Assembly: GCA_008636105.1 (NCBI GenBank)
Contig: VSDH01000001.1
Location: 1 to 64,000 of the forward strand
From: Candidatus Scalindua sediminis
Lineage (GTDB): Bacteria; Planctomycetota; Brocadiia; Brocadiales; Scalinduaceae
DNA: 64,000 bases
Reading direction: 5' to 3'
Shown: piece by piece, positions 1-64,000 of the stretch
Layout: every line of letters begins with the position of its first letter
How positions within the stretch are numbered: position 1 is the first letter of the stretch
Program-made: the position numbers and the translations under genes
Notes under the pieces: model-generated
The model's input: only the letters and a program-made list of their open reading frames with translations
What the model was told of the DNA's origin: nothing
Databases searched by the model: none

Positions 1-1
1 G

Positions 2-547
2 GAAGATGCGGAGAAAATCGTTAAAAACCTGCCATGCTCAAAAGGTGGAACCGTAGACCAGTATCTAACTAAAAAGGCGCAGGTACCGGCAGTAGAGGAT
101 TTGGGGTGGAACGTGTACCCGAGGAAAGACGGCTTTGAAGTTGAACGTTTATTATTACTCGACCAGAGAATGTCATTGGAATATAGATGGCACGTTGACC
201 TAAAAGGAAAGGCAAGCCCTGTCAATGGTAAGGCGATAGGAGTTACTGCACAGAGCTATGCAGAAGTTAAGCCTGATGCTGAACGTCCGAAAAAAGCCGT
301 TGCCCCTCCACGGCAATACGAGATAGGGTACACCATAAGATTGCACAACCCCTCCGACACGACCGTTGCGATACACAAAGACGAATCACTCGGTGATATA
401 ACAAACATATTTACAAATGGGATCAATGCGGTGATTATGGAATCTAAGAAATTCCCTGATAAACCAATAGCATACAAGGTTCGGATACTCTTAAAAGATG
501 GTAGTAAATATGTGGGCTGGATACCCGGGAATATCATTTCTCGATAG
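2..547 (+). CDS. Hypothetical protein, 5' end outside window
   Basis: The reading frame is open from base 2 to a TAG stop at 545-547, so the gene begins upstream of the window and only its last 181 codons are visible. A TTG at 101 is in frame, but the preceding codons are equally coding-like, so I do not treat it as the start. The visible part has no signal peptide or membrane segment. It carries a Pro/Lys-rich linker around APPRQYE (codons about 98-105), followed by a segment resembling a small beta domain and ending VGWIPGNIISR. I do not recognise the family. It is followed by a non-coding stretch and tRNA-Leu. Confidence 0.6.
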   Translation, partial: EDAEKIVKNLPCSKGGTVDQYLTKKAQVPAVEDLGWNVYPRKDGFEVERLLLLDQRMSLEYRWHVDLKGKASPVNGKAIGVTAQSYAEVKPDAERPKKAVAPPRQYEIGYTIRLHNPSDTTVAIHKDESLGDITNIFTNGINAVIMESKKFPDKPIAYKVRILLKDGSKYVGWIPGNIISR

Positions 548-839
548 AAATGACAACTATCGCCTTATTATAATAAACCTGCATGGCCTTGCCATAGTCA
601 GCAAGACGAACATGAGCATTGCTTACCAAACCATAGTGGCAAACCATCGTGTCCCTACGGGGCTGTCACACCCCTTGACGAGCAATGTTTTGTGCCAATT
701 TTGTGTCAATAAATCTGTAAACTAAATATATGTTAATTTATCTAAGTTGGTTTAAGTAATAGGAATAAATTATTTAAGTTACATATTTTCAAATGATTAG
801 ATAGCTAAAACACCATATTCACACCCTACAGCCTATTAC
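548..839. other. Non-coding stretch with dyad symmetries
   Basis: I see no convincing gene here. The first half (about 575-700) is rich in short inverted repeats. CATTGCT near 615 can pair with AGCAATG near 680, enclosing a smaller GC hairpin around CCCTACGGGG. The second half is AT-rich and probably holds the promoter of the downstream tRNA. A structured RNA or the remains of a repeat are both possible. Confidence 0.3.
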
Positions 840-923
840 GCCGAAGTGGCGGAATTGGCAGACGCGTTAGGTTCAGGACCTAATGTCCGCAAGGATGTCG
901 GGGTTCGAATCCCCGCTTCGGCA
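840..923 (+). tRNA. tRNA-Leu (anticodon CAG)
   Basis: A class II tRNA of 84 nt. The 7-bp acceptor stem GCCGAAG/CTTCGGC closes the molecule. The anticodon loop TTCAGGA sits on the stem TTAGG/CCTAA and gives anticodon CAG. A long variable arm (about 872-900) and the T-loop GTTCGAATCCC follow. The discriminator base is A and the CCA end is not encoded. Confidence 0.95.
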
Positions 924-1008
924 TATTTTGTTGTAAAAAGCTTTTAACTATTGTATATATTAATACTTAGATTAATTCATTGATCCTCATAATCTTTCGT
1001 GTTACGAA

Positions 1009-1066
1009 CTGCCAGTATGACACTCTCAAGTACTTGTGAAATATTGGATAGCTGTCATACTGGCAG
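1009..1066. repeat. Long perfect inverted repeat upstream of groEL
   Basis: CTGCCAGTATGACA at 1009-1022 is exactly mirrored by TGTCATACTGGCAG at 1053-1066, giving 14-bp arms around a 30-nt spacer. It lies about 220 bp upstream of groEL, between it and tRNA-Leu. It does not match the CIRCE heat-shock operator (TTAGCACTC-N9-GAGTGCTAA). No T-run follows, so it is not a typical terminator. It could be an operator, a cruciform or a small palindromic mobile repeat. Confidence 0.6.
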
Positions 1067-1282
1067 GAGTATTAATAAAGTTTTTCCCCCGATAAAAAAC
1101 AAATTTTAACTTTTAGAATAAAATGTGTTATGATTTGTTAATATCATACATCTTAGAGTAATATTAAAGCCGGAAAGGGTTGCAATTTGTTGGTATATCA
1201 TCCATTAGGCATTTCTTTTGCGATATTTATGCCTTTACAAAACTTGTCTTTAGATTATTCAGGAAAAGGAGGGTTTTAAAAG

Positions 1283-2926
1283 ATGGCCGATAAGAAAAAG
1301 ATTGTGTTCAATCAGGAGGCCTTTGATGCACTAAAAAAAGGTATAGATCAGCTCGCTTCGGCGGTCAAGATAACCTTAGGCCCAAGAGGTAGAAATGTGA
1401 TATTACAAAAGAGTTTTGGAGCACCGACAATAACCAAAGACGGCGTAACAGTTGCAAATGAGATTGAACTCGAGGATCATATGCAAAACATAGGTGCTCA
1501 AATGGTAAAATCTGTTGCTGCAAAGACCAGTGATGTTGCTGGTGATGGTACCACTACTGCTACTGTACTGGCAGAATCCTTATTTCTGGAGGGTCTGAAG
1601 AATGTTGTTGCCGGGGCAGATGCTATGTCGATTAAACGTGGTATTGAAAAAGCAGTTAATAAGGTAATAGAAGCCTTAAAGGCAATTAGTATTCCCGTAA
1701 AAGGTAGAAAAGAAATAGAGCAAGTCGGCACAGTATCGTCAAATCATGATGTTGAGATAGGCAAGATAATTGCCAACGCGATGGAAAAAGTAGGCAAAGA
1801 CGGCGTTATTACGGTTGAGGAGGGAAAGAGTTTACAGACCGAATCAACATGGATCGAAGGCCTGCAATTTGACAAGGGATATCTATCCCCGTATTTTGTA
1901 ACAGATCCATCAAAGATGCAAGTTATATTGGAAGACCCTTATATACTCATTCATGAGAAAAAGATTTCAGCTGCAAAGAATTTGCTGCCTATTTTAGAAA
2001 AGATTTCACAAAGAGGAAAACCCCTCCTGATAATTACAGAAGATATTGAAGGAGAGGCATTAACCCTCTTGGTAGTCAATAAACTCCGTGGGACATTAAA
2101 ATGTGCAGCCGTTAAGGCACCGGGATTTGGTGACAGAAGGAAGTCAATGATGCAGGATATTGCAATACTTACTGGGGGTCAGGCAGTCCTCGAAGATCTG
2201 GGTATTAACATAGAAAATATAGAACTCAAAGACCTGGGAAGGGCTAAAAAAATTGAAATTGATAAAGAAAATACGACCATTATCGAGGGTGCAGGCAGTA
2301 GCAAGGAAATCCAGGGCAGGATAGGACAAATCCGAACGGAAATAAAGGCTACTACTTCAGACTACGATCGTGAGAAATTGGAAGAAAGACTTGCAAAGTT
2401 AACGGGTGGCGTGGCACTGATTAATGTTGGTGCAGCAACTGAGAGTGAAATGAAAGAGAAAAAAGCCAGAGTAGAAGATGCCTTACATGCCACCAGAGCA
2501 GCAGTTGAAGAGGGAATCCTGCCTGGCGGAGGAGTGGCATACATTCGTGCAATTGATAAGTTGAAGACCCTTAGGCTTAAGGGGGATGAATCAATAGGAG
2601 TTGATATCGTTCGCAGGGCATTATCTGCACCTCTAAAACAAATTGCCGAAAACGCAGGTGCTAATGCAGCAATTGTCGCTGAAAATATTGCCAATGCCGA
2701 AGGAAATAAAGGTTTTGATGCAACTTCAGGTAAATATTGCGATATGGTTAAGGAAGGGATAGTTGACCCAACTAAAGTAGTAAGAACGGCACTTATAAAT
2801 GCTTCAAGTATCGCAACACTTTTATTAACCACTGATGCTTTGATTGGAAGGGTACCTGAAAAGAAAAAGATGCCACCTGCGCCGTCTGGTGGTGGAGGTT
2901 ATGGTGGATACGGAGATATGTATTAA
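1283..2926 (+). CDS. groL: Chaperonin GroEL (Hsp60)
   Basis: This is the 60-kDa chaperonin that forms the ATP-driven folding cage in the cytoplasm. The 547 residues align over the full length of the family. The nucleotide-binding segment [10 protein letters not shown] is near residue 87, the apical domain lies in the middle, and the tail is the Gly/Tyr-rich [12 protein letters not shown] in place of the usual GGM repeats. A strong Shine-Dalgarno (AGGAGGG at about 1269) precedes ATG 1283. No groES lies directly upstream or downstream, which is unusual, since groES-groEL is normally an operon. A terminator follows, so the gene is probably transcribed alone. Hsp20 and Lon genes downstream make this a proteostasis locus. 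Confidence 0.97.
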
Positions 2927-2973
2927 TATCAAAGTCCTACTAATAACAAGGGCTTAATGCAGAAACTCTTAAT

Positions 2974-3010
2974 AAAAAGCCGGTCCAGAGGCTCTGGATC
3001 GGCTTTTTTT
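2974..3010 (+). terminator. Intrinsic terminator of groEL
   Basis: A long near-perfect stem is formed by AAAAAGCCGGTCCAGAG (2974-2990) and CTCTGGATCGGCTTTTTTT (2992-3010), with one internal mismatch. The descending arm ends in seven T residues. It sits 48 bp after the groEL stop and separates it from hsp20-lon. Confidence 0.9.
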
Positions 3011-3022
3011 ATTGAATGGGTT

Positions 3023-3051
3023 TTATAAACCTGCTATATTTAGGTTTATAA
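3023..3051. promoter_or_regulatory. Operator-like dyad upstream of hsp20-lon
   Basis: TTATAAACC (3023-3031) and GGTTTATAA (3043-3051) are perfect inverted 9-mers separated by 11 bp. They sit 58 bp before the hsp20 start in an AT-rich region. The geometry suits a dimeric repressor of the heat-shock genes. The same motif is not visible in front of groEL, so I cannot name the regulator. Confidence 0.45.
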
Positions 3052-3108
3052 TTTAAATATAACTTTTGGTTTTAAATAAGTATATACGACAGGGAGAATG
3101 AGAATACA

Positions 3109-3558
3109 ATGGCCTTTATGTCAAACGAATTAACGCAGAAATTAATGGCGAGGCACAGCAATATAGAAAAACTTTTCGAAGAATTCCTTTTGATGACTAA
3201 AAGTTATGATATTACCTCATCAACACCGTGGCAACCTCCTACCGATGTATACGAAACAGGAAAAGATATTATCATAAAAATGGCCGTTTCCGGCCTTAAA
3301 CCTGAAGATATATCTGTGGTCTTTTCTGATTACTTTCTTACCGTAAGCGGTATAAGAAACGATACTTCGGCCCACCAGAAGATATGTTTTTATCAAGTAG
3401 AGATAAGATATGGATATTTTGAAAGAAAAATAAAGATTCCACAATATGTTGATGCGAACAATATCCAGGCCACATACGAGGATGGGTTCATAGTCATAAT
3501 CATTCCAAAGGCTGAAAAAGTTTTTACTTCAACAATCGCTATTAAAATAGCATTCTAA
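3109..3558 (+). CDS. Small heat-shock protein, Hsp20/alpha-crystallin family
   Basis: This is an ATP-independent holdase that keeps unfolding proteins soluble. The 149 residues have the expected short N-terminal arm (about 1-40) and an alpha-crystallin domain (about 41-140). That domain opens with PPTDVYETGKDIIIKMAVSG and contains the EDISV and GYFERKIKIP strands. The usual C-terminal I-X-I anchor is only loosely present (IAIKIAF). ATG 3109 follows a GGGAGAA Shine-Dalgarno; ATG 3118 is an alternative start. The gene ends 13 bp before lon, so the two are very likely co-transcribed, linking a holdase to a protease. Confidence 0.88.
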   Translation: MAFMSNELTQKLMARHSNIEKLFEEFLLMTKSYDITSSTPWQPPTDVYETGKDIIIKMAVSGLKPEDISVVFSDYFLTVSGIRNDTSAHQKICFYQVEIRYGYFERKIKIPQYVDANNIQATYEDGFIVIIIPKAEKVFTSTIAIKIAF

Positions 3559-3571
3559 TTTATTAAAAAAG

Positions 3572-6019
3572 ATGAAAATCAAAAAGGACAATTCAAAAAA
3601 ACCAGAGGGGTTAGAGCCAGATACGCCAAAGCTCCCCGGGATTATCGAACCAGAAACAATAAAGCTTCCCGAAGAGCTACCTGTTTTAGGTCTTAAGGAC
3701 GTGGTAGTTTTCCCACAAATGGTTACTGCACTAGGTATTTCTACAGAAAAAGAACTTAAACTGCTTGATAATGTTTTAGCATCAAATAGATTTGTAGCGC
3801 TAGTTGCACAAAAGAGCCAGGAAAAAGAAAAAGTGGATCCATCAGACCTTTATGAGTATGGAACAGCTTCTGTAGTATTGCAAATGTTAAGAATGCCCGA
3901 TAATACTGCAAAGATGCTGGTGCAGGGCATATCAAGACTGCATATTGAAAAAATTATTGAAACGGAACCCTTCTTTAAGGCAAAAGTAAAAGTATTAGAA
4001 GACACTCTTGATGAAGAGGACGTTGAGACTGAGGCATTAGCAACTAATGTTAAGAATCAATTTTCGCGTATGGTATCCATTTCTCCCAACTTACCAGAAG
4101 AATTAAAGATAGTTATTGTCAACATCAGCAATCCCGGTAGGCTTGCGGATTTAGTATCTTCCCATTTAAACATTAGTGTCCCGGAAAAACAAGGAATACT
4201 GGAAGCGTTAAATGTTAAGGAAAGGTTACAGAAGATAAATACATTCATAAATAATGAGATGCAAGTACTCGAACTCGCAGGCAAGATACAGTCGCAAGTA
4301 AAGAGCGAAATGGAGAAGGGGCAACGTGAGTTTTACCTGCACCAGCAACTCAAGGCAATACAAGACGAACTCGGGGAAGGTGATGAACAGGCGGTTGAGG
4401 TAAAAGAATTGAGGGGAAAGTTAAAGAAAGCAAAGCTGCCTAAAGAAGCCCAAAAGGAAGCTGATCGTGAACTTTCCCGCCTTTCAAAAATGCACCCTTC
4501 ATCAGCAGAATACACTGTAGCACGTACATATTTGGATTGGTTAATCACCCTACCATGGGCAATTTCTACTGAGGACAATCTTGACATATCAAGCGCTCAA
4601 AAAGTGCTGGACGAAGATCACTACAATCTGAAAAAAGTTAAGGAAAGAATCTTAGAATATTTAGCAGTCAGGAAGCTAAAGAAAGATATGAAAGGTCCTA
4701 TTCTTTGCTTTGTTGGCCCACCGGGAACAGGAAAGACCTCTGTCGGTAAATCAATAGCTAAAGCAATGGGGAGAAAATTTGTCAGAATGTCACTGGGGGG
4801 CATAAGGGACGAAGCTGAAATTCGCGGTCACAGGCGCACGTATGTTGGTGCACTACCCGGAAGAATTATACAGGGCCTTCGCAAGGCAGCCTCGAATAAC
4901 CCTGTTTATATGCTGGATGAAATAGATAAACTGGTAGCAGATTATCATGGAGACCCTTCTTCCGCATTGTTGGAAGTATTGGACCCGGAACAAAATTTTT
5001 CATTTTCAGATCACTATCTTGACGTAGCATTTGATTTATCAAAGGTAATGTTTATTACAACGGCAAACATTCTTGATACAATACCACCTGCTTTAAGAGA
5101 CCGAATGGAAGTTCTGGATTTGCCCGGTTATACTACCGATGAAAAATTGGCAATCGCAAAACAATATTTAATCCCAAAACAATTTGAAGCTCATGGTTTA
5201 AAGAAGAAAAACTTAAAGATTATGGACGATGCTATTAAGTCCATAATAAGCGATTATACCAGAGAAGCAGGTTTGAGAAATCTTGAACGTGAGATTGGCA
5301 CCGTTTGTCGAAAGGTCGCAAAAGAAGTTGCTTCAGGTAAAGAAGGCATAGTCGAAGTGAATGCTGAAAATATTAATAAATTTTTAGGTCCTGTTAAGTT
5401 CTTTGCTGAAGTTGCAGAAAGAACGATCGAGTCGGGGGTAGCAACCGGCCTTGCGTGGACTCAATCCGGAGGAGAAATATTATTTATTGAATCTACAAGG
5501 ATGCCGGGAAGTGGAAAACTGACCTTAACCGGTCAACTTGGAGACGTTATGAAAGAATCTGCTCAGGCCGCTATGAGTTACGTCCGTGCAAGAGCAAAGG
5601 AATTAGGCATTTCAATAAAGGACTTCTCTAAGTATGACTATCATATCCATGTCCCTGCAGGAGCTATTCCAAAGGATGGTCCTTCTGCAGGTGTTACCAT
5701 GGCAATATCTCTGATATCATTGTTCAGGGGAGAGCCCACAAAATCTTATGTCGCTATGACGGGTGAAATAACCTTAATGGGTAGAGTCCTACCTGTTGGG
5801 GGGATTAAAGAAAAGGTCTTATCAGCGAAAAGAGCAGGTATTACCACCGTCATACTGCCAAAGAGAAACGAAAATGATTTAGTAGAGGTGCCGGAAAAAG
5901 CAAAGGAAAAGATGACATTCCAATTTGTGGAAAAGGTAGACGAAATGCTGCCCTTTATATTTAAAACTGCAAAACAAACAAAAGAAATCAAGGAACAAGA
6001 GTTGTCAACTGTACATTAA
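3572..6019 (+). CDS. lon: ATP-dependent endopeptidase Lon
   Basis: This cytoplasmic AAA+ protease degrades misfolded and regulatory proteins. At 815 residues it has the full LonA plan. The N-terminal substrate-binding domain starts with LPVLGLKDVVVFPQM and is followed by a coiled region. The AAA+ module has Walker A GPPGTGKT near residues 381-388 and Walker B VYMLDEIDK. The protease domain has the catalytic Ser in PKDGPSAG (Ser705) and Lys in GGIKEK (Lys746). The first 20 or so residues are a charged Lys/Pro-rich extension before the conserved domain. It lies 13 bp downstream of hsp20 and converges with the sensor gene on the minus strand. Confidence 0.97.
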   Translation: MKIKKDNSKKPEGLEPDTPKLPGIIEPETIKLPEELPVLGLKDVVVFPQMVTALGISTEKELKLLDNVLASNRFVALVAQKSQEKEKVDPSDLYEYGTASVVLQMLRMPDNTAKMLVQGISRLHIEKIIETEPFFKAKVKVLEDTLDEEDVETEALATNVKNQFSRMVSISPNLPEELKIVIVNISNPGRLADLVSSHLNISVPEKQGILEALNVKERLQKINTFINNEMQVLELAGKIQSQVKSEMEKGQREFYLHQQLKAIQDELGEGDEQAVEVKELRGKLKKAKLPKEAQKEADRELSRLSKMHPSSAEYTVARTYLDWLITLPWAISTEDNLDISSAQKVLDEDHYNLKKVKERILEYLAVRKLKKDMKGPILCFVGPPGTGKTSVGKSIAKAMGRKFVRMSLGGIRDEAEIRGHRRTYVGALPGRIIQGLRKAASNNPVYMLDEIDKLVADYHGDPSSALLEVLDPEQNFSFSDHYLDVAFDLSKVMFITTANILDTIPPALRDRMEVLDLPGYTTDEKLAIAKQYLIPKQFEAHGLKKKNLKIMDDAIKSIISDYTREAGLRNLEREIGTVCRKVAKEVASGKEGIVEVNAENINKFLGPVKFFAEVAERTIESGVATGLAWTQSGGEILFIESTRMPGSGKLTLTGQLGDVMKESAQAAMSYVRARAKELGISIKDFSKYDYHIHVPAGAIPKDGPSAGVTMAISLISLFRGEPTKSYVAMTGEITLMGRVLPVGGIKEKVLSAKRAGITTVILPKRNENDLVEVPEKAKEKMTFQFVEKVDEMLPFIFKTAKQTKEIKEQELSTVH

Positions 6020-6152
6020 CAAACCTTAGAAAAATCCAATTGATGCAGCACCAGGATATACTAAACAAGTCCGTTTTCCTGCCGATCTATTTCTCATCCG
6101 TGGCCAGGGTATCTTTTTCAGGAGCAACACAAAGGGGCCTGATAGTAATTGA

Positions 6153-7178
6153 TCAGGTTTCGGTTTCTTCTACAGATTCTGAGATTTCGTGTCTGTCTTC
6201 TCTTCTTTTTGCTAAATAGAGGTATGCAATAGCTATTGCACCAATTGTGGATGCAATTATTATTAGTCTCATCTCTACGGAGTGGATGACGCTGAATGCC
6301 TCTTTTTCGTCTATCTCTGCCAGAAGTACCCAATCGACAAATTTAAGATTCAGTGGTGTATATGCACTTAGTACTGGAACACCACGATAATCGTCCACAA
6401 TCTTTGTGCCAGTATTTCCATCAAATGCTTCGCTTGTTGCCTCTGTATCCACCTCTTTTTGAAGTATTGTTGGCTCTTCAGAAAATCTGGAATTCGATCG
6501 CATAAATCCATCATCACCTACCAGGTACATTTCTCCTGTTTGCCCCAGCCCTGCCCTGCGAGTTAACATAGCATCCAGATGAGAGAAAGGGATTTCTATT
6601 ACTAAGACACCTAAAACAACTTGATTGCCGTAGATGGGTGCAGCAAAGTAAGCGGTAAATTCTTCTATCCCATCATGCCATGTATAGTCCTCAAAGGTTA
6701 CTTCCTCCATACCTCGCCTGAATACCTGGGCCATACTAAAGCGCTTATACTTGCCCGTAAGCAAATTAGTCCCTGTATATTCGTCCTTCTTTGCGGAATA
6801 TACCACATCACCATCTCTGTCAACAAAGAATACGTTTATATAACCATAATCAGAGACGTAATGGTCCATTAAGGGTTGATAGGTGCCTACAGTTTCAAGA
6901 TATTTGGTACTCTCGAAGCCAGAAGTACTAAAAGCCCTTGATAATCGAGTAAGACCCTGAGCAATTATGGGGTTTCTTGAGAGGACGTCTACATCGCCAA
7001 ATCTCTCCTCGAAATAATTTTCTATCTGATTATTTAAGAGCTCTCTGGCAGTGATTAAGTGATTGAATGCCTTCTCTTTTATGGCTGACTTAAAAGCACT
7101 ATAACTAAAAAGGGGTATGGCAATTAAAAAGATAAGAAGAGCTATTCCAAATACAGAAAATACCTTTTTGGCTGTCAT
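6153..7178 (-). CDS. Membrane-anchored dCache-type sensor protein without output domain
   Basis: The protein has 341 residues. An N-terminal membrane helix (about 7-29) leads into a large extracytoplasmic region with a double-Cache fold, recognisable by DYGYINVFFVDRDGDVVYS, the AAPIYGNQVVLGVLVIEIP strand pair and GQTGEMYLVGDDGFMRSNS. A second helix (about 302-322) is followed by only about 19 charged cytoplasmic residues. Such Cache modules normally feed a HAMP, kinase, cyclase or chemotaxis domain, but the frame ends here and nothing continues downstream. It may act with a separate partner or be the remnant of a larger receptor. No clear Shine-Dalgarno precedes the ATG. Confidence 0.7.
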   Translation of the reverse strand: MTAKKVFSVFGIALLIFLIAIPLFSYSAFKSAIKEKAFNHLITARELLNNQIENYFEERFGDVDVLSRNPIIAQGLTRLSRAFSTSGFESTKYLETVGTYQPLMDHYVSDYGYINVFFVDRDGDVVYSAKKDEYTGTNLLTGKYKRFSMAQVFRRGMEEVTFEDYTWHDGIEEFTAYFAAPIYGNQVVLGVLVIEIPFSHLDAMLTRRAGLGQTGEMYLVGDDGFMRSNSRFSEEPTILQKEVDTEATSEAFDGNTGTKIVDDYRGVPVLSAYTPLNLKFVDWVLLAEIDEKEAFSVIHSVEMRLIIIASTIGAIAIAYLYLAKRREDRHEISESVEETET

Positions 7179-7214
7179 CAGTTTTTACTTAACCATGTAA
7201 AACGAAACGGTAAC

Positions 7215-7232
7215 ACCCCGCTGGGCGGGGGT
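7215..7232. repeat. Short GC-rich hairpin
   Basis: ACCCCGC (7215-7221) pairs with GCGGGGGT (7225-7232) in an otherwise AT-rich spacer between two divergent genes. It resembles the cores of the longer GC palindromes found elsewhere in the window (for example 12420-12440). It lacks a T-run. Confidence 0.4.
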
Positions 7233-7425
7233 ACAATGGCTAACCCTCCTGTTGCGTGAAAATTCCCTCCAAAATATAACATTGATGGCAAAATTTCTCC
7301 ATCAAAAAATATTCGAAAACTTATTCCTTTACAGTTTACATAGAAAGTAGTAGGAAAAATATTTTATAGTAAGTATTCCATTTCTACCATTTTTATTCGC
7401 AATATTATACTATTTTTAATAAAAT

Positions 7426-8787
7426 ATGTTTATGTCCATTATGCGTCTTACACTCATAGTCGGGATTGTGCTTACGATCTTCCCACTCCGCGTAATAGCG
7501 ACTGGAGAAGAGGAGAATGTGGGAGAGAAGATCAAGGAGGCAATTACGATCTTCATCGGCGGAAGCAGTCGTGAACGAGTTGGGGCTGCCGGGGATCTCG
7601 CTATGTTCAAGCCTGAAGACCTTATTACCTACAGAGCATGGGGGCCTTTTACGAAGGTTCTCAAGGAGGTTGATTCTCCGCAAGTGCAGCAGGCGGTGGT
7701 TGAAGCACTGGGAGTACAGGGAAGTGACGCATCTGAATTTGATAAACGAAAAATCATCGACCTAATCGTCAAAACCATTAAGAATGAAAATATGCATTCG
7801 GTAGTAAGAGCAAGGGCCATAGTCATAATCGGCCCTCTCATGTCAAGAGTTGACGCTCAATATAAAGGTATGAAAACTAAAAGTTATGGAAGAGGCATAA
7901 TCAGTCCTCTTGAGTCAAAAGATGTCAGCGAGCGAGGATTGTTAGGATCTTACCTCGAAAAGCAGCTCGACGCGAATGATACCATTCTCTCTAAGGCCAT
8001 TATGGAAACACTCAACCTGTGGAACTGGGACCTGGGCGCCCATATTTGGAAGAATGTGATTACAGATGACCCGGGCCCTCGCAGGCGAGCTATCAAGGCC
8101 CTCAAGAATCAGATAATTCTAAAAGGCCGGAAAATTAGCCCGGTGGAGGCAAGAGACCTCCTCTATATCATAGATAATGATCAGAGAAATAAAGACCTCC
8201 GTATTGATCTTATTAACCTGCTGACGTTTGCCGTAAAGAACGGGTCAAAGATTAACATAGCAGATACGCTGGACAGGATAATAAAGAGGAACACTGACAG
8301 CCAGGTTACGCTTGCTGCTGTTAACGCTATTGGCAGAACTGGTGATCCGAACCTCATGAGGCTGCTTCTCAAGGTCTTCGATAAGTACAAAGATAATGGA
8401 GATGCAGAAAGCATAGTGATACGCTCAGCAACCTGTTCAGCCGCAGGCGACTACATTACACTCCCCCGCAAGTATGAGGGATACTTCGTCAGATACAGGA
8501 GGAACTTCGAGAAGCTCTCCGAGATGCTCGTTGAAGCATTGATAAAGGATAATAGCAGCCTTGTTCGTAAGGAGGCTGCATACGCCTTGGGCAACATGAC
8601 GAGCAAAAAGTTCGATCGTAGAAAACCAGTTGCTGCCCTTATTGAGGTAGTCAACGACCCTGATCAGTCCGTGGCTAAAGCTGTACTTGACAGTTTGAAG
8701 TTCCTTACCGTTCAGGACTTCGGCAAGGATACCAAAGCCTGGCAGAGATGGTACCAGGCAAACCAGCGCGATCTCATTGCAAAATGA
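7426..8787 (+). CDS. Secreted HEAT-repeat protein
   Basis: The 453 residues begin with a signal peptide (hydrophobic stretch about 7-23, cleavage probably after VIA). The mature part is made of alpha-helical HEAT/PBS-lyase-like repeats of about 30-40 residues. Examples are VQQAVVEALGVQGS, VTLAAVNAIGRTGDPN and LVRKEAAYALGNMTS. Such solenoids mediate protein-protein contacts and have no catalytic residues, so the partner is unknown. The protein should act in the periplasm or outer envelope. No good Shine-Dalgarno is visible, and ATG 7426, 7432 or 7441 are all possible starts. GC content is higher than in the neighbouring genes. Confidence 0.75.
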   Translation: MFMSIMRLTLIVGIVLTIFPLRVIATGEEENVGEKIKEAITIFIGGSSRERVGAAGDLAMFKPEDLITYRAWGPFTKVLKEVDSPQVQQAVVEALGVQGSDASEFDKRKIIDLIVKTIKNENMHSVVRARAIVIIGPLMSRVDAQYKGMKTKSYGRGIISPLESKDVSERGLLGSYLEKQLDANDTILSKAIMETLNLWNWDLGAHIWKNVITDDPGPRRRAIKALKNQIILKGRKISPVEARDLLYIIDNDQRNKDLRIDLINLLTFAVKNGSKINIADTLDRIIKRNTDSQVTLAAVNAIGRTGDPNLMRLLLKVFDKYKDNGDAESIVIRSATCSAAGDYITLPRKYEGYFVRYRRNFEKLSEMLVEALIKDNSSLVRKEAAYALGNMTSKKFDRRKPVAALIEVVNDPDQSVAKAVLDSLKFLTVQDFGKDTKAWQRWYQANQRDLIAK

Positions 8788-9258
8788 GCTTCGCACTCGA
8801 AGGAACAGCAAATATTATTACCTGACCAATTCACCAAATATCCTGCCAGCAATTCATGGGTTCATCATGATCCATATCAACCAACATCGAACGGCTCAAA
8901 CCTGAAGAGAAACCATACTTTCATCAAATCTCACTGGATTGCTTAGAGAAATTAGTTGAGTGCCTGCCCGCCCCCAATGCTTCCTTGCGGAAGCAAGGAA
9001 TGGGGGCGGGTGTCCCCTTTTTGCTGTTTATCATGTTGCTGAAAATAATTCAAGAATTATAGTAGCAAACTATCTACTCAAATCAATACAAAATAGGAAT
9101 GATGCCTGACATGTATGGTTTGGTGTGGGATAATTCATACACAAGAGTAGTTGAGAAATGGAGAAAATGAAATATTTTTGGTGTGTGAGGGGTTAAGATT
9201 ATTGAGAATATTCCGATAATAATGTGTTAAATCACTTATTTTATGTCTTATAGCTTGA
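8788..9258. other. Intergenic region with one GC palindrome
   Basis: There is no supportable gene in these 470 bases. The only clear structure is the GC-rich palindrome at 8967-9010. The remainder after 9020 is AT-rich and presumably carries the promoter of the small gene starting at 9274. Confidence 0.5.
8967..9010. repeat. GC-rich palindromic repeat (REP-like), copy 1
   Basis: CCCGCCCCCA at the left end is mirrored by TGGGGGCGGG at the right end, enclosing a second dyad (TGCTTCC-TTGC-GGAAGCA). Related palindromes occur at 11411-11451, 15356-15413 and 32558-32602, sharing the outer CCCCCA/TGGGGG and an inner TTCCTTGC or CTTGC core. It forms a very stable hairpin but has no T-tract. Confidence 0.7.
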
Positions 9259-9273
9259 ATGGAGGGATATAAG

Positions 9274-9513
9274 GTGGAAAATGATTTTATAAAAAAGCTT
9301 TCAAAGCGATATAGCCCTCAGTTCGGTAATATTGCAGTAGATATGGGATTTATAACTGCAGAACAACTAACAGATGCCCTTGCCGAACAAGCTGAGGATA
9401 GTCTTTCTAACAGACCCCACAGATTCATAGGATTTATATTATCTGTACATGGTTGGATAACCAATGAACAGGTTGATATTGTTTTAGATATATTATTTAA
9501 GGCGCCTGCCTAG
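9274..9513 (+). CDS. Small protein with MshEN/GspE N-terminal-like motif
   Basis: I place the start at GTG 9274 because GGAGGG (9261-9266) lies 7 nt upstream. The in-frame ATG at 9259 has no ribosome-binding site and would absorb that motif. The product is 79 residues and soluble. The core reads FGNIAVDMGFITAEQLTDAL, then about 25 residues later GWITNEQVDIVLDILF. This repeated G-x-I-x-x-E-Q-(L/V)-x-x-(A/V)-L pattern resembles the small helical domains at the N-terminus of type II/IV secretion ATPases (MshEN type, some of which bind c-di-GMP). It stands alone here, without an ATPase. The function is not known. Confidence 0.6.
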   Translation: MENDFIKKLSKRYSPQFGNIAVDMGFITAEQLTDALAEQAEDSLSNRPHRFIGFILSVHGWITNEQVDIVLDILFKAPA

Positions 9514-9641
9514 TTTAAAGGATTGCATACATAACTGTAAAAAGCCTTAGAGTATCATTATCAAACTTATTTGACATAGCTACAACCCCTTTCCTTCCTT
9601 CTTAGAATCTTCTAATTGCTTTTATATTTACTCATTCTTCT

Positions 9642-9680
9642 CTTTTTAAGCAAGGATTGATTTATATTATAACCTGCCCC
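9642..9680. repeat. Dispersed repeat A, copy 1 (partial)
   Basis: The segment starts CTTTTTAAGCAAGGATTGA and continues TTTATATTAT, followed by CCTGCCCC. The same left module occurs at 11354-11381 and 12385-12412, and a short form occurs at 10411-10443. This copy keeps only the left module. It lies 35 bp from the 3' end of the minus-strand prepilin gene. Confidence 0.75.
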
Positions 9681-9714
9681 ACAGCCTAACAAAATCATTC
9701 TGCCTGAGTCGGAA

Positions 9715-10386
9715 TTATGTACCATCTTGTAATATATAAGAATCCGTTCCACCCGTAACCGCTAAATTATCTACATAGACGTTGTCTCTATTACCAGCCG
9801 CATCCGTCCAGCCTGCATTCTGAGATGCAACCCATTCCACATGACCATCAATATAAACCAGATTTTGCCCATCACCTTCAAAATCGCCATTACCAGCAAG
9901 ATTAACAGTACCACCATGATTTGGCGACCTGTTATTTTTGGGGGTGCCGAGTCCAGGATTATTTGAAGGACGGTCTCCCGCAATCGCAACACCGGCGTTA
10001 TCCGCCGGGGTATGCGTGCCGTCATAGCCGTAACTACATTCATCCTTCTCAAAGGCATCGCCTGCTGTGATACCGGCATTCGTAACATCTGTAACAAGGT
10101 TATCACTAGGGCACATAAACACTTTTCTTTCCGAAATGTAATCAGGATAAAGTTTGTTGAGAGCCGTCATTGCAGTTGCACCAGTTGGAAAGGTTTCGTT
10201 ATTTTCATTTAAGTACATGATTAAGCCCATACCAATCTGCCTCAGGTTGCTGGTACAATGTGTCCTGCGGCCAGACTCTCTGACCCTGCTCAGTGCAGGA
10301 AGCAGTATGCCGGCAAGGACGCCGATAATGGCAATCACAACCAATAATTCGATAAGTGTAAAACCCTTATTAAGCTTTATTGTCAT
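9715..10386 (-). CDS. Type II secretion / type IV pilin-like protein with H-X9-DG C-terminus
   Basis: The protein has 223 residues. The N-terminus MTIKLNKG-FTLIELLVVIAIIGVL is a class III (type IV prepilin-like) signal, so a prepilin peptidase would cut after Gly8. The following hydrophobic helix anchors the subunit. Then come the SRVRESGRRTHCTSNLRQIGMGLIMY segment and the C-terminal YIDGHVEWV, both typical of the large prepilin-like families of Planctomycetota and relatives. It is predicted to be an envelope pseudopilin. No pilus assembly genes are nearby, and it is bracketed by repeat A copies, so it may have moved as a single-gene unit. Confidence 0.82.
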   Translation of the reverse strand: MTIKLNKGFTLIELLVVIAIIGVLAGILLPALSRVRESGRRTHCTSNLRQIGMGLIMYLNENNETFPTGATAMTALNKLYPDYISERKVFMCPSDNLVTDVTNAGITAGDAFEKDECSYGYDGTHTPADNAGVAIAGDRPSNNPGLGTPKNNRSPNHGGTVNLAGNGDFEGDGQNLVYIDGHVEWVASQNAGWTDAAGNRDNVYVDNLAVTGGTDSYILQDGT

Positions 10387-10410
10387 ATTCGAAACTTTTT
10401 TCCATTGTTT

Positions 10411-10443
10411 TCTTTTTTAGCAAGGATTGAATCATTTGTCAAT
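10411..10443. repeat. Dispersed repeat A, copy 2 (short form)
   Basis: TCTTTTTTAGCAAGGATTGA runs directly into ATCATTTGTCAAT. It therefore joins the left module of copies 1, 3 and 4 to the right module (GGATTGAAGCATTTGTCA) of copies 3 and 4, without the intervening 70-90 bp. It sits 24 bp upstream of the prepilin start codon. Confidence 0.7.
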
Positions 10444-10461
10444 TATAAGTATAGTGCTTAG

Positions 10462-10500
10462 GTGATTATACCTGTACTTCGGACAGCGGTACATAATCAC
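10462..10500. repeat. Hairpin downstream of higA
   Basis: GTGATTAT (10462-10469) pairs with ATAATCAC (10493-10500), and CTGT pairs with ACAG inside, around a TTCG turn. It lies 44 bp beyond the 3' end of higA. It has no T-run, so a terminator role is uncertain. Confidence 0.5.
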
Positions 10501-10543
10501 ACCCCAACACCATGACTATTGACTGGTCTGACCTTAATTGTCC

Positions 10544-10837
10544 TCATACAGCTATAGCCTCAATTTTTTTCCAGTCATTTGACTTCCTTGAGGCATGCCA
10601 TAAATCGTAATTTTGTTGAAGATTTAACCACAACTCAGGAGTTGTATTGAAGGCTTTAGCTAATCTTAGCGCCATATTTGGGGTAACAGAGCCGTGTTCA
10701 TTAACAACCTTGGAAAGGGTTTTTCTTGATACTCCTAAATTTACAGATAGGTTTGAAATTGTTAGAGAAAGTGGTTCTAAATAATGCCTTTTTAATATTC
10801 CTCCGGGATGAGTAGGAGGTCGTTTTCGTATTCTCAT
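10544..10837 (-). CDS. higA: HigA-type antitoxin (XRE family)
   Basis: This 97-residue helix-turn-helix protein should neutralise the adjacent HigB-type toxin and repress the operon. The start RIRKRPPTHPGGILKRHYLEPLSL is characteristic of HigA. It is followed by the XRE helix-turn-helix (about 29-58, VNLGVSRKTLSKVVNEHG) and the conserved tail RLAKAFNTTPELWLNLQQNYDLW. It lies 11 bp after the toxin gene, in the toxin-first order typical of higBA. Confidence 0.9.
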   Translation of the reverse strand: MRIRKRPPTHPGGILKRHYLEPLSLTISNLSVNLGVSRKTLSKVVNEHGSVTPNMALRLAKAFNTTPELWLNLQQNYDLWHASRKSNDWKKIEAIAV

Positions 10838-10848
10838 TTTAAATCCTC

Positions 10849-11127
10849 CTAATGATAATCGACATAATCCATATTGTAAACATTACCCTCTTTAAAACTA
10901 AAGACAATTCTCCAATTACCTGAAACTTTCACCGCCCAAATGCCCTTCATCTTTCCTTTGAGTTGATGCAAATTAGAACCTGGAAATCTCATATCAGTTA
11001 AAACATTTGATGCATCGAGTCTATCGAGAATATCTGACAATTTTTGTGCATGTTGAGTCTGAATTCCTTTCAGAGAACCATCATAAAAAAATTTCTCCAA
11101 GCCTTTATGAACGAAACTCTTTATCAC
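10849..11127 (-). CDS. higB: HigB-type toxin (RelE/ParE superfamily)
   Basis: This is a predicted ribosome-dependent mRNA endonuclease of 92 residues. The family pattern is clear: IKSFVHKGLEKFFYDGSLKGIQ at the N-terminus, LHQLKGKMKGIWAVKVSGNWRIVFSF in the core and the terminal MDYVDYH. The start is a GTG. It is the first gene of a two-gene operon with higA and is preceded by a perfect operator-like palindrome. The reading frame is intact and of normal length, so the module is probably functional. Confidence 0.9.
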   Translation of the reverse strand: MIKSFVHKGLEKFFYDGSLKGIQTQHAQKLSDILDRLDASNVLTDMRFPGSNLHQLKGKMKGIWAVKVSGNWRIVFSFKEGNVYNMDYVDYH

Positions 11128-11135
11128 TAAATAAG

Positions 11136-11154
11136 TGTAACCCGTCAGGTTACA
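11136..11154 (-). promoter_or_regulatory. Probable HigA operator
   Basis: TGTAACC-CGTCA-GGTTACA is a perfect 7-bp inverted repeat with a 5-bp spacer. It ends 9 nt upstream of the higB GTG codon. Palindromes of this type in front of higBA operons are bound by the antitoxin for autoregulation. That role here is inferred from position and symmetry. Confidence 0.65.
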
Positions 11155-11353
11155 TTTTTCAAGAAAAAAATAATGTTTTATTTAAAAGTTTTACCTGGAT
11201 TAAGTTTGTAGTTAATTTTTGCCTCTTTCAATCAATACAACATCAAGCATAAGTATCATCACCTGAAACATTGTAGAGCAGAAAGATTAAAGAATGGAAG
11301 CCAGCAATAATTGATGACCAAATTAATGGTATGTTTGGAATTTTCTCTTTACT

Positions 11354-11478
11354 CCTTTTAAGCAAGGATTGATTTATATTACAAAATATTTTCTATCAAA
11401 GATAGGCATGCCCCCCATAGCTTCCTTGCGTAAGCTAGGAATGGGGGCGGGTGATAGTGGATTGAAGCGTTTGTCAAT
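11354..11478. repeat. Dispersed repeat A, copy 3, carrying a GC palindrome
   Basis: The left module CCTTTTAAGCAAGGATTGA plus TTTATATTA (11354-11381) is followed by AT-rich sequence containing TATCAAAGATAGG. The palindrome at 11411-11451 (CCCCCCATAGC...AATGGGGGCGGG) comes next, then the right module GGATTGAAGCGTTTGTCAAT (11459-11478). Compared with copy 4, the palindrome sits to the right of the AAAGATAGG segment rather than to its left, so the palindrome and the backbone appear to be independent elements. The rest of 11128-11564 shows no gene. Confidence 0.75.
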
Positions 11479-11564
11479 AGGTAACCCTCATAATACTCGC
11501 CGTCTTGCTTGGCGGGACTGACCGACGTGTTTTTTGGCGGTTCCTATTTTTCCAATGTAGTTTA

Positions 11565-12254
11565 TCAATAACCAGGAAATTTTTCTATTTTTATCTTTTT
11601 TACATCAAGTTCTTGCAGTAACTCAAGCATTGCATCTACCATTTTTGGTGGTCCGCAGGTATAAAACATACGTTCCTGAAAATCAGAAACCTCTTTTTTG
11701 ATAATGTCAGTGGTAATATACCCAGAATGACCTTTCCAATTTACAGGTAGATTATTAAGGATATGGACAACCTTTATATTCGGGTTATTCTCAACCATCC
11801 TTTCAAAATCATACCGAAATACTATATCTCTTTCCTCCTCGTTTCCGTAAAGGAGAACTATGTCAGTATCTAATTTCAGGTCTGTACAATATTGGCATAT
11901 GCTATGAATGGGAGTGATACCAATTCCTCCACTCAAGAAACAGGTTTTTTTAATATCCTCTAGAACAAACCTTCCTCTTGGCCCTTTTATCTCTGCCCAT
12001 TCACCACCTTTGAGCCTGTCAAGCAATTGACTAAATGCAGAGTTAGTGATTTTCTTTGTAAATTCAATATATTCTTTTCGTGTTGGAGGGCTGCTAATAG
12101 TAAAGTGTTTCGTCTTTTTTTCTCCATCTACCTTCAGGGTGAGGAAGAAAAACTGACCTGCCTGAAAGTCAAATTCATCAAGTCTTCCAAAACGAAAGCT
12201 TTTAACATTATGCGTCCTCTGAATTACTTCCTTTACATGGGTTTCGTATCTCAC
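11565..12254 (-). CDS. FAD/NAD(P)-binding oxidoreductase, ferredoxin-NADP reductase family
   Basis: The 229-residue protein is a flavin- and pyridine-nucleotide-binding electron-transfer unit. It has an FAD-binding barrel with the signature KHFTISSPP (residues about 49-57). The nucleotide-binding domain has CFLSGGIGITPIHSIC, LLYGNEEERDIVF and MFYTCGPPKMVDAM near the C-terminus. There is no ferredoxin or cytochrome domain, so it needs an external partner, which the neighbourhood does not reveal. It is a lone minus-strand gene between repeat A copies 3 and 4. It could be a flavohaemoglobin-reductase-like or oxygenase-reductase component; the substrate cannot be told. Confidence 0.88.
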   Translation of the reverse strand: MRYETHVKEVIQRTHNVKSFRFGRLDEFDFQAGQFFFLTLKVDGEKKTKHFTISSPPTRKEYIEFTKKITNSAFSQLLDRLKGGEWAEIKGPRGRFVLEDIKKTCFLSGGIGITPIHSICQYCTDLKLDTDIVLLYGNEEERDIVFRYDFERMVENNPNIKVVHILNNLPVNWKGHSGYITTDIIKKEVSDFQERMFYTCGPPKMVDAMLELLQELDVKKIKIEKFPGY

Positions 12255-12384
12255 TTTATTATTTGTAGAGTTACGGGAATCTGTCCTTTACATTTTATAT
12301 TTAATTGAATAATAAATTTACATAATATAAAAATCAAGAGGAAATGGGAAAGATTTAATAAAGGTGAGATAGATGCTGATACTT

Positions 12385-12488
12385 CCTTTTAAGCAAGGAT
12401 TGATTTATATTATGACTTGCCCGCCAAGCGTTAGGGCGGGGGTGTACCTTTATAAAAGATAGGTATGAGGGATTGAAGCATTTGTCAT
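12385..12488. repeat. Dispersed repeat A, copy 4, carrying a GC hairpin
   Basis: The left module (12385-12412) matches copy 3 almost base for base. A GC hairpin CCCGCC-aagcgtta-GGGCGGG (12420-12440) follows, then TATAAAAGATAGGTATGAG and the right module GGATTGAAGCATTTGTCA (12470-12487). The repeat lies 62 bp from the 3' end of the DUF5131 gene, the same relation to a minus-strand gene as the other copies. Confidence 0.75.
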
Positions 12489-12549
12489 TTTGAAAGATTC
12501 GATCCTCCTGTACTTACTATTATGCGAAATGAGCTGTTATGCGTTAAAC

Positions 12550-13275
12550 TTAAACTGTAGTTAATTCGTGTGTGGGCATTTCATCCCACGTAACACCATC
12601 TAGAATCCTTCCATTTTTCTTCTTCTGAACACCTCCCCATTGTTTAAAAAAGAATGCCACACCTTGTTCAATGCATTGGTCTCTTACCTCTCTTACCCAG
12701 TCTGCTTCAATAGAACGCGCCTTTGGACCAGATTCCCCACCAACAATAACCCAATCAATGCCTGACAGGTTTAATTTGTCAAGAGATCCAAGTAAAGGTT
12801 CTAATGAAAGAAATTTTATGTTTGCAGGTGTTTTTCTCAAATAATCTATACGGTATTTAAAAGTCTCATTCTCAACTGTAACCCCCATCCAAATGTGATT
12901 TTCCCATTTAAGTTTTTCTGATAATTCTAATAGACGTCTGGCTCGCTTAGTTAAGACTTGATAAAGATGTTGGTCTGCTGCACACATTACATCAAATACT
13001 TGTTTTACAAAATTAAAAGGTACTTTTTTATGAAAGATATCGCCCATAGAGTTTACAAAAATCATATTTGGCTTTTTCCACCCTAAAGGGGCATCCAACA
13101 TATGGGGATGGCACGCAACTTCAAAGCCATTAATATAATTTTGCTGCCCCATTGCTTTAAGTCTTTTTGCCATTCTTTCTGCGTAACAATTATCACAGCC
13201 TTCGCTAATTTTATTACAACCAGTTACAGGGTTCCAGGTAGATTCTGTCCATTCAATTTTTGATTGTGTAGCCAT
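12550..13275 (-). CDS. DUF5131 family protein (phage Gp37/Gp68-like)
   Basis: The 241-residue protein opens with SKIEWTESTWNPVTGCNKISEGCDNCYAERMA, the family signature with three cysteines spaced C-x6-C-x2-C. This cluster may bind an iron-sulfur centre. Later motifs include MGDIFHKKVPFNFVKQVFDVM, LTKRARRL and the glycine-rich WVIVGGESGPKARSIEADWVREVRDQC. Homologues occur on phages and genomic islands and are usually paired with TcmP, as here. The biochemical activity is not established. The gene follows the TcmP remnant by 2 bp. Confidence 0.85.
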   Translation of the reverse strand: MATQSKIEWTESTWNPVTGCNKISEGCDNCYAERMAKRLKAMGQQNYINGFEVACHPHMLDAPLGWKKPNMIFVNSMGDIFHKKVPFNFVKQVFDVMCAADQHLYQVLTKRARRLLELSEKLKWENHIWMGVTVENETFKYRIDYLRKTPANIKFLSLEPLLGSLDKLNLSGIDWVIVGGESGPKARSIEADWVREVRDQCIEQGVAFFFKQWGGVQKKKNGRILDGVTWDEMPTHELTTV

Positions 13276-13277
13276 AA

Positions 13278-14057
13278 TTACTCTCCTATGAATTTAATTT
13301 GTGCCCCTTTAGTAACAGTATTATTTCTTTGTCTTGGTTTTCTTTGTATTTCAATCAAACCTTCTTGTTCTAACTGCATTAAAGCTTCCTTAATTGTCTT
13401 TTTCACACCATTCGTATTTGCATATGCCCATTCTTCAATCTCATCATAAGCCGTAGCTCCATGCTCTTTGCTATACTCTTGAATTCTATTACGTAGATCA
13501 ACTTTCCCAGGATCCTCAAACAAAGACATTTGTGCAGTTTTAACACCAATAGCTTCAAAACGATATTCAACATCACTAACTCGTGCCATATTATCTTTCA
13601 TAACCTCTAATGCTTTAAAATGTTGTGACGCATGAATAAGATAATATCGAGGACGAACGCCCTGACCAGGAGTATTAATTCGAAAAGGCATAACATATCT
13701 TGACTTTGCTATCTCTCGAAGGTTCTTGCAATATAAATTCATGAAGAACAGCTGGCGTTGTTCAGCATTTTGTGTTTCATCTACATCTTTATATTCTTCA
13801 GTGCCAAACAACTCCAACATAGATTGTTCTGCATGATCTTGTTCCCAAAACCGAACCACATCGTAGACCATATAATTGATAAAAATTTCACTTCTCGGGT
13901 AAGACAAGATTCTTTTCAATGTTTGCATTGAAAAACCAGAGTATCCAAACGGATCCACAAAAAAGAACATGGGATAATCTTTAATGGCCTTTGTATCAAT
14001 TTCATCTAATATTGCATTAGGTCCTCCTTTAGGTTTTGATTTATTATACCAAAAGAG
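13278..14057 (-). pseudogene. tcmP: TcmP-like protein, N-terminally truncated
   Basis: The residues from about VDPFGYSGFSMQTLKRILSYPRSEIFINYMVYDVVRF onward match the middle and C-terminal part of the three-Cys-motif partner protein TcmP, which usually accompanies DUF5131. Full-length members carry roughly another 100 or more residues before this point, including a D-x-FAGPG segment, and these are absent. The frame is open upstream of ATG 13970 for 29 codons back to a TAA at 14058-14060. That stretch has no ATG, GTG or TTG, and no Shine-Dalgarno precedes 13970. The gene therefore looks cut at its 5' end by the repeat-rich sequence beyond 14060. The remaining 230 codons are intact and end 2 bp from DUF5131. 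Confidence 0.6.
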
Positions 14058-14398
14058 TTACCTAATTACTGAGCATATACAACAGCGACCGCGATTGTAA
14101 ATGTATATGAAAAATCTTACTTATATAAACAAATAAGACTATCTTTTTGAAGATATTTAAAATGTGACAAATGTGATTTGTAACTGCTGTCTATTGGTGG
14201 TTATTATAAAAGAGTGGGTTTGGATTGCAATGGAAATAATAGGCTGGAATCAAGAAGCTAGAGGTAAGTCTGTTCTTCGTTAAAGAGTTAGGGTCACGAA
14301 GCCAGTTTAGTTGAGGGGTAAGGGTAACGTTAAGACAGAAGATAAAAGCGAGAGGCTACAGTGAAATACCTGTCTGCCGTCAGGCGGGGATACTCGAT
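14058..14398. repeat. Repeat-rich spacer (families C and D)
   Basis: There is no intact gene. Bases 14088-14140 (CCGCGATTGTAAATGTATATG...) resemble 16115-16170 (CCGCGAATATAAATGTATGTG...) and part of 16871-16890. Bases 14161-14186 match 16975-17000 with two differences. Bases 14203-14237 are identical over 35 nt to 17071-17105, with the last 19 nt also at 15421-15439. This is a mosaic of sequence duplicated elsewhere in the island. Confidence 0.65.
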
Positions 14399-14731
14399 TC
14401 AGAATTGTAGACTCTTTTTTATGCGAAATGGTCTAATCGATTTTAATTTATTAGTTTCGCTGCGTTTCGCTTTATATAAATCCCAGCGAAGTTGTAGGTT
14501 AATCCAAAAATCTTCTGAAACTCTAAAAAATTTTGCCAGCCTTAACGCTGTACTGGGTGTAATTCCTCGTCGTTTATTAACAATTTCATTTATCCTCTGG
14601 TATGGAACATTTATCTCCTTTGATAGCTTCCTTTGGGTAATACCCATAGGAATTAAAAACTCTTCAAGAAGCATTTCCCCAGGATGGGTTGGCTCACGAT
14701 GTGTTGGTATACGAACCATTTCTACCTCCAA
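14399..14731 (-). CDS. higA: HigA-type antitoxin (XRE family), second module
   Basis: This 110-residue antitoxin has the family hallmarks: REPTHPGEMLLEEFLIPMGITQRKLSKEI, an XRE helix-turn-helix (about 31-60, VPYQRINEIVNKRRGITPS) and RLAKFFRVSEDFWINLQLRWDLY. The start may be ATG 14731 or the internal ATG four codons later (MVRIPTHRE). It follows the toxin gene by 20 bp. It is clearly a different lineage from the HigA at 10544, so the island carries two non-identical higBA modules. Confidence 0.9.
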   Translation of the reverse strand: MEVEMVRIPTHREPTHPGEMLLEEFLIPMGITQRKLSKEINVPYQRINEIVNKRRGITPSTALRLAKFFRVSEDFWINLQLRWDLYKAKRSETNKLKSIRPFRIKKSLQF

Positions 14732-14751
14732 AAAATAAATTTTATTTCATA

Positions 14752-15045
14752 TCAATGATAATCAACTATCTCCACTTTTTCTGGCCCTGATTCCCACCAT
14801 TCAAAACATACACGATACCGATCGTTTATCCTGATGCTATATTGGCCTTTTCGATCACCGGTAAGTGGTTCAAATTTGTTGCCTATAGGAATGCGGAGTT
14901 CCCTAAGAAATTTGACCGAATCAAGTTGATCCAATTTTCTTGTTGCAACTTTCCACAAAACTCGTGGACATATTTTCCTGGCACTTTTTGTGTTTCTGCC
15001 GTTGTAAATATCTTCCGTTCCTTGATTTTTAAACGACTGAATCAC
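14752..15045 (-). CDS. higB: HigB-type toxin, second module
   Basis: This is a predicted mRNA interferase. The conserved sequence starts IQSFKNQGTEDIYNGRNTKSAR and continues CPRVLWKVATRKLDQLDS, LTGDRKGQYSIRINDRYRVCFEW and the terminal VEIVDYH. I prefer the GTG at 15045 as start because the family begins at that IQSF; the frame also contains a TTG at 15066, seven codons upstream. The product is about 97 residues. It is toxin-first with higA 20 bp downstream, probably autoregulated by the HigA protein. Confidence 0.88.
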   Translation of the reverse strand: MIQSFKNQGTEDIYNGRNTKSARKICPRVLWKVATRKLDQLDSVKFLRELRIPIGNKFEPLTGDRKGQYSIRINDRYRVCFEWWESGPEKVEIVDYH

Positions 15046-15227
15046 AAATACATGATAGCAGGACAATCATGATATTTCAACAGACAATATTATCCAAACT
15101 TTGTTTATTTAGCTTACGTATTGTGAAAGCATTTTATCGCTACTTACTTTTCATCCTAACAACAAGGAATGCCTTCTTCTGATGGACTGCAGCTGTATGA
15201 TGTGGCATGGTTATTCGTTCATACGCC

Positions 15228-15335
15228 TTTGTCTTGTAACGCGTTAACGCGACTGTTTTTTGTCGCGCGTTATTAAGTCACTCGTTATTTGGAAGAATTA
15301 TCCACGGAAATACACAGATTAGCACTGAAGATAGA
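15228..15335. repeat. 108-bp direct repeat B, copy 1
   Basis: The 108 bases from TTTGTCTTGTAACGCG to CACTGAAGATAGA recur at 17117-17224 in the same orientation with only two differences (ATCCACGG here, ATTCGCGG there). Inside is an imperfect hairpin built from TAACGCGTTAACGCGAC and GTCGCGCGTTA around TGTTTTTT. The two copies bracket the uspA-hepT-mntA segment. Confidence 0.9.
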
Positions 15336-15355
15336 AAACGAAAGACAGAGACTGG

Positions 15356-15413
15356 CCCCCATTCCTTGCTTTCTCCCGCAAAGCGGGACTTAACCGCAAG
15401 GAGGCATTGGGGG
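15356..15413. repeat. GC-rich palindromic repeat, copy 3
   Basis: CCCCCATTCCTTGC on the left is mirrored by GCAAGGA...TGGGGG on the right. In the middle lies an extra dyad CCCGC-aaa-GCGGG. The outer arms match the palindromes at 8967-9010 and 11411-11451. Confidence 0.7.
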
Positions 15414-15594
15414 TAAACAGTTTGGATTGCAATGGAAATTCATGTGGTTATTCGTTATTGGTTATTCGTTATTAGTTATTTGGGTGTGGTTAGATGTTAG
15501 TTTGCTCAGGCGAATCCCTCCAGAGGCGGATCTGCCTCAGGCATGACCCGTTTTGAAAATAAAACCACTGCCTGGGGTCTGCTTAATTCTTTTG

Positions 15595-16035
15595 TTATGT
15601 ACGATCATGCGTAGGTACTACAAGAACTGGACAAGAAGACCTCTGCAATACTTCCTCACTGACACTACCAACTATCAAATGGTAAACAGCCCCATGACCA
15701 TGAGAACCAACAACAATCAAATCAATCTTTAACTTACTCGATTCATCAAGAATAACCTCGATGGCTGACCCTTGAAGAAGAAGAGCCCTTGCATCTATTC
15801 CAGAATTCCGCAGTTTTTCCGCCTCATTTTGTAGTTCCTTATGTTCTTTGGGAAATTTCTGAGCAACTTGATCCCCTACGGGTTGCTGACCCTGGCCGAA
15901 GCCTACAAAACCTAGTTCAGGTTTCGCAACATGTAGCAACCATACTTTAGCAGACAAATCTAAAGCTAAAGTCTTTACATAATTCAAAATTATTTGAGAA
16001 GCTTTGGATAAATCAATCGCAATTAAAACGTTCAT
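15595..16035 (-). CDS. Universal stress protein, UspA family
   Basis: The 146-residue protein is a single Usp domain. It starts MNVLIAIDLSKASQIILNYV. Near the C-terminus it has the ATP-binding signature GSHGHGAVYHLIVGSVSEEVL followed by SCPVLVVPTH, so this is the nucleotide-binding subclass. Such proteins dimerise in the cytoplasm and are induced by starvation or other stress; the specific role is unknown. A GGAGAGAGGAA Shine-Dalgarno precedes the ATG. It is a lone gene between two copies of repeat B. Confidence 0.92.
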   Translation of the reverse strand: MNVLIAIDLSKASQIILNYVKTLALDLSAKVWLLHVAKPELGFVGFGQGQQPVGDQVAQKFPKEHKELQNEAEKLRNSGIDARALLLQGSAIEVILDESSKLKIDLIVVGSHGHGAVYHLIVGSVSEEVLQRSSCPVLVVPTHDRT

Positions 16036-16161
16036 TTCCTCTCTCCTATTTTTCGGAATTATGGAATTATGGGGACAGCGCCCGCATTTAAGATATTAGA
16101 GGCTAGTCCCAGCCCGCGAATATAAATGTATGTGAAACGCTTACTTGTATATACAAGCAAG

Positions 16162-16518
16162 TTATATTTGATTTGATGGTATTAAAATGTGATGAAAGAA
16201 GCTTTGAACTTCCTTTAGCGTCGGGATTTTATTTTCAATTACATCCCATATAATCTTTTCGTTTATTCCAAAATATTCATGCACCACTATGTCTCTTAAG
16301 CCAGCTATCTTTTTCCATTCCACACTTTTGTATTTTCTTCTAACATCGGCTGGTATATGCTTTACCGCCTCCCCAATAATTTCTAAGTTTCTCATAACAG
16401 CATCAAATGTCTTTCGATCATTGAAAAATTCACTCTTCGTAGTATTTGTATATTCCAATATTCTGGTTATGCTTTTATGTATATCCTTTACGAATAAAAG
16501 CCAATCCCTCTCAGACAT
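16162..16518 (-). CDS. hepT: HepT-like ribonuclease toxin (DUF86)
   Basis: This 118-residue all-helical HEPN protein carries the R-x4-H active-site motif R75-DIVV-H80 (LRDIVVHEYFG). The upstream helices (MRNLEIIGEAVKHIPADVR) are typical of the HepT/MntA toxin-antitoxin type. In that type MntA AMPylates HepT near a conserved Tyr, which is present here as Y82. The gene overlaps the end of the nucleotidyltransferase gene by 8 bp, the usual coupling. The toxin frame is intact although the antitoxin frame appears damaged. Confidence 0.85.
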   Translation of the reverse strand: MSERDWLLFVKDIHKSITRILEYTNTTKSEFFNDRKTFDAVMRNLEIIGEAVKHIPADVRRKYKSVEWKKIAGLRDIVVHEYFGINEKIIWDVIENKIPTLKEVQSFFHHILIPSNQI

Positions 16519-16815
16519 AAACAGCTTCCTTAAAAATTCTTGATTTTAACTCCTCACGTATAGATTCCTTTATCAAAAGATCAATTTTCCTTCCTACAAT
16601 TTTTTCAAGGAAGAATTTTAATTCCATGAAGTTGTCGAAGGTTTTATATTTTTCTTTTAATTCCACAAATATATCAATATCGCTCCTCTTTTTTTGTTTA
16701 TTCTTGGCATAGGAGCCAAAAACAGCAATAGACACAACACCATATGTATTTGAGATGACTTTATAGTTTTGACGTAAATTTTTATTATCTCTTTCCCGTT
16801 TTTGGTCTTCTTCAT
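16511..16815 (-). pseudogene. mntA: MntA-type nucleotidyltransferase antitoxin with a frameshifted N-terminus
   Basis: From 16735 down to 16511 the frame encodes the minimal nucleotidyltransferase core. It has the GS...D-x-D motif in FGSYAKNKQKKRSDIDIFVE and continues to LKSRIFKEAVYV. Family members carry about 25 residues before this. Here they are found, but across a frame change: ATG 16815 begins MKKTKNGKEIIK, and the core frame upstream of 16735 reads LRQNYKVISNTYGVVSIAVFGS. The two join if one A is added to the A5 run (T5 on the plus strand, 16779-16783). As written, translation from ATG 16815 terminates out of frame. A GTG at 16735 could still give a truncated 74-residue product. A sequencing error in the homopolymer is a plain alternative. 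Confidence 0.6.
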
Positions 16816-16977
16816 GATAGTTTCTCTTGTTTTAAAAGGGATACATCCCTTTTTGGGTCTACTTTAGCCGGCCAATATAAATGTAAATACCGCGATCTTA
16901 AAATATAATAATGTATCCAGAACTGGAAATCCCTGTTTGTTGTCTTTTAAACTTTTTTAGAATAGATAATTAAAAAT

Positions 16978-17136
16978 GTGACAAAAGTAATTTGTAACTG
17001 TTCTACGGCTCTTTTGTTAAGAATTGCACCTAAAGAGCTAAGCAATATCACTGACAGCGACATTGCCGATATTATAAAAGAGTGGGTTTGGATTGCAATG
17101 GAAATTCATGACCGCGTTTGTCTTGTAACGCGTTAA
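16978..17136 (+). pseudogene. Possible gene relic in repeat family D
   Basis: An open frame of 52 codons from GTG 16978 to TAA 17134-17136 has protein-like composition: IAPKELSNITDSDIAD then IIKEWVWIAMEIHDR. A second copy at 14161 keeps the beginning and the IIKEWVWIAMEI part but lacks the middle. There is no ribosome-binding site, and the end runs into repeat B. It may be the remnant of a duplicated gene or simply an open stretch in a repeat. I do not recognise the family. The rest of 16816-17257 is repeat sequence. Confidence 0.3.
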
Positions 17137-17224
17137 CGCGACTGTTTTTTGTCGCGCGTTATTAAGTCACTCGTTATTTGGAAGAATTATTCGCGGAAAT
17201 ACACAGATTAGCACTGAAGATAGA
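17117..17224. repeat. 108-bp direct repeat B, copy 2
   Basis: This is the second copy of the sequence at 15228-15335, identical at 106 of 108 positions and in the same orientation. It ends 34 bp from the 3' end of the glycine-zipper gene. Confidence 0.9.
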
Positions 17225-17257
17225 GGAGAGAAGATTGAAAGAGACTCAATCTGTGGC

Positions 17258-17755
17258 CTACTCGTAGTGTGATGGAATCCATATCTTCTCTTCATATTCT
17301 TCCCAGTAGCCTGAAGGTACAAGCCTGTCTTCGTAATGCTCGTCAATCCTTCGATCACCTTCTGTACGTTCTTCAACCCAGACCCTCTCTTTTTTGGAAG
17401 TATCAATCCATTTTCTCTTCTTTACATATTCATAATGCTCTTCTATGTAATTTTTACCTTCTCCGGATCCGGCTTTTCTTTCAAGTTCAAGTTGTCTTTC
17501 CAGCTCTGCTTTTTCTGCCTCTTCTCTTTTCTTATCTAACTGGTCTCCGGCCAGAGCTCCTCCCAGGGCACCTGCTCCCGCACCGATTGCTGCACCCAGG
17601 GCAGGATCACCCAACAATGCACCTATACCTGCACCAAGAGCTGCTCCAATTCCGGCTCCAGCCCCTGTACTTTTTTGTGTGGTTGTCATGCAGCCAGTGG
17701 CAAGAACTGAAATGACAGCAACGCACATAACTGTAACAATTATTTTATTTCGCAT
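17258..17755 (-). CDS. Glycine-zipper lipoprotein
   Basis: The 165-residue protein begins with a lipoprotein signal, MRNKIIVTVMCVAVISVLATGC, giving an acylated Cys22. Residues about 30-72 are a glycine-zipper (repeated GAGIGAALGAGIGALLGDPALG) that could span or associate with a membrane. A charged coiled segment (about 74-95) follows. The C-terminal part is Tyr/Trp/Glu-rich with the repeated pattern EHYE...W (IEEHYEYVKKRKW, DEHYEDRLVPSGYWEEYEEKIW). It resembles YMGG/Rick-17kDa-type envelope lipoproteins only in the zipper. The function is unknown. Confidence 0.82.
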   Translation of the reverse strand: MRNKIIVTVMCVAVISVLATGCMTTTQKSTGAGAGIGAALGAGIGALLGDPALGAAIGAGAGALGGALAGDQLDKKREEAEKAELERQLELERKAGSGEGKNYIEEHYEYVKKRKWIDTSKKERVWVEERTEGDRRIDEHYEDRLVPSGYWEEYEEKIWIPSHYE

Positions 17756-17884
17756 TTATTTCACTCCAAATTATAAATTTGTAGCACGTCTCATTTGTAA
17801 TATAAGACTTTATATTACATTATATTAACGTTTTTATGATTATTGTCAAAATTTCTCCATAAAAAAAATTATAAATAAGCAATA

Positions 17885-19651
17885 TTACATCCTTTCAGGT
17901 GATTTAAGGCCAAGAATACTTAGACCGTTTTTTATAACCTGCCTGATTGAATCAACCAGCATAATCCTTGCCTTTCTTAACTCTGCATCGTCAGTAAGAA
18001 TCCTGTGGTGCTGGTAGTATCGATTGAACGTACTGCACAGGTCAAGCAGATGTTTGCTTAGTATGGAAGGTTCATAATATTTTGCAGCACGCAATATGAA
18101 GAGTGGAAATGCCTCTAGCCTTTTGACTAATATTAATTCGTCATCTTCCCTTAATAAATCATGATCTATATCGGTTGTAACTTTTTCGCCATACTTTCTT
18201 AAGACACTGCACAATCTGGCATGGGTATATTGTACATAAGGCCCCGTCTCTCCGTCAAAATTAAGAACCTCATCCCAATCGAATAAGACATCCTTAACCC
18301 TTTTTGTGCTCAGCTCGGAAAAGATTATGGCCCCAATGCCAACGTCATTTGCCACTTCTGCCTTATTCTCTAAATCGGGATTTTTCCCCTCCATTATCTC
18401 CTTAGCAATCTTACACGACTCCTCCAATAAATCCTCCAATAGAATAACCTTGCCTTCTCTCGTGGACATCTTGCCGTGTTTGAACTTGATCAACCCAAAA
18501 TCTACGTGCACACAATCATCCACCCACTTGTATCCCATAAGTTCCAGGACTTTGAAGAATTGCTTAAAGTGCAACCTTTGTTCCGAACCAACAACGTAGA
18601 TCATTTTGTCAAATCCATATTCTCTTTTCCTGTATTCAGCAGCACATATGTCTCTGGTAGCGTATAAGCTTGCCTCATCCTTTTTTCTCAGGATGCATGG
18701 CGGCATATCGTATTTGTCGAGGTTCACAATCAAGGCATCCTCGCTTATTTCACTCAAGCCCGCATCTTTAATTCTATTAACCGTATCACCAAGCATGTCA
18801 TTATAAAAACTTTCACCTGCGTATGAGTCAAACTTTACTCCCAGTCTTTTATATACCCTATCAAACTCTTCCAAACTTATGTCTTTAAAATATTGCCATA
18901 TCTCCCTTGCCTCTTCACTCCCCTTCTCCAACTTTCTAAACCAATCCCTGGCTTCATCCTCCAGAGAATTGTCGCTCTTAACCTCTTTATGAAATCTAAC
19001 ATACAGCTCATTAAGTTTGTTTATATCCAGTCCTGTTTCCCCGGCCGTTCTTTGTTTTTTATAATCTTCAACTGAAGGGATTTCAAATTCTGAACCCCAT
19101 CTCTTAAAGGCAACGATTAATTGTCCAAATTGCGTTCCCCAATCTCCCAGATGGTTTATGCCTACACACTTATATCCCAGGGTCTTGTAAAGGTTATAAA
19201 TCGCATTCCCAATAACGGCCGAACGAAGATGATGGACTGCCAGATGCTTTGCGATATTTGGGGAAGAGTAATCTATAACAACCGTTTTCCCCTTGCCCAA
19301 ATCAGAACCCCCATAGGAATCTCCTTCACTAAAAATCCCCTTTAAGACTGTCTTGAAAAGCATATTTTTGGAGACGTAAAAATTTAGATATGGCCCGTGA
19401 GCGCTTATGCGAATTATTATGTCGCTCCCGCCTAAACTACTTAGTTGGGCAGGAGGAACAAGTTCCTGAGACAGTTCTGACGCAACTTTTTTTGGGTCTT
19501 TTCTTAATTGTTTTGCAATAGCAAAGCAGGGAAAGGCATAATCACCCATCTTTATGTCCGGAGGAATCTCTATCAGACCTTCTATTTCTTCCACCGACAA
19601 CGGTATCTTGTCTTTTAGCAGGGAGATTATGTTATTGATAAAAATATCCAT
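17885..19651 (-). CDS. argS: Arginyl-tRNA synthetase
   Basis: This class I synthetase attaches Arg to tRNA-Arg. It has 588 residues, typical length. The N-terminal additional domain (about 1-110) precedes the catalytic core, whose HIGH-type motif is SSPNIAKHLAVHHLRS. VGINHLGDWGTQFGQL and GETGPYVQYTHARLCSVL are further signatures. The KMSTREG motif is complete (FGLIKFKHGKMSTREGKV). The C-terminal anticodon-binding domain ends CSTFNRYYQHHRIL...GLSILGLKSPERM. It is flanked by non-coding sequence on both sides, so it is probably monocistronic. Confidence 0.97.
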   Translation of the reverse strand: MDIFINNIISLLKDKIPLSVEEIEGLIEIPPDIKMGDYAFPCFAIAKQLRKDPKKVASELSQELVPPAQLSSLGGSDIIIRISAHGPYLNFYVSKNMLFKTVLKGIFSEGDSYGGSDLGKGKTVVIDYSSPNIAKHLAVHHLRSAVIGNAIYNLYKTLGYKCVGINHLGDWGTQFGQLIVAFKRWGSEFEIPSVEDYKKQRTAGETGLDINKLNELYVRFHKEVKSDNSLEDEARDWFRKLEKGSEEAREIWQYFKDISLEEFDRVYKRLGVKFDSYAGESFYNDMLGDTVNRIKDAGLSEISEDALIVNLDKYDMPPCILRKKDEASLYATRDICAAEYRKREYGFDKMIYVVGSEQRLHFKQFFKVLELMGYKWVDDCVHVDFGLIKFKHGKMSTREGKVILLEDLLEESCKIAKEIMEGKNPDLENKAEVANDVGIGAIIFSELSTKRVKDVLFDWDEVLNFDGETGPYVQYTHARLCSVLRKYGEKVTTDIDHDLLREDDELILVKRLEAFPLFILRAAKYYEPSILSKHLLDLCSTFNRYYQHHRILTDDAELRKARIMLVDSIRQVIKNGLSILGLKSPERM

Positions 19652-19684
19652 ATTGTTTTTTCCGTTAAAATTTCATTACGTTTT

Positions 19685-19707
19685 GTTCCCACGTAGAACG
19701 TGGGAAC
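19685..19707. repeat. REP-like palindrome left of RAYT, form 1
   Basis: GTTCCCACGT...ACGTGGGAAC is a near-perfect hairpin (GTTCCCACGT/ACGTGGGAAC around AGA). The identical sequence recurs at 20483-20505 on the other side of the transposase gene. A further palindrome (CCCGTCCG...CGGACGGG) lies between about 19792 and 19818. Confidence 0.8.
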
Positions 19708-19860
19708 AAGTTATTAATTTCATTTTGTTAATTTTAACAACAAAGGCAGGTAATAAAAACCCGAAATACGAAGTACGAAATTCCTGCCCGACCCGTCCGA
19801 ACGGCATTGCCGGACGGGCAAATGGCAGGCTGGCGAAACAAATACAAAAATCCAAACACT

Positions 19861-19911
19861 TACTCGTTCCCATGCTCTGCTTACTCGTTCCCATGCTCTG
19901 CGTGGGAACGA
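19861..19911. repeat. REP-like tandem left of RAYT, form 2
   Basis: TACTCGTTCCCATGCTCTGC occurs twice in tandem (19861-19880 and 19882-19901), and the second copy is completed by GTGGGAACGA. The hairpin uses the same GTTCCCA/TGGGAAC arms as form 1 but a different loop (TGCTCTGCG). It lies 20 bp from the 3' end of the transposase gene. Confidence 0.8.
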
Positions 19912-19930
19912 CTTTATAAGACGCTTTGCG

Positions 19931-20464
19931 TCACCACTCCATACAAACCTCCAACGAACCTTCTTGCTCTGCATAGTTTCGGGCACTTGAATAACGCCAA
20001 TGTATTGGATCATCCACATATCCTCTCCTTACAGGATTGTAATGCATATATTCCAGCTTTTGTATCATCATTTTCTCACCTTGAATCAACTCAGGATGAC
20101 TACCTTCTTGCCAAAACTGATATGTTCTATCCTTTTTGTGTTTAAGTTTGTGAAACTGCAATTGTTTGAGTATCGCCTTTATTTTGTTTTCTTTTAAATA
20201 ATCAATAATCTTTCTTGCCGTAAATGATTTGAAACGCCCTATTTCTATGGCTAAGTCACTGCCTGAAACTACAAGATGAAGATGATTTTCCATGATAACA
20301 TAGCCGTAAAGTTTCAAATGTTTTTGTACTTGTAAATGATTCAAAGAATCTAAAACAATCTGCACAATGTCTCTGTTTGTAAAGACTGGTATCCAACTGA
20401 CCACTGTACAGGTAAAAAAATGAGGGCATTCATCTTCTATAACTTTGTAACGGTTTCTTCCCAT
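19931..20464 (-). CDS. rayT: REP-associated tyrosine transposase (RAYT, Y1/HUH family)
   Basis: The 177-residue protein belongs to the IS200/IS605-like Y1 transposase superfamily. The HUH metal-binding motif is H61-L-H63 in VIMENHLHLVV. The nucleophilic Tyr lies in the conserved C-terminal helix EYMHYNPVRRGYV. The terminal WRYSSARNY is another family hallmark. RAYTs are single-copy chromosomal genes thought to spread REP hairpins by single-strand nicking. Here REP-like hairpins stand on both sides within 50 bp, as expected for a RAYT locus. The frame is intact. Length is normal. Confidence 0.92.
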   Translation of the reverse strand: MGRNRYKVIEDECPHFFTCTVVSWIPVFTNRDIVQIVLDSLNHLQVQKHLKLYGYVIMENHLHLVVSGSDLAIEIGRFKSFTARKIIDYLKENKIKAILKQLQFHKLKHKKDRTYQFWQEGSHPELIQGEKMMIQKLEYMHYNPVRRGYVDDPIHWRYSSARNYAEQEGSLEVCMEW

Positions 20465-20482
20465 TGAATAAGCTTACGTTTC

Positions 20483-20551
20483 GTTCCCACGTAGAACGTG
20501 GGAACGAGTTAACGTAGAACGTGGGAACGAGTTAACGTAGAACGTGGGAAC
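20483..20551. repeat. REP-like palindrome right of RAYT, with tandem partial copies
   Basis: A full hairpin identical to 19685-19707 occupies 20483-20505. It is followed by two 23-bp tandem units (20506-20528 and 20529-20551), each reading GAGTTAACGTAGAA then CGTGGGAAC, that is, the right half of the hairpin plus a linker. The array abuts the 5' end of the transposase gene. Confidence 0.85.
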
Positions 20552-20630
20552 GAGTTATTTTGTTCCTGTTTGAATGTACTCTGGTATTGTAAAAATTTAT
20601 CCAAAGAATAGTAAACTATAAAACTAGAAA

Positions 20631-21821
20631 TTACAATTGCTTATTACTCAGTTGTTGAGTTGGATTATTGATATCTGGCAGCAGGAAAACCAACAGTCCT
20701 GCTATGGGTACCAGGTATGCTACAACCCCTAACGACGTTGCCATACTATATCGATCCGCAATACTTCCGATTATGGGGAGCATAAGCCCGGCAGCACCCC
20801 AGACAAGTCCCATCGAAATGCCTGAAACAGAACTAGCCATGTCCGGGCATAATCTTTGAACTATTAATACATTAACGGCAGAAGCTGCAAATATAACCAT
20901 ACCACTTACGCCTAATAATACTATAGAAAGAGTTCCGCTTGAATCTAAAAACCATATAAGTAATGGACACGCAAAGATTGAGGAACATGCTATTACTATT
21001 TTCCTGTTTATTCTATCTGCCAGATATCCTCCTATCAAACCGCCAATGCTCCCGCTAATCAGGAAAATGGATATAGCTATTCCACCCTTCTGCATTGAGA
21101 TTCCTTTTTCTGTAAAAAGTATTGACATAAAACTAATGAAACTCGTAATGACGATTGACCGGATAAACATTATTAAAAACATAATCCACAACGGCCGCGA
21201 AGTTCTCGCAAAAAGTACTTTCAAACCTGACAGACTTACATTACTCTTACTGACGGGAATTCCGGGCAGTATCTTAATCAATATTAGTGCCAGGATTACA
21301 CCGGGTAGAGACAAAAACCATAACTTGCTGAATCCGTGTAATGAAACAATCAACGTAATAACAAATGGCGCTCCGGCCAGTCCAATGCATCCCACCATAA
21401 GGAAGATAGACATCTGGAACGTGGACCTGTTTTGGCTTAAACCGGCTACTGTTGCTGCTCCATTAGGATGAAAGGCCGCCACACCTGATGCCCCGATCAT
21501 GAGCATTAAGACCAGGACAATGAAGTTTGGAGCAAAGCAAATACTACTCAAGAATATTGCAGAACATAAGACACCGGATACAACAAAAAAATGTTTCTTA
21601 TTAAATCTGTCACCGAGAAAGCCGAATACGGGTTGCAAGATCGAGCCAAACACAGCCAATACCGTGGGCAATACAGACACCTGTGTTATTGTTAAATGGA
21701 GACTGGTTTGAAAGTAGGACAAAAGCGGAATTAGGAAGCCGGCATAGAAATCGTTAAAGAGGTGGGCAAACGTTAAGAGGACTATTGATGTAGATAAAAA
21801 TCTACCATTGTTTTTTACCAT
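20631..21821 (-). CDS. MFS transporter, fosmidomycin-resistance (Fsr)-like
   Basis: The 396-residue integral membrane protein has about 12 hydrophobic helices. The N-terminal LTFAHLFNDFYAGFLIPLLSYF and the loop motif GFLGDRFNKKHFF (MFS motif A) fit the Fsr-like branch. GVAAFHPNGAATVA is another conserved element of that branch. Such proteins export small molecules by proton antiport. The natural substrate cannot be read from the sequence. It is transcribed towards the RAYT locus and starts 29 bp beyond the 3' end of trpS. Confidence 0.85.
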   Translation of the reverse strand: MVKNNGRFLSTSIVLLTFAHLFNDFYAGFLIPLLSYFQTSLHLTITQVSVLPTVLAVFGSILQPVFGFLGDRFNKKHFFVVSGVLCSAIFLSSICFAPNFIVLVLMLMIGASGVAAFHPNGAATVAGLSQNRSTFQMSIFLMVGCIGLAGAPFVITLIVSLHGFSKLWFLSLPGVILALILIKILPGIPVSKSNVSLSGLKVLFARTSRPLWIMFLIMFIRSIVITSFISFMSILFTEKGISMQKGGIAISIFLISGSIGGLIGGYLADRINRKIVIACSSIFACPLLIWFLDSSGTLSIVLLGVSGMVIFAASAVNVLIVQRLCPDMASSVSGISMGLVWGAAGLMLPIIGSIADRYSMATSLGVVAYLVPIAGLLVFLLPDINNPTQQLSNKQL

Positions 21822-21850
21822 TCCAATTGTGTGTGAATTTCATAACCTGG

Positions 21851-22828
21851 TTATCTCAATCCCATTAGCGATCTTACTTCATCCATCGTTTCTTCTGCCA
21901 TTTTTTTACATTTTTCAGCACCCGTATGAAGGATGTCAATGACACAGTCAGGGTTATTAATTAATTCCAGGCTTTTCTCTCTTATTGGTTCAAGTTCTTT
22001 AATCATGTTGTCTGATAGGATTTTTTTACAATCAATACAACCTATCTCTGCAGTTCTACATTCTTTATTAACTCTGTCTATCTCAGATTCTTTTGAAAAG
22101 TATTTATGCAGAGTGAAAAGGTTACAAATATCAGGGTTTCCCGGATCATGTCTTCTTTTCCTGTTTTCATCAGTTACTGCCCTGGACAATTTTTTCCAGA
22201 TAGTATCAGGTGCTTCGATAAGAGATATGTAATTATTCGTGCTTTTACTCATTTTAGTCTTACCATCCAGTCCCATAATTCTGGGTGCATTTGAAAGAAT
22301 ATGTTGAGGTTCAGGGAAAAATTCTCCATATTTCGCATTAAACTTTCTTGCTATCTCACGTGACAGCTCGATATGTTGAACCTGATCCTCACCAACTGGT
22401 ACTGCACAGCCCTTATATAGTAAAATATCAGCTGTCTGGAGCACAGGATAATCAAATAAACCTACATTAACATTCTTTTCATTCTGCCCTGCCTTATCTT
22501 TAAATTGTGTCATTCTTTCAAGATGTCCCATAGGTGTAAGTGTATTAAGTATCCATGTCAACTCCGTATGTTCCGGAACATGAGACTGTACAAAAATAAT
22601 ACAACGGTCTGGATCCAAACCTGCGCCCATATTCACCGCGGCAGCATTAATGATTCTCTTCTGTATTTGTCCTGGATCGTACTCAATCGTTACTGCATGG
22701 TAGTCTACTATTGAAAATATACAATCATAATCATCCAGAAGCTTAACCCAATTCTTAATTGCACCCAGATAGTTTCCAATATGAACATCACCGCTTGGTT
22801 GGATACCACTAAATAGACGTTTTTTCAT
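21851..22828 (-). CDS. trpS: Tryptophanyl-tRNA synthetase
   Basis: This class I synthetase has 325 residues. The start KKRLFSGIQPSGDVHIGNYLGAIKNW contains the HIGH-like motif (HIGN). The second signature is KMSKS in MGLDGKTKMSKSTNNYI. GEDQVQHIELSREIARKFN is the usual helix for Trp-AMP and subunit contacts. It starts 2 bp after the stop of the aminotransferase gene and is therefore translationally coupled to it. No T-box or tRNA-like leader is visible, so regulation probably follows the upstream gene. Confidence 0.97.
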   Translation of the reverse strand: MKKRLFSGIQPSGDVHIGNYLGAIKNWVKLLDDYDCIFSIVDYHAVTIEYDPGQIQKRIINAAAVNMGAGLDPDRCIIFVQSHVPEHTELTWILNTLTPMGHLERMTQFKDKAGQNEKNVNVGLFDYPVLQTADILLYKGCAVPVGEDQVQHIELSREIARKFNAKYGEFFPEPQHILSNAPRIMGLDGKTKMSKSTNNYISLIEAPDTIWKKLSRAVTDENRKRRHDPGNPDICNLFTLHKYFSKESEIDRVNKECRTAEIGCIDCKKILSDNMIKELEPIREKSLELINNPDCVIDILHTGAEKCKKMAEETMDEVRSLMGLR

Positions 22829-22830
22829 GA

Positions 22831-24009
22831 TTATAATTTCAGCCTACTTATCCTTTTGGCTGCTTCTTCTGTTTGTTTTATGCCTGGAACGAGTGCAAAA
22901 CGTACGAATCCTTCACCAGGATTGTGACCATCAAAACTTTCATCACTAATCCACTCTCCAGGTGTGGTGACAATTGCTATTTCTGGCTCCAGCAATTTTA
23001 TTGCAAAATCCAAAGATGTCATCCCTTCGGGAACCCTCTGCCAGATATAGATTGTCGCTTCAGGCGTACAATCCGCCAATCCTATACCGGTTAATGCCTT
23101 GATTAATATATCTCTCTTAACCTTATACTCTTCTCTCATAACTTGAACATGGGTTTCGTCATTTAGTCCGGCAATGGCGCCATCCTGGATAAAGGTGGCT
23201 GTACCTGAGTCAATATTAGTCTTTACCTTTTTAAATACGTCAACAATTCGACTGTCACCAGCAACCCATCCTATTCGATAACATGTCATAGCGCTTCTTT
23301 TTGACATAGAATGCACCGCTGCTACACCCTCAGTCGTAATCTCAAGTATGCTATGCGGTGGCTTGCCGAAATAAATATCTATATATGCCTCATCAGAAAC
23401 TATGATAATATCGTTCTCCTGGCCAAAGGCGACAATCTCTTTTAGGAAATCAGTGGAAGCAGTAACACCACTGGGACTATTTGGATAATTGGCCCACATT
23501 ATCTTAGCCTTCTTGCATACATCTTTTGGGATTGAACTCAAGTCTGGTAAATATTTGTTTTCCGGTAATAAAGGGACAAAAAAAGGAATTCCTTCGGCAA
23601 AAAGCGTCCCTCTTGTATAAGGCGGATAACCCGGTGTGGGGATAATGACATAATCTCCCGGATCGACAAACCCCTCTGCAAAATTAAAAATGCCCTCCTT
23701 CGAACCCAGGGTAGAACTAACCTCTGTGGCAGGATCAAGGGTAACACCAAATCTTCTCTTCATCCATTTGCATATGGTTTCCCTGAATTCTGGTGAACCA
23801 ATGTAGCTCGGATAACCTGAACATTTTCTTTTCTCAATTCCTTCCTTAGTGCCTTCACGTACAATTTCAGGCGTGGGAGACGTAGGATCACCCACACCAA
23901 AATCAATAGGCTCAATACCTTTTTTTTTTAACTTTTCAACCTGCTTATCAACCTCAGCGAATGCATAAGCGCCAATTGATTGAACTCTCTTAGACGGTAC
24001 AATTTCCAA
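22831..24009 (-). CDS. dapL: Class I/II aminotransferase, LL-diaminopimelate aminotransferase-like
   Basis: This 392-residue PLP enzyme is closest in pattern to the LL-DAP aminotransferase/DapL group. That group converts tetrahydrodipicolinate directly to LL-diaminopimelate for lysine and peptidoglycan. Visible motifs are FGVGDPTSPTP, the PLP-phosphate contacts GSKEGIFNF, ANYPNSPSG, SDEAYIDIYF and the Schiff-base lysine in HSMSKRSAMTCYRIG. The start is TTG 24009, with AGGAGG 8 nt upstream. Aspartate-type aminotransferases share these motifs, so the DAP role is likely but not certain. It forms an operon with trpS and lies downstream of aroF on the same strand. Confidence 0.8.
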   Translation of the reverse strand: MEIVPSKRVQSIGAYAFAEVDKQVEKLKKKGIEPIDFGVGDPTSPTPEIVREGTKEGIEKRKCSGYPSYIGSPEFRETICKWMKRRFGVTLDPATEVSSTLGSKEGIFNFAEGFVDPGDYVIIPTPGYPPYTRGTLFAEGIPFFVPLLPENKYLPDLSSIPKDVCKKAKIMWANYPNSPSGVTASTDFLKEIVAFGQENDIIIVSDEAYIDIYFGKPPHSILEITTEGVAAVHSMSKRSAMTCYRIGWVAGDSRIVDVFKKVKTNIDSGTATFIQDGAIAGLNDETHVQVMREEYKVKRDILIKALTGIGLADCTPEATIYIWQRVPEGMTSLDFAIKLLEPEIAIVTTPGEWISDESFDGHNPGEGFVRFALVPGIKQTEEAAKRISRLKL

Positions 24010-24100
24010 ATTTAGAGCCTCCTATATTATTAACTCTAAAAATACCTTTTTTGTAAATTTGGGCTGTGACATCCTTTTAGATTAGCCTTTTTGGATTTAA

Positions 24101-24259
24101 CTATTTTTTGGAGGGATCAGTAATAGTTTTTTTGCTAACAGGGATTTCTTTAACTCCGATTGCGAGGACATTAGTCTCTTTCGCAGCTTCAGATGTTAAA
24201 GAAATCTTAGGTGATTGGCGAGCATATTTTTCTATAAGTTTATTTGTACCCTCTTTGCC
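24101..24259 (-). other. 52-codon open frame directly after the aroF stop, without a start codon
   Basis: Immediately after the aroF TAA (24260-24262) the same frame stays open for 52 codons to a TAG at 24101-24103. The translation looks protein-like: NKLIEKYARQSPKISLTSEA, then AKETNVLAIGVKEIPVSKKT. It contains no ATG, GTG, TTG or CTG. It could be a C-terminal extension reached by readthrough, a gene fragment, a small gene with a rare start, or chance. aroF already has the length expected for its family. Confidence 0.35.
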
Positions 24260-25273
24260 TTAAATATCTCTTCCTACGGCCCTTGCGATTGCTCTCGATT
24301 CTGTCATTAAATTCTCAAATTCCTCGATCGTTATTGTCTGAGGACCATCAACAAAAGCCTTTTCCGGATCCGGATGAACTTCTAATAACAACCCATCAGC
24401 GCCAACTGCGATTGCCCCTTTAGACATTGGTTTCACGAGATCCCGCACTCCCGTGCCATGACTGGGGTCAACAATTATGGGAAGATGTGTTAGTTTCTTA
24501 AGCTGTGGTACTATACTTAAAGACAACGTAAACCTTGTATGGTTCTCAAATGTTCTTATTCCTCTCTCACATAAGATAACATTTGGATTTCCATGTGAAA
24601 GTATATATTCACCAGCAAGTAAAAATTCATCCATAGTAGCTGACATACCACGCTTCAGAATTACGGGCTTTTTACATTCACCGACTGCTTGTAGCAACAG
24701 GAAATTTGCCATGTTTCTTGTTCCTATTTGTAGCACATCGACATAGCTGCTTACCAGCTTTACATGTTCCGGACTTAGCACTTCTGTAACCACAGCTAAT
24801 CCCGTAGCTTCCCTGGCCTTTGCAAGATATTCAAGACCCTCTTCCCTTAAGCCCTGAAAAGAATAAGGATTGGTCCGCGGCTTAAATGCCCCTCCCCTAA
24901 GCGCTATGGCTCCTGCTTTTTTTACCTTATCTGCTATAAAATTAATCTGGTCCTGACTTTCCACGGCACAAGGACCCGCAATTACGCTTACTTTATTGCC
25001 CCCAATTATCTGATCGTTAATTTTAATTTCAGTATCGGTCTTTTTTACTTCTCTACTAGCTATTTTGTATGGAGCTAAGATAGGGACAGCCTTTTCCACA
25101 CCCGGTATTGCACTCCAAAATTCTGGAGAAACATCTCGCTTATCGCCTATTGCAGCAATCACTTTCCTGTTAGTACCTTCTAACAATATTGCCTTACAGC
25201 CAACTTCCTCAACTTTTTCAATCACATGATCAATCTCGCTTTTTCCAACATTCGGCTTCATTACAATTATCAT
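24260..25273 (-). CDS. aroF: 3-deoxy-7-phosphoheptulonate (DAHP) synthase, type I-beta
   Basis: The enzyme condenses phosphoenolpyruvate and erythrose 4-phosphate, the first step of aromatic amino-acid synthesis. The N-terminal about 70 residues (IIVMKPNVGKSEIDHVIEKV) form the ferredoxin/ACT-like regulatory domain known from the TM0343 type. The TIM barrel has SVIAGPCAVES, LRGGAFKPRTNPYSFQG, DVLQIGTRNMANFLLL, LKRGMSATMDEFL and IIVDPSHGTG. At 337 residues it is full length. Upstream lies what looks like a leader-peptide attenuator (25309-25453) that would couple transcription to charged aromatic tRNAs, while the ACT-like domain would give feedback on the enzyme. Confidence 0.96.
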   Translation of the reverse strand: MIIVMKPNVGKSEIDHVIEKVEEVGCKAILLEGTNRKVIAAIGDKRDVSPEFWSAIPGVEKAVPILAPYKIASREVKKTDTEIKINDQIIGGNKVSVIAGPCAVESQDQINFIADKVKKAGAIALRGGAFKPRTNPYSFQGLREEGLEYLAKAREATGLAVVTEVLSPEHVKLVSSYVDVLQIGTRNMANFLLLQAVGECKKPVILKRGMSATMDEFLLAGEYILSHGNPNVILCERGIRTFENHTRFTLSLSIVPQLKKLTHLPIIVDPSHGTGVRDLVKPMSKGAIAVGADGLLLEVHPDPEKAFVDGPQTITIEEFENLMTESRAIARAVGRDI

Positions 25274-25308
25274 ATATATTCCCCAAAAAACGACTGTCTC
25301 TACTAAAT

Positions 25309-25340
25309 AAAAAAACCCTAAAACTTTTAAGTCTTAGGGC
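25309..25340 (-). terminator. Attenuator terminator in the aroF leader
   Basis: On the minus strand CCCTAAGACTT pairs with AAGTTTTAGGG (plus-strand 25316-25339; 11 bp with one G-U; the innermost pairs would open to form the loop) and is followed by seven U residues (25309-25315). It lies 27 nt after the leader-peptide stop and 36 nt before the aroF start, so it can end transcription before the gene. GCCCUAA in its ascending arm is also complementary to UUAGGGC at the end of the leader-peptide frame. Confidence 0.85.
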
Positions 25341-25366
25341 TCTTAAGGAAATCACGTAAACTATCA

Positions 25367-25453
25367 TTAAAAGGCCCTAACAACCTCCTTTTCCTGCCAA
25401 TAACTAAAGCGTAAAAAATCGAAATTACTGTTCAATAAGTAGGTTCCTTTCAT
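25367..25453 (-). CDS. aroL-leader: Leader peptide of the aroF attenuator
   Basis: A 28-codon frame starts at ATG 25453, 7 nt after an AGGG motif, and ends at TAA 25367-25369. Seven of 28 residues are aromatic: Tyr5, Phe11, Phe13, Phe16, Tyr18, Trp19 and Phe28, with the cluster FDFLRFSYW in the middle. The last codons (GTT AGG GCC TTT) contain UUAGGGC, which can pair with the 5' arm of the terminator to form an antiterminator. This is the architecture of classic amino-acid attenuators such as those of pheA and trp. The gene name is a descriptive label, not an established symbol. Confidence 0.8.
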   Translation of the reverse strand: MKGTYLLNSNFDFLRFSYWQEKEVVRAF

Positions 25454-25473
25454 TTTATACCCTAAAACAAGAG

Positions 25474-25500
25474 TTTATATTAACAATATTCGATTGTCAA
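25474..25500 (-). promoter_or_regulatory. Sigma-70-type promoter of the aroF leader
   Basis: On the minus strand TTGACA (25495-25500) and TATAAA (25474-25479) are separated by 15 bp. Transcription would start near 25466, leaving about 13 nt before the leader-peptide ATG at 25453. The -35 is consensus; the spacing is a little short. Confidence 0.65.
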
Positions 25501-25558
25501 GCTCATTTTTAAGGTCAAATATTATTACATTTTTAAGCTCAAAATAGTCAGAAATCAG

Positions 25559-25586
25559 TTGAACGTAAATTCTTAGATGTTATAAT
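25559..25586 (+). promoter_or_regulatory. Sigma-70-type promoter of plsC
   Basis: TTGAAC (25559-25564) and TATAAT (25581-25586) with a 16-bp spacer precede a strong AAGGAGAG Shine-Dalgarno and the ATG at 25613. It is divergent from the aroF promoter, about 60 bp away. Confidence 0.65.
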
Positions 25587-25612
25587 GTGCTCTGATATAA
25601 AAGGAGAGACAT

Positions 25613-26509
25613 ATGGAAAAAACAGTTAAATCTGGAGAATTAGTTAAGAGTAAAAGTTCCCGGAAGTTGTTGGTTGGACAAATTACCATTCTCACATTAC
25701 TCTTTACTGTGGGAAAAGTTACAACCATAATTTCTATCCAAAAGGTAATGATGCTAACTGGCTTATGGACAATCTTCCTGCTGGGAACAATAGTATTAAA
25801 GAATAAAGCATTGAGTTCAATCATTACAAACAGAAATTATCTAACTTACAAACTTAATAAAGAAAACAGTTCTAACATATTAAAATTTCTGGATGTTACT
25901 TTCTTTTTAATCATAAAATATACAGATGTCTTATTTCTCAAGGTATTTTTCAAAATAGAAGCCATAAATACTCACTTAATCCCGAAAGAAGGCGCAATAA
26001 TAATAACCTCAAACCATACTAGCCATTTGGATGGAATGATCTTGCAAGCTACATTTCCAAAAAGAATAACCTACATGATGTTATTAAAGAATTACGAAAC
26101 CTGGGGGAAATGGTTTTACAAATCTCTACACGTAATACCCTTAAAAGAACAAGGTATTAACTGTAATGCATTAAAAGAAGGCTTAGAATTACTAAGAAAC
26201 AATGGGGCCCTCGCCATATTTCCGGAAGGAAAGGTAAGTCTTGATGGTAATCTACAAGATGGAAAACACGGTATCAGTTTCCTGGCAATCAAAAGTAAAG
26301 CAACAGTAGTTCCTGCTTATATTGATGGGGCATTTGAAGTATTACCTGCCGGGGCTTTTTCCCCTCGCTTCTTCAGAAAAATAAAAGTAACATATGGAGA
26401 GCCAATCTATTTTAACAATAAATATATCAATGAAAGAAAAACCCGAGAGCAGGCTACATATAAGATAATGGGGGAAATAAAGAAATTGTCTTGTCTCAAA
26501 GATGCTTAA
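25613..26509 (+). CDS. plsC: 1-acyl-sn-glycerol-3-phosphate acyltransferase (PlsC-like)
   Basis: The 298-residue protein acylates lysophosphatidate or a related acceptor in phospholipid synthesis. Residues about 18-65 contain two hydrophobic segments that anchor it in the inner membrane. The acyltransferase block begins with the H-x4-D motif in ITSNHTSHLDGMIL, continues with WGKWFYKSLHVIPLKEQG, and has the acceptor-binding FPEGKVSLDGNL and VVPAYIDGAFEVLP. The N-terminal extension is longer than in minimal PlsC proteins. It is a single gene, divergent from aroF and convergent with the PQQ-repeat genes. Confidence 0.88.
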   Translation: MEKTVKSGELVKSKSSRKLLVGQITILTLLFTVGKVTTIISIQKVMMLTGLWTIFLLGTIVLKNKALSSIITNRNYLTYKLNKENSSNILKFLDVTFFLIIKYTDVLFLKVFFKIEAINTHLIPKEGAIIITSNHTSHLDGMILQATFPKRITYMMLLKNYETWGKWFYKSLHVIPLKEQGINCNALKEGLELLRNNGALAIFPEGKVSLDGNLQDGKHGISFLAIKSKATVVPAYIDGAFEVLPAGAFSPRFFRKIKVTYGEPIYFNNKYINERKTREQATYKIMGEIKKLSCLKDA

Positions 26510-26526
26510 GAGAACGTTTCTTAGTA

Positions 26527-27705
26527 TTAATTGCCAATTGCATACAAGTGATTATCATTCGAGCCAAAATATACAGTTCCATCTGAACCTATTAATGGCG
26601 ACGACTCAATCCAACCATTAGTTTGATAACTCCACTTAAGTTTTCCTTCCGAGTCTATGGCATAAAGACTACCATCGCTCGAACCGATGTAAACAGTTCC
26701 ATCAGAATCCACTGCTGGTGATGACTCAATCCAACCATTAGTCTTGAAGCTCCATCTAAGAGTGCAGTCAGAATTTATTGCGTATACTTTTTTATCGTAA
26801 GAGCCAAAATATATTGTTCCGTCATTACCTATTGCGGGTGAAGACTGAATAGTCTTTCCCGTATTAACTATCCATTTTCTCTTACCATCTATCCATTTTA
26901 TCTCACCATTTGGATTAATTCCATAAACCCTTCCGTTCTCTGAACCAATATAAACGGTGCCGTCTTCATTGACTGCAGGGGAGGAAAAAGAAGCATAAAC
27001 ATTGCTGCCTATCCTACGCTTCCATTTTTCAGATCCATCAGGGTTCAGGGCATAGATAATTCCTTTGGTTATCATGAAGCAAATCATACCATCTGGTCCA
27101 ATTGATGGTGATGAACTTATAGGGCTATAAAGTTTATTCGTGTAAGTCCATTTCAGATTTCCTGACAAATCTACCGCATACAGACTGCCATCACCTGAAC
27201 CAAAATAAATAATGCCATGCTTTCCTACAGTTGGTGAGGAAAAAATAGCTCCTTCTGTTTCATAATCCCATTTGAGGCTTCCATTTGGATTTACCGCATA
27301 CAGTTTTTTATCTCTTGAGCCAAAATAAATGGTACCGTCATATCCGATGGCAGGAGATGAGGTAACTTCGTCTCCCGTCTTGAAGCTCCACTTGAGTTTA
27401 CCTTCTGGACTAACTGCATATAGTTTTCCATCCACCGAACCGAAATATATTGTGTCATCCAAACCAATTGCCGGCGACGACGTAATCCTTTTTTCAACCT
27501 TAAAACTCCATTTAAGAGTGTTTGCCTGAGCCCCTTTATAAGGACTAACCCCGGTGTGTCTTAAATCACGCCGAAACATCTGCCAGGGAGGATCAACCAG
27601 CTCGGCGTTGGAAGTACAAATCCCGTAGCTGGTAATTACTATAAATGAAAACGTAACCCATAAAACAATAAATCTTTGCAAAAATGTTTTACTAGACATT
27701 TTCAT
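26527..27705 (-). CDS. Secreted PQQ-type beta-propeller protein 1
   Basis: The 392 residues begin with a signal peptide (hydrophobic about 11-28, cleavage probably near CTSNAE). The mature start PPWQMFRRDLRHTGVSPYKG is the usual WxMFRxDxxHTG entry strand. About eight or nine repeats of roughly 40 residues follow, each of the form SSPAIG-DGTIYFGS-DGKLYAV-G-LKWSFKT. This predicts an eight-bladed propeller of the PQQ-dehydrogenase/BamB fold. No calcium- or quinone-binding residues or catalytic Asp can be assigned, so a scaffold or binding role is more likely than a dehydrogenase. It forms a tandem with the paralogue upstream (30-bp gap). Confidence 0.85.
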   Translation of the reverse strand: MKMSSKTFLQRFIVLWVTFSFIVITSYGICTSNAELVDPPWQMFRRDLRHTGVSPYKGAQANTLKWSFKVEKRITSSPAIGLDDTIYFGSVDGKLYAVSPEGKLKWSFKTGDEVTSSPAIGYDGTIYFGSRDKKLYAVNPNGSLKWDYETEGAIFSSPTVGKHGIIYFGSGDGSLYAVDLSGNLKWTYTNKLYSPISSSPSIGPDGMICFMITKGIIYALNPDGSEKWKRRIGSNVYASFSSPAVNEDGTVYIGSENGRVYGINPNGEIKWIDGKRKWIVNTGKTIQSSPAIGNDGTIYFGSYDKKVYAINSDCTLRWSFKTNGWIESSPAVDSDGTVYIGSSDGSLYAIDSEGKLKWSYQTNGWIESSPLIGSDGTVYFGSNDNHLYAIGN

Positions 27706-27735
27706 TCTCCCATAGAATTTGCAATAAAAAGCTCA

Positions 27736-28857
27736 TTATTTATTGTCTCCAACGGCGTAAAAGTTACCATCACTTGAACCAAAATATATTGTGCCGTCTG
27801 AGCCAATTGCTGGTGATGATTTTATTGCCCCACCAGTAGTAAAACTCCACTTAAGCATACCGTCAGGATTAAGTGCATAAATCTTTTTGTCCCATGATCC
27901 AAAATAGACATTTCCATCAGAATCTATCGCCGGAGACGAGGTTATAACTCCAGATGTCTTAAAAGTCCATTTTAAAATTCCATCCGTATTAAGCGCATAA
28001 AGCTTGCTGTCATTAGAACCAAAATAAATGCTTCCGTCTTTACCAATGGCTGGTGAGGAATCAATCCATTTTCTTGTTTGAAAATACCATTTCAACGTGC
28101 TGTCAGGATTAAGTGCATAAAAATTACCATCATTTGAACCAAAATATATTGTGCCGTCTGAGCCAATTGCAGGTGACGAAGTGATCTTCCCCTTCCGCTT
28201 GCGCCATTTAAGTTTACCTTCCTGATTTATAGCATAAATATAACCATCGTTCGAACCAAAATATATTGTACCTTCTTCATTTATCGCAGGAGAGGAATCC
28301 ACATATTTACGGGTAGCAAAAGCCCATAGAATTATCCCCTTTGGACTTATTGCATACAATTTGTAATTATCTGAACCCAAATAAATATTGCCGTTGGCGG
28401 CAATAGCAGGCGAAGAAGAAATCCGACCTTTTATCTGTATCTTCCACTTAAGTTTCCCATTAAAATCGAGCGCAAAGATTTTGCCATTCCACCCACAAAC
28501 ATAAATAACATCATCCAAGCCTATCGCAGGGGTTGAATATATCTTACCTCCAGTATCGTAGAACCACTTAATCGCACCGTCTGGTTTTATCGCATAAAGT
28601 TTCCCATCGTGAGAACCTACATAAATTGTGCCATCACGCCTAATTACAGGAGATGAATCAATACTATCCCTTGTTGGGAATTTCCACTTAAGATTATTCG
28701 TCTTGGGCCCCAAAAGTGTGCTACGTCCAGTATTCTGGGAATCATGGCGAAAACCAGTCCACGATGCACTTAACTCTTGTGCATAAATAACATATGCTTT
28801 CAAACAAAAAAATATGTTGAAAGCAATTAAAAAACCAAGTACCCTAAAAACAAAAAT
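27736..28857 (-). CDS. Secreted PQQ-type beta-propeller protein 2, probable AUU start
   Basis: The repeat part (ASWTGFRHDSQNTGRSTLLGP, then repeats such as SSPAIGSDGTIYFGSNDGNF) is paralogous to protein 1 downstream. The first standard start in frame is TTG 28803, which would leave only LKAYVIYA before the mature protein and has no Shine-Dalgarno. Eighteen codons further upstream an ATT at 28857 lies 8 nt after AAAGGAG. From there the protein starts FVFRVLGFLIAFNIFFCL, a perfect signal peptide. I therefore annotate the AUU as the likely start; a sequence error in an ATG is the alternative. The propeller has about eight blades, with no visible active site. Confidence 0.7.
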   Translation of the reverse strand: MFVFRVLGFLIAFNIFFCLKAYVIYAQELSASWTGFRHDSQNTGRSTLLGPKTNNLKWKFPTRDSIDSSPVIRRDGTIYVGSHDGKLYAIKPDGAIKWFYDTGGKIYSTPAIGLDDVIYVCGWNGKIFALDFNGKLKWKIQIKGRISSSPAIAANGNIYLGSDNYKLYAISPKGIILWAFATRKYVDSSPAINEEGTIYFGSNDGYIYAINQEGKLKWRKRKGKITSSPAIGSDGTIYFGSNDGNFYALNPDSTLKWYFQTRKWIDSSPAIGKDGSIYFGSNDSKLYALNTDGILKWTFKTSGVITSSPAIDSDGNVYFGSWDKKIYALNPDGMLKWSFTTGGAIKSSPAIGSDGTIYFGSSDGNFYAVGDNK

Positions 28858-28974
28858 ATTTTCTTCTCCTTTAATGTCTTGATTACGTTGGCAATTTTTA
28901 TAATATAATACAGTTTTGACTTATAATATATTTAAAAATTTGATTAACCTCTTTTGTGCGATTATTAAATTGAA

Positions 28975-30024
28975 ATGAGTAAAATACATTTAAAGATATT
29001 TCTATTCCTCATGCTTACAGTTGGACAATCCATTACAAGTACAGAATTGCTCAAGGCAGAAACCCCTCTCAATGATGAAAGCACTTCTGTCAATATTTCT
29101 GAACAGCATCCAGTAATCTTCTTTGAAAACGCAGATTTTAATTTTGGTAAAATTTTCAAAGGACAAAAGGTTGAATATGTATACAAATTTGAAAATCGAG
29201 GAAAAGGTATCCTGGAAATTAGCAAAGTAAAAACTTCTTGTGGATGTACGGCAGCAATGTTAACCAATAAAATTATATCGCCCGGTAAAACAGGAGAAAT
29301 TAAGGCAACCTTTAATTCTGGTTCTTATAAAGGGAATGTAACCAAGAGCATAACCGTTTTAAGCAACGATCCAAATTCTCCAAAATACAAACTAACACTT
29401 TCCGGAGAAATCATAGAAGAGATAATTGTAAAACCACGAAATATTAACTTTGGTTCGATTTATTTAGGCACGAAAATAGACAAAACAATCACAATTAAAT
29501 CGCTAACAGAGCCTAACTTCAAGATAAAAAAAATTACACCATCTAAACCATTTGTAAATGCCTCAATTGTAGAAAGGAATAACGAAGAATATATCATCAA
29601 GGCAACACTAAAAGATAATCTTGAAATTGGGAGATTTAGTGGTGTAATATATCTACAAACTGACAATCCAAGGCAACCAAAGGCCACAATACCGTTTTTT
29701 GGAGAAATAATTGGAGACATTACCACTTATCCAAAAAAAATTTACTATGGTCGCGTCATAAAGGGAAAAGAAATAACTCAAAAAATCTTCGTTAAGATAA
29801 ATAAGAATGATATAAAGATTTTAAACAGTAAGGTCTCACCAGATTATCTAAGCACTAAAATTATTGAGAAATATGAAAAAAATAATCCCCATTACTTAAT
29901 TGAAATAAAATTAAACAAAGAAGCAACTATCGGCAAGCTAAACGGATTGCTAGAACTTCAAACTAACAGCAAAATACAACCCACTATAAGAATACCAATA
30001 ATAGGAGAAATACAAAAAGGATAA
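28975..30024 (+). CDS. DUF1573 domain protein, secreted
   Basis: The 349-residue protein starts with a signal peptide (about 1-22). The first domain (about 45-140) is a canonical DUF1573/HYDIN-like immunoglobulin fold: FNFGKIFKGQKVEYVYKFENRGKGILEISKVKTSCGCTAA, with the conserved SCGC. Two more related beta-domains follow (about 145-240 and 245-345), beginning PRNINFGSIYLGTKID and PKKIYYGRVIKGKEI. Such proteins are frequent in Bacteroidetes and Planctomycetota envelopes; the function is not known. It is divergent from the PQQ-repeat pair and followed by a 180-bp spacer. Confidence 0.88.
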   Translation: MSKIHLKIFLFLMLTVGQSITSTELLKAETPLNDESTSVNISEQHPVIFFENADFNFGKIFKGQKVEYVYKFENRGKGILEISKVKTSCGCTAAMLTNKIISPGKTGEIKATFNSGSYKGNVTKSITVLSNDPNSPKYKLTLSGEIIEEIIVKPRNINFGSIYLGTKIDKTITIKSLTEPNFKIKKITPSKPFVNASIVERNNEEYIIKATLKDNLEIGRFSGVIYLQTDNPRQPKATIPFFGEIIGDITTYPKKIYYGRVIKGKEITQKIFVKINKNDIKILNSKVSPDYLSTKIIEKYEKNNPHYLIEIKLNKEATIGKLNGLLELQTNSKIQPTIRIPIIGEIQKG

Positions 30025-30204
30025 TAGTTCACCATAGAGATAAATTGTGCGAAATTTTCTAATAAAGGTTCAAAAGCCATACAAAACCTGTCTAATAGAA
30101 CGGGTTGCAACTTGAAAGAATGATTAATGTTTTTTCCATCACTCCAGTAATTTTATACTCTAAGTCTGTCGTTCACTTTGTTGTGTTAAAACCAAAAAAC
30201 TAAC

Positions 30205-31608
30205 ATGTTAAAAACCCACAGTAAATTTTTTGAAACATTGGTCTTGCTTCTTGATTGGATAACCCTTTCATGTTCATGGTTATTGGCCTATTACATACGT
30301 TTTTACATTCCTATTATTCCGACACATAAAGGTATCCCCTCATTTTACACATATGTTCCTCTTCTCATTATCATGATTCCACTCTGGTTTATAGTGTTTA
30401 AGGCCCTTGGTCTTTACAGGCCAAGAAGAATCTCATCCAAGGTTGCAGAAGTAGTGGACATTGGTAAGGCAACTTCAATTGCTACCTTAATTTTAATTAC
30501 ATTAACATTCTTTGTAGCGAGACAGGAGTTTTCAAGGGTTTTTTTCCTGTATTTCTGGATAATAAGCATTGTCGCCTTGTGTATTAGCAGAATACTTTTC
30601 CGTGAGTTTTTAAGACTCATCAGGAAAAGGGGCTACAATCTACGATATGCCTTGATCGTTGGCACAGGAAATCTAGGCCAGGATATTACTGATAAAATAC
30701 AGGGGCATCCTGAACTCGGGATTGAGATTAGAGGTTTTTTAAGTGAGGATACTTCACAGGTTGGCAATGCAGTGAAAGGATATCAAGTACTGGATACTTA
30801 TGAAAATATTCGAAATATTATAACAAACCATAAGATCGACATGGTCTTAATAGCCCTTCCCCTTAGCGCCCATGAGAAGTTGAAATCAATTCTTGACAAC
30901 ATAGCGGACGAGATGGTTTCAGTCATGATACTCCCAGATTTATTCGAATTTATTACATTGAGGGGGGGTGTCGGAGAGTTTGAGGGAATGCCCATAATCA
31001 GTTTAAGAGATTCTCCGCTATATGGTTGGAATAGAGTAATTAAAAGGATTACGGATATATTATTGTCTTTGGTCATAATATTAGTCACTTCACCCTTAAT
31101 GTTTGTTATCTCCATTCTGATAAAAACAATGTCCCCGGGGCCAATACTGTACAAACAGGATAGAATGGGCTTAGATGGTAAGGTTTTTGCGATGTTGAAA
31201 TATAGGACTATGGGAATCGAGGCAGAAGAAGAAACTGGCCCTATGTGGGCAACAGAAAATGATCATCGCAGGACATTGGTTGGTACTTTTTTACGAAAGA
31301 CCAGTCTGGACGAGCTTCCTCAATTCTTTAACGTGCTGAAGGGGGATATGAGTATCGTTGGTCCAAGGCCTGAGAGGCCGCATTTTATCCAGCAATTCAG
31401 AAGCAAGATACCAAAGTATATGTTAAGACATAAGATGAAGGCCGGCATTACAGGATGGGCGCAAGTCAACGGATGGAGGGGGAATACATCACTCGAGAAA
31501 AGAATTGAGTATGATTTGTACTATATAGAAAATTGGAGATTTATGTTTGATTTTGAAATAATGTGGAGGACTATTTGGAGAGGCTTTATAAGTAAAAATG
31601 CATACTAA
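30205..31608 (+). CDS. Undecaprenyl-phosphate sugar phosphotransferase (WcaJ/WbaP-like)
   Basis: The enzyme transfers a sugar-1-phosphate to undecaprenyl phosphate, the first step of an exopolysaccharide or O-antigen unit. It has 467 residues: four N-terminal membrane helices (about 10-115), a CoA-binding-like Rossmann domain (about 140-265, ALIVGTGNLGQDI), a further helix (about 280-305) and the catalytic domain. The latter has MLKYRTM, RKTSLDELPQFFNVLKGDMSIVGPRPERP and AGITGWAQVNGWRGNTS. The donor sugar is probably glucose or galactose, which the sequence cannot settle. It is 39 bp from the EamA gene, perhaps co-transcribed. Confidence 0.92.
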   Translation: MLKTHSKFFETLVLLLDWITLSCSWLLAYYIRFYIPIIPTHKGIPSFYTYVPLLIIMIPLWFIVFKALGLYRPRRISSKVAEVVDIGKATSIATLILITLTFFVARQEFSRVFFLYFWIISIVALCISRILFREFLRLIRKRGYNLRYALIVGTGNLGQDITDKIQGHPELGIEIRGFLSEDTSQVGNAVKGYQVLDTYENIRNIITNHKIDMVLIALPLSAHEKLKSILDNIADEMVSVMILPDLFEFITLRGGVGEFEGMPIISLRDSPLYGWNRVIKRITDILLSLVIILVTSPLMFVISILIKTMSPGPILYKQDRMGLDGKVFAMLKYRTMGIEAEEETGPMWATENDHRRTLVGTFLRKTSLDELPQFFNVLKGDMSIVGPRPERPHFIQQFRSKIPKYMLRHKMKAGITGWAQVNGWRGNTSLEKRIEYDLYYIENWRFMFDFEIMWRTIWRGFISKNAY

Positions 31609-31647
31609 AAAAACTTTCTATAAACCAAAACTTCTTAATCAGTTTAA

Positions 31648-32514
31648 ATGAACTGGTTTATATATGCCTTTATATGCGCTTTGAGTGTGGCAACAGCAGA
31701 TGCCCTTAGCAAAAAGGCATTAGCAACTAATAACGACACATATCTTGTTGCCCTGGTCAGAATCGGCTATGCAGTTCCCTTCATGGTCTTTATCATTCCC
31801 TTCATCGATATACCTGAACTTGATAGCGTCTTTTTTATAGCCACCTTCCTGGTCCTTCCATTTGACATAATAGCTTTGCTGCTATATATGAAGGCCATAA
31901 GTATATCACCCCTTTCACTAACACTCCCGTTTTTATCTTTAACGCCGGTCTTTTTGATTGGAACGTCATATATTATCTTAGGAGAAAATCCCAGCAAAAC
32001 CGGTCTTATAGGAATAATTTTAGTCGTAATTGGCGCCTATTTGTTAAATGTTCATGCAATCAAGCAAGGATTTCTTGAACCATTAAGAGCCGTAGTCAAA
32101 GAGAAAGGATCCATATTAATGATTATTGTTGCTTTCATATTCAGTATAACAGCAACCTTTGGCAAAATGGCCGTACAACATTCAAGCCCAATATTTTTTA
32201 GTGTATTTTATTCGATTTTATTGTCAGCTTTTTTGTTTTTAATAGTAAGTTTTAAGACCAAACGTGTTTTGTCAAAAATAGTTTCCCAACCATTACTTTT
32301 CCTTTTTATTGGAATATCTATGGCAATCATGATGATTACACACATGAAGGCAATTAATCTTGTTGAAGTATCTTACATGATTTCTGTAAAGCGCTTGAGC
32401 CTCCTCATTGGTGTTATTTATGGTGCTGTGTTCTTCAAGGAAACTAATATTAAGGAAAGATTTTTAGGAAGTGCTATTATGCTTTCAGGGGTAATTTTGA
32501 TTTTATATAATTAG
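31648..32514 (+). CDS. EamA-family (DMT superfamily) transporter
   Basis: This 288-residue membrane protein has ten predicted helices in two EamA repeats (about 1-135 and 150-288). Conserved elements include SVATADALSKKAL in helix 1, SPLSLTLPFLSLTPVFLIGTSYIILGE in the first repeat and VSYMISVKRLSLLIGVIYGAVFFKE in the second. The latter matches EamA members linked to surface-polysaccharide loci. It may export a sugar nucleotide, lipid-linked sugar or amino acid. It lies downstream of the sugar phosphotransferase on the same strand, so a polysaccharide role is possible. Confidence 0.85.
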   Translation: MNWFIYAFICALSVATADALSKKALATNNDTYLVALVRIGYAVPFMVFIIPFIDIPELDSVFFIATFLVLPFDIIALLLYMKAISISPLSLTLPFLSLTPVFLIGTSYIILGENPSKTGLIGIILVVIGAYLLNVHAIKQGFLEPLRAVVKEKGSILMIIVAFIFSITATFGKMAVQHSSPIFFSVFYSILLSAFLFLIVSFKTKRVLSKIVSQPLLFLFIGISMAIMMITHMKAINLVEVSYMISVKRLSLLIGVIYGAVFFKETNIKERFLGSAIMLSGVILILYN

Positions 32515-32557
32515 TATCTGTTGCGGAAAGCTAAAATGCCCAAAAAGATCATTTTTA

Positions 32558-32602
32558 CCCCCACAGCTTGCTCGCTTGCGCTTCGCAAGCTAGCAGTGGG
32601 GG
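32558..32602. repeat. GC-rich palindromic repeat, copy 4
   Basis: CCCCCACAGCTTGC at the left mirrors an imperfect GCAAGCTAGCAGTGGGGG at the right, with inner CGCTTGCG/CGCAAGC pairing. The outer arms match the palindromes near 8967, 11411 and 15356. Confidence 0.65.
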
Positions 32603-32623
32603 CTGAACCAGGTCCCGAAAAAG

Positions 32624-32719
32624 GTCATGCTGAATTTATTTCAGCATCTCTTTCAGGATCTCCGATTTCAGAATCTATATATATCAAGATGTTAAGAGAC
32701 CCTGAAACGAGTTCAGGGT
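32624..32719. repeat. Two-hairpin dispersed repeat
   Basis: ATGCTGAA...TTCAGCAT (32627-32647) and ACCCTGAA...TTCAGGGT (32699-32719) form two hairpins. This type of sequence is found dispersed in many bacterial genomes, where it yields spurious peptides containing HAEFISAS, as it does here. Confidence 0.6.
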
Positions 32720-32751
32720 AACAATATAGTGATTTTTCCTAAAATTAATAC

Positions 32752-32803
32752 AACCACCCCTTTATCCCCTCCTTAACAAGGAGGGGAAGAGGGGTGGTTT
32801 TTA
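32752..32803 (+). terminator. Terminator after the EamA gene
   Basis: AACCACCCCTTTATCCCCTCC pairs with GGAGGGGAAGAGGGGTGGTT around a short TTAACAA loop, and T residues follow on the plus strand. It could terminate the sugar-transferase/EamA transcript. Similar long C-rich hairpins are also known as repeats, so a dual nature is possible. Confidence 0.65.
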
Positions 32804-32893
32804 TGACACTTACTAGATGATATAAATTTACAAGTAACTACTGTATTAAAAAAATATTAGCACTATTGAGTCTTAAAAATCACTCAATTCAGG

Positions 32894-33841
32894 TTATAGA
32901 TTTGGCCTTGGGAGTAAGCCCGCTCTCTCTACGATCTCCGGAACAATCTCTTCCCACTCAATAGCCATTATATGAATCCCTGCAACTCCCTCTATCTTGC
33001 GTAACCGCTCAATTATTTCAAGGCAGATGTTTATGCCTTCGACCTTTTTCTTTTCTGCACCTTCTAAGCGTTTTATAATCTCATCAGGGACATCCATACC
33101 TGGAACGTTGTTTTTCATATATTTGGCCATTCCAAGAGATCTGATAGGGGTAACACCTGCTAAAATGAATACTTTCTTATGTAGCCCCATATCTCGTACG
33201 ATGCTCATCCACTCCTCAAATTTCTTTATGTTGTAGATAATTTGTGTCTGTATGAAATCTGTACCTGCTGCTATCTTTTTCGCAAGGCGGATAGCACGGA
33301 ATTTAAAAGGATCGGCAAAGGGATTCGCAGCAGCACCCAGGAAAAGACGCGGTTCTACTTTTAACTCTTCACCTGACTGGAATCTCTTCTCATCCCTCAT
33401 TTGTCTGACTATATCCAGGAGTTGAATCGAATCTATATCGAAGACGCCTTTTGCATCCGGGTGATCTCCAAAACATTGATGATCTCCAGTCAAACACAGA
33501 AGGTTTTTCATACCCAAGGCTGCAGCGCCAAGTATGTCACTTTGTATAGCTATTCTATTTCTGTCCCTACAGGTCATCTGTATAACAGGCTCCATGCCCA
33601 TATTAATAAGAATAACTCCACTTGCAATACTAGAAAGACGCACCATTGCAGTCTGACAGTCTGTTATGTTAAAAGCATCAGCCGAACCTTTTAAGATTTC
33701 TGCTTTCTTTTCGACTGCTTCCCGGCTAGCGCCCCTGGGTGGTCCCAGTTCTGACGTAACTACAAACTCTCCCCTCTTAAGCAGTTTCTCAAGATTACTT
33801 CCTGATTTGAAGTTGTCATCTATATTATTTTTTTCGTTCAC
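32894..33841 (-). CDS. metF: Methylenetetrahydrofolate reductase (MetF family)
   Basis: The 315-residue flavoprotein interconverts 5,10-methylene- and 5-methyl-tetrahydrofolate. The N-terminal region ends FVVTSELGPPRGAS, and the barrel includes DAFNITDCQTAMVRLSSIASG, MTCRDRNRIAIQSDILGAAALG, LCLTGDH and FIQTQIIYN. This subtype lacks a fused second domain and resembles the MetF of Wood-Ljungdahl organisms, where an FeS flavoprotein supplies electrons. The start is GTG 33841. The large GltD/HdrA-FlpD gene upstream on the same strand is a likely redox partner, now separated by the 191-bp element. Confidence 0.9.
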   Translation of the reverse strand: MNEKNNIDDNFKSGSNLEKLLKRGEFVVTSELGPPRGASREAVEKKAEILKGSADAFNITDCQTAMVRLSSIASGVILINMGMEPVIQMTCRDRNRIAIQSDILGAAALGMKNLLCLTGDHQCFGDHPDAKGVFDIDSIQLLDIVRQMRDEKRFQSGEELKVEPRLFLGAAANPFADPFKFRAIRLAKKIAAGTDFIQTQIIYNIKKFEEWMSIVRDMGLHKKVFILAGVTPIRSLGMAKYMKNNVPGMDVPDEIIKRLEGAEKKKVEGINICLEIIERLRKIEGVAGIHIMAIEWEEIVPEIVERAGLLPRPNL

Positions 33842-33879
33842 AGTAATAATATCCTCTTTTTCAGGCTAGTTGTTATTAT

Positions 33880-34070
33880 CTAAATTGAGCGATTTTTGCC
33901 CGCCCGAACGACAAAAGTCGGGCAGGTAGCCGCAACCTTCAGAGCCTGCCCTGAGCGTATCGAAGGGTTGCGTAACTTACGTGAAATTGTCATAAACTCA
34001 TCAGATGATAGGAAACGTCCGCCTAGGCGGACGGCTACATTGACATACATTATAAAATCGCTCAATTTAG
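33880..34070. mobile_element. 191-bp MITE-like element with perfect 17-bp terminal inverted repeats
   Basis: CTAAATTGAGCGATTTT (33880-33896) is exactly the reverse complement of AAAATCGCTCAATTTAG (34054-34070). The interior is made of three hairpins. The first is a GCCCGAA...TCGGGC stem near 33900-33925. The second is a CGCAACCTTC...GAAGGGTTGCG stem near 33930-33971. The third is a perfect 18-bp palindrome CGTCCGCC-TAGGCGGACG at 34016-34033. There is no coding capacity. It sits between metF and the upstream gene of its probable operon, as a non-autonomous insertion would. Confidence 0.65.
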
Positions 34071-34089
34071 GTATTAGTTTATTTCGGGC

Positions 34090-34392
34090 TTACATATTGT
34101 GTCCCTCGTGCTTAATCATTTCACCCAATTCCTCAAAAGAAAATCTTTCGAAAGCAAGTTGGCCGTTATAATCAAGTACTCGCATGTCTTCGGTTTCATT
34201 CAGGTCATTTCTTATAACATCAAAACGGCTGCCGTATTTTTTCTTTGCACTTTCTAATTGGACTTCAAAAGCAATAAATTTCTCAATCCCTTTTTGCTTT
34301 AACTTTTCCAGAAACCTTTTGTCATCTAATGATGGATATGAGGTAATTATGAGAATTGGACTACTTCCAGTAAAGATTAGGGCTGTTTTCAT
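34090..34392 (-). CDS. Conserved small protein next to metF
   Basis: The 100-residue soluble protein begins MKTALIFTGSSPILIITSYP and continues with LDDKRFLEKLKQKGIEKFIAFEV and NDLNETEDMRVLDYNGQLAFERFSFEELG. It has no recognisable catalytic motif. I have the impression of a conserved small cytosolic family seen with folate or FeS-flavoprotein genes, but cannot name a function. It starts 12 bp after the FeS flavoprotein gene, so the two are co-transcribed. Confidence 0.7.
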   Translation of the reverse strand: MKTALIFTGSSPILIITSYPSLDDKRFLEKLKQKGIEKFIAFEVQLESAKKKYGSRFDVIRNDLNETEDMRVLDYNGQLAFERFSFEELGEMIKHEGHNM

Positions 34393-34404
34393 TACGAATC
34401 TCCT

Positions 34405-36474
34405 TTAATTCAGTTTTCGCACATCTTTTACCATTTGATTTGCGGTTTGTAGAAACTCATTCTTATTATTAGAAGAAAGTTTATGGTGTCTAATTCTTTC
34501 TTTTTCTATACCAATTGAGGATAAAAGATCCCTTGCAGTTTCTACTCTTTTTTCAGTCCAGGTATTACACAGGTCTCCGAAATGGCAAGAATCATCGCAT
34601 GGCGTAATCAAAACACCATCTGCGCCCTTCTCAAACATCTCAAGGATTAATTTAGGGCCTAATTTCCCTAAACTGAGTATTTTTACTTGTTTGACGTTCT
34701 TTGGCAGTTTTTCTGTAGATGATGTCAAGCCCAAGTTATAACTACAACAAAAATTTATGATTAAGGGAGCAACGTTCGTTGCTCCTTCAAAAATTTCATC
34801 TAACTGCGCTTTGCCGAAATCTTCATAAGGCCCCTTGAATTCAATTGCCCTGGCAGGACATTCTACCACACAAATTCCGCATGATTGGCAATCGCCATTG
34901 ATATAGGCAAAATTCTCATCTCCTTGTATTTTTGGAATCTCAAAAGGGCAAACTCTGACACATGTTAAACATGCTACACAAATTTCTTCTGAAACTGAAG
35001 CTCCACTACCACAGTTCATACAACGCATTGCTTCATGCACTGCCATCTCTTCGGTAAAACCCAGTTCAACCTCTTCATAATTCTTTACTCTCTTCTCTGG
35101 CAGCAAGGATGGCATTTCTTCTCTTTCCTCTTTTTTTATTTTATCTACCCTCGTCTCTGTCTTTGAAAGTTCATCGATAGGTTTAACATCTCTGGCTTTA
35201 TAATCAGTTTCCGAGGTTTTTCTAAGATAATTATGTATAGATAATGCTGCCTTCTTACCATGCCCCAACCCCTGTGTAAGAGTCCCCCTTCCTAATACTA
35301 TATCTCCACCCGCAAAAACCCCCAGCATATCAGTACTTAATGTATTTGAATCTGTAACTATTGTCCCTCCCCTTGTAACCTGTATTTTTTCCTGTCCCTC
35401 AAGGAAAGACAAATCAGAAGCCTGGCCAATTGCTAAAATAATAGTGTCCGCATCTAATACTGATTCGCTACCCTCGTAAAATGACGGGTTAAATCTACCC
35501 TGACTATCAAAAACCGATTTTACCTTAAGCGTCTCAAGACCTGTGACTCTACCATCCTTTCCAAGTATCCTTTTTGGTCCTACTGAGGTATGAAGTATTG
35601 CTTTTTCCTGTAGAGTTTCTTCTATCTCATAATCACTTGTTGGCATTTCTTTTCGAGATTCAAGACATGTTATGTGAACCTCCCTTGGGCCAAGTCTTAA
35701 GGCTGTCCTTGCACAATCCATTGCAACCGCTCCACCGCCAATAACTAATACCTTGTTGCCAACCTTTGCGTTTCCTTCACAGTTCGCGCTCTTAAGAAAT
35801 GTTATGGCATTTAAAACTCCGTCTAAATCCGTACCTTCAATAGGAAGTCTTCTGGTTATGGGCAAACCTACAGCTAAAAATATAATTCCGTAACCTTCAT
35901 TTTTTAAACTGTCAAATGAAATATCCTTACCGAAAGTTGTATTAAATCGTATTTCTACACCCAGATTTTTAATAAATTTTATGTCTTTATCCAGGAAAGT
36001 TTTCGGCAAGCGATATGTTGGAACTCCCATACGAAGCATTCCTCCAGGCTCCGAAAATGCTTCAAAAATAGTGCATTTATATCCAAGGATTGATAAATCT
36101 TTTGCTGCTCCTAATCCTGCCGGGCCTGCACCAATAATTGCAATCTTTTCAGGATGTTTTACTTCCAGTGGCCTTTTTGGTTGTTCCATAAAATCGCCGT
36201 CTGCAAGGAAACGTTTAAGCCATGCAATTGCTATAGGCTTGTCCACCCCATTTCTTCTACATTCAGTCTCGCATGGATGGGTACATATACGTCCACACGC
36301 AGACGGCAGCACATTTCTTTCAGCTACTACCTGCATAGCTTCCCTAAACCTGCCCCTCGCAACCAATTGAACATAATCTCTTGCATCCTGTCTTATCGGA
36401 CAAGCAACAATGCATGGAGCTTCTTCATCTATCTCGTATCTTCTCTTTGCTTTATTTCCAAAAACCTTTAACAT
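34405..36474 (-). CDS. FeS flavoprotein: GltD/HdrA-like oxidoreductase fused to 2x[4Fe-4S] and an FlpD/MvhD-like domain
   Basis: The 689-residue protein has four parts. Residues 1-100 carry the GltD-type cluster cysteines (CIVACP; CGRICTHPCETEC). Residues about 105-430 bind FAD and NAD(P)H (IAIIGAGPAGLGAA; VLVIGGGAVAMDCARTA; GVFAGGDIVLG). Residues about 480-555 hold Cys clusters for two [4Fe-4S] centres (CVACLTCVRVCPF; CQSCGICVVECPA). Residues about 565-689 resemble FlpD/MvhD (ADGVLITPCDDSCHFGD), but one expected Cys of that domain seems replaced in KILSLGK. The design suggests electron transfer between NAD(P)H, ferredoxin and a partner. The neighbouring MetF is the obvious candidate. Confidence 0.82.
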   Translation of the reverse strand: MLKVFGNKAKRRYEIDEEAPCIVACPIRQDARDYVQLVARGRFREAMQVVAERNVLPSACGRICTHPCETECRRNGVDKPIAIAWLKRFLADGDFMEQPKRPLEVKHPEKIAIIGAGPAGLGAAKDLSILGYKCTIFEAFSEPGGMLRMGVPTYRLPKTFLDKDIKFIKNLGVEIRFNTTFGKDISFDSLKNEGYGIIFLAVGLPITRRLPIEGTDLDGVLNAITFLKSANCEGNAKVGNKVLVIGGGAVAMDCARTALRLGPREVHITCLESRKEMPTSDYEIEETLQEKAILHTSVGPKRILGKDGRVTGLETLKVKSVFDSQGRFNPSFYEGSESVLDADTIILAIGQASDLSFLEGQEKIQVTRGGTIVTDSNTLSTDMLGVFAGGDIVLGRGTLTQGLGHGKKAALSIHNYLRKTSETDYKARDVKPIDELSKTETRVDKIKKEEREEMPSLLPEKRVKNYEEVELGFTEEMAVHEAMRCMNCGSGASVSEEICVACLTCVRVCPFEIPKIQGDENFAYINGDCQSCGICVVECPARAIEFKGPYEDFGKAQLDEIFEGATNVAPLIINFCCSYNLGLTSSTEKLPKNVKQVKILSLGKLGPKLILEMFEKGADGVLITPCDDSCHFGDLCNTWTEKRVETARDLLSSIGIEKERIRHHKLSSNNKNEFLQTANQMVKDVRKLN

Positions 36475-36714
36475 TTACCTATCACCTTATAGTATTTTAG
36501 ATGTAGACAGCAAATGAATTAACTTATTCCAGAATCATATATTTTATTTATATAATAACATTATGTCAAGTGTATTTGAATTTGTTAAAAAACGCTTGAA
36601 TTGTCTTTCAGGTTTGATAATATTGATAAGTTCTGAATAGAAGGATTAAAGCACCTGGTTTGTTTAACAATCTGAATTTTCTCTGATCAGCCAGACTTAC
36701 TCATAAATCATATC

Positions 36715-36788
<74 letters not shown>

Positions 36789-36865
36789 TTTTCTGATAAG
36801 GCAGTAAGCAATTTATACGAGGTGTATTATTGATTGTCTTTCTTTCGGTGTGTAAATTATTACAT

Positions 36866-38083
36866 TCAAGTGTGGTACTCTGCGTTGATTTTTATGTATT
36901 CTTTCGATAGGTCACACGTCCATAATGTAGTGCTCTTCTCACCCATACCCAGATTTAATTGAATCTTGATTTCATCTTTCTTCATTTCACTCAGTAACTT
37001 TTTTGGAATAGGTGTAACCGGCAAACCATTTTTATATATCATTATTTTGTTAATGGATAAGCATAATCTGGATTCATCAAGGGTAACTCCGGCATAACCC
37101 GCAGCCGAAATAATCCTCCCCCAGTTAGGATCCCCGCCGTTTATGGCGGTTTTAACCAGAGGAGACTCCGCTACTCTTCGCGCAATTTCCTTTGCATCCG
37201 ATTCCGTTTTTGCTTCGTTTATGTCAACCTGAATAAATTTCGTTGCACCTTCACCATCCCTTACTATTGCCTTTGCCATGTGTAATGTCACATAATCAAG
37301 TGCTTTTTGAAATGACACAAGAGCATTTCCACTTTTGGATGTTAACGTCCGATTATATGCCATACCATTTGCAAGAATAGCAACCATATCACTCGTACTC
37401 ATATGGCCATCTACTGTGATTTGATTAAAAGAATGTTCTACAGACTTTTTGATGCAAGACCTTAAGGTATTTAATGAGATTGAGGCATCGGTAGTGATAA
37501 AACAAAACATTGTAGCCATGTTCGGCGAGATCATACCGGAACCTTTGGCTATCGCCCCAATAGTAACCCCTTTTCCACTTATTCGCGTCTTAACGGCAAT
37601 ATGTTTGGGAACGGTGTCAGTAGTCATTATGGCCTTTGCAATATTTACGGCATTGATATGTTGATTACACAAACCCATAGAAGCTTTTTTTATACCTGAT
37701 TGTATCTTTTTCATTGGGAGGGGCCGTCCTATTATGCCGGTAGAGGCGACTATGACTTTATCCGGACTTACATTGAGATATTCTGCCGTTAATCGTGCCA
37801 TTGTCTCAGCATCTTTATAACCTTTCTCTCCTGTACATGCATTAGCATTGCCACTGTTTACGACTATGGCATATGCAGTACCTTTCCTTACAATCTTTCT
37901 ACTGTATTTTATTGGCGCTGCAACTATTTGATTTGTCGTAAAAAGCGCAGCTGCTTTGCATGGTCCTTCTGAGGTTATAATACCGATATCATGATTTTTA
38001 ATGCTTCTTTTTAAACCACAATGAACGGAGCCTGCTTTGAAACCCTTTGGAGCAATAACCCCTTCGGAAACTACCTTAATCAT
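36866..38083 (-). CDS. argJ: Bifunctional ornithine acetyltransferase / N-acetylglutamate synthase
   Basis: ArgJ recycles the acetyl group in arginine biosynthesis. The 405-residue precursor is self-cleaved before a Thr. The site is visible in KGSGMISPNMA-TMFCFITTDA, with the Thr as new N-terminus of the beta chain. Other signatures are VNSGNANACTGEKGYKDAE, VIVASTGIIGRPLPM, TVDGHMSTSDMVAILANG and GDPNWGRIISAAGYAGV. It is the last gene of a minus-strand group with pyruvoyl arginine decarboxylase (109-bp gap), so synthesis and use of arginine lie side by side. Confidence 0.95.
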   Translation of the reverse strand: MIKVVSEGVIAPKGFKAGSVHCGLKRSIKNHDIGIITSEGPCKAAALFTTNQIVAAPIKYSRKIVRKGTAYAIVVNSGNANACTGEKGYKDAETMARLTAEYLNVSPDKVIVASTGIIGRPLPMKKIQSGIKKASMGLCNQHINAVNIAKAIMTTDTVPKHIAVKTRISGKGVTIGAIAKGSGMISPNMATMFCFITTDASISLNTLRSCIKKSVEHSFNQITVDGHMSTSDMVAILANGMAYNRTLTSKSGNALVSFQKALDYVTLHMAKAIVRDGEGATKFIQVDINEAKTESDAKEIARRVAESPLVKTAINGGDPNWGRIISAAGYAGVTLDESRLCLSINKIMIYKNGLPVTPIPKKLLSEMKKDEIKIQLNLGMGEKSTTLWTCDLSKEYIKINAEYHT

Positions 38084-38192
38084 AAAGGCACTCCTTCTTG
38101 ATTGTATCTATGTGTTGCATGGTGTGTTATTGTACTTAAGTATAAAGAAAATGCAATAGTGATGTGGTGATATTGGAGATTTAACGCAAGGA

Positions 38193-38735
38193 TTAAAGGA
38201 TGAAAACAGCAGCAGCTACAACCGTTGACCACAGGCCTCTTTTATCACCAATAGCCGATTGTGTAGTATTTCTTGTCTTAACAATCTTGCCACTCATGCG
38301 AAATATTTCTTTGCGTTCGTCATAGTTCTTTTCAGGATCAAACTCAATGCCCAGTGTACTGGCAAGCATGGATGCGGCCAAATCTTCTGCATAATCACCA
38401 GATTTCTCGTCTGTTTCGCCGTATGCATGATGCTCACTCAGATATCCGTAGTGATTGGGTTCAGCAGGTACTGCTAACCCGATAGATGTAGATATCATTC
38501 TATTCGGCTCATTAGTTGAACTAACACTCATTACACAGAACACTATCTGGCCGGGTTTTATGTGTTTGACACCCTGTGCTCTCGACACAATTTTGCAGTT
38601 TGGAGGAAAGATGCTTGATATCCTGACCAGGTTACACTTTTCTATACCAGCCTTTCGCAGCGCAAGTTCCAGCGACTGTAACTTCTCCTTATGCTTACCT
38701 GCACCTTTTGTGAAGAAAACCTTTTTAGGAATCAA
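38193..38735 (-). CDS. pdaD: Pyruvoyl-dependent arginine decarboxylase
   Basis: The enzyme converts arginine to agmatine, the first step of a polyamine pathway, using a pyruvoyl group made by self-cleavage. The 180-residue proenzyme has the cleavage site [10 protein letters not shown], predicted between Ser40 and Ser41. It also has the conserved [29 protein letters not shown] and [12 protein letters not shown]. The start is TTG 38735 with AGGTG upstream. Length and motifs are those of the bacterial PdaD group, better known from Archaea and Chlamydia. Confidence 0.9.
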
Positions 38736-38897
38736 ATTTACACCTATCTTAATGAAGGAGTATTCAAAGCTAAGTTCGGCCTTGAAAAAATAGAATTTTA
38801 TCAGAAGTGCTCTATTTAACGTGGCAAGAGAGGCAACCTGAATTCACTTCGGACAAATGAAACACATTTTTATACAAATTGCAATATAATTTTGTTT

Positions 38898-39203
38898 TTA
38901 TTTCTTTAATTCTTTGCCCAATTTTCTTTCCACAGACTTAACCTTTCCAACGATTCTGCCTGATTTACCTTTACGATCATCTATAGTGATTGTAGTTAAT
39001 ACGCGATCCGAGTTCTCCAGCATCCTTTTGTGACACTTCCTTATGAGTCTCAGTATCTTATCCCAATCGCCCTCCAAAATGGTACCCATGGAGTGTAGTT
39101 TATAATTTATTCCACTTTCATCGACTATCTTTAATACCTCTGCCACCTGAGTACTTAAACTATTCTCCTTGCCTATTGGCACAATACTGAAATTTGCTAT
39201 CAT
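38898..39203 (-). CDS. MTH1187/YqgV-type thiamine-binding-like protein
   Basis: The 101-residue protein is a ferredoxin-fold single domain of the MTH1187 (former DUF77) family: FSIVPIGKENSLSTQVAEVLKIV, then YKLHSMGTILEGDWDKILRLIRKCH and RVLTTITIDDRKGK. Members form tetramers and bind thiamine or its derivatives; the cellular role is not established. It is minus strand, upstream of pdaD by 162 bp, and may share its transcript. Confidence 0.85.
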   Translation of the reverse strand: MIANFSIVPIGKENSLSTQVAEVLKIVDESGINYKLHSMGTILEGDWDKILRLIRKCHKRMLENSDRVLTTITIDDRKGKSGRIVGKVKSVERKLGKELKK

Positions 39204-39271
39204 TCTTTATCTCCCTTCACAAAAACGAATTGACTTTCGTCTGCACGGAGTTAAAATGAATTTTGTCTTAA

Positions 39272-39354
39272 GCGGAAGTGGTGGAATGGCAGACACGCTA
39301 GGTTGAGGGCCTAGTCCTCGCAAGGGGGTGGGGGTTCGACTCCCCCCTTCCGCA
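39272..39354 (+). tRNA. tRNA-Leu (anticodon GAG)
   Basis: A class II tRNA of 83 nt. The acceptor is GCGGAAG/CTTCCGC, the anticodon loop TTGAGGG lies on stem CTAGG/CCTAG (anticodon GAG), and the variable arm is long. The T-arm is GGGGGTTCGACTCCCCC. The discriminator is A and CCA is not encoded. It is the second leucine tRNA in the window. Confidence 0.95.
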
Positions 39355-39357
39355 TTA

Positions 39358-40872
39358 TCATCCTACTCTTTCAACTATTGCCTTTGTTAAACCCGGAATT
39401 GTATATTCATCAGCTTTTATAGAGACCTCAATATCCATTTCTTCTGCCGTCTTAGTAGTAATTGGTCCGATGCTTGCGAATTTTACCTTTTCCTTGAATG
39501 TGGCCAGGTTGTCTTCACCTACAATCTTTACAAAATTTCGCACCGTGGAAGAACTTGTGAAGGTTACAATGTCAACCACTCCATCTTTCAGGCTCTCCAG
39601 AATCGCAGCATCTCCGTTACTTGCGACAACTGTTTTATAGGCAACAACCTCCATAACATCTGCCCCCAATTTTTGTAATTCCTCAGGAAGATAGCTTCGT
39701 GCAATATCCGCCCGTGGCATTAAGATTCGCTTTCCTCTGAGGTTTTCAATCTTTTTGAATACTTCGACCACGCTTTCAGCAACGTATTTAGGTGGTTGGC
39801 AGTCCACTCTGATATGGAACTCTTTTATCCTTTCTGCTGTTGCCGGCCCTATAGCACATATCTTTACTCCTTTAAGGTCTCTAATATCACCACCTAGATT
39901 AAATAGTCTATGAAAGAAAGAGTCAACGCCATTCACACTTGTAAAAATAATCCAGTCAGTGGATTCTAATCTTTTTATCCCTTTGTCAAGAGAGTCAAAG
40001 TTGTCCGGATTGGTTATACTTATGGTTGGAAACTCCAGAACATTTGCACCAAGGCCAATAAGTTTCTCGGAGAACTCACTTGCCTGATCTCTCGATCGAG
40101 TGACTATAATAGTCTTGCCAAAAAGGGGTTTTGTTTCATACCAATTTAACTGATCTCTGAGTTTTACGACTTCTCCCACTATCGTGATGGCAGGAGGTTT
40201 GATTTTTTTTGCCTTTTCTACAATATTTGATAATATGCCAGTAACTGTTTGTTGTGCAGGAGTGGTTCCACACCTTATTACGGCTACTGGTGTATCCTTA
40301 GAACGACCGTGTTTGATAAGTTGTTCAACTATATTTGGAAGGTTTTTAACACCCATGTAGAACGTTAGCGTACCTATGCCGGTACTTATTTTCCCCCAAT
40401 CGATTTCACTTTGATCCTTTGTCGGATCTTCATGACCTGTGATGAGACCAAACGTGGATGTACAGGAACGATGAGTTACTGGTATGCCGGCATATGCGGG
40501 TGTAGCAATGGCTGCAGTTATTCCGGGAACAATCTCAAAGGGTATATTGTTTTCTTTCAAGAACACTGCCTCTTCTCCTCCTCTGCCGAATACGAACGGA
40601 TCTCCACCCTTTAGTCTAGTCACAATTTTATCTTCCTTAGCCTTGTTTACAATTAGTCTATTGATGTCTTCTTGTTCCATTGTATGTTTATTTCCCTGTT
40701 TTCCCACATAGATTATGTCGGCTTCGTTTTTGGCTTCTTTCAACAAGGAAGTGTTAACGAGATGGTCATAAATAATAACATCGGCTTTCTTAATACAAGC
40801 CATTCCTTTTATGGTAATTAATCCAGGGTCACCAGGACCCGCCCCAACCAGGTAAACGATACTTCTATTCAT
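39358..40872 (-). CDS. cobA-hemD: Uroporphyrinogen-III C-methyltransferase / uroporphyrinogen-III synthase fusion
   Basis: This 504-residue two-domain tetrapyrrole enzyme makes precorrin-2 and its precursor. The N-terminal half (about 1-245) is SUMT: VYLVGAGPGDPGLITIKG, VTRLKGGDPFVFGRGGEE, VPGITAAIATPAYAGIPVTHR and TFYMGVKNL. The C-terminal half (about 250-504) is HemD-like, with GKTIIVTRSRDQASEF, WIIFTSVNGVDSFF and TFTSSSTVRNF. The fusion order is common in Gram-positives and planctomycetes. The product feeds sirohaem, haem d1 or B12, depending on genes outside the window. It starts 33 bp beyond the 3' end of the GDPD-HEAT gene. Confidence 0.95.
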   Translation of the reverse strand: MNRSIVYLVGAGPGDPGLITIKGMACIKKADVIIYDHLVNTSLLKEAKNEADIIYVGKQGNKHTMEQEDINRLIVNKAKEDKIVTRLKGGDPFVFGRGGEEAVFLKENNIPFEIVPGITAAIATPAYAGIPVTHRSCTSTFGLITGHEDPTKDQSEIDWGKISTGIGTLTFYMGVKNLPNIVEQLIKHGRSKDTPVAVIRCGTTPAQQTVTGILSNIVEKAKKIKPPAITIVGEVVKLRDQLNWYETKPLFGKTIIVTRSRDQASEFSEKLIGLGANVLEFPTISITNPDNFDSLDKGIKRLESTDWIIFTSVNGVDSFFHRLFNLGGDIRDLKGVKICAIGPATAERIKEFHIRVDCQPPKYVAESVVEVFKKIENLRGKRILMPRADIARSYLPEELQKLGADVMEVVAYKTVVASNGDAAILESLKDGVVDIVTFTSSSTVRNFVKIVGEDNLATFKEKVKFASIGPITTKTAEEMDIEVSIKADEYTIPGLTKAIVERVG

Positions 40873-40905
40873 TGGTTCCTTATCATTTGTTTTTCATTGT
40901 TAAAG

Positions 40906-43044
40906 TTATAATCTAATTCTTTGCATTGCCTCTTTTGCATATTCTATTACTTCTTTGTTCTCCTGAAGCTCCTTCTTCAAGTTCTTAATAGAGGCGATGA
41001 TTTTGTTTTTTCTATCTTCCTTATTTGCCATCATGACAATAAGCTCGGTAATATCACTTTGTACCATATCAATATCTAAGCCTACAAACCGGTCTTTCAA
41101 AACTTTTAGCTGATTATTAATCTTTTCATCTTCTTCATTCTCTATGCCAAATACCCGTTTAAGTACTGCGATTTGCATCTCTTTTTTATCTGAAACCGCA
41201 AACAGGTCATTCAAAACACCTAACTGATCATTTAATATCGATATCCTATTACTAATCTTTTCTTCTCTTTCATCCTGTTCTCCCAATGCCCGTTCAAGTG
41301 CTGTGACTGTCTTGTCTCCGCCAATCCGGCCAAGCGCCCAGGCTGCCATTTTTCTTGCCTCTGTATCTTTATCCTTTAGCGCCCACAAGAGAGGAACTAT
41401 TGCATCTCTGCTCCTTATCCATCCCAGTACCATTGCAGATCTTTCACGAACCGATTTACTAGTATCTTTCAATGCTGAAATTAAGTATGGTACTGCAGGG
41501 TTTCCAATCCTTATTAAGGCCCAGCTAGCTCTTCTGCGAGTACTTTTTTCGTTATCGCCCAGTGAAGACACAAGAGCTCTTATTGCATCTTTCCCTATTT
41601 TTGCTAATGCCCATGCCGCTCTATCACGTGCCCATGAAGCTTCTTTACCTGCATCAGTTGCCAGGAGCGTCTTAAGCGAGTTTACGGCTTTTCTGTTACC
41701 AATTTTTCCCAGAGCACCGGCACAACCTTTCTTAACCGTCCAGTTTCTGTCATTTTTAAGTGCTGTTATTAAGGTATAAACAGAATCAGCATCTTTTATT
41801 TCACCTAAGGCCCTTGCAGCGTCATACCTGACATAGGGATCTTTTTCATTTAATAATATCTCATTTAGTACTGGTACTGTTTGCCTATCTGCAATTCTTT
41901 TAAGTGCCAGTATTATTTCTCTTTTTAATTCTGTATCACCAGTTTCTAATTGCATGACAAGTGGCTCCACAGCACTTTTGTCTCCGATAAATCCTAAAGC
42001 CCATGCGGCATTCCTTCTAACCATAATTGATGGAAGCGAGTTGTCTTTTTCCTTTTTGAAAGTTGAAATAATTTTTCTGATAGGATTGAAACGCTTCAAG
42101 CTTTTTTTATAAGCTAAGAGTTGAATCAATGGTGGAACTGAAATTTCTTGTGGTAGAGTACTTGTTGCCAGTGCAGCCATTCTCGACTTATCAGGTGATT
42201 CATTTATCATTATATCCACTAGGGCATGTACTTGTCTTTCGTTTCCGTTCATTTTAATTTTTAATTTGTTTTCACTTTTTTTATTTTCCCTCTTTTGTTG
42301 ATTACTTGGTTTATAATGCAACAGATCAATTGCAACACTAGGGTAATCCGTCAGAATAACATCAACACCCTTAATCATCCTTTCCTTCATTTTATCTCTG
42401 TCATCAGAGTTAATAAGACTCATTCCAATATGATTATGTCTTTCATGAACTAATTCTATCGTATCATTGGTCAGTTTATTGGGTAGTACGAATACTAATT
42501 TAGCCCCTTGAATCCCTGTTTCCGTACTACGAGTTGCCTCCAACGTTCCGCCAAAGTAAATTTGATTTAACATGTCAAATTCTCTAATAAGGGACATGAC
42601 TTGTTGTTCAATGCCATGTTCTTTGACATTTAATATAACTTTGATATTTTTCTCTTTTGCAAATTGTAAAACATCAGATAAAAGTGGCACTTCTTCTCCA
42701 GTGAATTCTTTTCCTTTCCATGCTCCCGCATCGTACTGTTTTATCTCATCATATAACAAGTTGCTGACGTAACCCTTGCCATCGGTTGTCCGGTCAATCG
42801 TGTCATCATGCATTAAGATCAACTTATCATCTTTCGTTTTTCTTACATCTATCTCTAAACCACCTACACCTATATTTATTGCCTTCTCAAAGGCAACAAA
42901 TGTATTTTCTGGGGTATCTTCCAGCGAACCATGTCGTGCGATGACGATAATATTTTTGGACAATTCTGCAGAAATTACCGTTTGTAAATGTATTATAAAA
43001 ACTATTACAATGAGGATAATTTTGTAAGACACTTTATTTGCCAT
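40906..43044 (-). CDS. Glycerophosphodiester phosphodiesterase fused to HEAT repeats
   Basis: The 712-residue protein has a signal peptide (about 1-26). A GDPD domain follows (about 30-265) with IARHGSLEDTPENTFVAFEKAI, the metal ligands in GLEIDVRKTKDDKLILMHDD and TDYPSVAID near its end. Then come about ten HEAT/PBS-lyase repeats (about 290-600; for example RYDAARALGEIKDADSV, ERSAMVLGWIRSRDAIV, ARKMAAWALGRIGGDKT). The C-terminal about 100 residues are a charged coiled coil. The likely reaction is release of an alcohol from glycerophosphodiesters in the periplasm, with the solenoid as docking part. It starts 12 bp after the LptC/LptA-like gene. Confidence 0.85.
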   Translation of the reverse strand: MANKVSYKIILIVIVFIIHLQTVISAELSKNIIVIARHGSLEDTPENTFVAFEKAINIGVGGLEIDVRKTKDDKLILMHDDTIDRTTDGKGYVSNLLYDEIKQYDAGAWKGKEFTGEEVPLLSDVLQFAKEKNIKVILNVKEHGIEQQVMSLIREFDMLNQIYFGGTLEATRSTETGIQGAKLVFVLPNKLTNDTIELVHERHNHIGMSLINSDDRDKMKERMIKGVDVILTDYPSVAIDLLHYKPSNQQKRENKKSENKLKIKMNGNERQVHALVDIMINESPDKSRMAALATSTLPQEISVPPLIQLLAYKKSLKRFNPIRKIISTFKKEKDNSLPSIMVRRNAAWALGFIGDKSAVEPLVMQLETGDTELKREIILALKRIADRQTVPVLNEILLNEKDPYVRYDAARALGEIKDADSVYTLITALKNDRNWTVKKGCAGALGKIGNRKAVNSLKTLLATDAGKEASWARDRAAWALAKIGKDAIRALVSSLGDNEKSTRRRASWALIRIGNPAVPYLISALKDTSKSVRERSAMVLGWIRSRDAIVPLLWALKDKDTEARKMAAWALGRIGGDKTVTALERALGEQDEREEKISNRISILNDQLGVLNDLFAVSDKKEMQIAVLKRVFGIENEEDEKINNQLKVLKDRFVGLDIDMVQSDITELIVMMANKEDRKNKIIASIKNLKKELQENKEVIEYAKEAMQRIRL

Positions 43045-43056
43045 TCGATGTGTTTA

Positions 43057-45045
43057 TCACTGTTCTGCATAGATTTGCCAGTGTGGCTTCCCTTCCCAGT
43101 GGACTCTTTTTGAATTCATATCAAAGTATATCTTTTCAGAAAATGTTCGAGCACCTGACCTCCTTAATTCTGCAAGAGGGTCTCCCGTAAGCACCGCAAG
43201 GTTTTCTGAGAAATCCCAAACAAGTAATGTCCCGACTCCTTCTGTATTCTCTAACCCCGGACTTTCAATATAAACATTTCCTAATGCAGTGATTTTTTTT
43301 ATCTTATCTTTGTCAAAAAAAAGTACGTCCAGTCTGTCACAATCAAGTTTTTCTTCTCCTTTAACGGTATTAACCATTTCATAAAAGATTGCAGTTTTAT
43401 TTTTGCCATTGTACACCATCTTTTCATTCCAGTTAATATCAATGAATTCAGAATCTTCTTCTTTCTTTGTATGCGTTTTGACTAATAGGTTTCCTTTCCC
43501 TTCTGCAAACATTTTATTTTCATCTTCCGAAAAGGAGATCTTTGGTGCTGATATTTGTTTTTCACCATCTTTAACTGATGCCAGAGGGCTCCCGTATAAT
43601 TCAATGTAATTTCCTTTAGAAAACCATACCATTTTTTCTCCCCGTGCTTCCCTAAGCGAATCACCCTTTTTTTCAATAAAGAGAACATCCCTGGTAGCTT
43701 CCAACTTCTGCATCCCCTCATTTTCATCATCAAAAGTTACTATCAACTCTCCACAATACAATTTTGATCCTTTCTTATTTACAACAACATCTTCTTCAAA
43801 AATAGCCTGGTTTTCATCCTGCTGAAAGGACATTCTGCCACTCCAAGTAATTGTGATACTTTCGTAAGATTGGTTTTTACCGGAAGACGGAAGAATTGAC
43901 ATTATTTCTTTGTTCCCATCTTGTCCATCACTTTTTTTACTTCCCACACTAACAGTGGTAATTAATTGCCCGCCTACGGGAACATCCATTCTGCCTTGAT
44001 CTTTAAAGAACTTAATCCTGGCAGCAGCTATTGACACCTTGTCGTCAAAGAATTCAGCTACAGGATCATCATCTAGTATTGCGACTTGTTTTTCTGAATC
44101 CCATGACAAACTTTCTCCCTTTGCCGTTTTTGTGCCATCGGACGCCAAAACATTTCCACTTGCTATTACGTTCTTTACATTTTCCATACTCGAGCCAAAA
44201 GATATTGTTAATTTATCCGCAAATATAGTGGACTTACCTTTTGAAACACGCACATTATCATGAAATGTTATAAGCCTTTTTTCGTTCTCAAAAACCAATT
44301 CTCCACTAGACCGAATGAAAATATTCTCATCGACATTTCCATTTGCAATGGCCGTTTGGCTTTTAAAATTTGAAGCAGTAGCTTCTTTCCCGGGAAAAAG
44401 GAAGAAATCGTCATGATTACTTTTTACTTCCATTTCAGGGTCATCTTTGACCCATGCTTTTGAATCAGTCAAACTAATTTCAAAGCCAGATCCTGTAATC
44501 TCCATACCTTCACTTTTAATTGTAACAAAACCATCTGTATTAATTATTTTCTCATCAGGTAAATACTTTAAATCATCAGTGTATATCTTAAAATCTTCTT
44601 CTAATCTGGTTATCACATTTCCATAGAGAAACCCTTTATTGGTCTCTATATATATCTCCCCGAAATCGGAAGTTATGACTATGTTTCCTGGTTGGTTATT
44701 ATTTTCGTTACCGGTACTTAAAAATTCGATCTCAGGCTTTGTGATCTTATAAATTCTATTTTTAAGAAATACAGTATAGGCACCCCTAATCACCGAAACT
44801 TCCCTTCCCTCTTTGTCATAGTTTGGCAAATAAAGGCCGTATATTTCTTGGGTTATATCTTTTATGTCTGATTTTTGAGTTAGCCTCTGCTTTCTTTTAG
44901 AGCTTTCGTCTATTATTTTTTTTAACAGGGGTTGATCTTCTTTTTTGATGTAAGAGGTATATTCAAGTAAGCCGGAAAGCGAAAGAGCCAAAAGTAGAAA
45001 GCAAACAATTATTATTCCCATATAAAAGAAACGTCGTTTTCTCAT
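43057..45045 (-). CDS. LPS transport protein: LptC-like anchor fused to LptA/OstA repeats
   Basis: The 662-residue protein has one N-terminal membrane helix (about 8-27) and a long periplasmic beta-rich part. Residues about 60-230 resemble LptC (EIYGLYLPNYDKEGREVSVIRGAYTVFL, then TSDFGEIYIETNKGFLYGNV). The remainder contains several OstA/LptA-like units of the type FENEKRLITFHDNVRVSKGKSTIFADKL and YNGKNKTAIFYEMVNTVKGEEKLDCDRL. This predicts a bridge that carries lipopolysaccharide across the periplasm, replacing separate LptC and LptA subunits. It lies in an operon-like string with kdsD, kdsC and GDPD-HEAT. No lptB is present here. Confidence 0.82.
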   Translation of the reverse strand: MRKRRFFYMGIIIVCFLLLALSLSGLLEYTSYIKKEDQPLLKKIIDESSKRKQRLTQKSDIKDITQEIYGLYLPNYDKEGREVSVIRGAYTVFLKNRIYKITKPEIEFLSTGNENNNQPGNIVITSDFGEIYIETNKGFLYGNVITRLEEDFKIYTDDLKYLPDEKIINTDGFVTIKSEGMEITGSGFEISLTDSKAWVKDDPEMEVKSNHDDFFLFPGKEATASNFKSQTAIANGNVDENIFIRSSGELVFENEKRLITFHDNVRVSKGKSTIFADKLTISFGSSMENVKNVIASGNVLASDGTKTAKGESLSWDSEKQVAILDDDPVAEFFDDKVSIAAARIKFFKDQGRMDVPVGGQLITTVSVGSKKSDGQDGNKEIMSILPSSGKNQSYESITITWSGRMSFQQDENQAIFEEDVVVNKKGSKLYCGELIVTFDDENEGMQKLEATRDVLFIEKKGDSLREARGEKMVWFSKGNYIELYGSPLASVKDGEKQISAPKISFSEDENKMFAEGKGNLLVKTHTKKEEDSEFIDINWNEKMVYNGKNKTAIFYEMVNTVKGEEKLDCDRLDVLFFDKDKIKKITALGNVYIESPGLENTEGVGTLLVWDFSENLAVLTGDPLAELRRSGARTFSEKIYFDMNSKRVHWEGKPHWQIYAEQ

Positions 45046-45121
45046 AATAGACTTAAACCTCTTTCAGTCGTCAATTTAAACATCCTTCTTATATTAGCCA
45101 ACTCCTAGAAATTTTGAGATT

Positions 45122-45622
45122 TCAGTAATATCTCGAGATTATCATGTCCCATTTACCCTGTAATTTCAGGATTTTTTCTGTCACTTCACGTATAGCACCA
45201 TACCCTCCAGGTGCACTAGTCACATATGAAACGCTTCTCTTTAATTCTAAGGGTGCATTGGGCACGGCAACTGAAAACCCAACCCTTCTTAAGATTGGCA
45301 GATCAATAAGGTCATCACCAATATAGCAGGTTTCATTATCTTTTATTCTATGCTTTTTGAGAATCTTTTCGTACGCTTCTATCTTATTATGTATGCCCTG
45401 GTATACATCTTCTATACAAAGTTCTTTAGCTCGATGTACCACAGCCTTGCTTTCCCTCCCGCTGATAATGGCTGTCTTTATACCTGCACGGTGTAAATAA
45501 GTAATACCCGTACCATCCTGCACGTAAAAGACTTTTGATTCGTTACCATTCGCATCCAATATAATCTTTCCGTCTGTAAGCACTCCATCCACATCAATAA
45601 TAACAATTTTTATTTCTTTCAA
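45122..45622 (-). CDS. kdsC: 3-deoxy-D-manno-octulosonate 8-phosphate phosphatase (KdsC)
   Basis: The enzyme removes phosphate from Kdo-8-P in LPS inner-core synthesis. The 166 residues form a cap-less HAD subclass C0 domain: nucleophile motif IIDVDGVLTDG, motif II AIISGRESKAV and motif III/IV CYIGDDLIDLPIL. The C-terminal VPNAPLELKRSVSYVTSAPGGYGAIREV is the KdsC flap. It lies between kdsD and the LptC/LptA-like gene on the same strand, matching the Kdo/LPS theme. Confidence 0.94.
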   Translation of the reverse strand: MKEIKIVIIDVDGVLTDGKIILDANGNESKVFYVQDGTGITYLHRAGIKTAIISGRESKAVVHRAKELCIEDVYQGIHNKIEAYEKILKKHRIKDNETCYIGDDLIDLPILRRVGFSVAVPNAPLELKRSVSYVTSAPGGYGAIREVTEKILKLQGKWDMIISRYY

Positions 45623-45750
45623 TACTTAATAAATCTCCGGGTTCAAGAATGACAAAGATTGTAACATAAAAATCTTAAAGCTGCTCGAGCACAGCTAGGT
45701 GGGCTGTCCGTTCAAACGATTTGACCAGACGAGCAAGATTTGAATAACGA

Positions 45751-46734
45751 CTAATATCCCGCATCGAGCAAATCCTGCACATCAACCATGCCAACGGGGA
45801 CGTTATTATCGTCTACAACAGAAATTTGGTCTATTTTATTTTCCCGTAATATCTTGTAGGCCTCCGATGCAAGACGACCGGTTTTAATGAATTTTGATTT
45901 TTTCGTCATAACATCTTTAATAGCTTTTTTAAGAAAAGAAACATCTTTCTGAAGATTTCTTCTAAGATCTCCATCTGTAAAGAAACCCACCAGCTTTTTA
46001 TTCGAGTCAAGGACACTTACGGCTCCAGGCCTTCCCTTCGTACTTGTCATAATTTTAAGTGCATCCGCTACAATCGTATCTTCATTTGTTATTGGATTTT
46101 CTTCATCTTTTCGCATTATTACGTCCACAGTTAGAAGCTTTCTCCCGATTTCTCCACCCGGATGAAAAAAGACATATTCTTCTTTACTCAAGTTTCTCTT
46201 CTTTAAAACTGTTAATGCCAGCGCATCACCCAACGCAAGCATGGCTGTAGAACTTGCTGTAGGGGCAAGGCCTAAAGGACAAGCTTCATCTATATTACCA
46301 ATGTACAGGACTATGTCACTGTACTTTGCTAAACGGGATTTGTCATTACCAGTTATTGAAATGGTTTTTGCACCAATTTTTTTTAAAAAGGGTATAAGTT
46401 GAGCAACTTCAGTTTCACCACTGTTCGAAAGAGCCAGAACCACATCTTCTGCAACTACCCTTCCGAGATCACCATGCCTTGCTTCAAAAGAATGCATCCA
46501 ATAGGAGGGAGTACCTGTGCTGGCCAATGTGGCTGATATTTTTTGCCCTATTATTCCTGCTTTGCCGATTCCGGTCACAACTATCCTGCCGTTACACTTA
46601 ATAATTAAATCAATCGCTTTCTCAAAGTTATCATCAATATGTTGAATGAGGTTTTTGACTGCATCTGCCTCCATATCTATGACCTTTTTACCATATTCTA
46701 TATCAGTTGAACTTTTTTTCATTGCCAGGTTCAT
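45751..46734 (-). CDS. kdsD: D-arabinose 5-phosphate isomerase (KdsD)
   Basis: The enzyme supplies arabinose 5-phosphate for Kdo. The 327 residues comprise an SIS domain (about 35-185; VVTGIGKAGIIGQKISATLASTGTPSYWMHSFEARHGDLG and ALSNSGETEV) and two CBS domains (about 205-327; VDVIMRKDEENPITNEDT and DGDLRRNLQKDVSFLKKAIKDVMT). Length and arrangement match the family. It is the first gene of the minus-strand kdsD-kdsC-lptCA group and is divergent from the M50 protease gene. Confidence 0.94.
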   Translation of the reverse strand: MNLAMKKSSTDIEYGKKVIDMEADAVKNLIQHIDDNFEKAIDLIIKCNGRIVVTGIGKAGIIGQKISATLASTGTPSYWMHSFEARHGDLGRVVAEDVVLALSNSGETEVAQLIPFLKKIGAKTISITGNDKSRLAKYSDIVLYIGNIDEACPLGLAPTASSTAMLALGDALALTVLKKRNLSKEEYVFFHPGGEIGRKLLTVDVIMRKDEENPITNEDTIVADALKIMTSTKGRPGAVSVLDSNKKLVGFFTDGDLRRNLQKDVSFLKKAIKDVMTKKSKFIKTGRLASEAYKILRENKIDQISVVDDNNVPVGMVDVQDLLDAGY

Positions 46735-46821
46735 AAATAATTAAAACTAATTATAAACTCTTTTGCATTATATGCGTAAGTATTTTTTATTCAAGCGAAA
46801 TGTGTAAATGGTGTTCTTTGC

Positions 46822-46850
46822 TTGACATAGCATATGAAGCGTGATAATAT
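46822..46850 (+). promoter_or_regulatory. Sigma-70-type promoter of the M50 protease gene
   Basis: TTGACA (46822-46827) and TAATAT (46845-46850) are separated by 17 bp. The pair overlaps an ATG at 46834 that is in frame with the protease. This argues that 46834 cannot be the start and that ATG 46882 is. Confidence 0.7.
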
Positions 46851-46881
46851 AGTTCGAAGTTTCTCAAAGACTAATATAATA

Positions 46882-47517
46882 ATGAATTTCGATCCTAAAA
46901 GTATAATTATTTTCGCAATAGCGATACTATATGCCATTACTATTCATGAGTTTTTTCATGCCTGGACTGCTAACAAATTGGGAGATCCAACAGCCAAGAT
47001 GCAAGGACGTTTGACACTTAATCCAATAGCGCATCTTGATCCTATTGGTACAATTTGTTTCGTCATTGCACACTTTGGATGGGGGAAACCAGTACCCGTA
47101 AACCCAAATTATTTTAAGCATCCAAGGCGAGATGATGTAATTGTTTCAGCTGCAGGGCCTATTTCCAACTTTGTTTCGGCATTTTTTTTTGGTCTGATTT
47201 TTCAAACATCTTACAAATTTGTAGGCGATACAAGCTATTTTATTAATAATCTACGTAACTTATTGTTGATGGTAATTCAGATAAACTTGATATTAGCTAT
47301 TTTTAATTTTATTCCGCTTCATCCGTTGGATGGTTCACATATTTTAAAAGGATTCTTACCTCGCCATATGCTTCCCGGGTATGAAAACATATGCAGGTAT
47401 AGTCCGTTCATTTTACTTGGGGTAATTTTGCTTGGGAGTTTTGCTCATATACCAATATTATCTTACATTATCTGGCCACCGACAATTTTCTTTTTTAAAA
47501 TTTTTTCTGGCTTATAA
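46882..47517 (+). CDS. Site-2 protease family zinc metallopeptidase (M50)
   Basis: This is an intramembrane protease of the S2P/M50 group. From ATG 46882 it has 211 residues and five or six hydrophobic segments. The zinc-binding motif is HEFFHAWTANKLGDPTAKMQGRLTLNPIAHLDPIG, with the HExxH histidines and Glu in helix 2. The second ligand region is NFIPLHPLDGSHIL (the LDG motif). Small members of this type lack the PDZ domain and their substrates are unknown. An in-frame ATG at 46834 lies within the promoter and is rejected. The gene is followed within 17 bp by scpA. Confidence 0.88.
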   Translation: MNFDPKSIIIFAIAILYAITIHEFFHAWTANKLGDPTAKMQGRLTLNPIAHLDPIGTICFVIAHFGWGKPVPVNPNYFKHPRRDDVIVSAAGPISNFVSAFFFGLIFQTSYKFVGDTSYFINNLRNLLLMVIQINLILAIFNFIPLHPLDGSHILKGFLPRHMLPGYENICRYSPFILLGVILLGSFAHIPILSYIIWPPTIFFFKIFSGL

Positions 47518-47534
47518 GTTTAGTTAATAGATAA

Positions 47535-48254
47535 ATGCAAACAGAATATAAAATTGACCTTGAGACTTACAATGGCCCATTAGACCTCCTTCTCTACTTA
47601 ATCCGTAGGGAAGAGGTTGATATATACGATATCCCAATTGCAAAGATTACAGACCAGTATATGGTACACCTGGATAAATTACAAAAGGTAGACATTGGAT
47701 TGGCTGGGGATTTTTTGGTTATGGCTTCAACTTTAATGTACATAAAATCCCGAACACTTTTACCTCGTACTGAAATAGTTGAGGGCGAAGAGGAAGAAGA
47801 TCCAAGATTAGAGTTAGTGAAGCAACTTCTTGAATATAAAAGATATAAGGAAACCACCACAGCAATAGCGGAATGGGCAGAAGAAAAGAGTAAGAGATAT
47901 CCGAGGCCCAAAGAACGTCAGATAAATGAAGAGGAGACTGAACAAGTTTCTCTGGATGAAATAGATGTATGGAAAATTGCACAACTTTTTTCAAATTTTA
48001 TGAAGCAAACTCTCGGAGATGTGAGTACTACTATAATATATGATAACATACCAACGCAGACATATATGGATATGGTAATTAATAGGTTGATTAATGCTTA
48101 TACTATCTCATTTAATGATTTGTCCTTTAAGGCCAGAGACGAGATAGAAATTGCAGGGTTTTTTCTGGCTTTACTTGAATTAGTGCGTTTGAAGAAAATT
48201 AGACTTGAGCAACACGAAGAGTTTGGCGAAATTCGGATAATATCAAATAATTAA
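47535..48254 (+). CDS. scpA: Segregation and condensation protein A
   Basis: ScpA is the kleisin subunit that bridges SMC heads. The 239 residues have the N-terminal helix-turn-helix segment YKIDLETYNGPLDLLLYLIRREEVDIYDIPIAKITDQY, the linker with SRTLLPR and an acidic EGEEEEDPRLELVKQLLEYKRYK. The C-terminal winged helix is DLSFKARDEIEIAGFFLALLELVRLKKIRLEQ. Its partner SMC is encoded at 56292. scpB is not in the window. It follows the M50 gene by 17 bp and precedes the Trm112-like gene by 20 bp. Confidence 0.94.
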   Translation: MQTEYKIDLETYNGPLDLLLYLIRREEVDIYDIPIAKITDQYMVHLDKLQKVDIGLAGDFLVMASTLMYIKSRTLLPRTEIVEGEEEEDPRLELVKQLLEYKRYKETTTAIAEWAEEKSKRYPRPKERQINEEETEQVSLDEIDVWKIAQLFSNFMKQTLGDVSTTIIYDNIPTQTYMDMVINRLINAYTISFNDLSFKARDEIEIAGFFLALLELVRLKKIRLEQHEEFGEIRIISNN

Positions 48255-48274
48255 GAAAATCGAGGGTACTCATT

Positions 48275-48445
48275 ATGATTGACAAAGAATTGTTGGAAAT
48301 ACTTGCCTGCCCACTCTGCAAGACAGAAGTAAGATTTGAAAATAACAAGATAGTTTGTACAAACTGTGGGAGAAGGTATCCAATAAAGGATGATATTCCC
48401 GTAATGTTAATTGATGAAGCAGAGTTGCCAGAAGATAAGAAATAA
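48275..48445 (+). CDS. Trm112-like zinc-ribbon protein
   Basis: This is a 56-residue protein: IDKELLEILACPLCKTEVRF, then IVCTNCGRRYPIKDDIPVMLIDEAE. Two CPxC/CxxC pairs form a zinc ribbon. The DIPVML-D-E-A tail is typical of bacterial Trm112/YcaR proteins. Eukaryotic Trm112 activates methyltransferases; the bacterial role is less clear. ATG 48275 follows a GAGGGT Shine-Dalgarno. It is likely co-transcribed with scpA. Confidence 0.9.
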   Translation: MIDKELLEILACPLCKTEVRFENNKIVCTNCGRRYPIKDDIPVMLIDEAELPEDKK

Positions 48446-48725
48446 GCTTCTCTTAAAAAAAATTCTCTTTGGCGGGACTTATCGTCTTATTAAGGATCAG
48501 ATTGAAGTATTGCAAAGGGGTTTTTATATATAGTTAGGATTAAGCCATAATTGTTTACTATCTTGAGAATGTCAGACCTCGGAATTACTTTTTGTTAACA
48601 ATCAGGCACAAGTATTATCCTACCTTGCTTATTCGGAAATGATTACCACTTCTGTAGCCCGGACACATTTTAACCGGTACTTTGAACTTATAAATTTTTG
48701 TATAAGGAGTTTAAGAAAAAGATAA

Positions 48726-50447
48726 ATGGATAAGAAAGCAATATTGGCGTTCGTCCTTTGTGCAATAATAATGCTTTACTTTCTTCAGGGATTTCCACAG
48801 CTAACAAAGCCTCCAGATGAAGAAAAGAAAGAAGAAGTTATCGATGAAAAAGAAATACTAGAAAGAAGGATAATAGTACAAAAGGAGCAAGAAGAAAAAA
48901 TAAAGATCGTTCAAGATGAAATAGATCTACAGGACAACATAGTAATACAAAATGACCTAATAAGAACGGTATGGACTAACGAAGGTGCAGCATTAAAATC
49001 TGCTGTCTTAACCGAATTTAAGAATACAGAAAAAACACAGGTATTGGAATTACTTAAACCGAATAGAGAAGATTTGTTGCCTTTAAGAATTAAATTATTA
49101 GACGAAGAATTTCAATTAGATCGCCGGAGACATAAGGTCGTTGAGCAAAAGGAAGGTAAAGTTGTCTTTACCACACTTTTAGAAAATGGACTTCGTGTAA
49201 CAAAAGATATATCTTTAAAAAATGGCAAATATCATCTTGACATTGCGATAACCTTCGAAAATACTTCAAATTCAGTTGTTGCCTTGGCGTATACGGTAAA
49301 TTCAGCAAGCGGTATCTACCCAGAATTTGACAAATATACTGGTCTTGCATCGGCAGTAGGGATAGACGTTGGGCGAGGTAAAGTAAAACTTGTACGCACA
49401 GCGACTGAAGATATGCCATATAAAAATGAATCCGTGGGAATTTCCTGGGCTGGCGCTGTTAATAAGTATTTTGTAAGCATTTTGAAGTCTTCGTCAGGTG
49501 CTATAATAGCTACCACAACATCTGCACCGAATGAAAACCAAGACCCCCTTTATAAAGATGATTTTAGCGTAAATCTTCAGACTAAAAGAATAAGCATAAT
49601 ACCCCAAGGTAAAGAACAACATGATTATGTTCTCTTCCTCGGGCCTAAGAAGGAAAGTATATTAAAGCAATACGATGGACTTTTAGTGCTTTTAGAATAT
49701 GGCTGGACTACCTCTATATGTAAGATACTCATAAAGATATTAAATGTCTTTTACGGGTTTATACCAAATTATGGAATTGCCATACTACTGTTAACATTCT
49801 TAGTAAAGATGATCCTTTTCCCACTAACCAGGAAAAGTCAGATGTCAATGTTCAAGATGCAACAACTTCAACCTCTTATTGGCAAATTAAAAGAAAAGTA
49901 TAAAGGTGATAAGCAAAGGATGGGGCAGGAACAAATGAAGTTGTTTAAACAACATGGTGTAAATCCAATGAGTGGTTGCATGCCAATAATGCTTCAAATG
50001 CCCGTATTCTTTGCCCTATTCAGGACACTACAGCTATCCTTTGAAATGAGACAGGCTCCTTTTGTTTTATGGATTAGCGATTTATCAAAGCCAGATACAC
50101 TAATTCATTTGCCTTTCACCATTCCATTTCTTGGAGACGGATTAAATATCTTGCCAATAGTAATGGGTATTGCTTCGTTTGTACAAATGAAACTTACACC
50201 AAAAACTATTTCTGGAGATGATGCCCAAGCAAAGATGCAACAGAGAATGATGCAGATGATGCCTATTATTTTTCCTTTCATACTTTATACCATGCCTTCA
50301 GGACTTACCCTTTACTGGACAACCAGTACATTGATTAGTATTGGTGAACAAATGTTTATCAGAAGGAGCATTAAGAAGGTTGATATTTATTATAAGGGAA
50401 AAAGGATAACTAAGGGTAAGGATAAGGGTAAGGTAAAGGCAAAATAA
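48726..50447 (+). CDS. yidC: Membrane protein insertase YidC
   Basis: YidC inserts proteins into the inner membrane, alone or with Sec. The 573 residues have an N-terminal membrane helix (about 4-22), a charged linker rich in Glu/Lys (about 30-65) and the large periplasmic P1 beta-domain (about 75-330), as in Gram-negative bacteria. Then follow the conserved five-helix core: YGWTTSICKILIKILNVFYGFIPNYGIAILLLTFLVKMILFPLTRKSQMSMFKMQQLQP, GCMPIMLQMPVFFALF and PSGLTLYWTTSTLISIGEQ. The tail is Lys-rich, suited to ribosome contact. AAGGAG precedes the start. mnmE follows, the usual order near oriC, although the replication genes are not seen. Confidence 0.96.
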   Translation: MDKKAILAFVLCAIIMLYFLQGFPQLTKPPDEEKKEEVIDEKEILERRIIVQKEQEEKIKIVQDEIDLQDNIVIQNDLIRTVWTNEGAALKSAVLTEFKNTEKTQVLELLKPNREDLLPLRIKLLDEEFQLDRRRHKVVEQKEGKVVFTTLLENGLRVTKDISLKNGKYHLDIAITFENTSNSVVALAYTVNSASGIYPEFDKYTGLASAVGIDVGRGKVKLVRTATEDMPYKNESVGISWAGAVNKYFVSILKSSSGAIIATTTSAPNENQDPLYKDDFSVNLQTKRISIIPQGKEQHDYVLFLGPKKESILKQYDGLLVLLEYGWTTSICKILIKILNVFYGFIPNYGIAILLLTFLVKMILFPLTRKSQMSMFKMQQLQPLIGKLKEKYKGDKQRMGQEQMKLFKQHGVNPMSGCMPIMLQMPVFFALFRTLQLSFEMRQAPFVLWISDLSKPDTLIHLPFTIPFLGDGLNILPIVMGIASFVQMKLTPKTISGDDAQAKMQQRMMQMMPIIFPFILYTMPSGLTLYWTTSTLISIGEQMFIRRSIKKVDIYYKGKRITKGKDKGKVKAK

Positions 50448-50610
50448 AATCCCATTTCTGCAAAACCCATTTAACCACGAACTTATCTGCCGCAGCTTTT
50501 AGGATACACCATTGGGAGTTTAACTACACACACCCTTAGAGATTTCATTATCAAAGCTCGTCTTGCTCCCTGTGAACAACATCTCTAAAGGGCTAAATAA
50601 AAAAAGAATT

Positions 50611-52044
50611 ATGGCATTTGACCTTGAAAATAATATATTAGCAATTTCCACACCCTCTGGCAGGTCTCTTAGAGCTATTATCAGGCTCAGTGGCAAAGAT
50701 GTCTTTACTTATTTACAAAATATTTTTGTGCCTAAAGATTGTAATAGGATTACGCATGAAAAAGGCTTCAGCACATATCAAGGTAATATTTATATCGAAG
50801 AAGAAAAGATTAGTATTCCTGTCTACATTTATATTATGAAAGCCCCAAATTCGTATACAAGGGAAGATACTGTAGAAATCCATACTTTTGGTTCATCTCC
50901 TTTACTCGAAATACTTTTGGAAACATTGGTTTCATCAAGAAACATAAATAACTACAAAGCAGGTAATGGTGAAGAAAAAATAAGTATTAGGATTGCAGAA
51001 CCCGGAGAATTTACCAAAAGAGCATTTCTAAATGGGAGAATAAACCTTACAGAAGCAGAATCTGTATTACATATAATACGTTCCCAGACAGAGTCTGAAC
51101 TGTTACTTGCTGTTTCAAATTTGAAAGGAAGACTGGCAGGATTTCTGAGTGAGATACAAGGAGAATTAATGAAACTCAGCGCTAGAATAGAGGCAAATAT
51201 TGATTTTTTTGATCAGGATATTGAATTAATATCTTTCAATGAAATAGAAAAACAGCTTGAACATATAAAAGAGAAATTGAGTAAGATTGTTGAAAAAGAT
51301 CAAACATCAAGAATTTTTCATGACGGCATAAAAACTGTTTTTGTCGGTTGGCCAAATACAGGCAAATCAAGTGTGTTTAATAAACTATTAAATTATTCAA
51401 AGGCAATAGTCACACCAATCAATGGTACAACAAGAGATACGCTGGAAGCTGTATTAAATTTGGAAGGTATAAATTTTCGAATTATAGACACCGCAGGAGT
51501 TATACATGAAAAAGGGGAATTAGAATCTATAATTATGAAAAGAATATACGATTCCGTAAATGATGCCCAAATTGTCCTGTTTTTTATAGATGGGAGTATG
51601 AAACTTCAGACTGAACAAATCGAATTTTTCAACTCCATAACCACAAAAAATAAGATAATAGTAATCAATAAGAATGACATGCCACAAGAAGTTGATTGTA
51701 AGGATTTTTCCTTAATGATGAGAACATTTCCAGTAGTTAAAACATCTGCACTCACAGGGGAGGGAGTAGGTGAATTAAAAAAGATACTGGTCTCTAATAT
51801 TCTTAAAAAGAATGTTGATATATCTGCTTCAGGTATAGCCTTCACCATGAGACAGAAAATTATACTTTCTCAGGCACTTGAGACATTAGTGCACATTACA
51901 GATTCTTTAAATCAAAAGGTAAGCTACGAGATTATGGCGATAGATTTGAGAAGTTTGTTAGACACCATTGGTGAAGTTACGGGAGAGGTAATAACGGATG
52001 ATATACTGGATATAATATTTTCAGAATTTTGTATTGGTAAATAA
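50611..52044 (+). CDS. mnmE: tRNA modification GTPase MnmE
   Basis: MnmE with MnmG installs the carboxymethylaminomethyl (or aminomethyl) group on U34 of tRNAs. I start at ATG 50611, where family similarity begins (AFDLENNILAISTPSGRSLRAIIRLSG). The frame is open upstream with TTG 50563 and GTG 50572. The folate-binding N-domain contains SYTREDTVEIHTFGSSPLLE and EPGEFTKRAFLNGRINLTEAE. The G domain has GWPNTGKSS, NGTTRDT, DTAG and NKNDMP. The C-terminal CIGK, with the catalytic Cys, is intact. Length from 50611 is 477 residues. Confidence 0.94.
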   Translation: MAFDLENNILAISTPSGRSLRAIIRLSGKDVFTYLQNIFVPKDCNRITHEKGFSTYQGNIYIEEEKISIPVYIYIMKAPNSYTREDTVEIHTFGSSPLLEILLETLVSSRNINNYKAGNGEEKISIRIAEPGEFTKRAFLNGRINLTEAESVLHIIRSQTESELLLAVSNLKGRLAGFLSEIQGELMKLSARIEANIDFFDQDIELISFNEIEKQLEHIKEKLSKIVEKDQTSRIFHDGIKTVFVGWPNTGKSSVFNKLLNYSKAIVTPINGTTRDTLEAVLNLEGINFRIIDTAGVIHEKGELESIIMKRIYDSVNDAQIVLFFIDGSMKLQTEQIEFFNSITTKNKIIVINKNDMPQEVDCKDFSLMMRTFPVVKTSALTGEGVGELKKILVSNILKKNVDISASGIAFTMRQKIILSQALETLVHITDSLNQKVSYEIMAIDLRSLLDTIGEVTGEVITDDILDIIFSEFCIGK

Positions 52045-52069
52045 AATTCAGGATATTTTTGGAATTCGC

Positions 52070-52122
52070 TTGACATTCAATATGTTGTATGTTAGATTGC
52101 ACTACACTTCTATATGTTGATT
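52070..52122 (+). promoter_or_regulatory. nrdR promoter with two NrdR-box-like sites
   Basis: TTGACA (52070-52075) and TAGATT (52093-52098) with a 17-bp spacer form the promoter. CAATATGTTG (52078-52087) lies in the spacer and CTATATGTTG (52110-52119) lies downstream of the -10. Both fit the core of the NrdR box consensus (CwATATwTwG) with one substitution each. They are exactly 32 bp apart, about three helical turns, as NrdR box pairs usually are. This predicts autoregulation of nrdR and possibly co-regulation of nrdD. Confidence 0.65.
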
Positions 52123-52163
52123 TTATAAGCCTACTTTTAGAAACTCAATAGTAAATCGTACAC

Positions 52164-52640
52164 ATGAAGTGTCTATTTTGTAAGGTTGATAACGACAGAG
52201 TAATTAACTCAAGAACATCAATAGATGGTTTAAGTGTAAAACGGAGGCGTGCATGTTTAAATTGTGGCAGACGATTTACAACATACGAGAGGGTTGAAGA
52301 AAGCCCTATAAGAGTAGTAAAAAAGAATGGTAGTAGAGTTAATTTTGATCGCAATAAGATACTAACAGGGTTGCTCAAGGCATGTGAAAAAAGGCCTGTG
52401 TCAACTGAAGCACTTGAAAATATTGTATCTGAAATAGAAAGAGTAATATACGACAAGTTTGAAAGGGAAGTTGATACGAAGTTTGTCGGTGAACTTGTCA
52501 TGCAAAAGCTTGAAATTCTGGACAAGGTAGCTTATGTTAGGTTTGCGTCAGTATACAGAGAGTTTAAAGATGTAAAAGAATTCCTTGATGAGTTGAAACC
52601 TTTAATATCTCCAGCCAAGAAAAAAGTTAAGAGAAATTAA
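52164..52640 (+). CDS. nrdR: Transcriptional repressor NrdR
   Basis: NrdR senses nucleotide state (ATP/dATP) and represses ribonucleotide reductase genes. The 158 residues have the zinc ribbon CLFCKVDNDRVINSRTS...RRRACLNCGRRFTTYERVE (about 3-47) followed by an ATP-cone (about 49-139; VVKKNGSRVNFDRNKILTGLLKACEKRPVS). It is 28 bp upstream of nrdD, the gene it should control, and its own promoter contains two NrdR-box-like sites. Confidence 0.96.
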   Translation: MKCLFCKVDNDRVINSRTSIDGLSVKRRRACLNCGRRFTTYERVEESPIRVVKKNGSRVNFDRNKILTGLLKACEKRPVSTEALENIVSEIERVIYDKFEREVDTKFVGELVMQKLEILDKVAYVRFASVYREFKDVKEFLDELKPLISPAKKKVKRN

Positions 52641-52668
52641 TCGTAACAAAAAGGAGGATGGTTCTACG

Positions 52669-55044
52669 ATGACGATTGAAATGGTTCAGAAGCGTGATGG
52701 TAGATTAGTACCTTTTGATGAAAGTAAAATAGCAGATGCCATTTTCAAAGCTGCAAAAGCTATTAATGGCGAAGACAGATCCATTGCGGTAGAACTTGCA
52801 AGTGCTGTGACTCATTTCTTGCAAAAAAGATTCAATGACAAAATCCCGGGAATAGAAGATATTCAGGACCTAGTTGAAGAGATTTTAATCAAGAATGGAC
52901 ATGCAAAGACAGCAAAAGCCTATATACTATATCGAGAAGATAGAGCAAGGGTACGTAAATCACTCCGCGTTAGAAAACAAATCAGAAAAAGCAGCGATAC
53001 AACCGATGCAGCGTTAATGGTGGATCAGATTAGTAGGGATGAATCGTTCCCCTGGGACAAAAGAAAGATTGCAACAGCATTGGAAAAAGAAGCGGATTTG
53101 TCTAGCGAAATAGCTCAGGAGATTGCAAGTGCTGTTGAGAATCGTGTTTTCGCTTCAGGTCTAAATAGAATATCTACATCACTGGTTCGCGAACTGGCAG
53201 ATAATGAACTCTTTGAAAGAGGGTACAATGCAAAACTTGAAAAACAAACTGCCTTAGGTATGCCAAAATATGACATTGAACAACTCATATACTCGAAAAA
53301 TAAAGAAAACAGCAATATAGCATCCAATAATCCTGAGGCAATTAATCTTGCTGTAGCAGAAAACACCTTAAAACAATATGCTCTCCAAGAAGTATTTTCT
53401 AAAGACGTTGCAGACGCACACATTACTGGAATGGTCCACATTCATGATCTTGGTTATCCGACCAGAGTATATTGTTCCTCTCATTCCCTTGAGTATTTAA
53501 AAAAATACGGATTATCACTGGAAAATCTGGATACATCTTCTGCACCTGCTAAACATGCCAGAACGCTTACGGGTCATCTGAATACATTTCTTGCCTCAAT
53601 GCAGGCTTATTATGCTGGAGCTTTAGGGATAGGCTATATAAACATAATGTATGCTCCATATGTAGAAAATATGAACTATGATGAAATGAAGCAGGAAGCT
53701 CAACACTTAATTTTTAGTGGTTCACAAAGTGCTTTCTCTCGTGGAGGTCAGACATTATTCTTGGATTTCAACATACATACAGGTATACCAAATTATCTGA
53801 AAAAGATACAGGCTGTTGGTCCCAGTGGAAAACTTACAGGCAGGCTGTATGGAGAATATGAATTAGCTTCACAGAGGTTCACAAAGGCCTTGCTTGATGT
53901 CTGGCGTGAGGGTGATTGTCATGGGCATGTATTTGCATTTCCTAAATGTGATCTGCATATAAGTCATGATACATACAAAGACCCTAAACAATATGAACTT
54001 TTGGAATATGCTTGTCAGATTGCCAGTGAAAATGGGGTACCATATTTTGTCTTTGATAGAGATGAAATAACCTTGTCCGCATGTTGTCGACTGCGTACAA
54101 CTATATCAGATAATTATATGATTGATCATCCTGAAAGTATGAGATTTTGTGGATTCCAAAATGTAACTGTAAGTCTTCCTCAAGCTGCCTACCGCGCTGG
54201 CAAAGGAGACTTTGATAAACTTTATCGAGAGATTGACAAAGGTATAGACATTGCCATCAAGGCACATCTACAAAAAAAGAAATTCATTACTAGGCTGATG
54301 TCTGGTCCTGAAATGCCGTTGTGGGAAATTGGCAAGAAAGCCGCCGATGGAAGGCCATATGTAGATTTGGAAGCAGCTACTTACATAGTTGGCATTATAG
54401 GCCTGAATGAATGTCTACAGTATATGATCGGCAAGGAATTACATGAAGGTGATGATGTAGTTAAACTCGGACTACGTATTATTTCTCATATGTACTTCAA
54501 AGTGAAGGAAGAGGGCAAAAAATACAATTTGAAATTTTCACTTGAAGAATCACCTGCAGAAAGTGCGAGCAGGAGACTTGCCAAGATAGACGTTAGAAAC
54601 TACGAGGAAGCCGTTAACTTAATCAAGGGCGACATCGACAAAGACGAGTTTTATTACACAAACAGCGTTCACTTGCGTCCCGATGCGCCTACAGATATGA
54701 TCACAAGGATCAATGTTCAGAGTAAATTCCATAGCATGATTGAGTCTGGCGCAATAATACATGCTTTTGTGGGAGAGGAGAGGCCACCAGCTTCCGGTAT
54801 TATGAAATTGGTGCGAAAGACCTTTGAAAACACACAGGCAGCACAATTAACCATATCACCGGAATTCACCATTTGTAACGAATGTCATCGTGTTATTCCC
54901 AGGTTGGTAGATGTGTGTTCTTACTGTGATTCATCAAATTTCTATGGAATAAGAAGACTTGTATCGCACGACAAAGTCAACAACTGGGACAGAACGAAAA
55001 TTAGTGAATTGGCAGGTAGACAAAAGGAGAATTCTGAAACTTAA
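52669..55044 (+). CDS. nrdD: Anaerobic (class III) ribonucleoside-triphosphate reductase-like protein, no glycyl-radical Gly found
   Basis: The protein has 791 residues. The N-terminus holds an ATP-cone (about 3-95, VQKRDGRLVPFDESKIADAI) and a second cone-like repeat (about 110-190). The catalytic barrel follows, with VHIHDLGYPTRVYCSSHS, SGSQSAFSRGGQTLFLDFN, the finger-loop cysteines in LSACCRL and RFCGFQNVTVSLP. The C-terminus has a Cys4 zinc site (CNECH...CSYC) and the WxxxKxxEL signature. Family members then have R-V-x-G-Y with the radical Gly about 13 residues after the last Cys. Here the segment reads YGIRRLVSHDKVNNWDRTKISEL, with Ser or Val there and no Gly. Frame and both neighbouring motifs are intact. 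nrdR lies upstream and nrdG downstream. Confidence 0.88.
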   Translation: MTIEMVQKRDGRLVPFDESKIADAIFKAAKAINGEDRSIAVELASAVTHFLQKRFNDKIPGIEDIQDLVEEILIKNGHAKTAKAYILYREDRARVRKSLRVRKQIRKSSDTTDAALMVDQISRDESFPWDKRKIATALEKEADLSSEIAQEIASAVENRVFASGLNRISTSLVRELADNELFERGYNAKLEKQTALGMPKYDIEQLIYSKNKENSNIASNNPEAINLAVAENTLKQYALQEVFSKDVADAHITGMVHIHDLGYPTRVYCSSHSLEYLKKYGLSLENLDTSSAPAKHARTLTGHLNTFLASMQAYYAGALGIGYINIMYAPYVENMNYDEMKQEAQHLIFSGSQSAFSRGGQTLFLDFNIHTGIPNYLKKIQAVGPSGKLTGRLYGEYELASQRFTKALLDVWREGDCHGHVFAFPKCDLHISHDTYKDPKQYELLEYACQIASENGVPYFVFDRDEITLSACCRLRTTISDNYMIDHPESMRFCGFQNVTVSLPQAAYRAGKGDFDKLYREIDKGIDIAIKAHLQKKKFITRLMSGPEMPLWEIGKKAADGRPYVDLEAATYIVGIIGLNECLQYMIGKELHEGDDVVKLGLRIISHMYFKVKEEGKKYNLKFSLEESPAESASRRLAKIDVRNYEEAVNLIKGDIDKDEFYYTNSVHLRPDAPTDMITRINVQSKFHSMIESGAIIHAFVGEERPPASGIMKLVRKTFENTQAAQLTISPEFTICNECHRVIPRLVDVCSYCDSSNFYGIRRLVSHDKVNNWDRTKISELAGRQKENSET

Positions 55045-55100
55045 ATGACTGTTAAAAAAATTATTTTTCTTTTCACGATGCAATATAAACAAAATAATAG

Positions 55101-55128
55101 TTGACATAGAAAACATCTTGGTTATTAT
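55101..55128 (+). promoter_or_regulatory. Promoter in front of nrdG
   Basis: TTGACA (55101-55106) and TATTAT (55123-55128) with a 16-bp spacer lie 32 bp before the nrdG start. This suggests nrdG can be transcribed independently of nrdD. Confidence 0.5.
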
Positions 55129-55159
55129 AGGTTTTTATTTTTGAAACGCGGAAAGAAAC

Positions 55160-55894
55160 ATGTCCATAACAATAAAAGGTTTCATAGAAAACAGTTTGAT
55201 AGAGTGGGAGGGAAATATTGTTTCTATTATCTTCCTCCCCCATTGTAATTTGAGATGTCCATATTGTCATGCTACTCACCTGGTCAGGGAGCCTAACGAG
55301 CTTGAAAGCATTCCATTAGATGCCGTAATAGGAAAGATAAAACAAAACAAAAGTTGGCTGGATGGTGTTGTTATTACTGGCGGGGAACCTACGTTTCATA
55401 GTGATATAGATTTATTGATAAAGATTTTTAAGGAGATGGGGTTAAAGGTCAGGATAGATACAAATGGTACGAATCCCGCTGCATTGGAGAATCTGATACA
55501 AAGAGGATTAATTGATTGTGTAGCTATGGACATAAAAGCACCTTTAAGGGAGGAAAAATATAGAATAGCTGCCGGAACTTCGTGCGACCTGTCGGATATA
55601 AGGAAGAGCATAAAATTAATAATGGAAAGTGGTATAGAATATGAATTCCGCACTACAGTTTGTCCTACTGTTTTAGACGGGTTGGATATTACGGAAATTG
55701 CACAAAGTATAGCCGGAAGCAAGAGATATATTTTACAGACCTTTAAACCGAATAATTGTCTGGACAGCAGGCTGTTAGACGTCGAACCATACTCAGAAGA
55801 TGAAATAAAAGGGTTTGCTGAAGATGCACAGAGGTTTGTAAAGAATTGTTATGTTAGAGGCGAAGGCATGAAGGCCTTAAGCTGTAATTGGTAA
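55160..55894 (+). CDS. nrdG: Radical-SAM activating enzyme, NrdG-type
   Basis: The 244-residue protein uses SAM and a [4Fe-4S] cluster to make a glycyl radical on its partner. The cluster motif is CNLRCPYCHATHL (CxxxCxxC). GVVITGGEPTFHSDIDLLIKI holds the GGE SAM motif, and LKVRIDTNGTNPAALENLI and VAMDIKAPL are further elements of the NrdG2/anaerobic-activase branch. The length fits. It lies 115 bp downstream of nrdD, so an activase is present even though the partner's expected Gly is not found. It could also activate another protein. Confidence 0.9.
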   Translation: MSITIKGFIENSLIEWEGNIVSIIFLPHCNLRCPYCHATHLVREPNELESIPLDAVIGKIKQNKSWLDGVVITGGEPTFHSDIDLLIKIFKEMGLKVRIDTNGTNPAALENLIQRGLIDCVAMDIKAPLREEKYRIAAGTSCDLSDIRKSIKLIMESGIEYEFRTTVCPTVLDGLDITEIAQSIAGSKRYILQTFKPNNCLDSRLLDVEPYSEDEIKGFAEDAQRFVKNCYVRGEGMKALSCNW

Positions 55895-55945
55895 CTCTTC
55901 GAGATGTTTTTGGTCTTTTTTGCCTAAAAAAGGGGGTGATATAAT

Positions 55946-56089
55946 ATGGCAGTAAAAGCTAAAAAGAGAAGTACGGCTAAGAAAAAGACAACGGCAACGG
56001 CGAAGAAAAAATCTACCGGTACAAAAAAGAAAGCTACAGCTAAGAGGAAAGCACCAGCTAAGAGGAAAGCAACAAAGAAAAAAAGGTAA
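55946..56089 (+). CDS. Lys/Ala-rich histone H1-like small protein
   Basis: A 47-residue, extremely basic peptide made of Lys, Ala, Thr and Arg with repeats of the type KKKATAKRKAPAKRKATKKK. This composition matches bacterial histone H1-like (Hc1-type) C-terminal domains, which bind and condense DNA without sequence preference. ATG 55946 follows a very strong AGGGGGTGAT Shine-Dalgarno at 7-nt spacing, so it should be highly translated. It lies between nrdG and a strong terminator, 200 bp upstream of smc. A nucleoid-associated role is inferred from composition only. Confidence 0.8.
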   Translation: MAVKAKKRSTAKKKTTATAKKKSTGTKKKATAKRKAPAKRKATKKKR

Positions 56090-56209
56090 AATATATTTAG
56101 AAAGGTATTTTAATTTTTATGGAGATTACCAGCTAAAGGCTTTAAGAGCTCGTAAATGCACAGTTTTCCAATTTGTTTCTTTGGGACCGAACATTTTGAA
56201 AGAGTTAAA

Positions 56210-56243
56210 GGAGCGCCCCGATAATGAGGCGCTCCTTTTTTTT
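56210..56243 (+). terminator. Intrinsic terminator upstream of smc
   Basis: GGAGCGCC (56210-56217) pairs with GGCGCTCC (56228-56235) around a 10-nt loop, followed by eight T residues. It ends the transcript of the basic small protein before smc. Confidence 0.92.
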
Positions 56244-56291
56244 ATAAGGAATTAGTCAGGCTCGCTACAACGAGTCTACCGAAGGTATGCC

Positions 56292-59200
56292 ATGCAGTTA
56301 AAAAAGTTAGAAATATTTGGTTTCAAGTCTTTTTCGGACAAGACAAGTTTCGAGTTCGAAAGGGGAATTACCGTTATTGTAGGTCCTAATGGATGTGGGA
56401 AAAGTAACGTAGTCGATGCCATAAAATGGATACTCGGGGATCAAAGTGCAAAGTCACTTAGAGGTAATGAAATGTCAGATGTGATATTTAGTGGAACTAA
56501 TAAACGGCCCTCTATGGGATATGCAGAAGCCTCTCTAACCATTTTGAATGACAAAAATATGCTACCGATAGAATATGAAGAAGTGTGTATTGCAAGGCGT
56601 CTATATACTTCAGGGGAATCCGAGTACTTAATAAACAAGCAGACTTGTCGCTTAAGAGATATTAAAGAACTATTTATGGATACTGGAGTAGGAGCTAACT
56701 GTTACTCCCTTATTGAACAAGGAAAGGTAGATACCTTACTACAGGCAAATATCCAGGAGAGGCGTTTTGTTTTTGAAGAGGCAGCAGGTATTAGTAAATA
56801 CAAAACTAAGAAAAGAGAAGCCATGTTAAAGCTGGAAAAGGTTGAACAAAATTTACTCCGCTTAAGTGACATAATTGAAGAAGTGCAGAAACAACTCCGC
56901 TCCGTAAAACTTCAAGCAGCAAAGGCTCGTAAATATAATGAGTATATAAATAGATTGAAGGATTTAAGGCTTAAACTTTCCTTGAAAAGATATAGGTCCT
57001 TCAAGACTGAAAGAGCAAATATTTTGAAACAAATACACCAGAAGGAAAATCAAGGCCAGGAAATGCTTACTAATATTGAAGATCTGCAGGTGAAGAAAGA
57101 TAGTTTACATAATTATACTGATGAACTTGTTTCTGGTCTTGGAAAGTCGCAGTCCGACCTGGCCAATCTTGATGCAAAGATTACTAGTACACACGACAGG
57201 ATAAGCTTTAACCATAAGGCAATAGAGGAACTTAACAACCATAAAGACAAGTATGAAAGGTATATTAGCGTGTTCAAAGATAGGATTAATGAAGCGGAAA
57301 ATGGTATTGCAAGCTTGGCGCGCAACTTAGAGGAAATACAAAATCATATATCAGAAAATGCTAATCGTTTATCAAAAAAAGAGTCCGAATTAAAACAATA
57401 CTCATTTGAATGTGATATCCTTCATCAGAAGATAGAAGAAAATAAAAAAAGAGTAATAGATATACTCCATAGAGAATCCAATCTTCAAAATGAAATGGGT
57501 AGTTTAAGTGCAGAAAGAGACACAATTGCCAATAGAAAAGCTAAATTGTCAAAACGCCAGGAAGATATATTATCGGAACTGGAACGGATAGATTGTGCAA
57601 GACAAGGCCTTACAAAACAAAGAGATATAATGTTAAGTAATATTGAGAACCTTGAAGCTTGTTTGTCCGGGATTAATGAGCGGTTAGTGGTATCTAATAA
57701 CGAGATTAAAGCTATTGATGATAACATAAATTCTCAGCAGCAGTTACTAAGTCGTAAAGAATCTCGTCTAGAAATCCTGGAAGACCTTGAGAGACGTTAT
57801 GAAGGTATAGGTTCTGGTGTAAAGTTTATTTTGGAAGAAGCGAGAAAGAATGATGGATTGACAACTAATATTTGTGGGATGGTTGCTGATTTGATAAGTG
57901 TAGATGCTACCTACGTTCCTGCCATAGAGGCAGCTTTGGGTGATAGAGCACAAATAATCGTTACCAATTCATTAAAAGAAGTAATTCAAGCAATTAACTA
58001 TCTGAAAAAGTGCGATAAGGGTTATGTTAAATTTCTTCCGCTGAATGATATTAAAGCGAGAAAAACTGAAACATCTTTTGATTTGAATATTCCAGGTGTT
58101 ATCGGGAAAGCAGTTGATTTGATAAAAAGTAAAAATGGTTTTAATTCACTAGTTGAGTATATCTTTGGGGGGACGATTATAGTTAAAGATTTTAACACAG
58201 CATTAACACTCGCCAACGATAAAAATGGAGTAAACTGTTTTGTGACACTAAATGGTGAAGTTATTGAGCCAGGCGGAACGATTCTTGTTGGAGTGGATAA
58301 CGTTCAGATCGGACTTATTTCTCGTAAGACTGAACTTGAGAACATTAAATTAGAACTCCAAAAGATTGAAAAAGAAATTGAAATGTATGTGAATGAAAAG
58401 AGAATTAAGACCAAAGAAATTGAAGACCTCTTTAAAGAATCAGATGAGATTAGAAAGAAGATAGATGCAGAAAATATTCTTAGGGTCTCAAATGAAAACA
58501 ATCTTCAAAAAGAAGAATTTAAAATTGTTGAGCTCAATGAAGAAAAGGATGTTAATGAAAGTGAGATCAATGAAATAAGCGAACTTATTGAAAAGATCAG
58601 TCAAAGAGAAGCAAGACTTAATGAGGAGGTAATAAAATTAAGTGATCAGCACAAAAATTTAGAAAGCCAGGTCGCAGCTTCAACTGAAGAAAAAACGCAA
58701 AAAGAGGCAACAAAAATAAATGTTCAAAATGAAATCACAGAATTAAAAGTTTTAATAGCACAAAAAGAAGAAAGAAAAGATAATATCAATACTTCCACGG
58801 AAAAACTAAAAGGAGAATATCAGAAAAATAAAGAAGAACTTGCATCAACAAATAATGAAATAAATAATTGCCAAGAAAAGACTATTGAAAGTGAGAGAGA
58901 GATTATAAACCTGAACAAATCATATGAAGAATTCAAGAAAGAAAAACCTGTTCTGGAAAAAGATATCGTGACACTAAAAGAAAAACAAAGTGATTATAAT
59001 GAACAGCTAAATGATATTAATATTCAAACTGATGAATATAGAGAAGAATATAGCAACCACGAACAAAAGATAAACGACTTGAGACTTAAGGAGAATGAGT
59101 TTAAGGTAAAAATTATGAGCTTAGAAGAGAGGATCCGTGATGATTATCATGTTGAGCTATCTGAACTCGACCTAGAAAATAAAGAAGAATATAACGAATC

Positions 59201-59873
59201 TTTTGATTGGGAAAGTGTTTCTCAAGAGATTGAACAATTAAAAGGTAAAACAGAAAGAATGGGTAACGTTAATTTAGAAGCCATTCAGGAACAGAAAGAA
59301 CTTGAAACTAGAGATGTACATCTTGAGGGTCAGATGGAAGACCTTCAAAAATCAAAGAATACCTTGAGGGACATCATAGAAAAGATAAATATTACAAGTC
59401 GAGAATTATTTGAAAAAACCTTTCATGATATAAGGAACAACTTTCATGAGATATTTCGGAAATTGTTTGGTGGCGGTAGAGCAGATATTATTTTAGAAGA
59501 AGGTGTTGACATTCTGGATGCAGGCATAGAAATAATCGCCCAGCCTCCCGGAAAAGACCTTAGGTCAATTACACTTTTTTCCGGGGGTGAAAAGGTCATG
59601 ACAACGATAGCACTACTGTTTGCTGTATTTCAGTCCAAACCAAGCCCATTCTGTATACTTGATGAAGTTGATGCAGCCTTAGACGAAAACAATATTAACC
59701 ATTTTATTCACATACTTAAGGAATTTACAAAAACTTCCCAATTTCTTATTATAACACACAACAAACAAACTATGAGTATAGCAGATGTTCTGTATGGAAT
59801 TACAATGGAAGAAGCAGGAGTATCAAAAAAGGTATCAGTTAAATTTAAGAATGCAGTGAGAGAAGTTGCATAA
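56292..59873 (+). CDS. smc: Chromosome segregation ATPase SMC
   Basis: SMC forms the ring complex that organises the chromosome with ScpA/ScpB. The 1193 residues have the full plan. The N-terminal ATPase head has Walker A GPNGCGKS at 31-38. A coiled coil (about 170-500) follows, then the hinge (about 515-680; GIGSGVKFILEEARKNDGLTT, and a hinge glycine patch near GGTIIVKDF). A second coiled coil (about 690-1030) precedes the C-terminal head, with signature FSGGEKVMTTIALLFAVFQSKPSPFCILDEVDAALDENN. The start is ATG 56292, with no close strong Shine-Dalgarno. The ScpA gene lies 8 kb upstream. Confidence 0.96.
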   Translation: MQLKKLEIFGFKSFSDKTSFEFERGITVIVGPNGCGKSNVVDAIKWILGDQSAKSLRGNEMSDVIFSGTNKRPSMGYAEASLTILNDKNMLPIEYEEVCIARRLYTSGESEYLINKQTCRLRDIKELFMDTGVGANCYSLIEQGKVDTLLQANIQERRFVFEEAAGISKYKTKKREAMLKLEKVEQNLLRLSDIIEEVQKQLRSVKLQAAKARKYNEYINRLKDLRLKLSLKRYRSFKTERANILKQIHQKENQGQEMLTNIEDLQVKKDSLHNYTDELVSGLGKSQSDLANLDAKITSTHDRISFNHKAIEELNNHKDKYERYISVFKDRINEAENGIASLARNLEEIQNHISENANRLSKKESELKQYSFECDILHQKIEENKKRVIDILHRESNLQNEMGSLSAERDTIANRKAKLSKRQEDILSELERIDCARQGLTKQRDIMLSNIENLEACLSGINERLVVSNNEIKAIDDNINSQQQLLSRKESRLEILEDLERRYEGIGSGVKFILEEARKNDGLTTNICGMVADLISVDATYVPAIEAALGDRAQIIVTNSLKEVIQAINYLKKCDKGYVKFLPLNDIKARKTETSFDLNIPGVIGKAVDLIKSKNGFNSLVEYIFGGTIIVKDFNTALTLANDKNGVNCFVTLNGEVIEPGGTILVGVDNVQIGLISRKTELENIKLELQKIEKEIEMYVNEKRIKTKEIEDLFKESDEIRKKIDAENILRVSNENNLQKEEFKIVELNEEKDVNESEINEISELIEKISQREARLNEEVIKLSDQHKNLESQVAASTEEKTQKEATKINVQNEITELKVLIAQKEERKDNINTSTEKLKGEYQKNKEELASTNNEINNCQEKTIESEREIINLNKSYEEFKKEKPVLEKDIVTLKEKQSDYNEQLNDINIQTDEYREEYSNHEQKINDLRLKENEFKVKIMSLEERIRDDYHVELSELDLENKEEYNESFDWESVSQEIEQLKGKTERMGNVNLEAIQEQKELETRDVHLEGQMEDLQKSKNTLRDIIEKINITSRELFEKTFHDIRNNFHEIFRKLFGGGRADIILEEGVDILDAGIEIIAQPPGKDLRSITLFSGGEKVMTTIALLFAVFQSKPSPFCILDEVDAALDENNINHFIHILKEFTKTSQFLIITHNKQTMSIADVLYGITMEEAGVSKKVSVKFKNAVREVA

Positions 59874-59898
59874 TCAAAGACGGCAAACTATATCTTTG

Positions 59899-60777
59899 CT
59901 ACTTCCATCTCAGGAAAAGCCTTGAAAAATTATACATTGCAAAATACTCCCATGCAAACGGAGCAAACCCAAGAAAACCTATAACTGGCATTTCAAATAT
60001 CTTTACGTCTTGCATAAACGGTGCTGTATAGACCCACTTTGAAGCCGCCCAGTAGTTCCAGAATTCCCACAAAAATCCACAAACAAAACCCGCTGTAAAT
60101 AGAGAAAGGATTCTTCTTAAGATTCCATTTTCTAAATCTCTTAACAGAGAATCTCCATTGCTAGAATACACAATCGGTTCTAACAACATTACAAAACCAA
60201 CCCACACAAGACCAAATAGATACTTGGCATAGTATTTACTTACTAGCAGTGGTGCCATTATGAAAATGAAACCAAGTACAATACCACTATAAATTATTCT
60301 GTTTGTTACCTTAAGTTTTGTGATATGAAATCTATCAAAAATACGAAGTGTATCCAGGAGTTCTGCGGTTTGAAACAGCCCAGGCATTATTGTTGCAAAG
60401 GACAAGCCCATCCCTAAATAAAGTTCTATTGTATTTTCCGGCAAACCAACATATTTCCAATTAGCAAGATGCAAGTTGTAAAGCTCAAAGAGGAGCCATA
60501 TCACTACAGAAAGTGGAAGTTGTAGCAGGAAATTTTTTCTCCTATTACAAATGAGTGAATTCCCTTTTAATTTGAATATTACAGCATCTATTAAGAATAC
60601 GTATCCCCACCAGCATAAGGGTGTCGTCCATATGCTTATGCGGTGTGCTAAGTAGAAGTTATGTTGAAGAACAACCCCAAGTTCAGCCAATAAGATTAAG
60701 AAAATACCAATCCAGCCGTGTAATTTAAACCTGTTCCTTTTCACTGATTCACATCTTGTATTGTCTGAAACCGTCAT
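59899..60777 (-). CDS. Integral membrane protein of unknown function
   Basis: The 292-residue protein has about seven or eight hydrophobic helices and aromatic-rich loops. The N-terminal tail is cytoplasmic-looking and basic (KRNRFKLHGW). Conserved-looking elements are ISIWTTPLCWWGYVFLIDA in the second helix region, WLLFELYNLHLANWKYVGLP in the middle and FLWEFWNYWAASKWVYTAPF...FEMPVIGFLGFAPFAWEYFAMYNF at the C-terminus. The repeated FE-x-x-N-x-x-x-x-x-W-x-Y and FEMPxxGFLGF patterns suggest an internal duplication. I do not recognise the family. It converges with smc. Confidence 0.7.
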   Translation of the reverse strand: MTVSDNTRCESVKRNRFKLHGWIGIFLILLAELGVVLQHNFYLAHRISIWTTPLCWWGYVFLIDAVIFKLKGNSLICNRRKNFLLQLPLSVVIWLLFELYNLHLANWKYVGLPENTIELYLGMGLSFATIMPGLFQTAELLDTLRIFDRFHITKLKVTNRIIYSGIVLGFIFIMAPLLVSKYYAKYLFGLVWVGFVMLLEPIVYSSNGDSLLRDLENGILRRILSLFTAGFVCGFLWEFWNYWAASKWVYTAPFMQDVKIFEMPVIGFLGFAPFAWEYFAMYNFSRLFLRWK

Positions 60778-61082
60778 AATTTGATTATGGCTTTAATGTC
60801 CAACAAAAAAAGGTCATAATTGAATGGGAAGACCGTATTAGAAATTACAGATACTAACGCCATACCTATTTAAAGGCAATTATCTATGACTTATCACGAT
60901 CTACAATATTGCGAAATTAACAGCAACCTTTAGTATAATCAAGTGAAATTTTTAGGATATACTTCAAGCCCGTACTTCGGAACAAAGACATGTTTTGGAA
61001 TTCCAAATGTTGCCACTGATTATACAAGTATATAAGGTAAGAAAGCCTTATACTTAAGCAAAGTATAAGGCTTTCTTTAATT
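60778..61082. other. Intergenic region ending in a bidirectional hairpin
   Basis: There is no gene in these 305 bases. The first 250 bp are AT-rich and should contain the promoter of the minus-strand membrane protein. The end holds the 17-bp perfect hairpin at 61039-61077. Confidence 0.5.
61039..61077 (-). terminator. Terminator of the tRNA-Lys/tRNA-Glu transcript
   Basis: AAGAAAGCCTTATACTT (61039-61055) and AAGTATAAGGCTTTCTT (61061-61077) are perfect 17-bp arms around a 5-nt loop. It lies just beyond the 3' end of tRNA-Glu on the minus strand. The U-tract is short and mixed, so termination may be only partial. Confidence 0.7.
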
Positions 61083-61157
61083 TGACCCCATGGGGATTTG
61101 AACCCCAGTTGCCGGGATGAAAACCCGGTGTCCTAGGCCAGGCTAGACGATGGGGCC
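61083..61157 (-). tRNA. tRNA-Glu (anticodon TTC)
   Basis: A 75-nt cloverleaf with acceptor GGCCCCA/TGGGGTC (one G-U pair), anticodon loop TTTTCAT on CCGGG/CCCGG (anticodon TTC) and T-arm GGGGTTCAAATCCCC. CCA is not encoded. It lies 17 bp downstream of tRNA-Lys on the same strand. Confidence 0.95.
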
Positions 61158-61174
61158 GGATATCGTTATTTAAG

Positions 61175-61247
61175 TGAGGGCAGAAGGGCTCGAACCTTCG
61201 ACACCCGCCTTAAAAGGGCGGTGCTCTACCAACTGAGCTATGCCCCC
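61175..61247 (-). tRNA. tRNA-Lys (anticodon TTT)
   Basis: A 73-nt cloverleaf with acceptor GGGGGCA/TGCCCTC, anticodon loop CTTTTAA on CCGCC/GGCGG (anticodon TTT) and T-arm GAAGGTTCGAGCCCTTC. CCA is not encoded. It lies 10 bp downstream of the frr stop on the same strand, so it may be processed from the rpsB-tsf-pyrH-frr transcript. Confidence 0.95.
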
Positions 61248-61257
61248 CTGACTTTAA

Positions 61258-61818
61258 TTATATCTTTAATATTTCTTCTGACTTTTTAGCTAGTATTTCA
61301 TTCAGCTTGGCTTCGTAGTCATGTGTAGTTTTTAGGATTTTTTCTTTAGTCTTTTTTGCCTCATCCTCCGTTAATTGTGATTCTTTTTCCTCTTTATCAA
61401 CATGTTTGTTGGCTTCACGCCTTATATTCCTAATAGCTACTTTGGCTTCCTCTGCCATTTCCTTTATCTGGGAAACGATTTTTCCTCTTCGCTCCTCATT
61501 CAATGGCGGTATAGGAATACGGATGACTTTTCCATCAGAATTCGTCGTTAATCCCATCTCTGATTGTAATATTGCTTTCTCTACATCTTTAATAACGGAT
61601 GGGTCAAAAGGCCTTATGACTATTACCTGCGGTTCTGGTGCAGTTATATTAGCAAGTTGTTTTATTGGAGTATGAGAACCATAATAATCAACTTTGATAT
61701 TCTCAACAAGTCCTGGTGCGGCGCGACCTGTTCTTATACTCTTTAACTCCTCTTTCATTATTTCTATAGTTTTCCCCATCTTTTTCTTGGCCTCAGTTTG
61801 TATCTCTTCTGAAGACAT
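61258..61818 (-). CDS. frr: Ribosome recycling factor
   Basis: RRF splits post-termination ribosomes together with EF-G. The 186 residues have the standard three-helix bundle and beta domain: KKKMGKTIEIMKEELKSIRTGRAAPGLVENIKVDYYG, then LANITAPEPQVIVIRPFDPSVIKDVEKAI and IRIPIPPLNEERRGKI. Length is exactly typical. It starts directly after the pyrH stop with no gap and is the last protein gene of the operon before tRNA-Lys. Confidence 0.97.
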   Translation of the reverse strand: MSSEEIQTEAKKKMGKTIEIMKEELKSIRTGRAAPGLVENIKVDYYGSHTPIKQLANITAPEPQVIVIRPFDPSVIKDVEKAILQSEMGLTTNSDGKVIRIPIPPLNEERRGKIVSQIKEMAEEAKVAIRNIRREANKHVDKEEKESQLTEDEAKKTKEKILKTTHDYEAKLNEILAKKSEEILKI

Positions 61819-62544
61819 CTAATTATTCCCTATGTACGTGCCGATTTTGCTACCTGTTACGGCCTTCTCAATATTATGTTTTTTCCTGAGATTAAACACA
61901 ATTATCGGGAGATTACTTTCCATACTTAAAGATATGGCAGTAAAATCTATTATTCCAAGTTTTTTTTCTAATATATCCATATATTTTAATTTTGTATACT
62001 TCTTAGCGTTCGGGTTGGTTAACGGATCATCAGAGTATACACCATCAACCTTTGTTCCTTTAAGAAAAATATCAGCCTCAATTTCTATTGCTCTTAGCGC
62101 TGCTCCAGTATCTGTTGTAAAATAAGGATTTCCAGTCCCACCAGCAATAATAACTACATAACCTTCTTTAAGACAATTCAGGCATTTTTGTGCACCGTAC
62201 GGTTCTACAATGTTCTGGATTTGTATTGCACTCAAGACACATGCTGGTATTTTTAGCTTTTTAAGTGAATCTTGAAGAATGATTGCATTAATGACCGTAG
62301 CAATCATACCCAATTGATCAGCACGAGTACGGTCAATACCTGACTTACTTAATATTGCTCCTCTTATAATGTTACCACCACCAACAACTATCGCAATTTC
62401 AACTCCAGTATTTTTTACATTCCTGATTTCTCTTGCTATAGAAGCAAACTTTGCATTATCTATGCCAGACGAATTCTCAGGACAAAAACCCTCACCACTA
62501 ATTTTTAAAAGAACACGTTTGTATTTTCTCTTGCGTTTGGGCAT
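61819..62544 (-). CDS. pyrH: UMP kinase
   Basis: PyrH phosphorylates UMP to UDP as a hexamer. The 241 residues have the amino-acid-kinase fold: YKRVLLKISGEGF, then EIAIVVGGGNIIRG, TRADQLGMIATVINAIILQDSL, VVIIAGGTGNPYFTTDTGAALRAIEI and LKGTKVDGVYSDDP. It sits between tsf (137-bp gap) and frr (0-bp gap) in the usual order. Confidence 0.97.
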   Translation of the reverse strand: MPKRKRKYKRVLLKISGEGFCPENSSGIDNAKFASIAREIRNVKNTGVEIAIVVGGGNIIRGAILSKSGIDRTRADQLGMIATVINAIILQDSLKKLKIPACVLSAIQIQNIVEPYGAQKCLNCLKEGYVVIIAGGTGNPYFTTDTGAALRAIEIEADIFLKGTKVDGVYSDDPLTNPNAKKYTKLKYMDILEKKLGIIDFTAISLSMESNLPIIVFNLRKKHNIEKAVTGSKIGTYIGNN

Positions 62545-62681
62545 TATTTAACGGGATGAAGGTTACTACAGCACCTCAAGGCGATAAATATTGTTAAACA
62601 CAATATAATATACAAGGAATACTTTCCACTACAGTTCTCTGACGACTTTAATAACCAAAAGGAATCAAGCAATCAAAGTTA

Positions 62682-63269
62682 TCAGTCTCCTATCTTGAAT
62701 CTTACGAAACGATTAATCCTGATATTTTCACCAAATTTTGCTTTTGCGTTGTCTAACAAATCTTTTACAGTTCGATCATTATCTTTTATGAATGGTTGTC
62801 CTAATAAGCATTTTTCTTTATAAAAGTTTTCCATCTTGCCTTCAATAATATTTTCTCTTATATTTGGAGGTTTATCCTGAAATTCTTCTTGATAGCCCTT
62901 CCTTTGATCCTCTATAATTTCTTGGGCAATATCTTCCCTGCTTACAGATATGGGATCAGTTGCAGCTACCTGCATACAGAGGTCTTTTACTAAGGTTGTG
63001 AATATCTCGTTTTTAGCTACGAAATCCGTTTCGCAATTTATTTCGACCAGGACACCTATCTTACCATTAGTGTGAATATACGAACCTATTCTGCCCTCCG
63101 GCGTGCCACGCGAATCTTTTTTAGCTGCTTTTGCAAGATCTTTCTTCCTTAGAAATTCTGCTGCTTTTTCAAATACTCCATTTGATTTTTCAAGTGCATT
63201 TTTACAATCTAGAATACCCGCACCAGTTTGATTTCTTAATTCCTTTATGCTCGATGCATCTATAGCCAT
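62682..63269 (-). CDS. tsf: Elongation factor Ts (short form)
   Basis: EF-Ts recharges EF-Tu with GTP. The 195 residues begin with the UBA-like domain ASSIKELRNQTGAGILDCKNALEKSNG. KIGVLVEINCETDFVAKNEIFTTLVKDL contains the TDFV motif that displaces Mg2+ from EF-Tu. The protein lacks the second core subdomain of E. coli EF-Ts (about 280 residues) and resembles the short Thermus-like type. It lies 101 bp downstream of rpsB. Confidence 0.95.
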   Translation of the reverse strand: MAIDASSIKELRNQTGAGILDCKNALEKSNGVFEKAAEFLRKKDLAKAAKKDSRGTPEGRIGSYIHTNGKIGVLVEINCETDFVAKNEIFTTLVKDLCMQVAATDPISVSREDIAQEIIEDQRKGYQEEFQDKPPNIRENIIEGKMENFYKEKCLLGQPFIKDNDRTVKDLLDNAKAKFGENIRINRFVRFKIGD

Positions 63270-63370
63270 TACAGTTATTTCTCTTAAATTTTGTAGATAA
63301 AAAGGTCTTTCTTAAGGAAGGATTATCAATTATTTATAGATGTTGTTATTTCGTGGGGAATAAAAGCAAT

Positions 63371-64000
63371 CTAAGTGCTTTCTTGCAAAACCTTGTCGTC
63401 TTCGTCTATCTTAACTGAAGGTTGTCCCTCTAATACAGCATCGGCTATTTTACTCAAAAATAGTCTTATTGACCTGATAGCGTCATCGTTTCCAGGTACA
63501 CATATATCAATTAAATCCGGATCACAATCTGTATCGGCCAGGCATATTGTTGGTATCCCCATTTTAATTGCTTCCTTTATTGCTATATGTTCTTTTTTGG
63601 GGTCTACAACAACCAACACAGACGGTAGCTTGTCCATTCTCTTTATACCTTCCAGGTTTTTGGTGATTTTTTTCTTTTCACGAGTAAGTGATGAAATTAT
63701 TTTTTTACTGTATTCTTGAATTGAACCATTATTTTCAATTTCTTCCAACTCTTCAAGTCTTTTCAATCGCTTACGAATTGTCTCAAAGTTTGTTAATGTA
63801 CCACCGAGCCACCTCTCGCTAACGTAGTGCATATTACAACGCTTTGCTTCAGTAACAATCGTATCTTTTGCTTGCCATTTTGTGCCTACAAAAAGGACTT
63901 CTTTTCTGCTACCAGAAAACTTTACAAGGAACTTGTAGGCGGTAATTAATCCTCTGACTGTTTCCTTCAAATCGATTATGTGAATCAGGTTACGCTTCCC
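63371..64000 (-). CDS. rpsB: Ribosomal protein S2, 5' end outside window
   Basis: The frame is open through the right edge of the window ([25 protein letters not shown]). The N-terminal part including the start is therefore missing, and 209 codons plus the stop are visible. Signatures are [95 protein letters not shown]. It is the first gene of the minus-strand rpsB-tsf-pyrH-frr operon, a highly conserved translation cluster. Confidence 0.97.

Follow-up and report, generated by a model that had tools for sequence, protein, structure and literature searches.

The aroF gene of 'Candidatus Scalindua sediminis' is preceded by what is very probably a classical ribosome-mediated transcription attenuator that would control aroF. 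The window (the whole 64,000-nt stretch that we analyzed, positions 1 to 64,000 of contig VSDH01000001.1, from a genome of 2.96 Mb) carries all the parts of such an element, in the order promoter, leader, terminator, and aroF on the minus strand. The gene itself (24260..25273, minus strand) encodes a class I-beta 3-deoxy-7-phosphoheptulonate (DAHP) synthase of 337 amino acids, which scores above cut-off for TIGR01361 and NF006421 and is 82 to 88% identical to its orthologues in 'Candidatus Scalindua' genomes, S. rubra included, an identity that marks the bacterium as a Scalindua-type anammox relative within Brocadiales. This enzyme opens the pathway to Phe, Tyr, and Trp. What the sequence shows is the parts and their spacing, mutually exclusive predicted folds, recurrence in the phylum, and coding selection in Brocadiaceae. 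The trp/phe-type plan put forward in a preliminary description of this DNA gains support from the recurrence, from the coding selection, and from a spacing that fits ribosome footprints.

All features of the element lie on the minus strand. The promoter has the -35 box TTGACA (25495..25500), which is kept upstream of aroF in Brocadiales, and, after a 17-nt spacer, the -10 box TAAACT (25472..25477). It was the best promoter-like site in a scan of 20500-26600, and the aroF upstream regions of relatives in Brocadiales have TTGACA-17-TAAACT/TAAAAT. The preliminary description had named the same -35 box but paired it with TATAAA at 15 nt, which is the same DNA read two bases off; we prefer TAAACT at 17 nt, as the best site of the region and the register of the relatives. 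The other parts named there (the 28-codon frame with 7 aromatic residues, AGGG, UUAGGGC, and a terminator with seven U) were all found in the sequence. AGGG, a possible ribosome-binding site (25460..25463), lies 6 nt 5' of the leader ATG at 25453. The leader frame, MKGTYLLNSNFDFLRFSYWQEKEVVRAF and a stop, occupies 25367..25453, and its codons 11-19, FDFLRFSYW (25397..25423), form a regulatory cluster with 5 aromatic codons within 10, which sequence and spacing mark as the predicted stall site. TTAGGGC lies inside the frame at 25380-25374. It belongs to segment 2 (AGGUU-G-UUAGGGC-C-UUUUAA, 25367..25386), the putative 5' strand of the antiterminator, which we placed by the ribosome-free RNA fold and conserved alignment columns and which overlaps the final leader codons and the stop. 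Segment 3, the putative 3' strand (UUAAGA-GCCCUAA-GACUU, 25329..25346), was placed by sequence and the same fold and is common to the antiterminator and the 5' arm of the terminator. The intrinsic terminator (25309..25344) has 15 pairs, including pairs into the U tract, a loop of 4, and seven U; its arms are GCCCTAAGACTT and AAGTTTTAGGG, then seven T on the minus strand (25340-25309), and it is also readable as GCCCUAAGACUU and AAGUUUUAGGG plus seven U. It was the strongest terminator-like site in the scan of 20500-26600, and the aroF ATG follows downstream of it at 25273.

The transcript start, leader translation, ribosome stalling, and responses to the individual amino acids are inferred, as follows. 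Transcription would begin some 10 nt 5' of the leader ATG, with a ribosome entering the 28-codon leader behind the polymerase. With charged Phe-, Tyr-, and Trp-tRNA plentiful, the ribosome would reach the stop (25369-25367) and cover segment 2 (25386-25367), upon which the terminator at 25344-25309 would form and transcription would stop before aroF. With charged aromatic tRNA short, it would stall in FDFLRFSYW, about 20 nt 5' of the segment 2 core, leaving segment 2 to pair with segment 3, so that the terminator would be blocked and DAHP synthase made. Across 62 loci the last aromatic codon lies a median of 19 nt from segment 2 (quartiles 17-21, in a calculation that excludes distances below about 12 nt), and segment 2 ends at most 12 nt past the leader stop in 90% of them. 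This spacing fits ribosome footprints in that segment 2 would be free with the ribosome stalled and covered with the ribosome at the stop.

Folding of the full leader RNA left the terminator intact. For the ribosome-free fold, we set the A site on Trp 19, the last codon of the cluster, and folded the RNA 5' of the terminator 3' arm. The freed RNA of the window was predicted to form one long hairpin, AGGUU-UUAGGGC-UUUUAA pairing with UUAAGA-GCCCUAA-GACUU, at -17.6 kcal/mol (z -3.25 against shuffles), with 17 predicted pairs joining the antiterminator to the terminator arm. Since the antiterminator takes up the terminator 5' arm, the terminator would be excluded, and the folding that the preliminary description had proposed as a check yields two mutually exclusive predicted structures. 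Its pairing of UUAGGGC with GCCCUAA is present, but these 7 bp are only the core of the longer antiterminator; complementarity over 7 bp was matched in 20% of shuffles and is not significant for the window locus by itself, in contrast to the complete antiterminator, whose fold is significant there. In predicted folds of the 62 loci, the freed RNA had z below 0 against shuffles in 57 (mean z -2.45). A protector (1:2) hairpin, which would switch aroF off without translation, is clearly predicted in GC-rich members and is doubtful in the window, where the predicted pairing is partial, by way of an unusual pairing with the leader start.

Outside Brocadiales, pairing of segment 2 with the terminator arm of its own locus is better than with arms taken from other species' loci (0 of 2000 permutations), and the two thus evolve together. 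The same arm-swap test gave no signal within Brocadiales, where it is uninformative because the arms are nearly identical. A contiguous-helix score of segment 2 against the terminator arm proved too weak (own 16.2, shuffled 14.3; 18% of loci at 0.05), so that ribosome-free RNA folding was used instead. As for the compensatory stem changes that had been suggested as a further check, the outer antiterminator helix in Brocadiales has four pairs with double changes but only 79% of cells paired, and the terminator is nearly invariant, with one double change and 99% of cells paired in 30 Brocadiales sequences. The covariation support in this order is modest, as the stems hardly vary.

One rival explanation is a plain intrinsic terminator behind a small protein gene, with fixed read-through to aroF and a frame that has no sensing role. 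We consider it very unlikely, although chance aromatic frames speak for it. Dinucleotide shuffling of the 350 nt upstream of aroF in the window, repeated 3000 times, gave an aromatic frame (at least 5 aromatic of 10 codons) alone in 694 cases; such frames are common in AT-rich DNA, and one by itself is weak evidence. The aromatic frame together with a terminator in range arose in 0 of the 3000. We took this combination, an aromatic frame then a terminator in range, as an automatic rule; its thresholds were chosen after the positives were known and were identical for shuffles and controls, and it was passed by 0 of 1310 shuffled upstream regions and by 4 of 221 control genes from the surveyed loci. 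None of these four counts as a real negative, since two proved to be aroF with a longer start call and the others head chorismate mutase-aroF operons in Chloroflexi. Of all the genes that we tested, only aroF or aromatic operons have clusters before them, and the clusters keep a constant distance from the complementary segment in families of very different base composition, both of which speak against a frame without a role. So do other genes of the same genome: neither the two trpE-like genes for chorismate-binding proteins, nor pheA, nor the pair of aroG-type genes for DAHP synthase have such a leader upstream, with 179 nt covered for one of these genes.

The two Chloroflexi loci deserve a description of their own. 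In both (L046, gene at 800; L065, gene at 1931), an aromatic leader and a terminator precede an AroH-type chorismate mutase gene that heads an operon with aroF, and L065 also has pheA, with tyrA downstream. Judged from sequence, an attenuator of the same kind thus appears to stand before longer aromatic operons in a phylum other than Planctomycetota.

Within the class we sampled 58 aroF upstream regions, 29 of which pass the rule. The element is clearest in f5, a family taken as Brocadiaceae from its position in the order: 23 of 27 pass, and all 27 have the terminator. Leaders there include MKHYAVFYYFKYYRGGS (L028), MNILSNNPKHCRFYWVIYYFRYYYKRGGS (L032), and MYFYYNIRCS (L127), each followed by a stop; the UAG stop usually falls within the UUAGGG of the antiterminator segment, and the terminator, GCCCUAAAAC and GUUUUAGGG plus U, comes about 30 nt after it. 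Single-base codon differences among 21 Brocadiaceae leaders are synonymous in 53% of cases when read in the leader frame, against 7% and 31% for the two alternative frames, a pattern that shows coding selection on this counterpart frame. The selection is that on Brocadiaceae leaders; in the family of the window the arrangement is fragile. The other positives of the class are L020 (f3), L138 (f7), and L139, L141, and L142 (f9), the last three with leaders ending in AFWYFYFGSEQEAD and a stop. L138 (G064) also has a second aromatic frame, MFGFENYSFWRWARRGGTES and a stop, past the terminator and about 90 nt before aroF, with its stop overlapping the aroF start (ATGA), which suggests an added translational layer of control.

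In the family of the window, only the window genome passes the rule. S. rubra and two other members keep the terminator, with the leader broken or absent. In 'Candidatus Scalindua rubra' (L006 and L035), a stop splits the leader into MKLENSNFVF and a second frame that begins with the ATG of MYLQEMEVIRAF; the antiterminator segment and terminator are retained. One Scalindua genus of 12 genomes (L007, L008, L010-L017, L019, and L135) has lost promoter, leader, and terminator, and its aroF lies directly behind a PQQ-like beta-propeller gene, with control relaxed or replaced.

The mechanism could accordingly be ancestral and the window copy decaying, with a terminator that acts as in S. rubra and leader control that is no longer sharp. 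We regard this as improbable, even with the leader lost or broken in all other sampled family members and the window cluster loose (5 aromatic codons in 10, against 6-8 in many relatives). The window frame is open, its start, stop, and terminator are intact, the promoter is on consensus, the predicted antiterminator fold is strong, and the 21 nt from cluster to segment 2 is the family norm, all of which speaks against decay.

Outside the class, 33 of 73 usable planctomycete aroF upstream regions pass the rule, in nine families (f27, f53, f57, f61, f67, f70, f75, f76, and f79); examples of their leaders are MTNMIVTNSYFWQFFTYFTGGPGGTA (L176) and MNSAATTYWFWFYFTPTGRGAGGGI (L219), each before a stop. 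About half of planctomycete aroF genes fail it. In named records from outside the class, the rule is passed by 12 planctomycete aroF upstream regions and by no clostridial one; the aromatic frames of low-GC Clostridia are AT-rich noise, none of which passes the rule with a terminator. The comparison of aroF upstream regions that had been called for thus finds leader, antiterminator segment, and terminator recurring in Brocadiaceae, in further families of the same class, and in no fewer than nine families outside it. Phe, Tyr, and Trp codons occur together in 40 of 62 clusters and two of the three in the other 22, which makes plausible the earlier suggestion that one sensor serves all three products.

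Terminator/antiterminator pairs are common to attenuation by ribosomes, T-boxes, riboswitches, and RNA-binding proteins, so the same terminator might in principle answer to one of these other sensors. T-box riboswitches bind uncharged tRNA directly and do not need translation of a leader; those of Firmicutes aromatic genes serve the same physiological aim as the element described here, but no T-box was found at the window locus. Neither the region nor 18 related loci matched the T-box covariance model, and no Rfam family reached its gathering score in either, the sub-threshold matches of the region being at chance level. Another sensor would also leave the conserved aromatic frame unexplained, and we give this possibility even less credence than the plain terminator.

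About 250 nt past aroF lie an LL-diaminopimelate aminotransferase-like gene and trpS, the gene for tryptophanyl-tRNA synthetase (21851-24009, minus strand). If they are co-transcribed with aroF, the attenuator would also control a synthetase that charges one of the tRNAs to which it responds. Past its stop, the aroF frame remains open over about 50 codons (GKEGTNKLIEKYARQ...PSKK, then a stop; window 24109-24259, minus strand); the sequence after the aroF stop differs in relatives, some of which have a flavin-binding oxidase-like gene there.

In Escherichia coli, the pheL-pheA and trpL-trpEDCBA attenuators respond to a single amino acid each and act on a terminal branch. The planctomycete element resembles them in its leader codons for end products, its mutually exclusive antiterminator and terminator, and its putative ribosome sensor; it differs in standing at the common entry step and in that a protector hairpin is predicted in only 40 of 62 loci. 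In multi-amino-acid leaders such as those of ilvB and ilvGMEDA (PMC10272879), too, a single leader has codons for more than one product of the same pathway, there branched-chain and not aromatic amino acids. Closest among known systems is AroR-aroF of Corynebacterium glutamicum, where the AroR leader (Phe-Tyr-Phe) regulates aroF by attenuation and expression rises under Phe limitation, while the supply of Tyr reportedly made no difference (PMC4046766; PMC11802643, which cites Neshat et al. 2014). A short aromatic leader with attenuation directly before a DAHP synthase gene is thus shared, and both the principle and the gene pairing were already known from this system. It belongs, however, to another phylum, and its cluster has Phe and Tyr only, whereas those of Planctomycetota mostly have Phe, Tyr, and Trp. 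The two short leaders may be convergent. What appears to be new, on the genomic comparison, is the phylum-wide distribution and the mixed Phe/Tyr/Trp sensor. The open literature that we searched contains no description of such a leader in Planctomycetes, in agreement with the preliminary description, although some cases might be mentioned by Lopatovskaya et al. 2010 (Mol Biol 44:128) in their comparative survey.

On balance we favor, by a modest margin, the view that a pan-aromatic attenuator at the entry of aromatic biosynthesis is an inheritance of the whole phylum Planctomycetota, with a single leader that responds at once to the charging of tRNA for Phe, Tyr, and Trp. Such an element works only with a ribosome close behind RNA polymerase, and it would then be genomic evidence of transcription-translation coupling in the phylum, anammox bacteria included. 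For the planctomycete Gemmata obscuriglobus, spatial segregation of transcription and translation has been reported (Gottshall et al. 2014, cited in PMC6212462 and PMC5394234), to an extent that is disputed. The recurrence of the element across the phylum argues for coupling at least on the aroF mRNA, and the aroF leader would offer a direct way to test it. For Planctomycetota the element would be a regulatory RNA of a central pathway that annotation has missed, and it makes a prediction testable in cultured members.

Follow-up and report, generated by a model that had tools for sequence, protein, structure and literature searches.

The nrdD gene in the 64,000-nucleotide stretch of the Candidatus Scalindua sediminis genome analyzed here (the window) very probably codes for the larger of the two chains of a split class III ribonucleotide reductase; the glycyl loop that this chain has lost would be supplied to it in trans by a small protein encoded elsewhere in the genome. 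What we observed in regard to such trans action is the co-occurrence of the two proteins, NrdR-like boxes and phage-borne copies of the small gene. It is also likely that the two chains represent an obligate two-subunit subclass of class III enzymes, with a detachable radical subunit of ~12-18 kDa that was formerly a spare part, now carries the radical alone in several lineages of Planctomycetota (in some of them within the only reductase), is predicted to be controlled by NrdR, and has copies without NrdR boxes in phages of these bacteria.

The nrdD locus of the window

The reading frame of nrdD is intact and open through the region of the radical motif. It encodes 791 amino acids, including CNECHRVIPRLVDVCSYCDSSNFYGIRRLVSHDKVNNWDRTKISEL, and its C-terminal tail reads CSYCDSSNFYGIRRLVSHDKVNNWDRTKISEL. 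The protein scored above the cut-offs of both PF13597 (387.6 bits) and the NCBIfam model TIGR02487 (376.2 bits), two ATP-cone matches were found in it, and its AlphaFold model matches the class III structures of P. copri, T4, T. maritima and S. thermophilus with Z scores of 21.5-26.1. In the same model, residues 759-773, where the radical loop is expected, have a pLDDT below 50. NrdD is present as a single copy in 55 out of the 59 genomes of the order. One nrdD frame, that of Scalindua rubra (L133; G002:C5:21234-23601), is broken near residue 130, probably by an assembly frameshift.

The cysteines in Table 1 were compared across 55 aligned homologues, comprising NrdDs both with and without the radical glycine. 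Among them C269, C472, C473 and C494 are predicted to be catalytic; the SCCR motif is essential in the NrdD of T. maritima and N. bacilliformis (PMC4493059). That the partners nrdR and nrdG are retained had been pointed out in the initial annotation, and both do flank the gene, in the order nrdR, nrdD, nrdG2. Wherever the contig or gene was readable, an nrdG with intact CX3CX2C motif also follows nrdD in the other loci that lack the glycine; at one of these (L175) no nrdG was found nearby within 5 kb of flank.

Table 1. Features of the probable split class III reductase in the window and of the small glycyl protein gene elsewhere in the same genome.
Feature	Position	Strand	Evidence
Probable NrdR box pair upstream of nrdR-nrdD-nrdG	52075..52122 (52075-52090, 52107-52122)	+	spacer 16 bp
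nrdR, repressor of ribonucleotide reductase genes	52164..52640	+	TIGR00244 192.6 bits, above cut-off; ATP-cone, NrdR zinc ribbon
nrdD, class III ribonucleotide reductase catalytic chain without cis glycyl radical	52669..55044	+	PF13597, TIGR02487, ATP-cones
Cys269, aligned with Cys125 of T. maritima NrdD (active-site cysteine)	53473..53475	+	phmmer alignment to 4coi; invariant in 55 homologues
Cys472-Cys473 of SACCR motif (SCCR in T. maritima / N. bacilliformis NrdD)	54082..54087	+	invariant in 55 homologues
Cys494 in MRFCGFQN, near predicted finger loop	54148..54150	+	invariant in 55 homologues; predicted role
C-terminal Cys4 zinc site (C736, C739, C750, C753)	54874..54927	+	invariant in 55 homologues
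Degenerate former glycyl-radical loop RLVSHDKV (RIVGYFSRI in homologues)	54955..54978	+	alignment of 13 representatives; tails of the order and 80 loci
nrdG2, radical-SAM activase, CX3CX2C intact (CNLRCPYC)	55160..55894	+	TIGR02495 181.7 bits, above cut-off
Small glycyl protein, own genome	contig C9:26741-27205 (L208:4742-5206)		GTG start after GGAGG, 154 aa

Loss of the radical glycine in cis

The absence of the glycyl-radical glycine, as initially annotated, was confirmed: the window NrdD has RLVSH in place of R-V-x-G-Y, in a motif loop that is one residue shorter. The aligned segment reads SRIVGYFSRINNWNKSKI in Brocadiaceae, the Gly-containing sister family, and RRLVSH-DKVNNWDRTKI, with no glycine, in the window. 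The flanking motifs had been described as being in frame, and this applies to the Cys4 site and NNW across all relatives, so that neither a frameshift nor a base error accounts for the loss.

A survey of close homologues found the glycine missing in 13 out of 13 tails of the Scalindua family (f1, that of the window), where the replacements vary (RRRASQT, KKSASQS, KRSALQN, RKRVSHD and NKRDSHE), and the radical motif missing in both tails from Candidatus Anammoxibacter (f4). The residue at the glycine position in family f2 is S in four tails, G in two, and N and D in one each. RIVGYFSR is kept in 25 out of 26 Brocadiaceae tails (label f5 was given to Brocadia, Kuenenia and Loosdrechtia), with the motif shifted in one. 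In the latter (L050, from a 100% complete genome), the glycine has moved by one residue (RIGDYFSR) and the small protein described below is intact; this tail is perhaps an early stage of the loss in cis. Beyond the order, ten more Planctomycetota NrdDs, 64-68% identical, are without the glycine, and about 33 retain TRIVGYFSR or TRVVGYFSR-like loops. On a tree built without the tails, parsimony needs at least five state changes, and well-supported branches force at least two.

A nearby glycine, in the motif YGI, had been put forward as a shifted radical site. Since close relatives read YSI or YRI at this place, a shifted site in the same chain is refuted; in L005/L110 there is not a single glycine downstream of the last zinc cysteine.

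A separate small glycyl protein

The query used consisted of a Gly-containing NrdD tail together with a class II reductase. Besides the degenerate tails of NrdD, the tail part of the query picked up a separate small ORF, with 45-74% identity over the loop, in almost all Gly-less genomes that were searched: 9 out of 10 outside the order, and every one of the Scalindua family (with the own genome) and of Anammoxibacter. The proposal of a shifted radical site hence holds insofar as the site has moved, and fails as to the chain, the loop being found on a separate polypeptide encoded outside the window. The small proteins have ~110-165 amino acids, with TRIVGYYSRVNNWNKSKVGELRDR as C-terminal end, and in their alignment an invariant loop is preceded by about 70-105 amino acids of variable N-terminal sequence. 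In the small protein of the own genome these are an N-terminal part of ~95 amino acids and the loop GITRIVGYYSRVNNWNKSKVGELRDR. The loop TR[IV]VGY...NWN was intact in all 58 distinct small proteins, with the qualification that the motif had guided the collection of this set.

When eight small proteins were searched against Pfam at E-values up to 10, they matched the tail of PF13597 and not PF01228. The host small proteins tested against Pfam and NCBIfam had only sub-threshold matches, to the final 30 NrdD positions, except for one (L225) that exceeded the Pfam cut-off by 0.1 bit. Neither a PF01228 match nor an NrdD paralogue was found in the own genome. Small ORFs situated between nrdD and nrdG, thioredoxin-like or other, were also considered as glycyl carriers, and none of those listed bears the motif; the gap between nrdD and nrdG in the window has no ORF for a glycyl carrier.

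The neighborhood of the small gene is conserved within families, with no link to nrdD. In the own genome, for instance, the gene is followed by two genes resembling acyl-CoA dehydratase activase-type proteins, and nrdD is not adjacent. Two copies of the small protein are encoded in some genomes (G016, G024, G034, G036 and G057). As for the region between nrdD and nrdG, five loci of family f2 (L135, L137, L141, L142 and L144) have there a gene for a protein of ~105-145 amino acids with the motif GLxGFxNxYxxxPGMG. In many other relatives (L138, L139, L145-L149, L152-L154, L174, L176, L177, L180 and L184) the place is taken by a gene for a thioredoxin/glutaredoxin-like CxxC protein, which may be the reductant; no such gene was found at this place in Scalindua or Brocadiaceae.

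Distribution and origin

Across the order (59 genomes), a profile search detected the small protein in 17 out of 17 Scalindua genomes (f1), both Anammoxibacter genomes (f4), 8 out of 9 genomes of f2, 29 out of 30 Brocadiaceae, and not in the single genome of f3. Outside the order it occurs in 9 out of 10 Gly-less genomes vs 3 out of 30 Gly-containing ones (Fisher p = 7e-6, uncorrected for relatedness, the counts being phylogenetically correlated and many of the genomes being MAGs). The three Gly-containing carriers are G099, G082 and G088, of which the last has a fragment of 41 amino acids lying at the end of a contig, while G104 encodes a different, zinc-ribbon-bearing kind of small glycyl protein. 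In three Gly-less genomes (G017, G018/G071 and G059) the small protein was not found; two of the three are MAGs of small size, 1.6 and 1.8 Mb.

In Brocadiaceae the glycine in cis and the small protein are both present, which suggests that the spare part came first and that the loss in cis followed. Going by these sequences, the small protein appears to have started as a spare part; decay of the cis loop in several lineages would then have left it as the only carrier of the radical.

NrdR-box-like sites

Upstream of the small gene we found paired 16-bp boxes resembling ACACWATATWTWGTGT, which we take to be the NrdR-box consensus and used for scoring. With spacings of 25-40 bp allowed, 38 out of 57 best pairs were exactly 31 bp apart, i.e. 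with a spacer of 15 bp, as compared to 5 out of 56 in control DNA (p = 1e-10 for the excess, uncorrected). The median of the summed mismatches was 7 for the small genes and 12 for the control. In the own genome the pair is located at C9:26475-26521 and is followed by TTGACA and TATATT. The pair upstream of nrdR in the window is weaker: the first box, ATTCAATATGTTGTAT, has 4 mismatches to the consensus and the second about 6, as counted by hand. In the nrdR promoters of relatives the spacing peaks at 31-32 bp. NrdR boxes have been reported with spacers of 15-16 bp (PMC12051234). An NrdR-like pair 31 bp apart was also seen upstream of the class II gene of the own genome that is cut by the end of contig C1 (L003).

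Virus-borne copies

Scanning of predicted viral contigs gave 77 loci, about 70 of which (L311-L381) encode the small protein alone, with neither nrdD nor nrdG within 3 kb. In the contigs checked, the small gene adjoins portal, head or capsid genes. Examples are L311:2992-3435, whose product is 67% identical to the small protein of the own genome and whose gene sits between portal and cement genes, L313:2977-3402, between portal and Mu F-like genes, and L351:2755-3120, next to a capsid gene. None of 47 viral copies had a box pair at the 31-bp spacing, and the viral copies would seem to escape repression by the NrdR of the host. Their presence suggests that phages may replenish the most fragile component of dNTP synthesis in their hosts. 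Searches with the small protein against annotated phage and plasmid collections gave no match. The N-terminal part of the L311 protein was modeled with confidence, and searches with this fold gave neither a PDB match above Z 4.6 nor a Foldseek match with E below 0.2, which is not proof of a new fold. In another viral contig, a head-protein-like ORF adjoining the small glycyl gene (L320:121-1932) has an intein/Hint-like domain.

Function of the Gly-less NrdD

In the mechanism we propose, NrdG2 would cleave S-adenosylmethionine and place a radical on the glycine of the small protein. By homology, the loop of the latter would then enter the NrdD barrel at the site of the former cis loop and generate the active-site thiyl radical, whereupon NrdD would reduce ribonucleotides through its conserved cysteines.

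The remainder of the Gly-less NrdD is 65-89% identical among relatives, with no damage to the active-site cysteines, the zinc site or the ATP-cones, and dN/dS (NG86) was 0.06-0.09 for Gly-less pairs and 0.02-0.03 for Gly-containing pairs. Judged by these ratios, the Gly-less NrdD is under strong purifying selection.

A search for other reductases recovered a class II NrdJ in the own genome, divided over two contigs (C1:1-381 and C71:91580-92953), so that NrdD may not be essential there. Class II reductases were also found in several other Scalindua genomes, while in four Scalindua MAGs no other reductase was found. A class I small subunit was not found in any genome of the order. In 7 out of 7 genomes of a Gly-less, Planctomycetia-like clade, and likewise in the two Anammoxibacter genomes, neither PF02867 nor a monomeric class II reductase was found, and the split enzyme is therefore the sole reductase found in these. 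Although the seven are MAGs, an absence from all of them would be hard to blame on assembly gaps. Weak PF02867 matches in G062 and G070, inspected as possible hidden reductases, turned out from their sequences to be an alanyl-tRNA synthetase in one case and an unrelated protein in the other, and monomeric class II enzymes of the kind missed by PF02867 were present in several Brocadiaceae and absent from the Gly-less genomes.

It is improbable that NrdD has become a non-catalytic, nucleotide-sensing or accessory protein, with the class II enzyme making the dNTPs and the small protein serving elsewhere. The class II reductases of the own and several other Scalindua genomes would fit such a role, as would a dN/dS two- to threefold above that of Gly-containing relatives. 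This ratio is nevertheless only 0.06-0.09 and, with the fully kept active-site cysteines, also disfavors the inactivated reductase considered in the initial annotation; furthermore, the nrdG partner is retained, and we could find no other reductase in at least seven genomes belonging to a different Gly-less lineage (7/7 in that clade). The loop of the small protein is also of the NrdD type, and the own genome offers neither an NrdD paralogue nor a PF01228 protein as recipient.

A radical on some other residue of NrdD's own chain, as in the aminoacyl radical enzymes, is quite unlikely as well. Radicals on Ala, Ser and Thr have been demonstrated in the superfamily (PMC11528403), and several f2 members have a serine at the aligned place (RTDSY, RLDSY). 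Yet the loop is shortened, the residue varies between S, N, D, G, C and K among close relatives, in some clades (L171, L175, L178 and L186) nothing of the loop can be aligned, and nearly all Gly-less genomes encode a canonical glycine loop in trans.

Given that an nrdG with intact radical-SAM motif adjoins the Gly-less nrdD, its 5'-deoxyadenosyl radical might conceivably make the thiyl radical of NrdD directly, with no glycyl radical, in the way of class II enzymes and adenosylcobalamin; we regard this as very unlikely, as it leaves unexplained the co-occurring and fully conserved glycyl domain in trans and the NrdR-like boxes. An assembly or sequencing error, correction of which would restore R-V-x-G-Y, can practically be dismissed, the loss being shared by genomes that were assembled independently and that span several genera and families, and the ORF being open through the motif.

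Relation to known systems

The proposed split enzyme resembles the class III NrdDs with SCCR motif (NrdDh, found in T. maritima and N. bacilliformis) in its barrel fold, the equivalent of Cys125, the CCR motif, the Cys4 zinc site and the NrdG partner, and differs from them in that the NrdD chain is without the glycyl-radical loop, which is borne by a separate small protein. The small protein, in turn, is similar to YfiD/GrcA and phage T4 Y06I, which are likewise small and autonomous, with an N-terminal part and a glycyl loop, and which can be phage-borne. These are activated by the activase of the host enzyme, which acts on YfiD bound to cleaved pyruvate formate-lyase (PMC8683613). Unlike in YfiD, the loop of the small protein is of the NrdD type rather than PF01228, and NrdR-like boxes are found upstream of the gene. 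Moreover, while YfiD is a repair part, the small protein would pair with a reductase that has no glycine in cis and would thus be an obligate subunit. The aminoacyl radical enzymes, with Ala, Ser or Thr for Gly, are, like the NrdD described here, homologues of glycyl radical enzymes without the catalytic glycine, but in these a single residue is replaced in cis in an otherwise intact motif, whereas the NrdD loop is shortened and variable. A survey for non-Gly variants from 2024 reported only canonical glycine among class III reductases (PMC11528403), and the Gly-less NrdD was therefore missed there. The split class II reductase of Pseudomonas aeruginosa also has its parts on two polypeptides (PMC4520616); it is a class II enzyme, with no glycyl radical.

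In the open-access literature we found no report of a Gly-less class III reductase or of a glycyl subunit acting in trans, and within that literature the small protein would, if the split enzyme is real, have no predecessor as a proposed glycyl carrier in trans for a ribonucleotide reductase. Presence of the radical glycine on the catalytic chain itself has counted as a defining trait of class III, and here whole lineages are without it. The genomes offer a natural series of cis only, cis plus trans, and trans only. With a radical chain that can be replaced, damage by oxygen would cost little to repair, which would fit the micro-oxic habitats of anammox bacteria. Current family models label the large chain as an ordinary NrdD, and the small protein has no match to a specific family model.

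Spare parts have been validated only for pyruvate formate-lyase and speculated upon for other enzymes (PMC8683613); a carrier acting in trans on NrdD would answer that speculation. Lastly, a Ratteibacteria genome encodes a standalone glycyl protein of another kind (L306:1258-1713, minus strand), which has a zinc ribbon as well as SRVTGYIQAVSGWNSGKVQEL and suggests that NrdD spare parts exist in other lineages.
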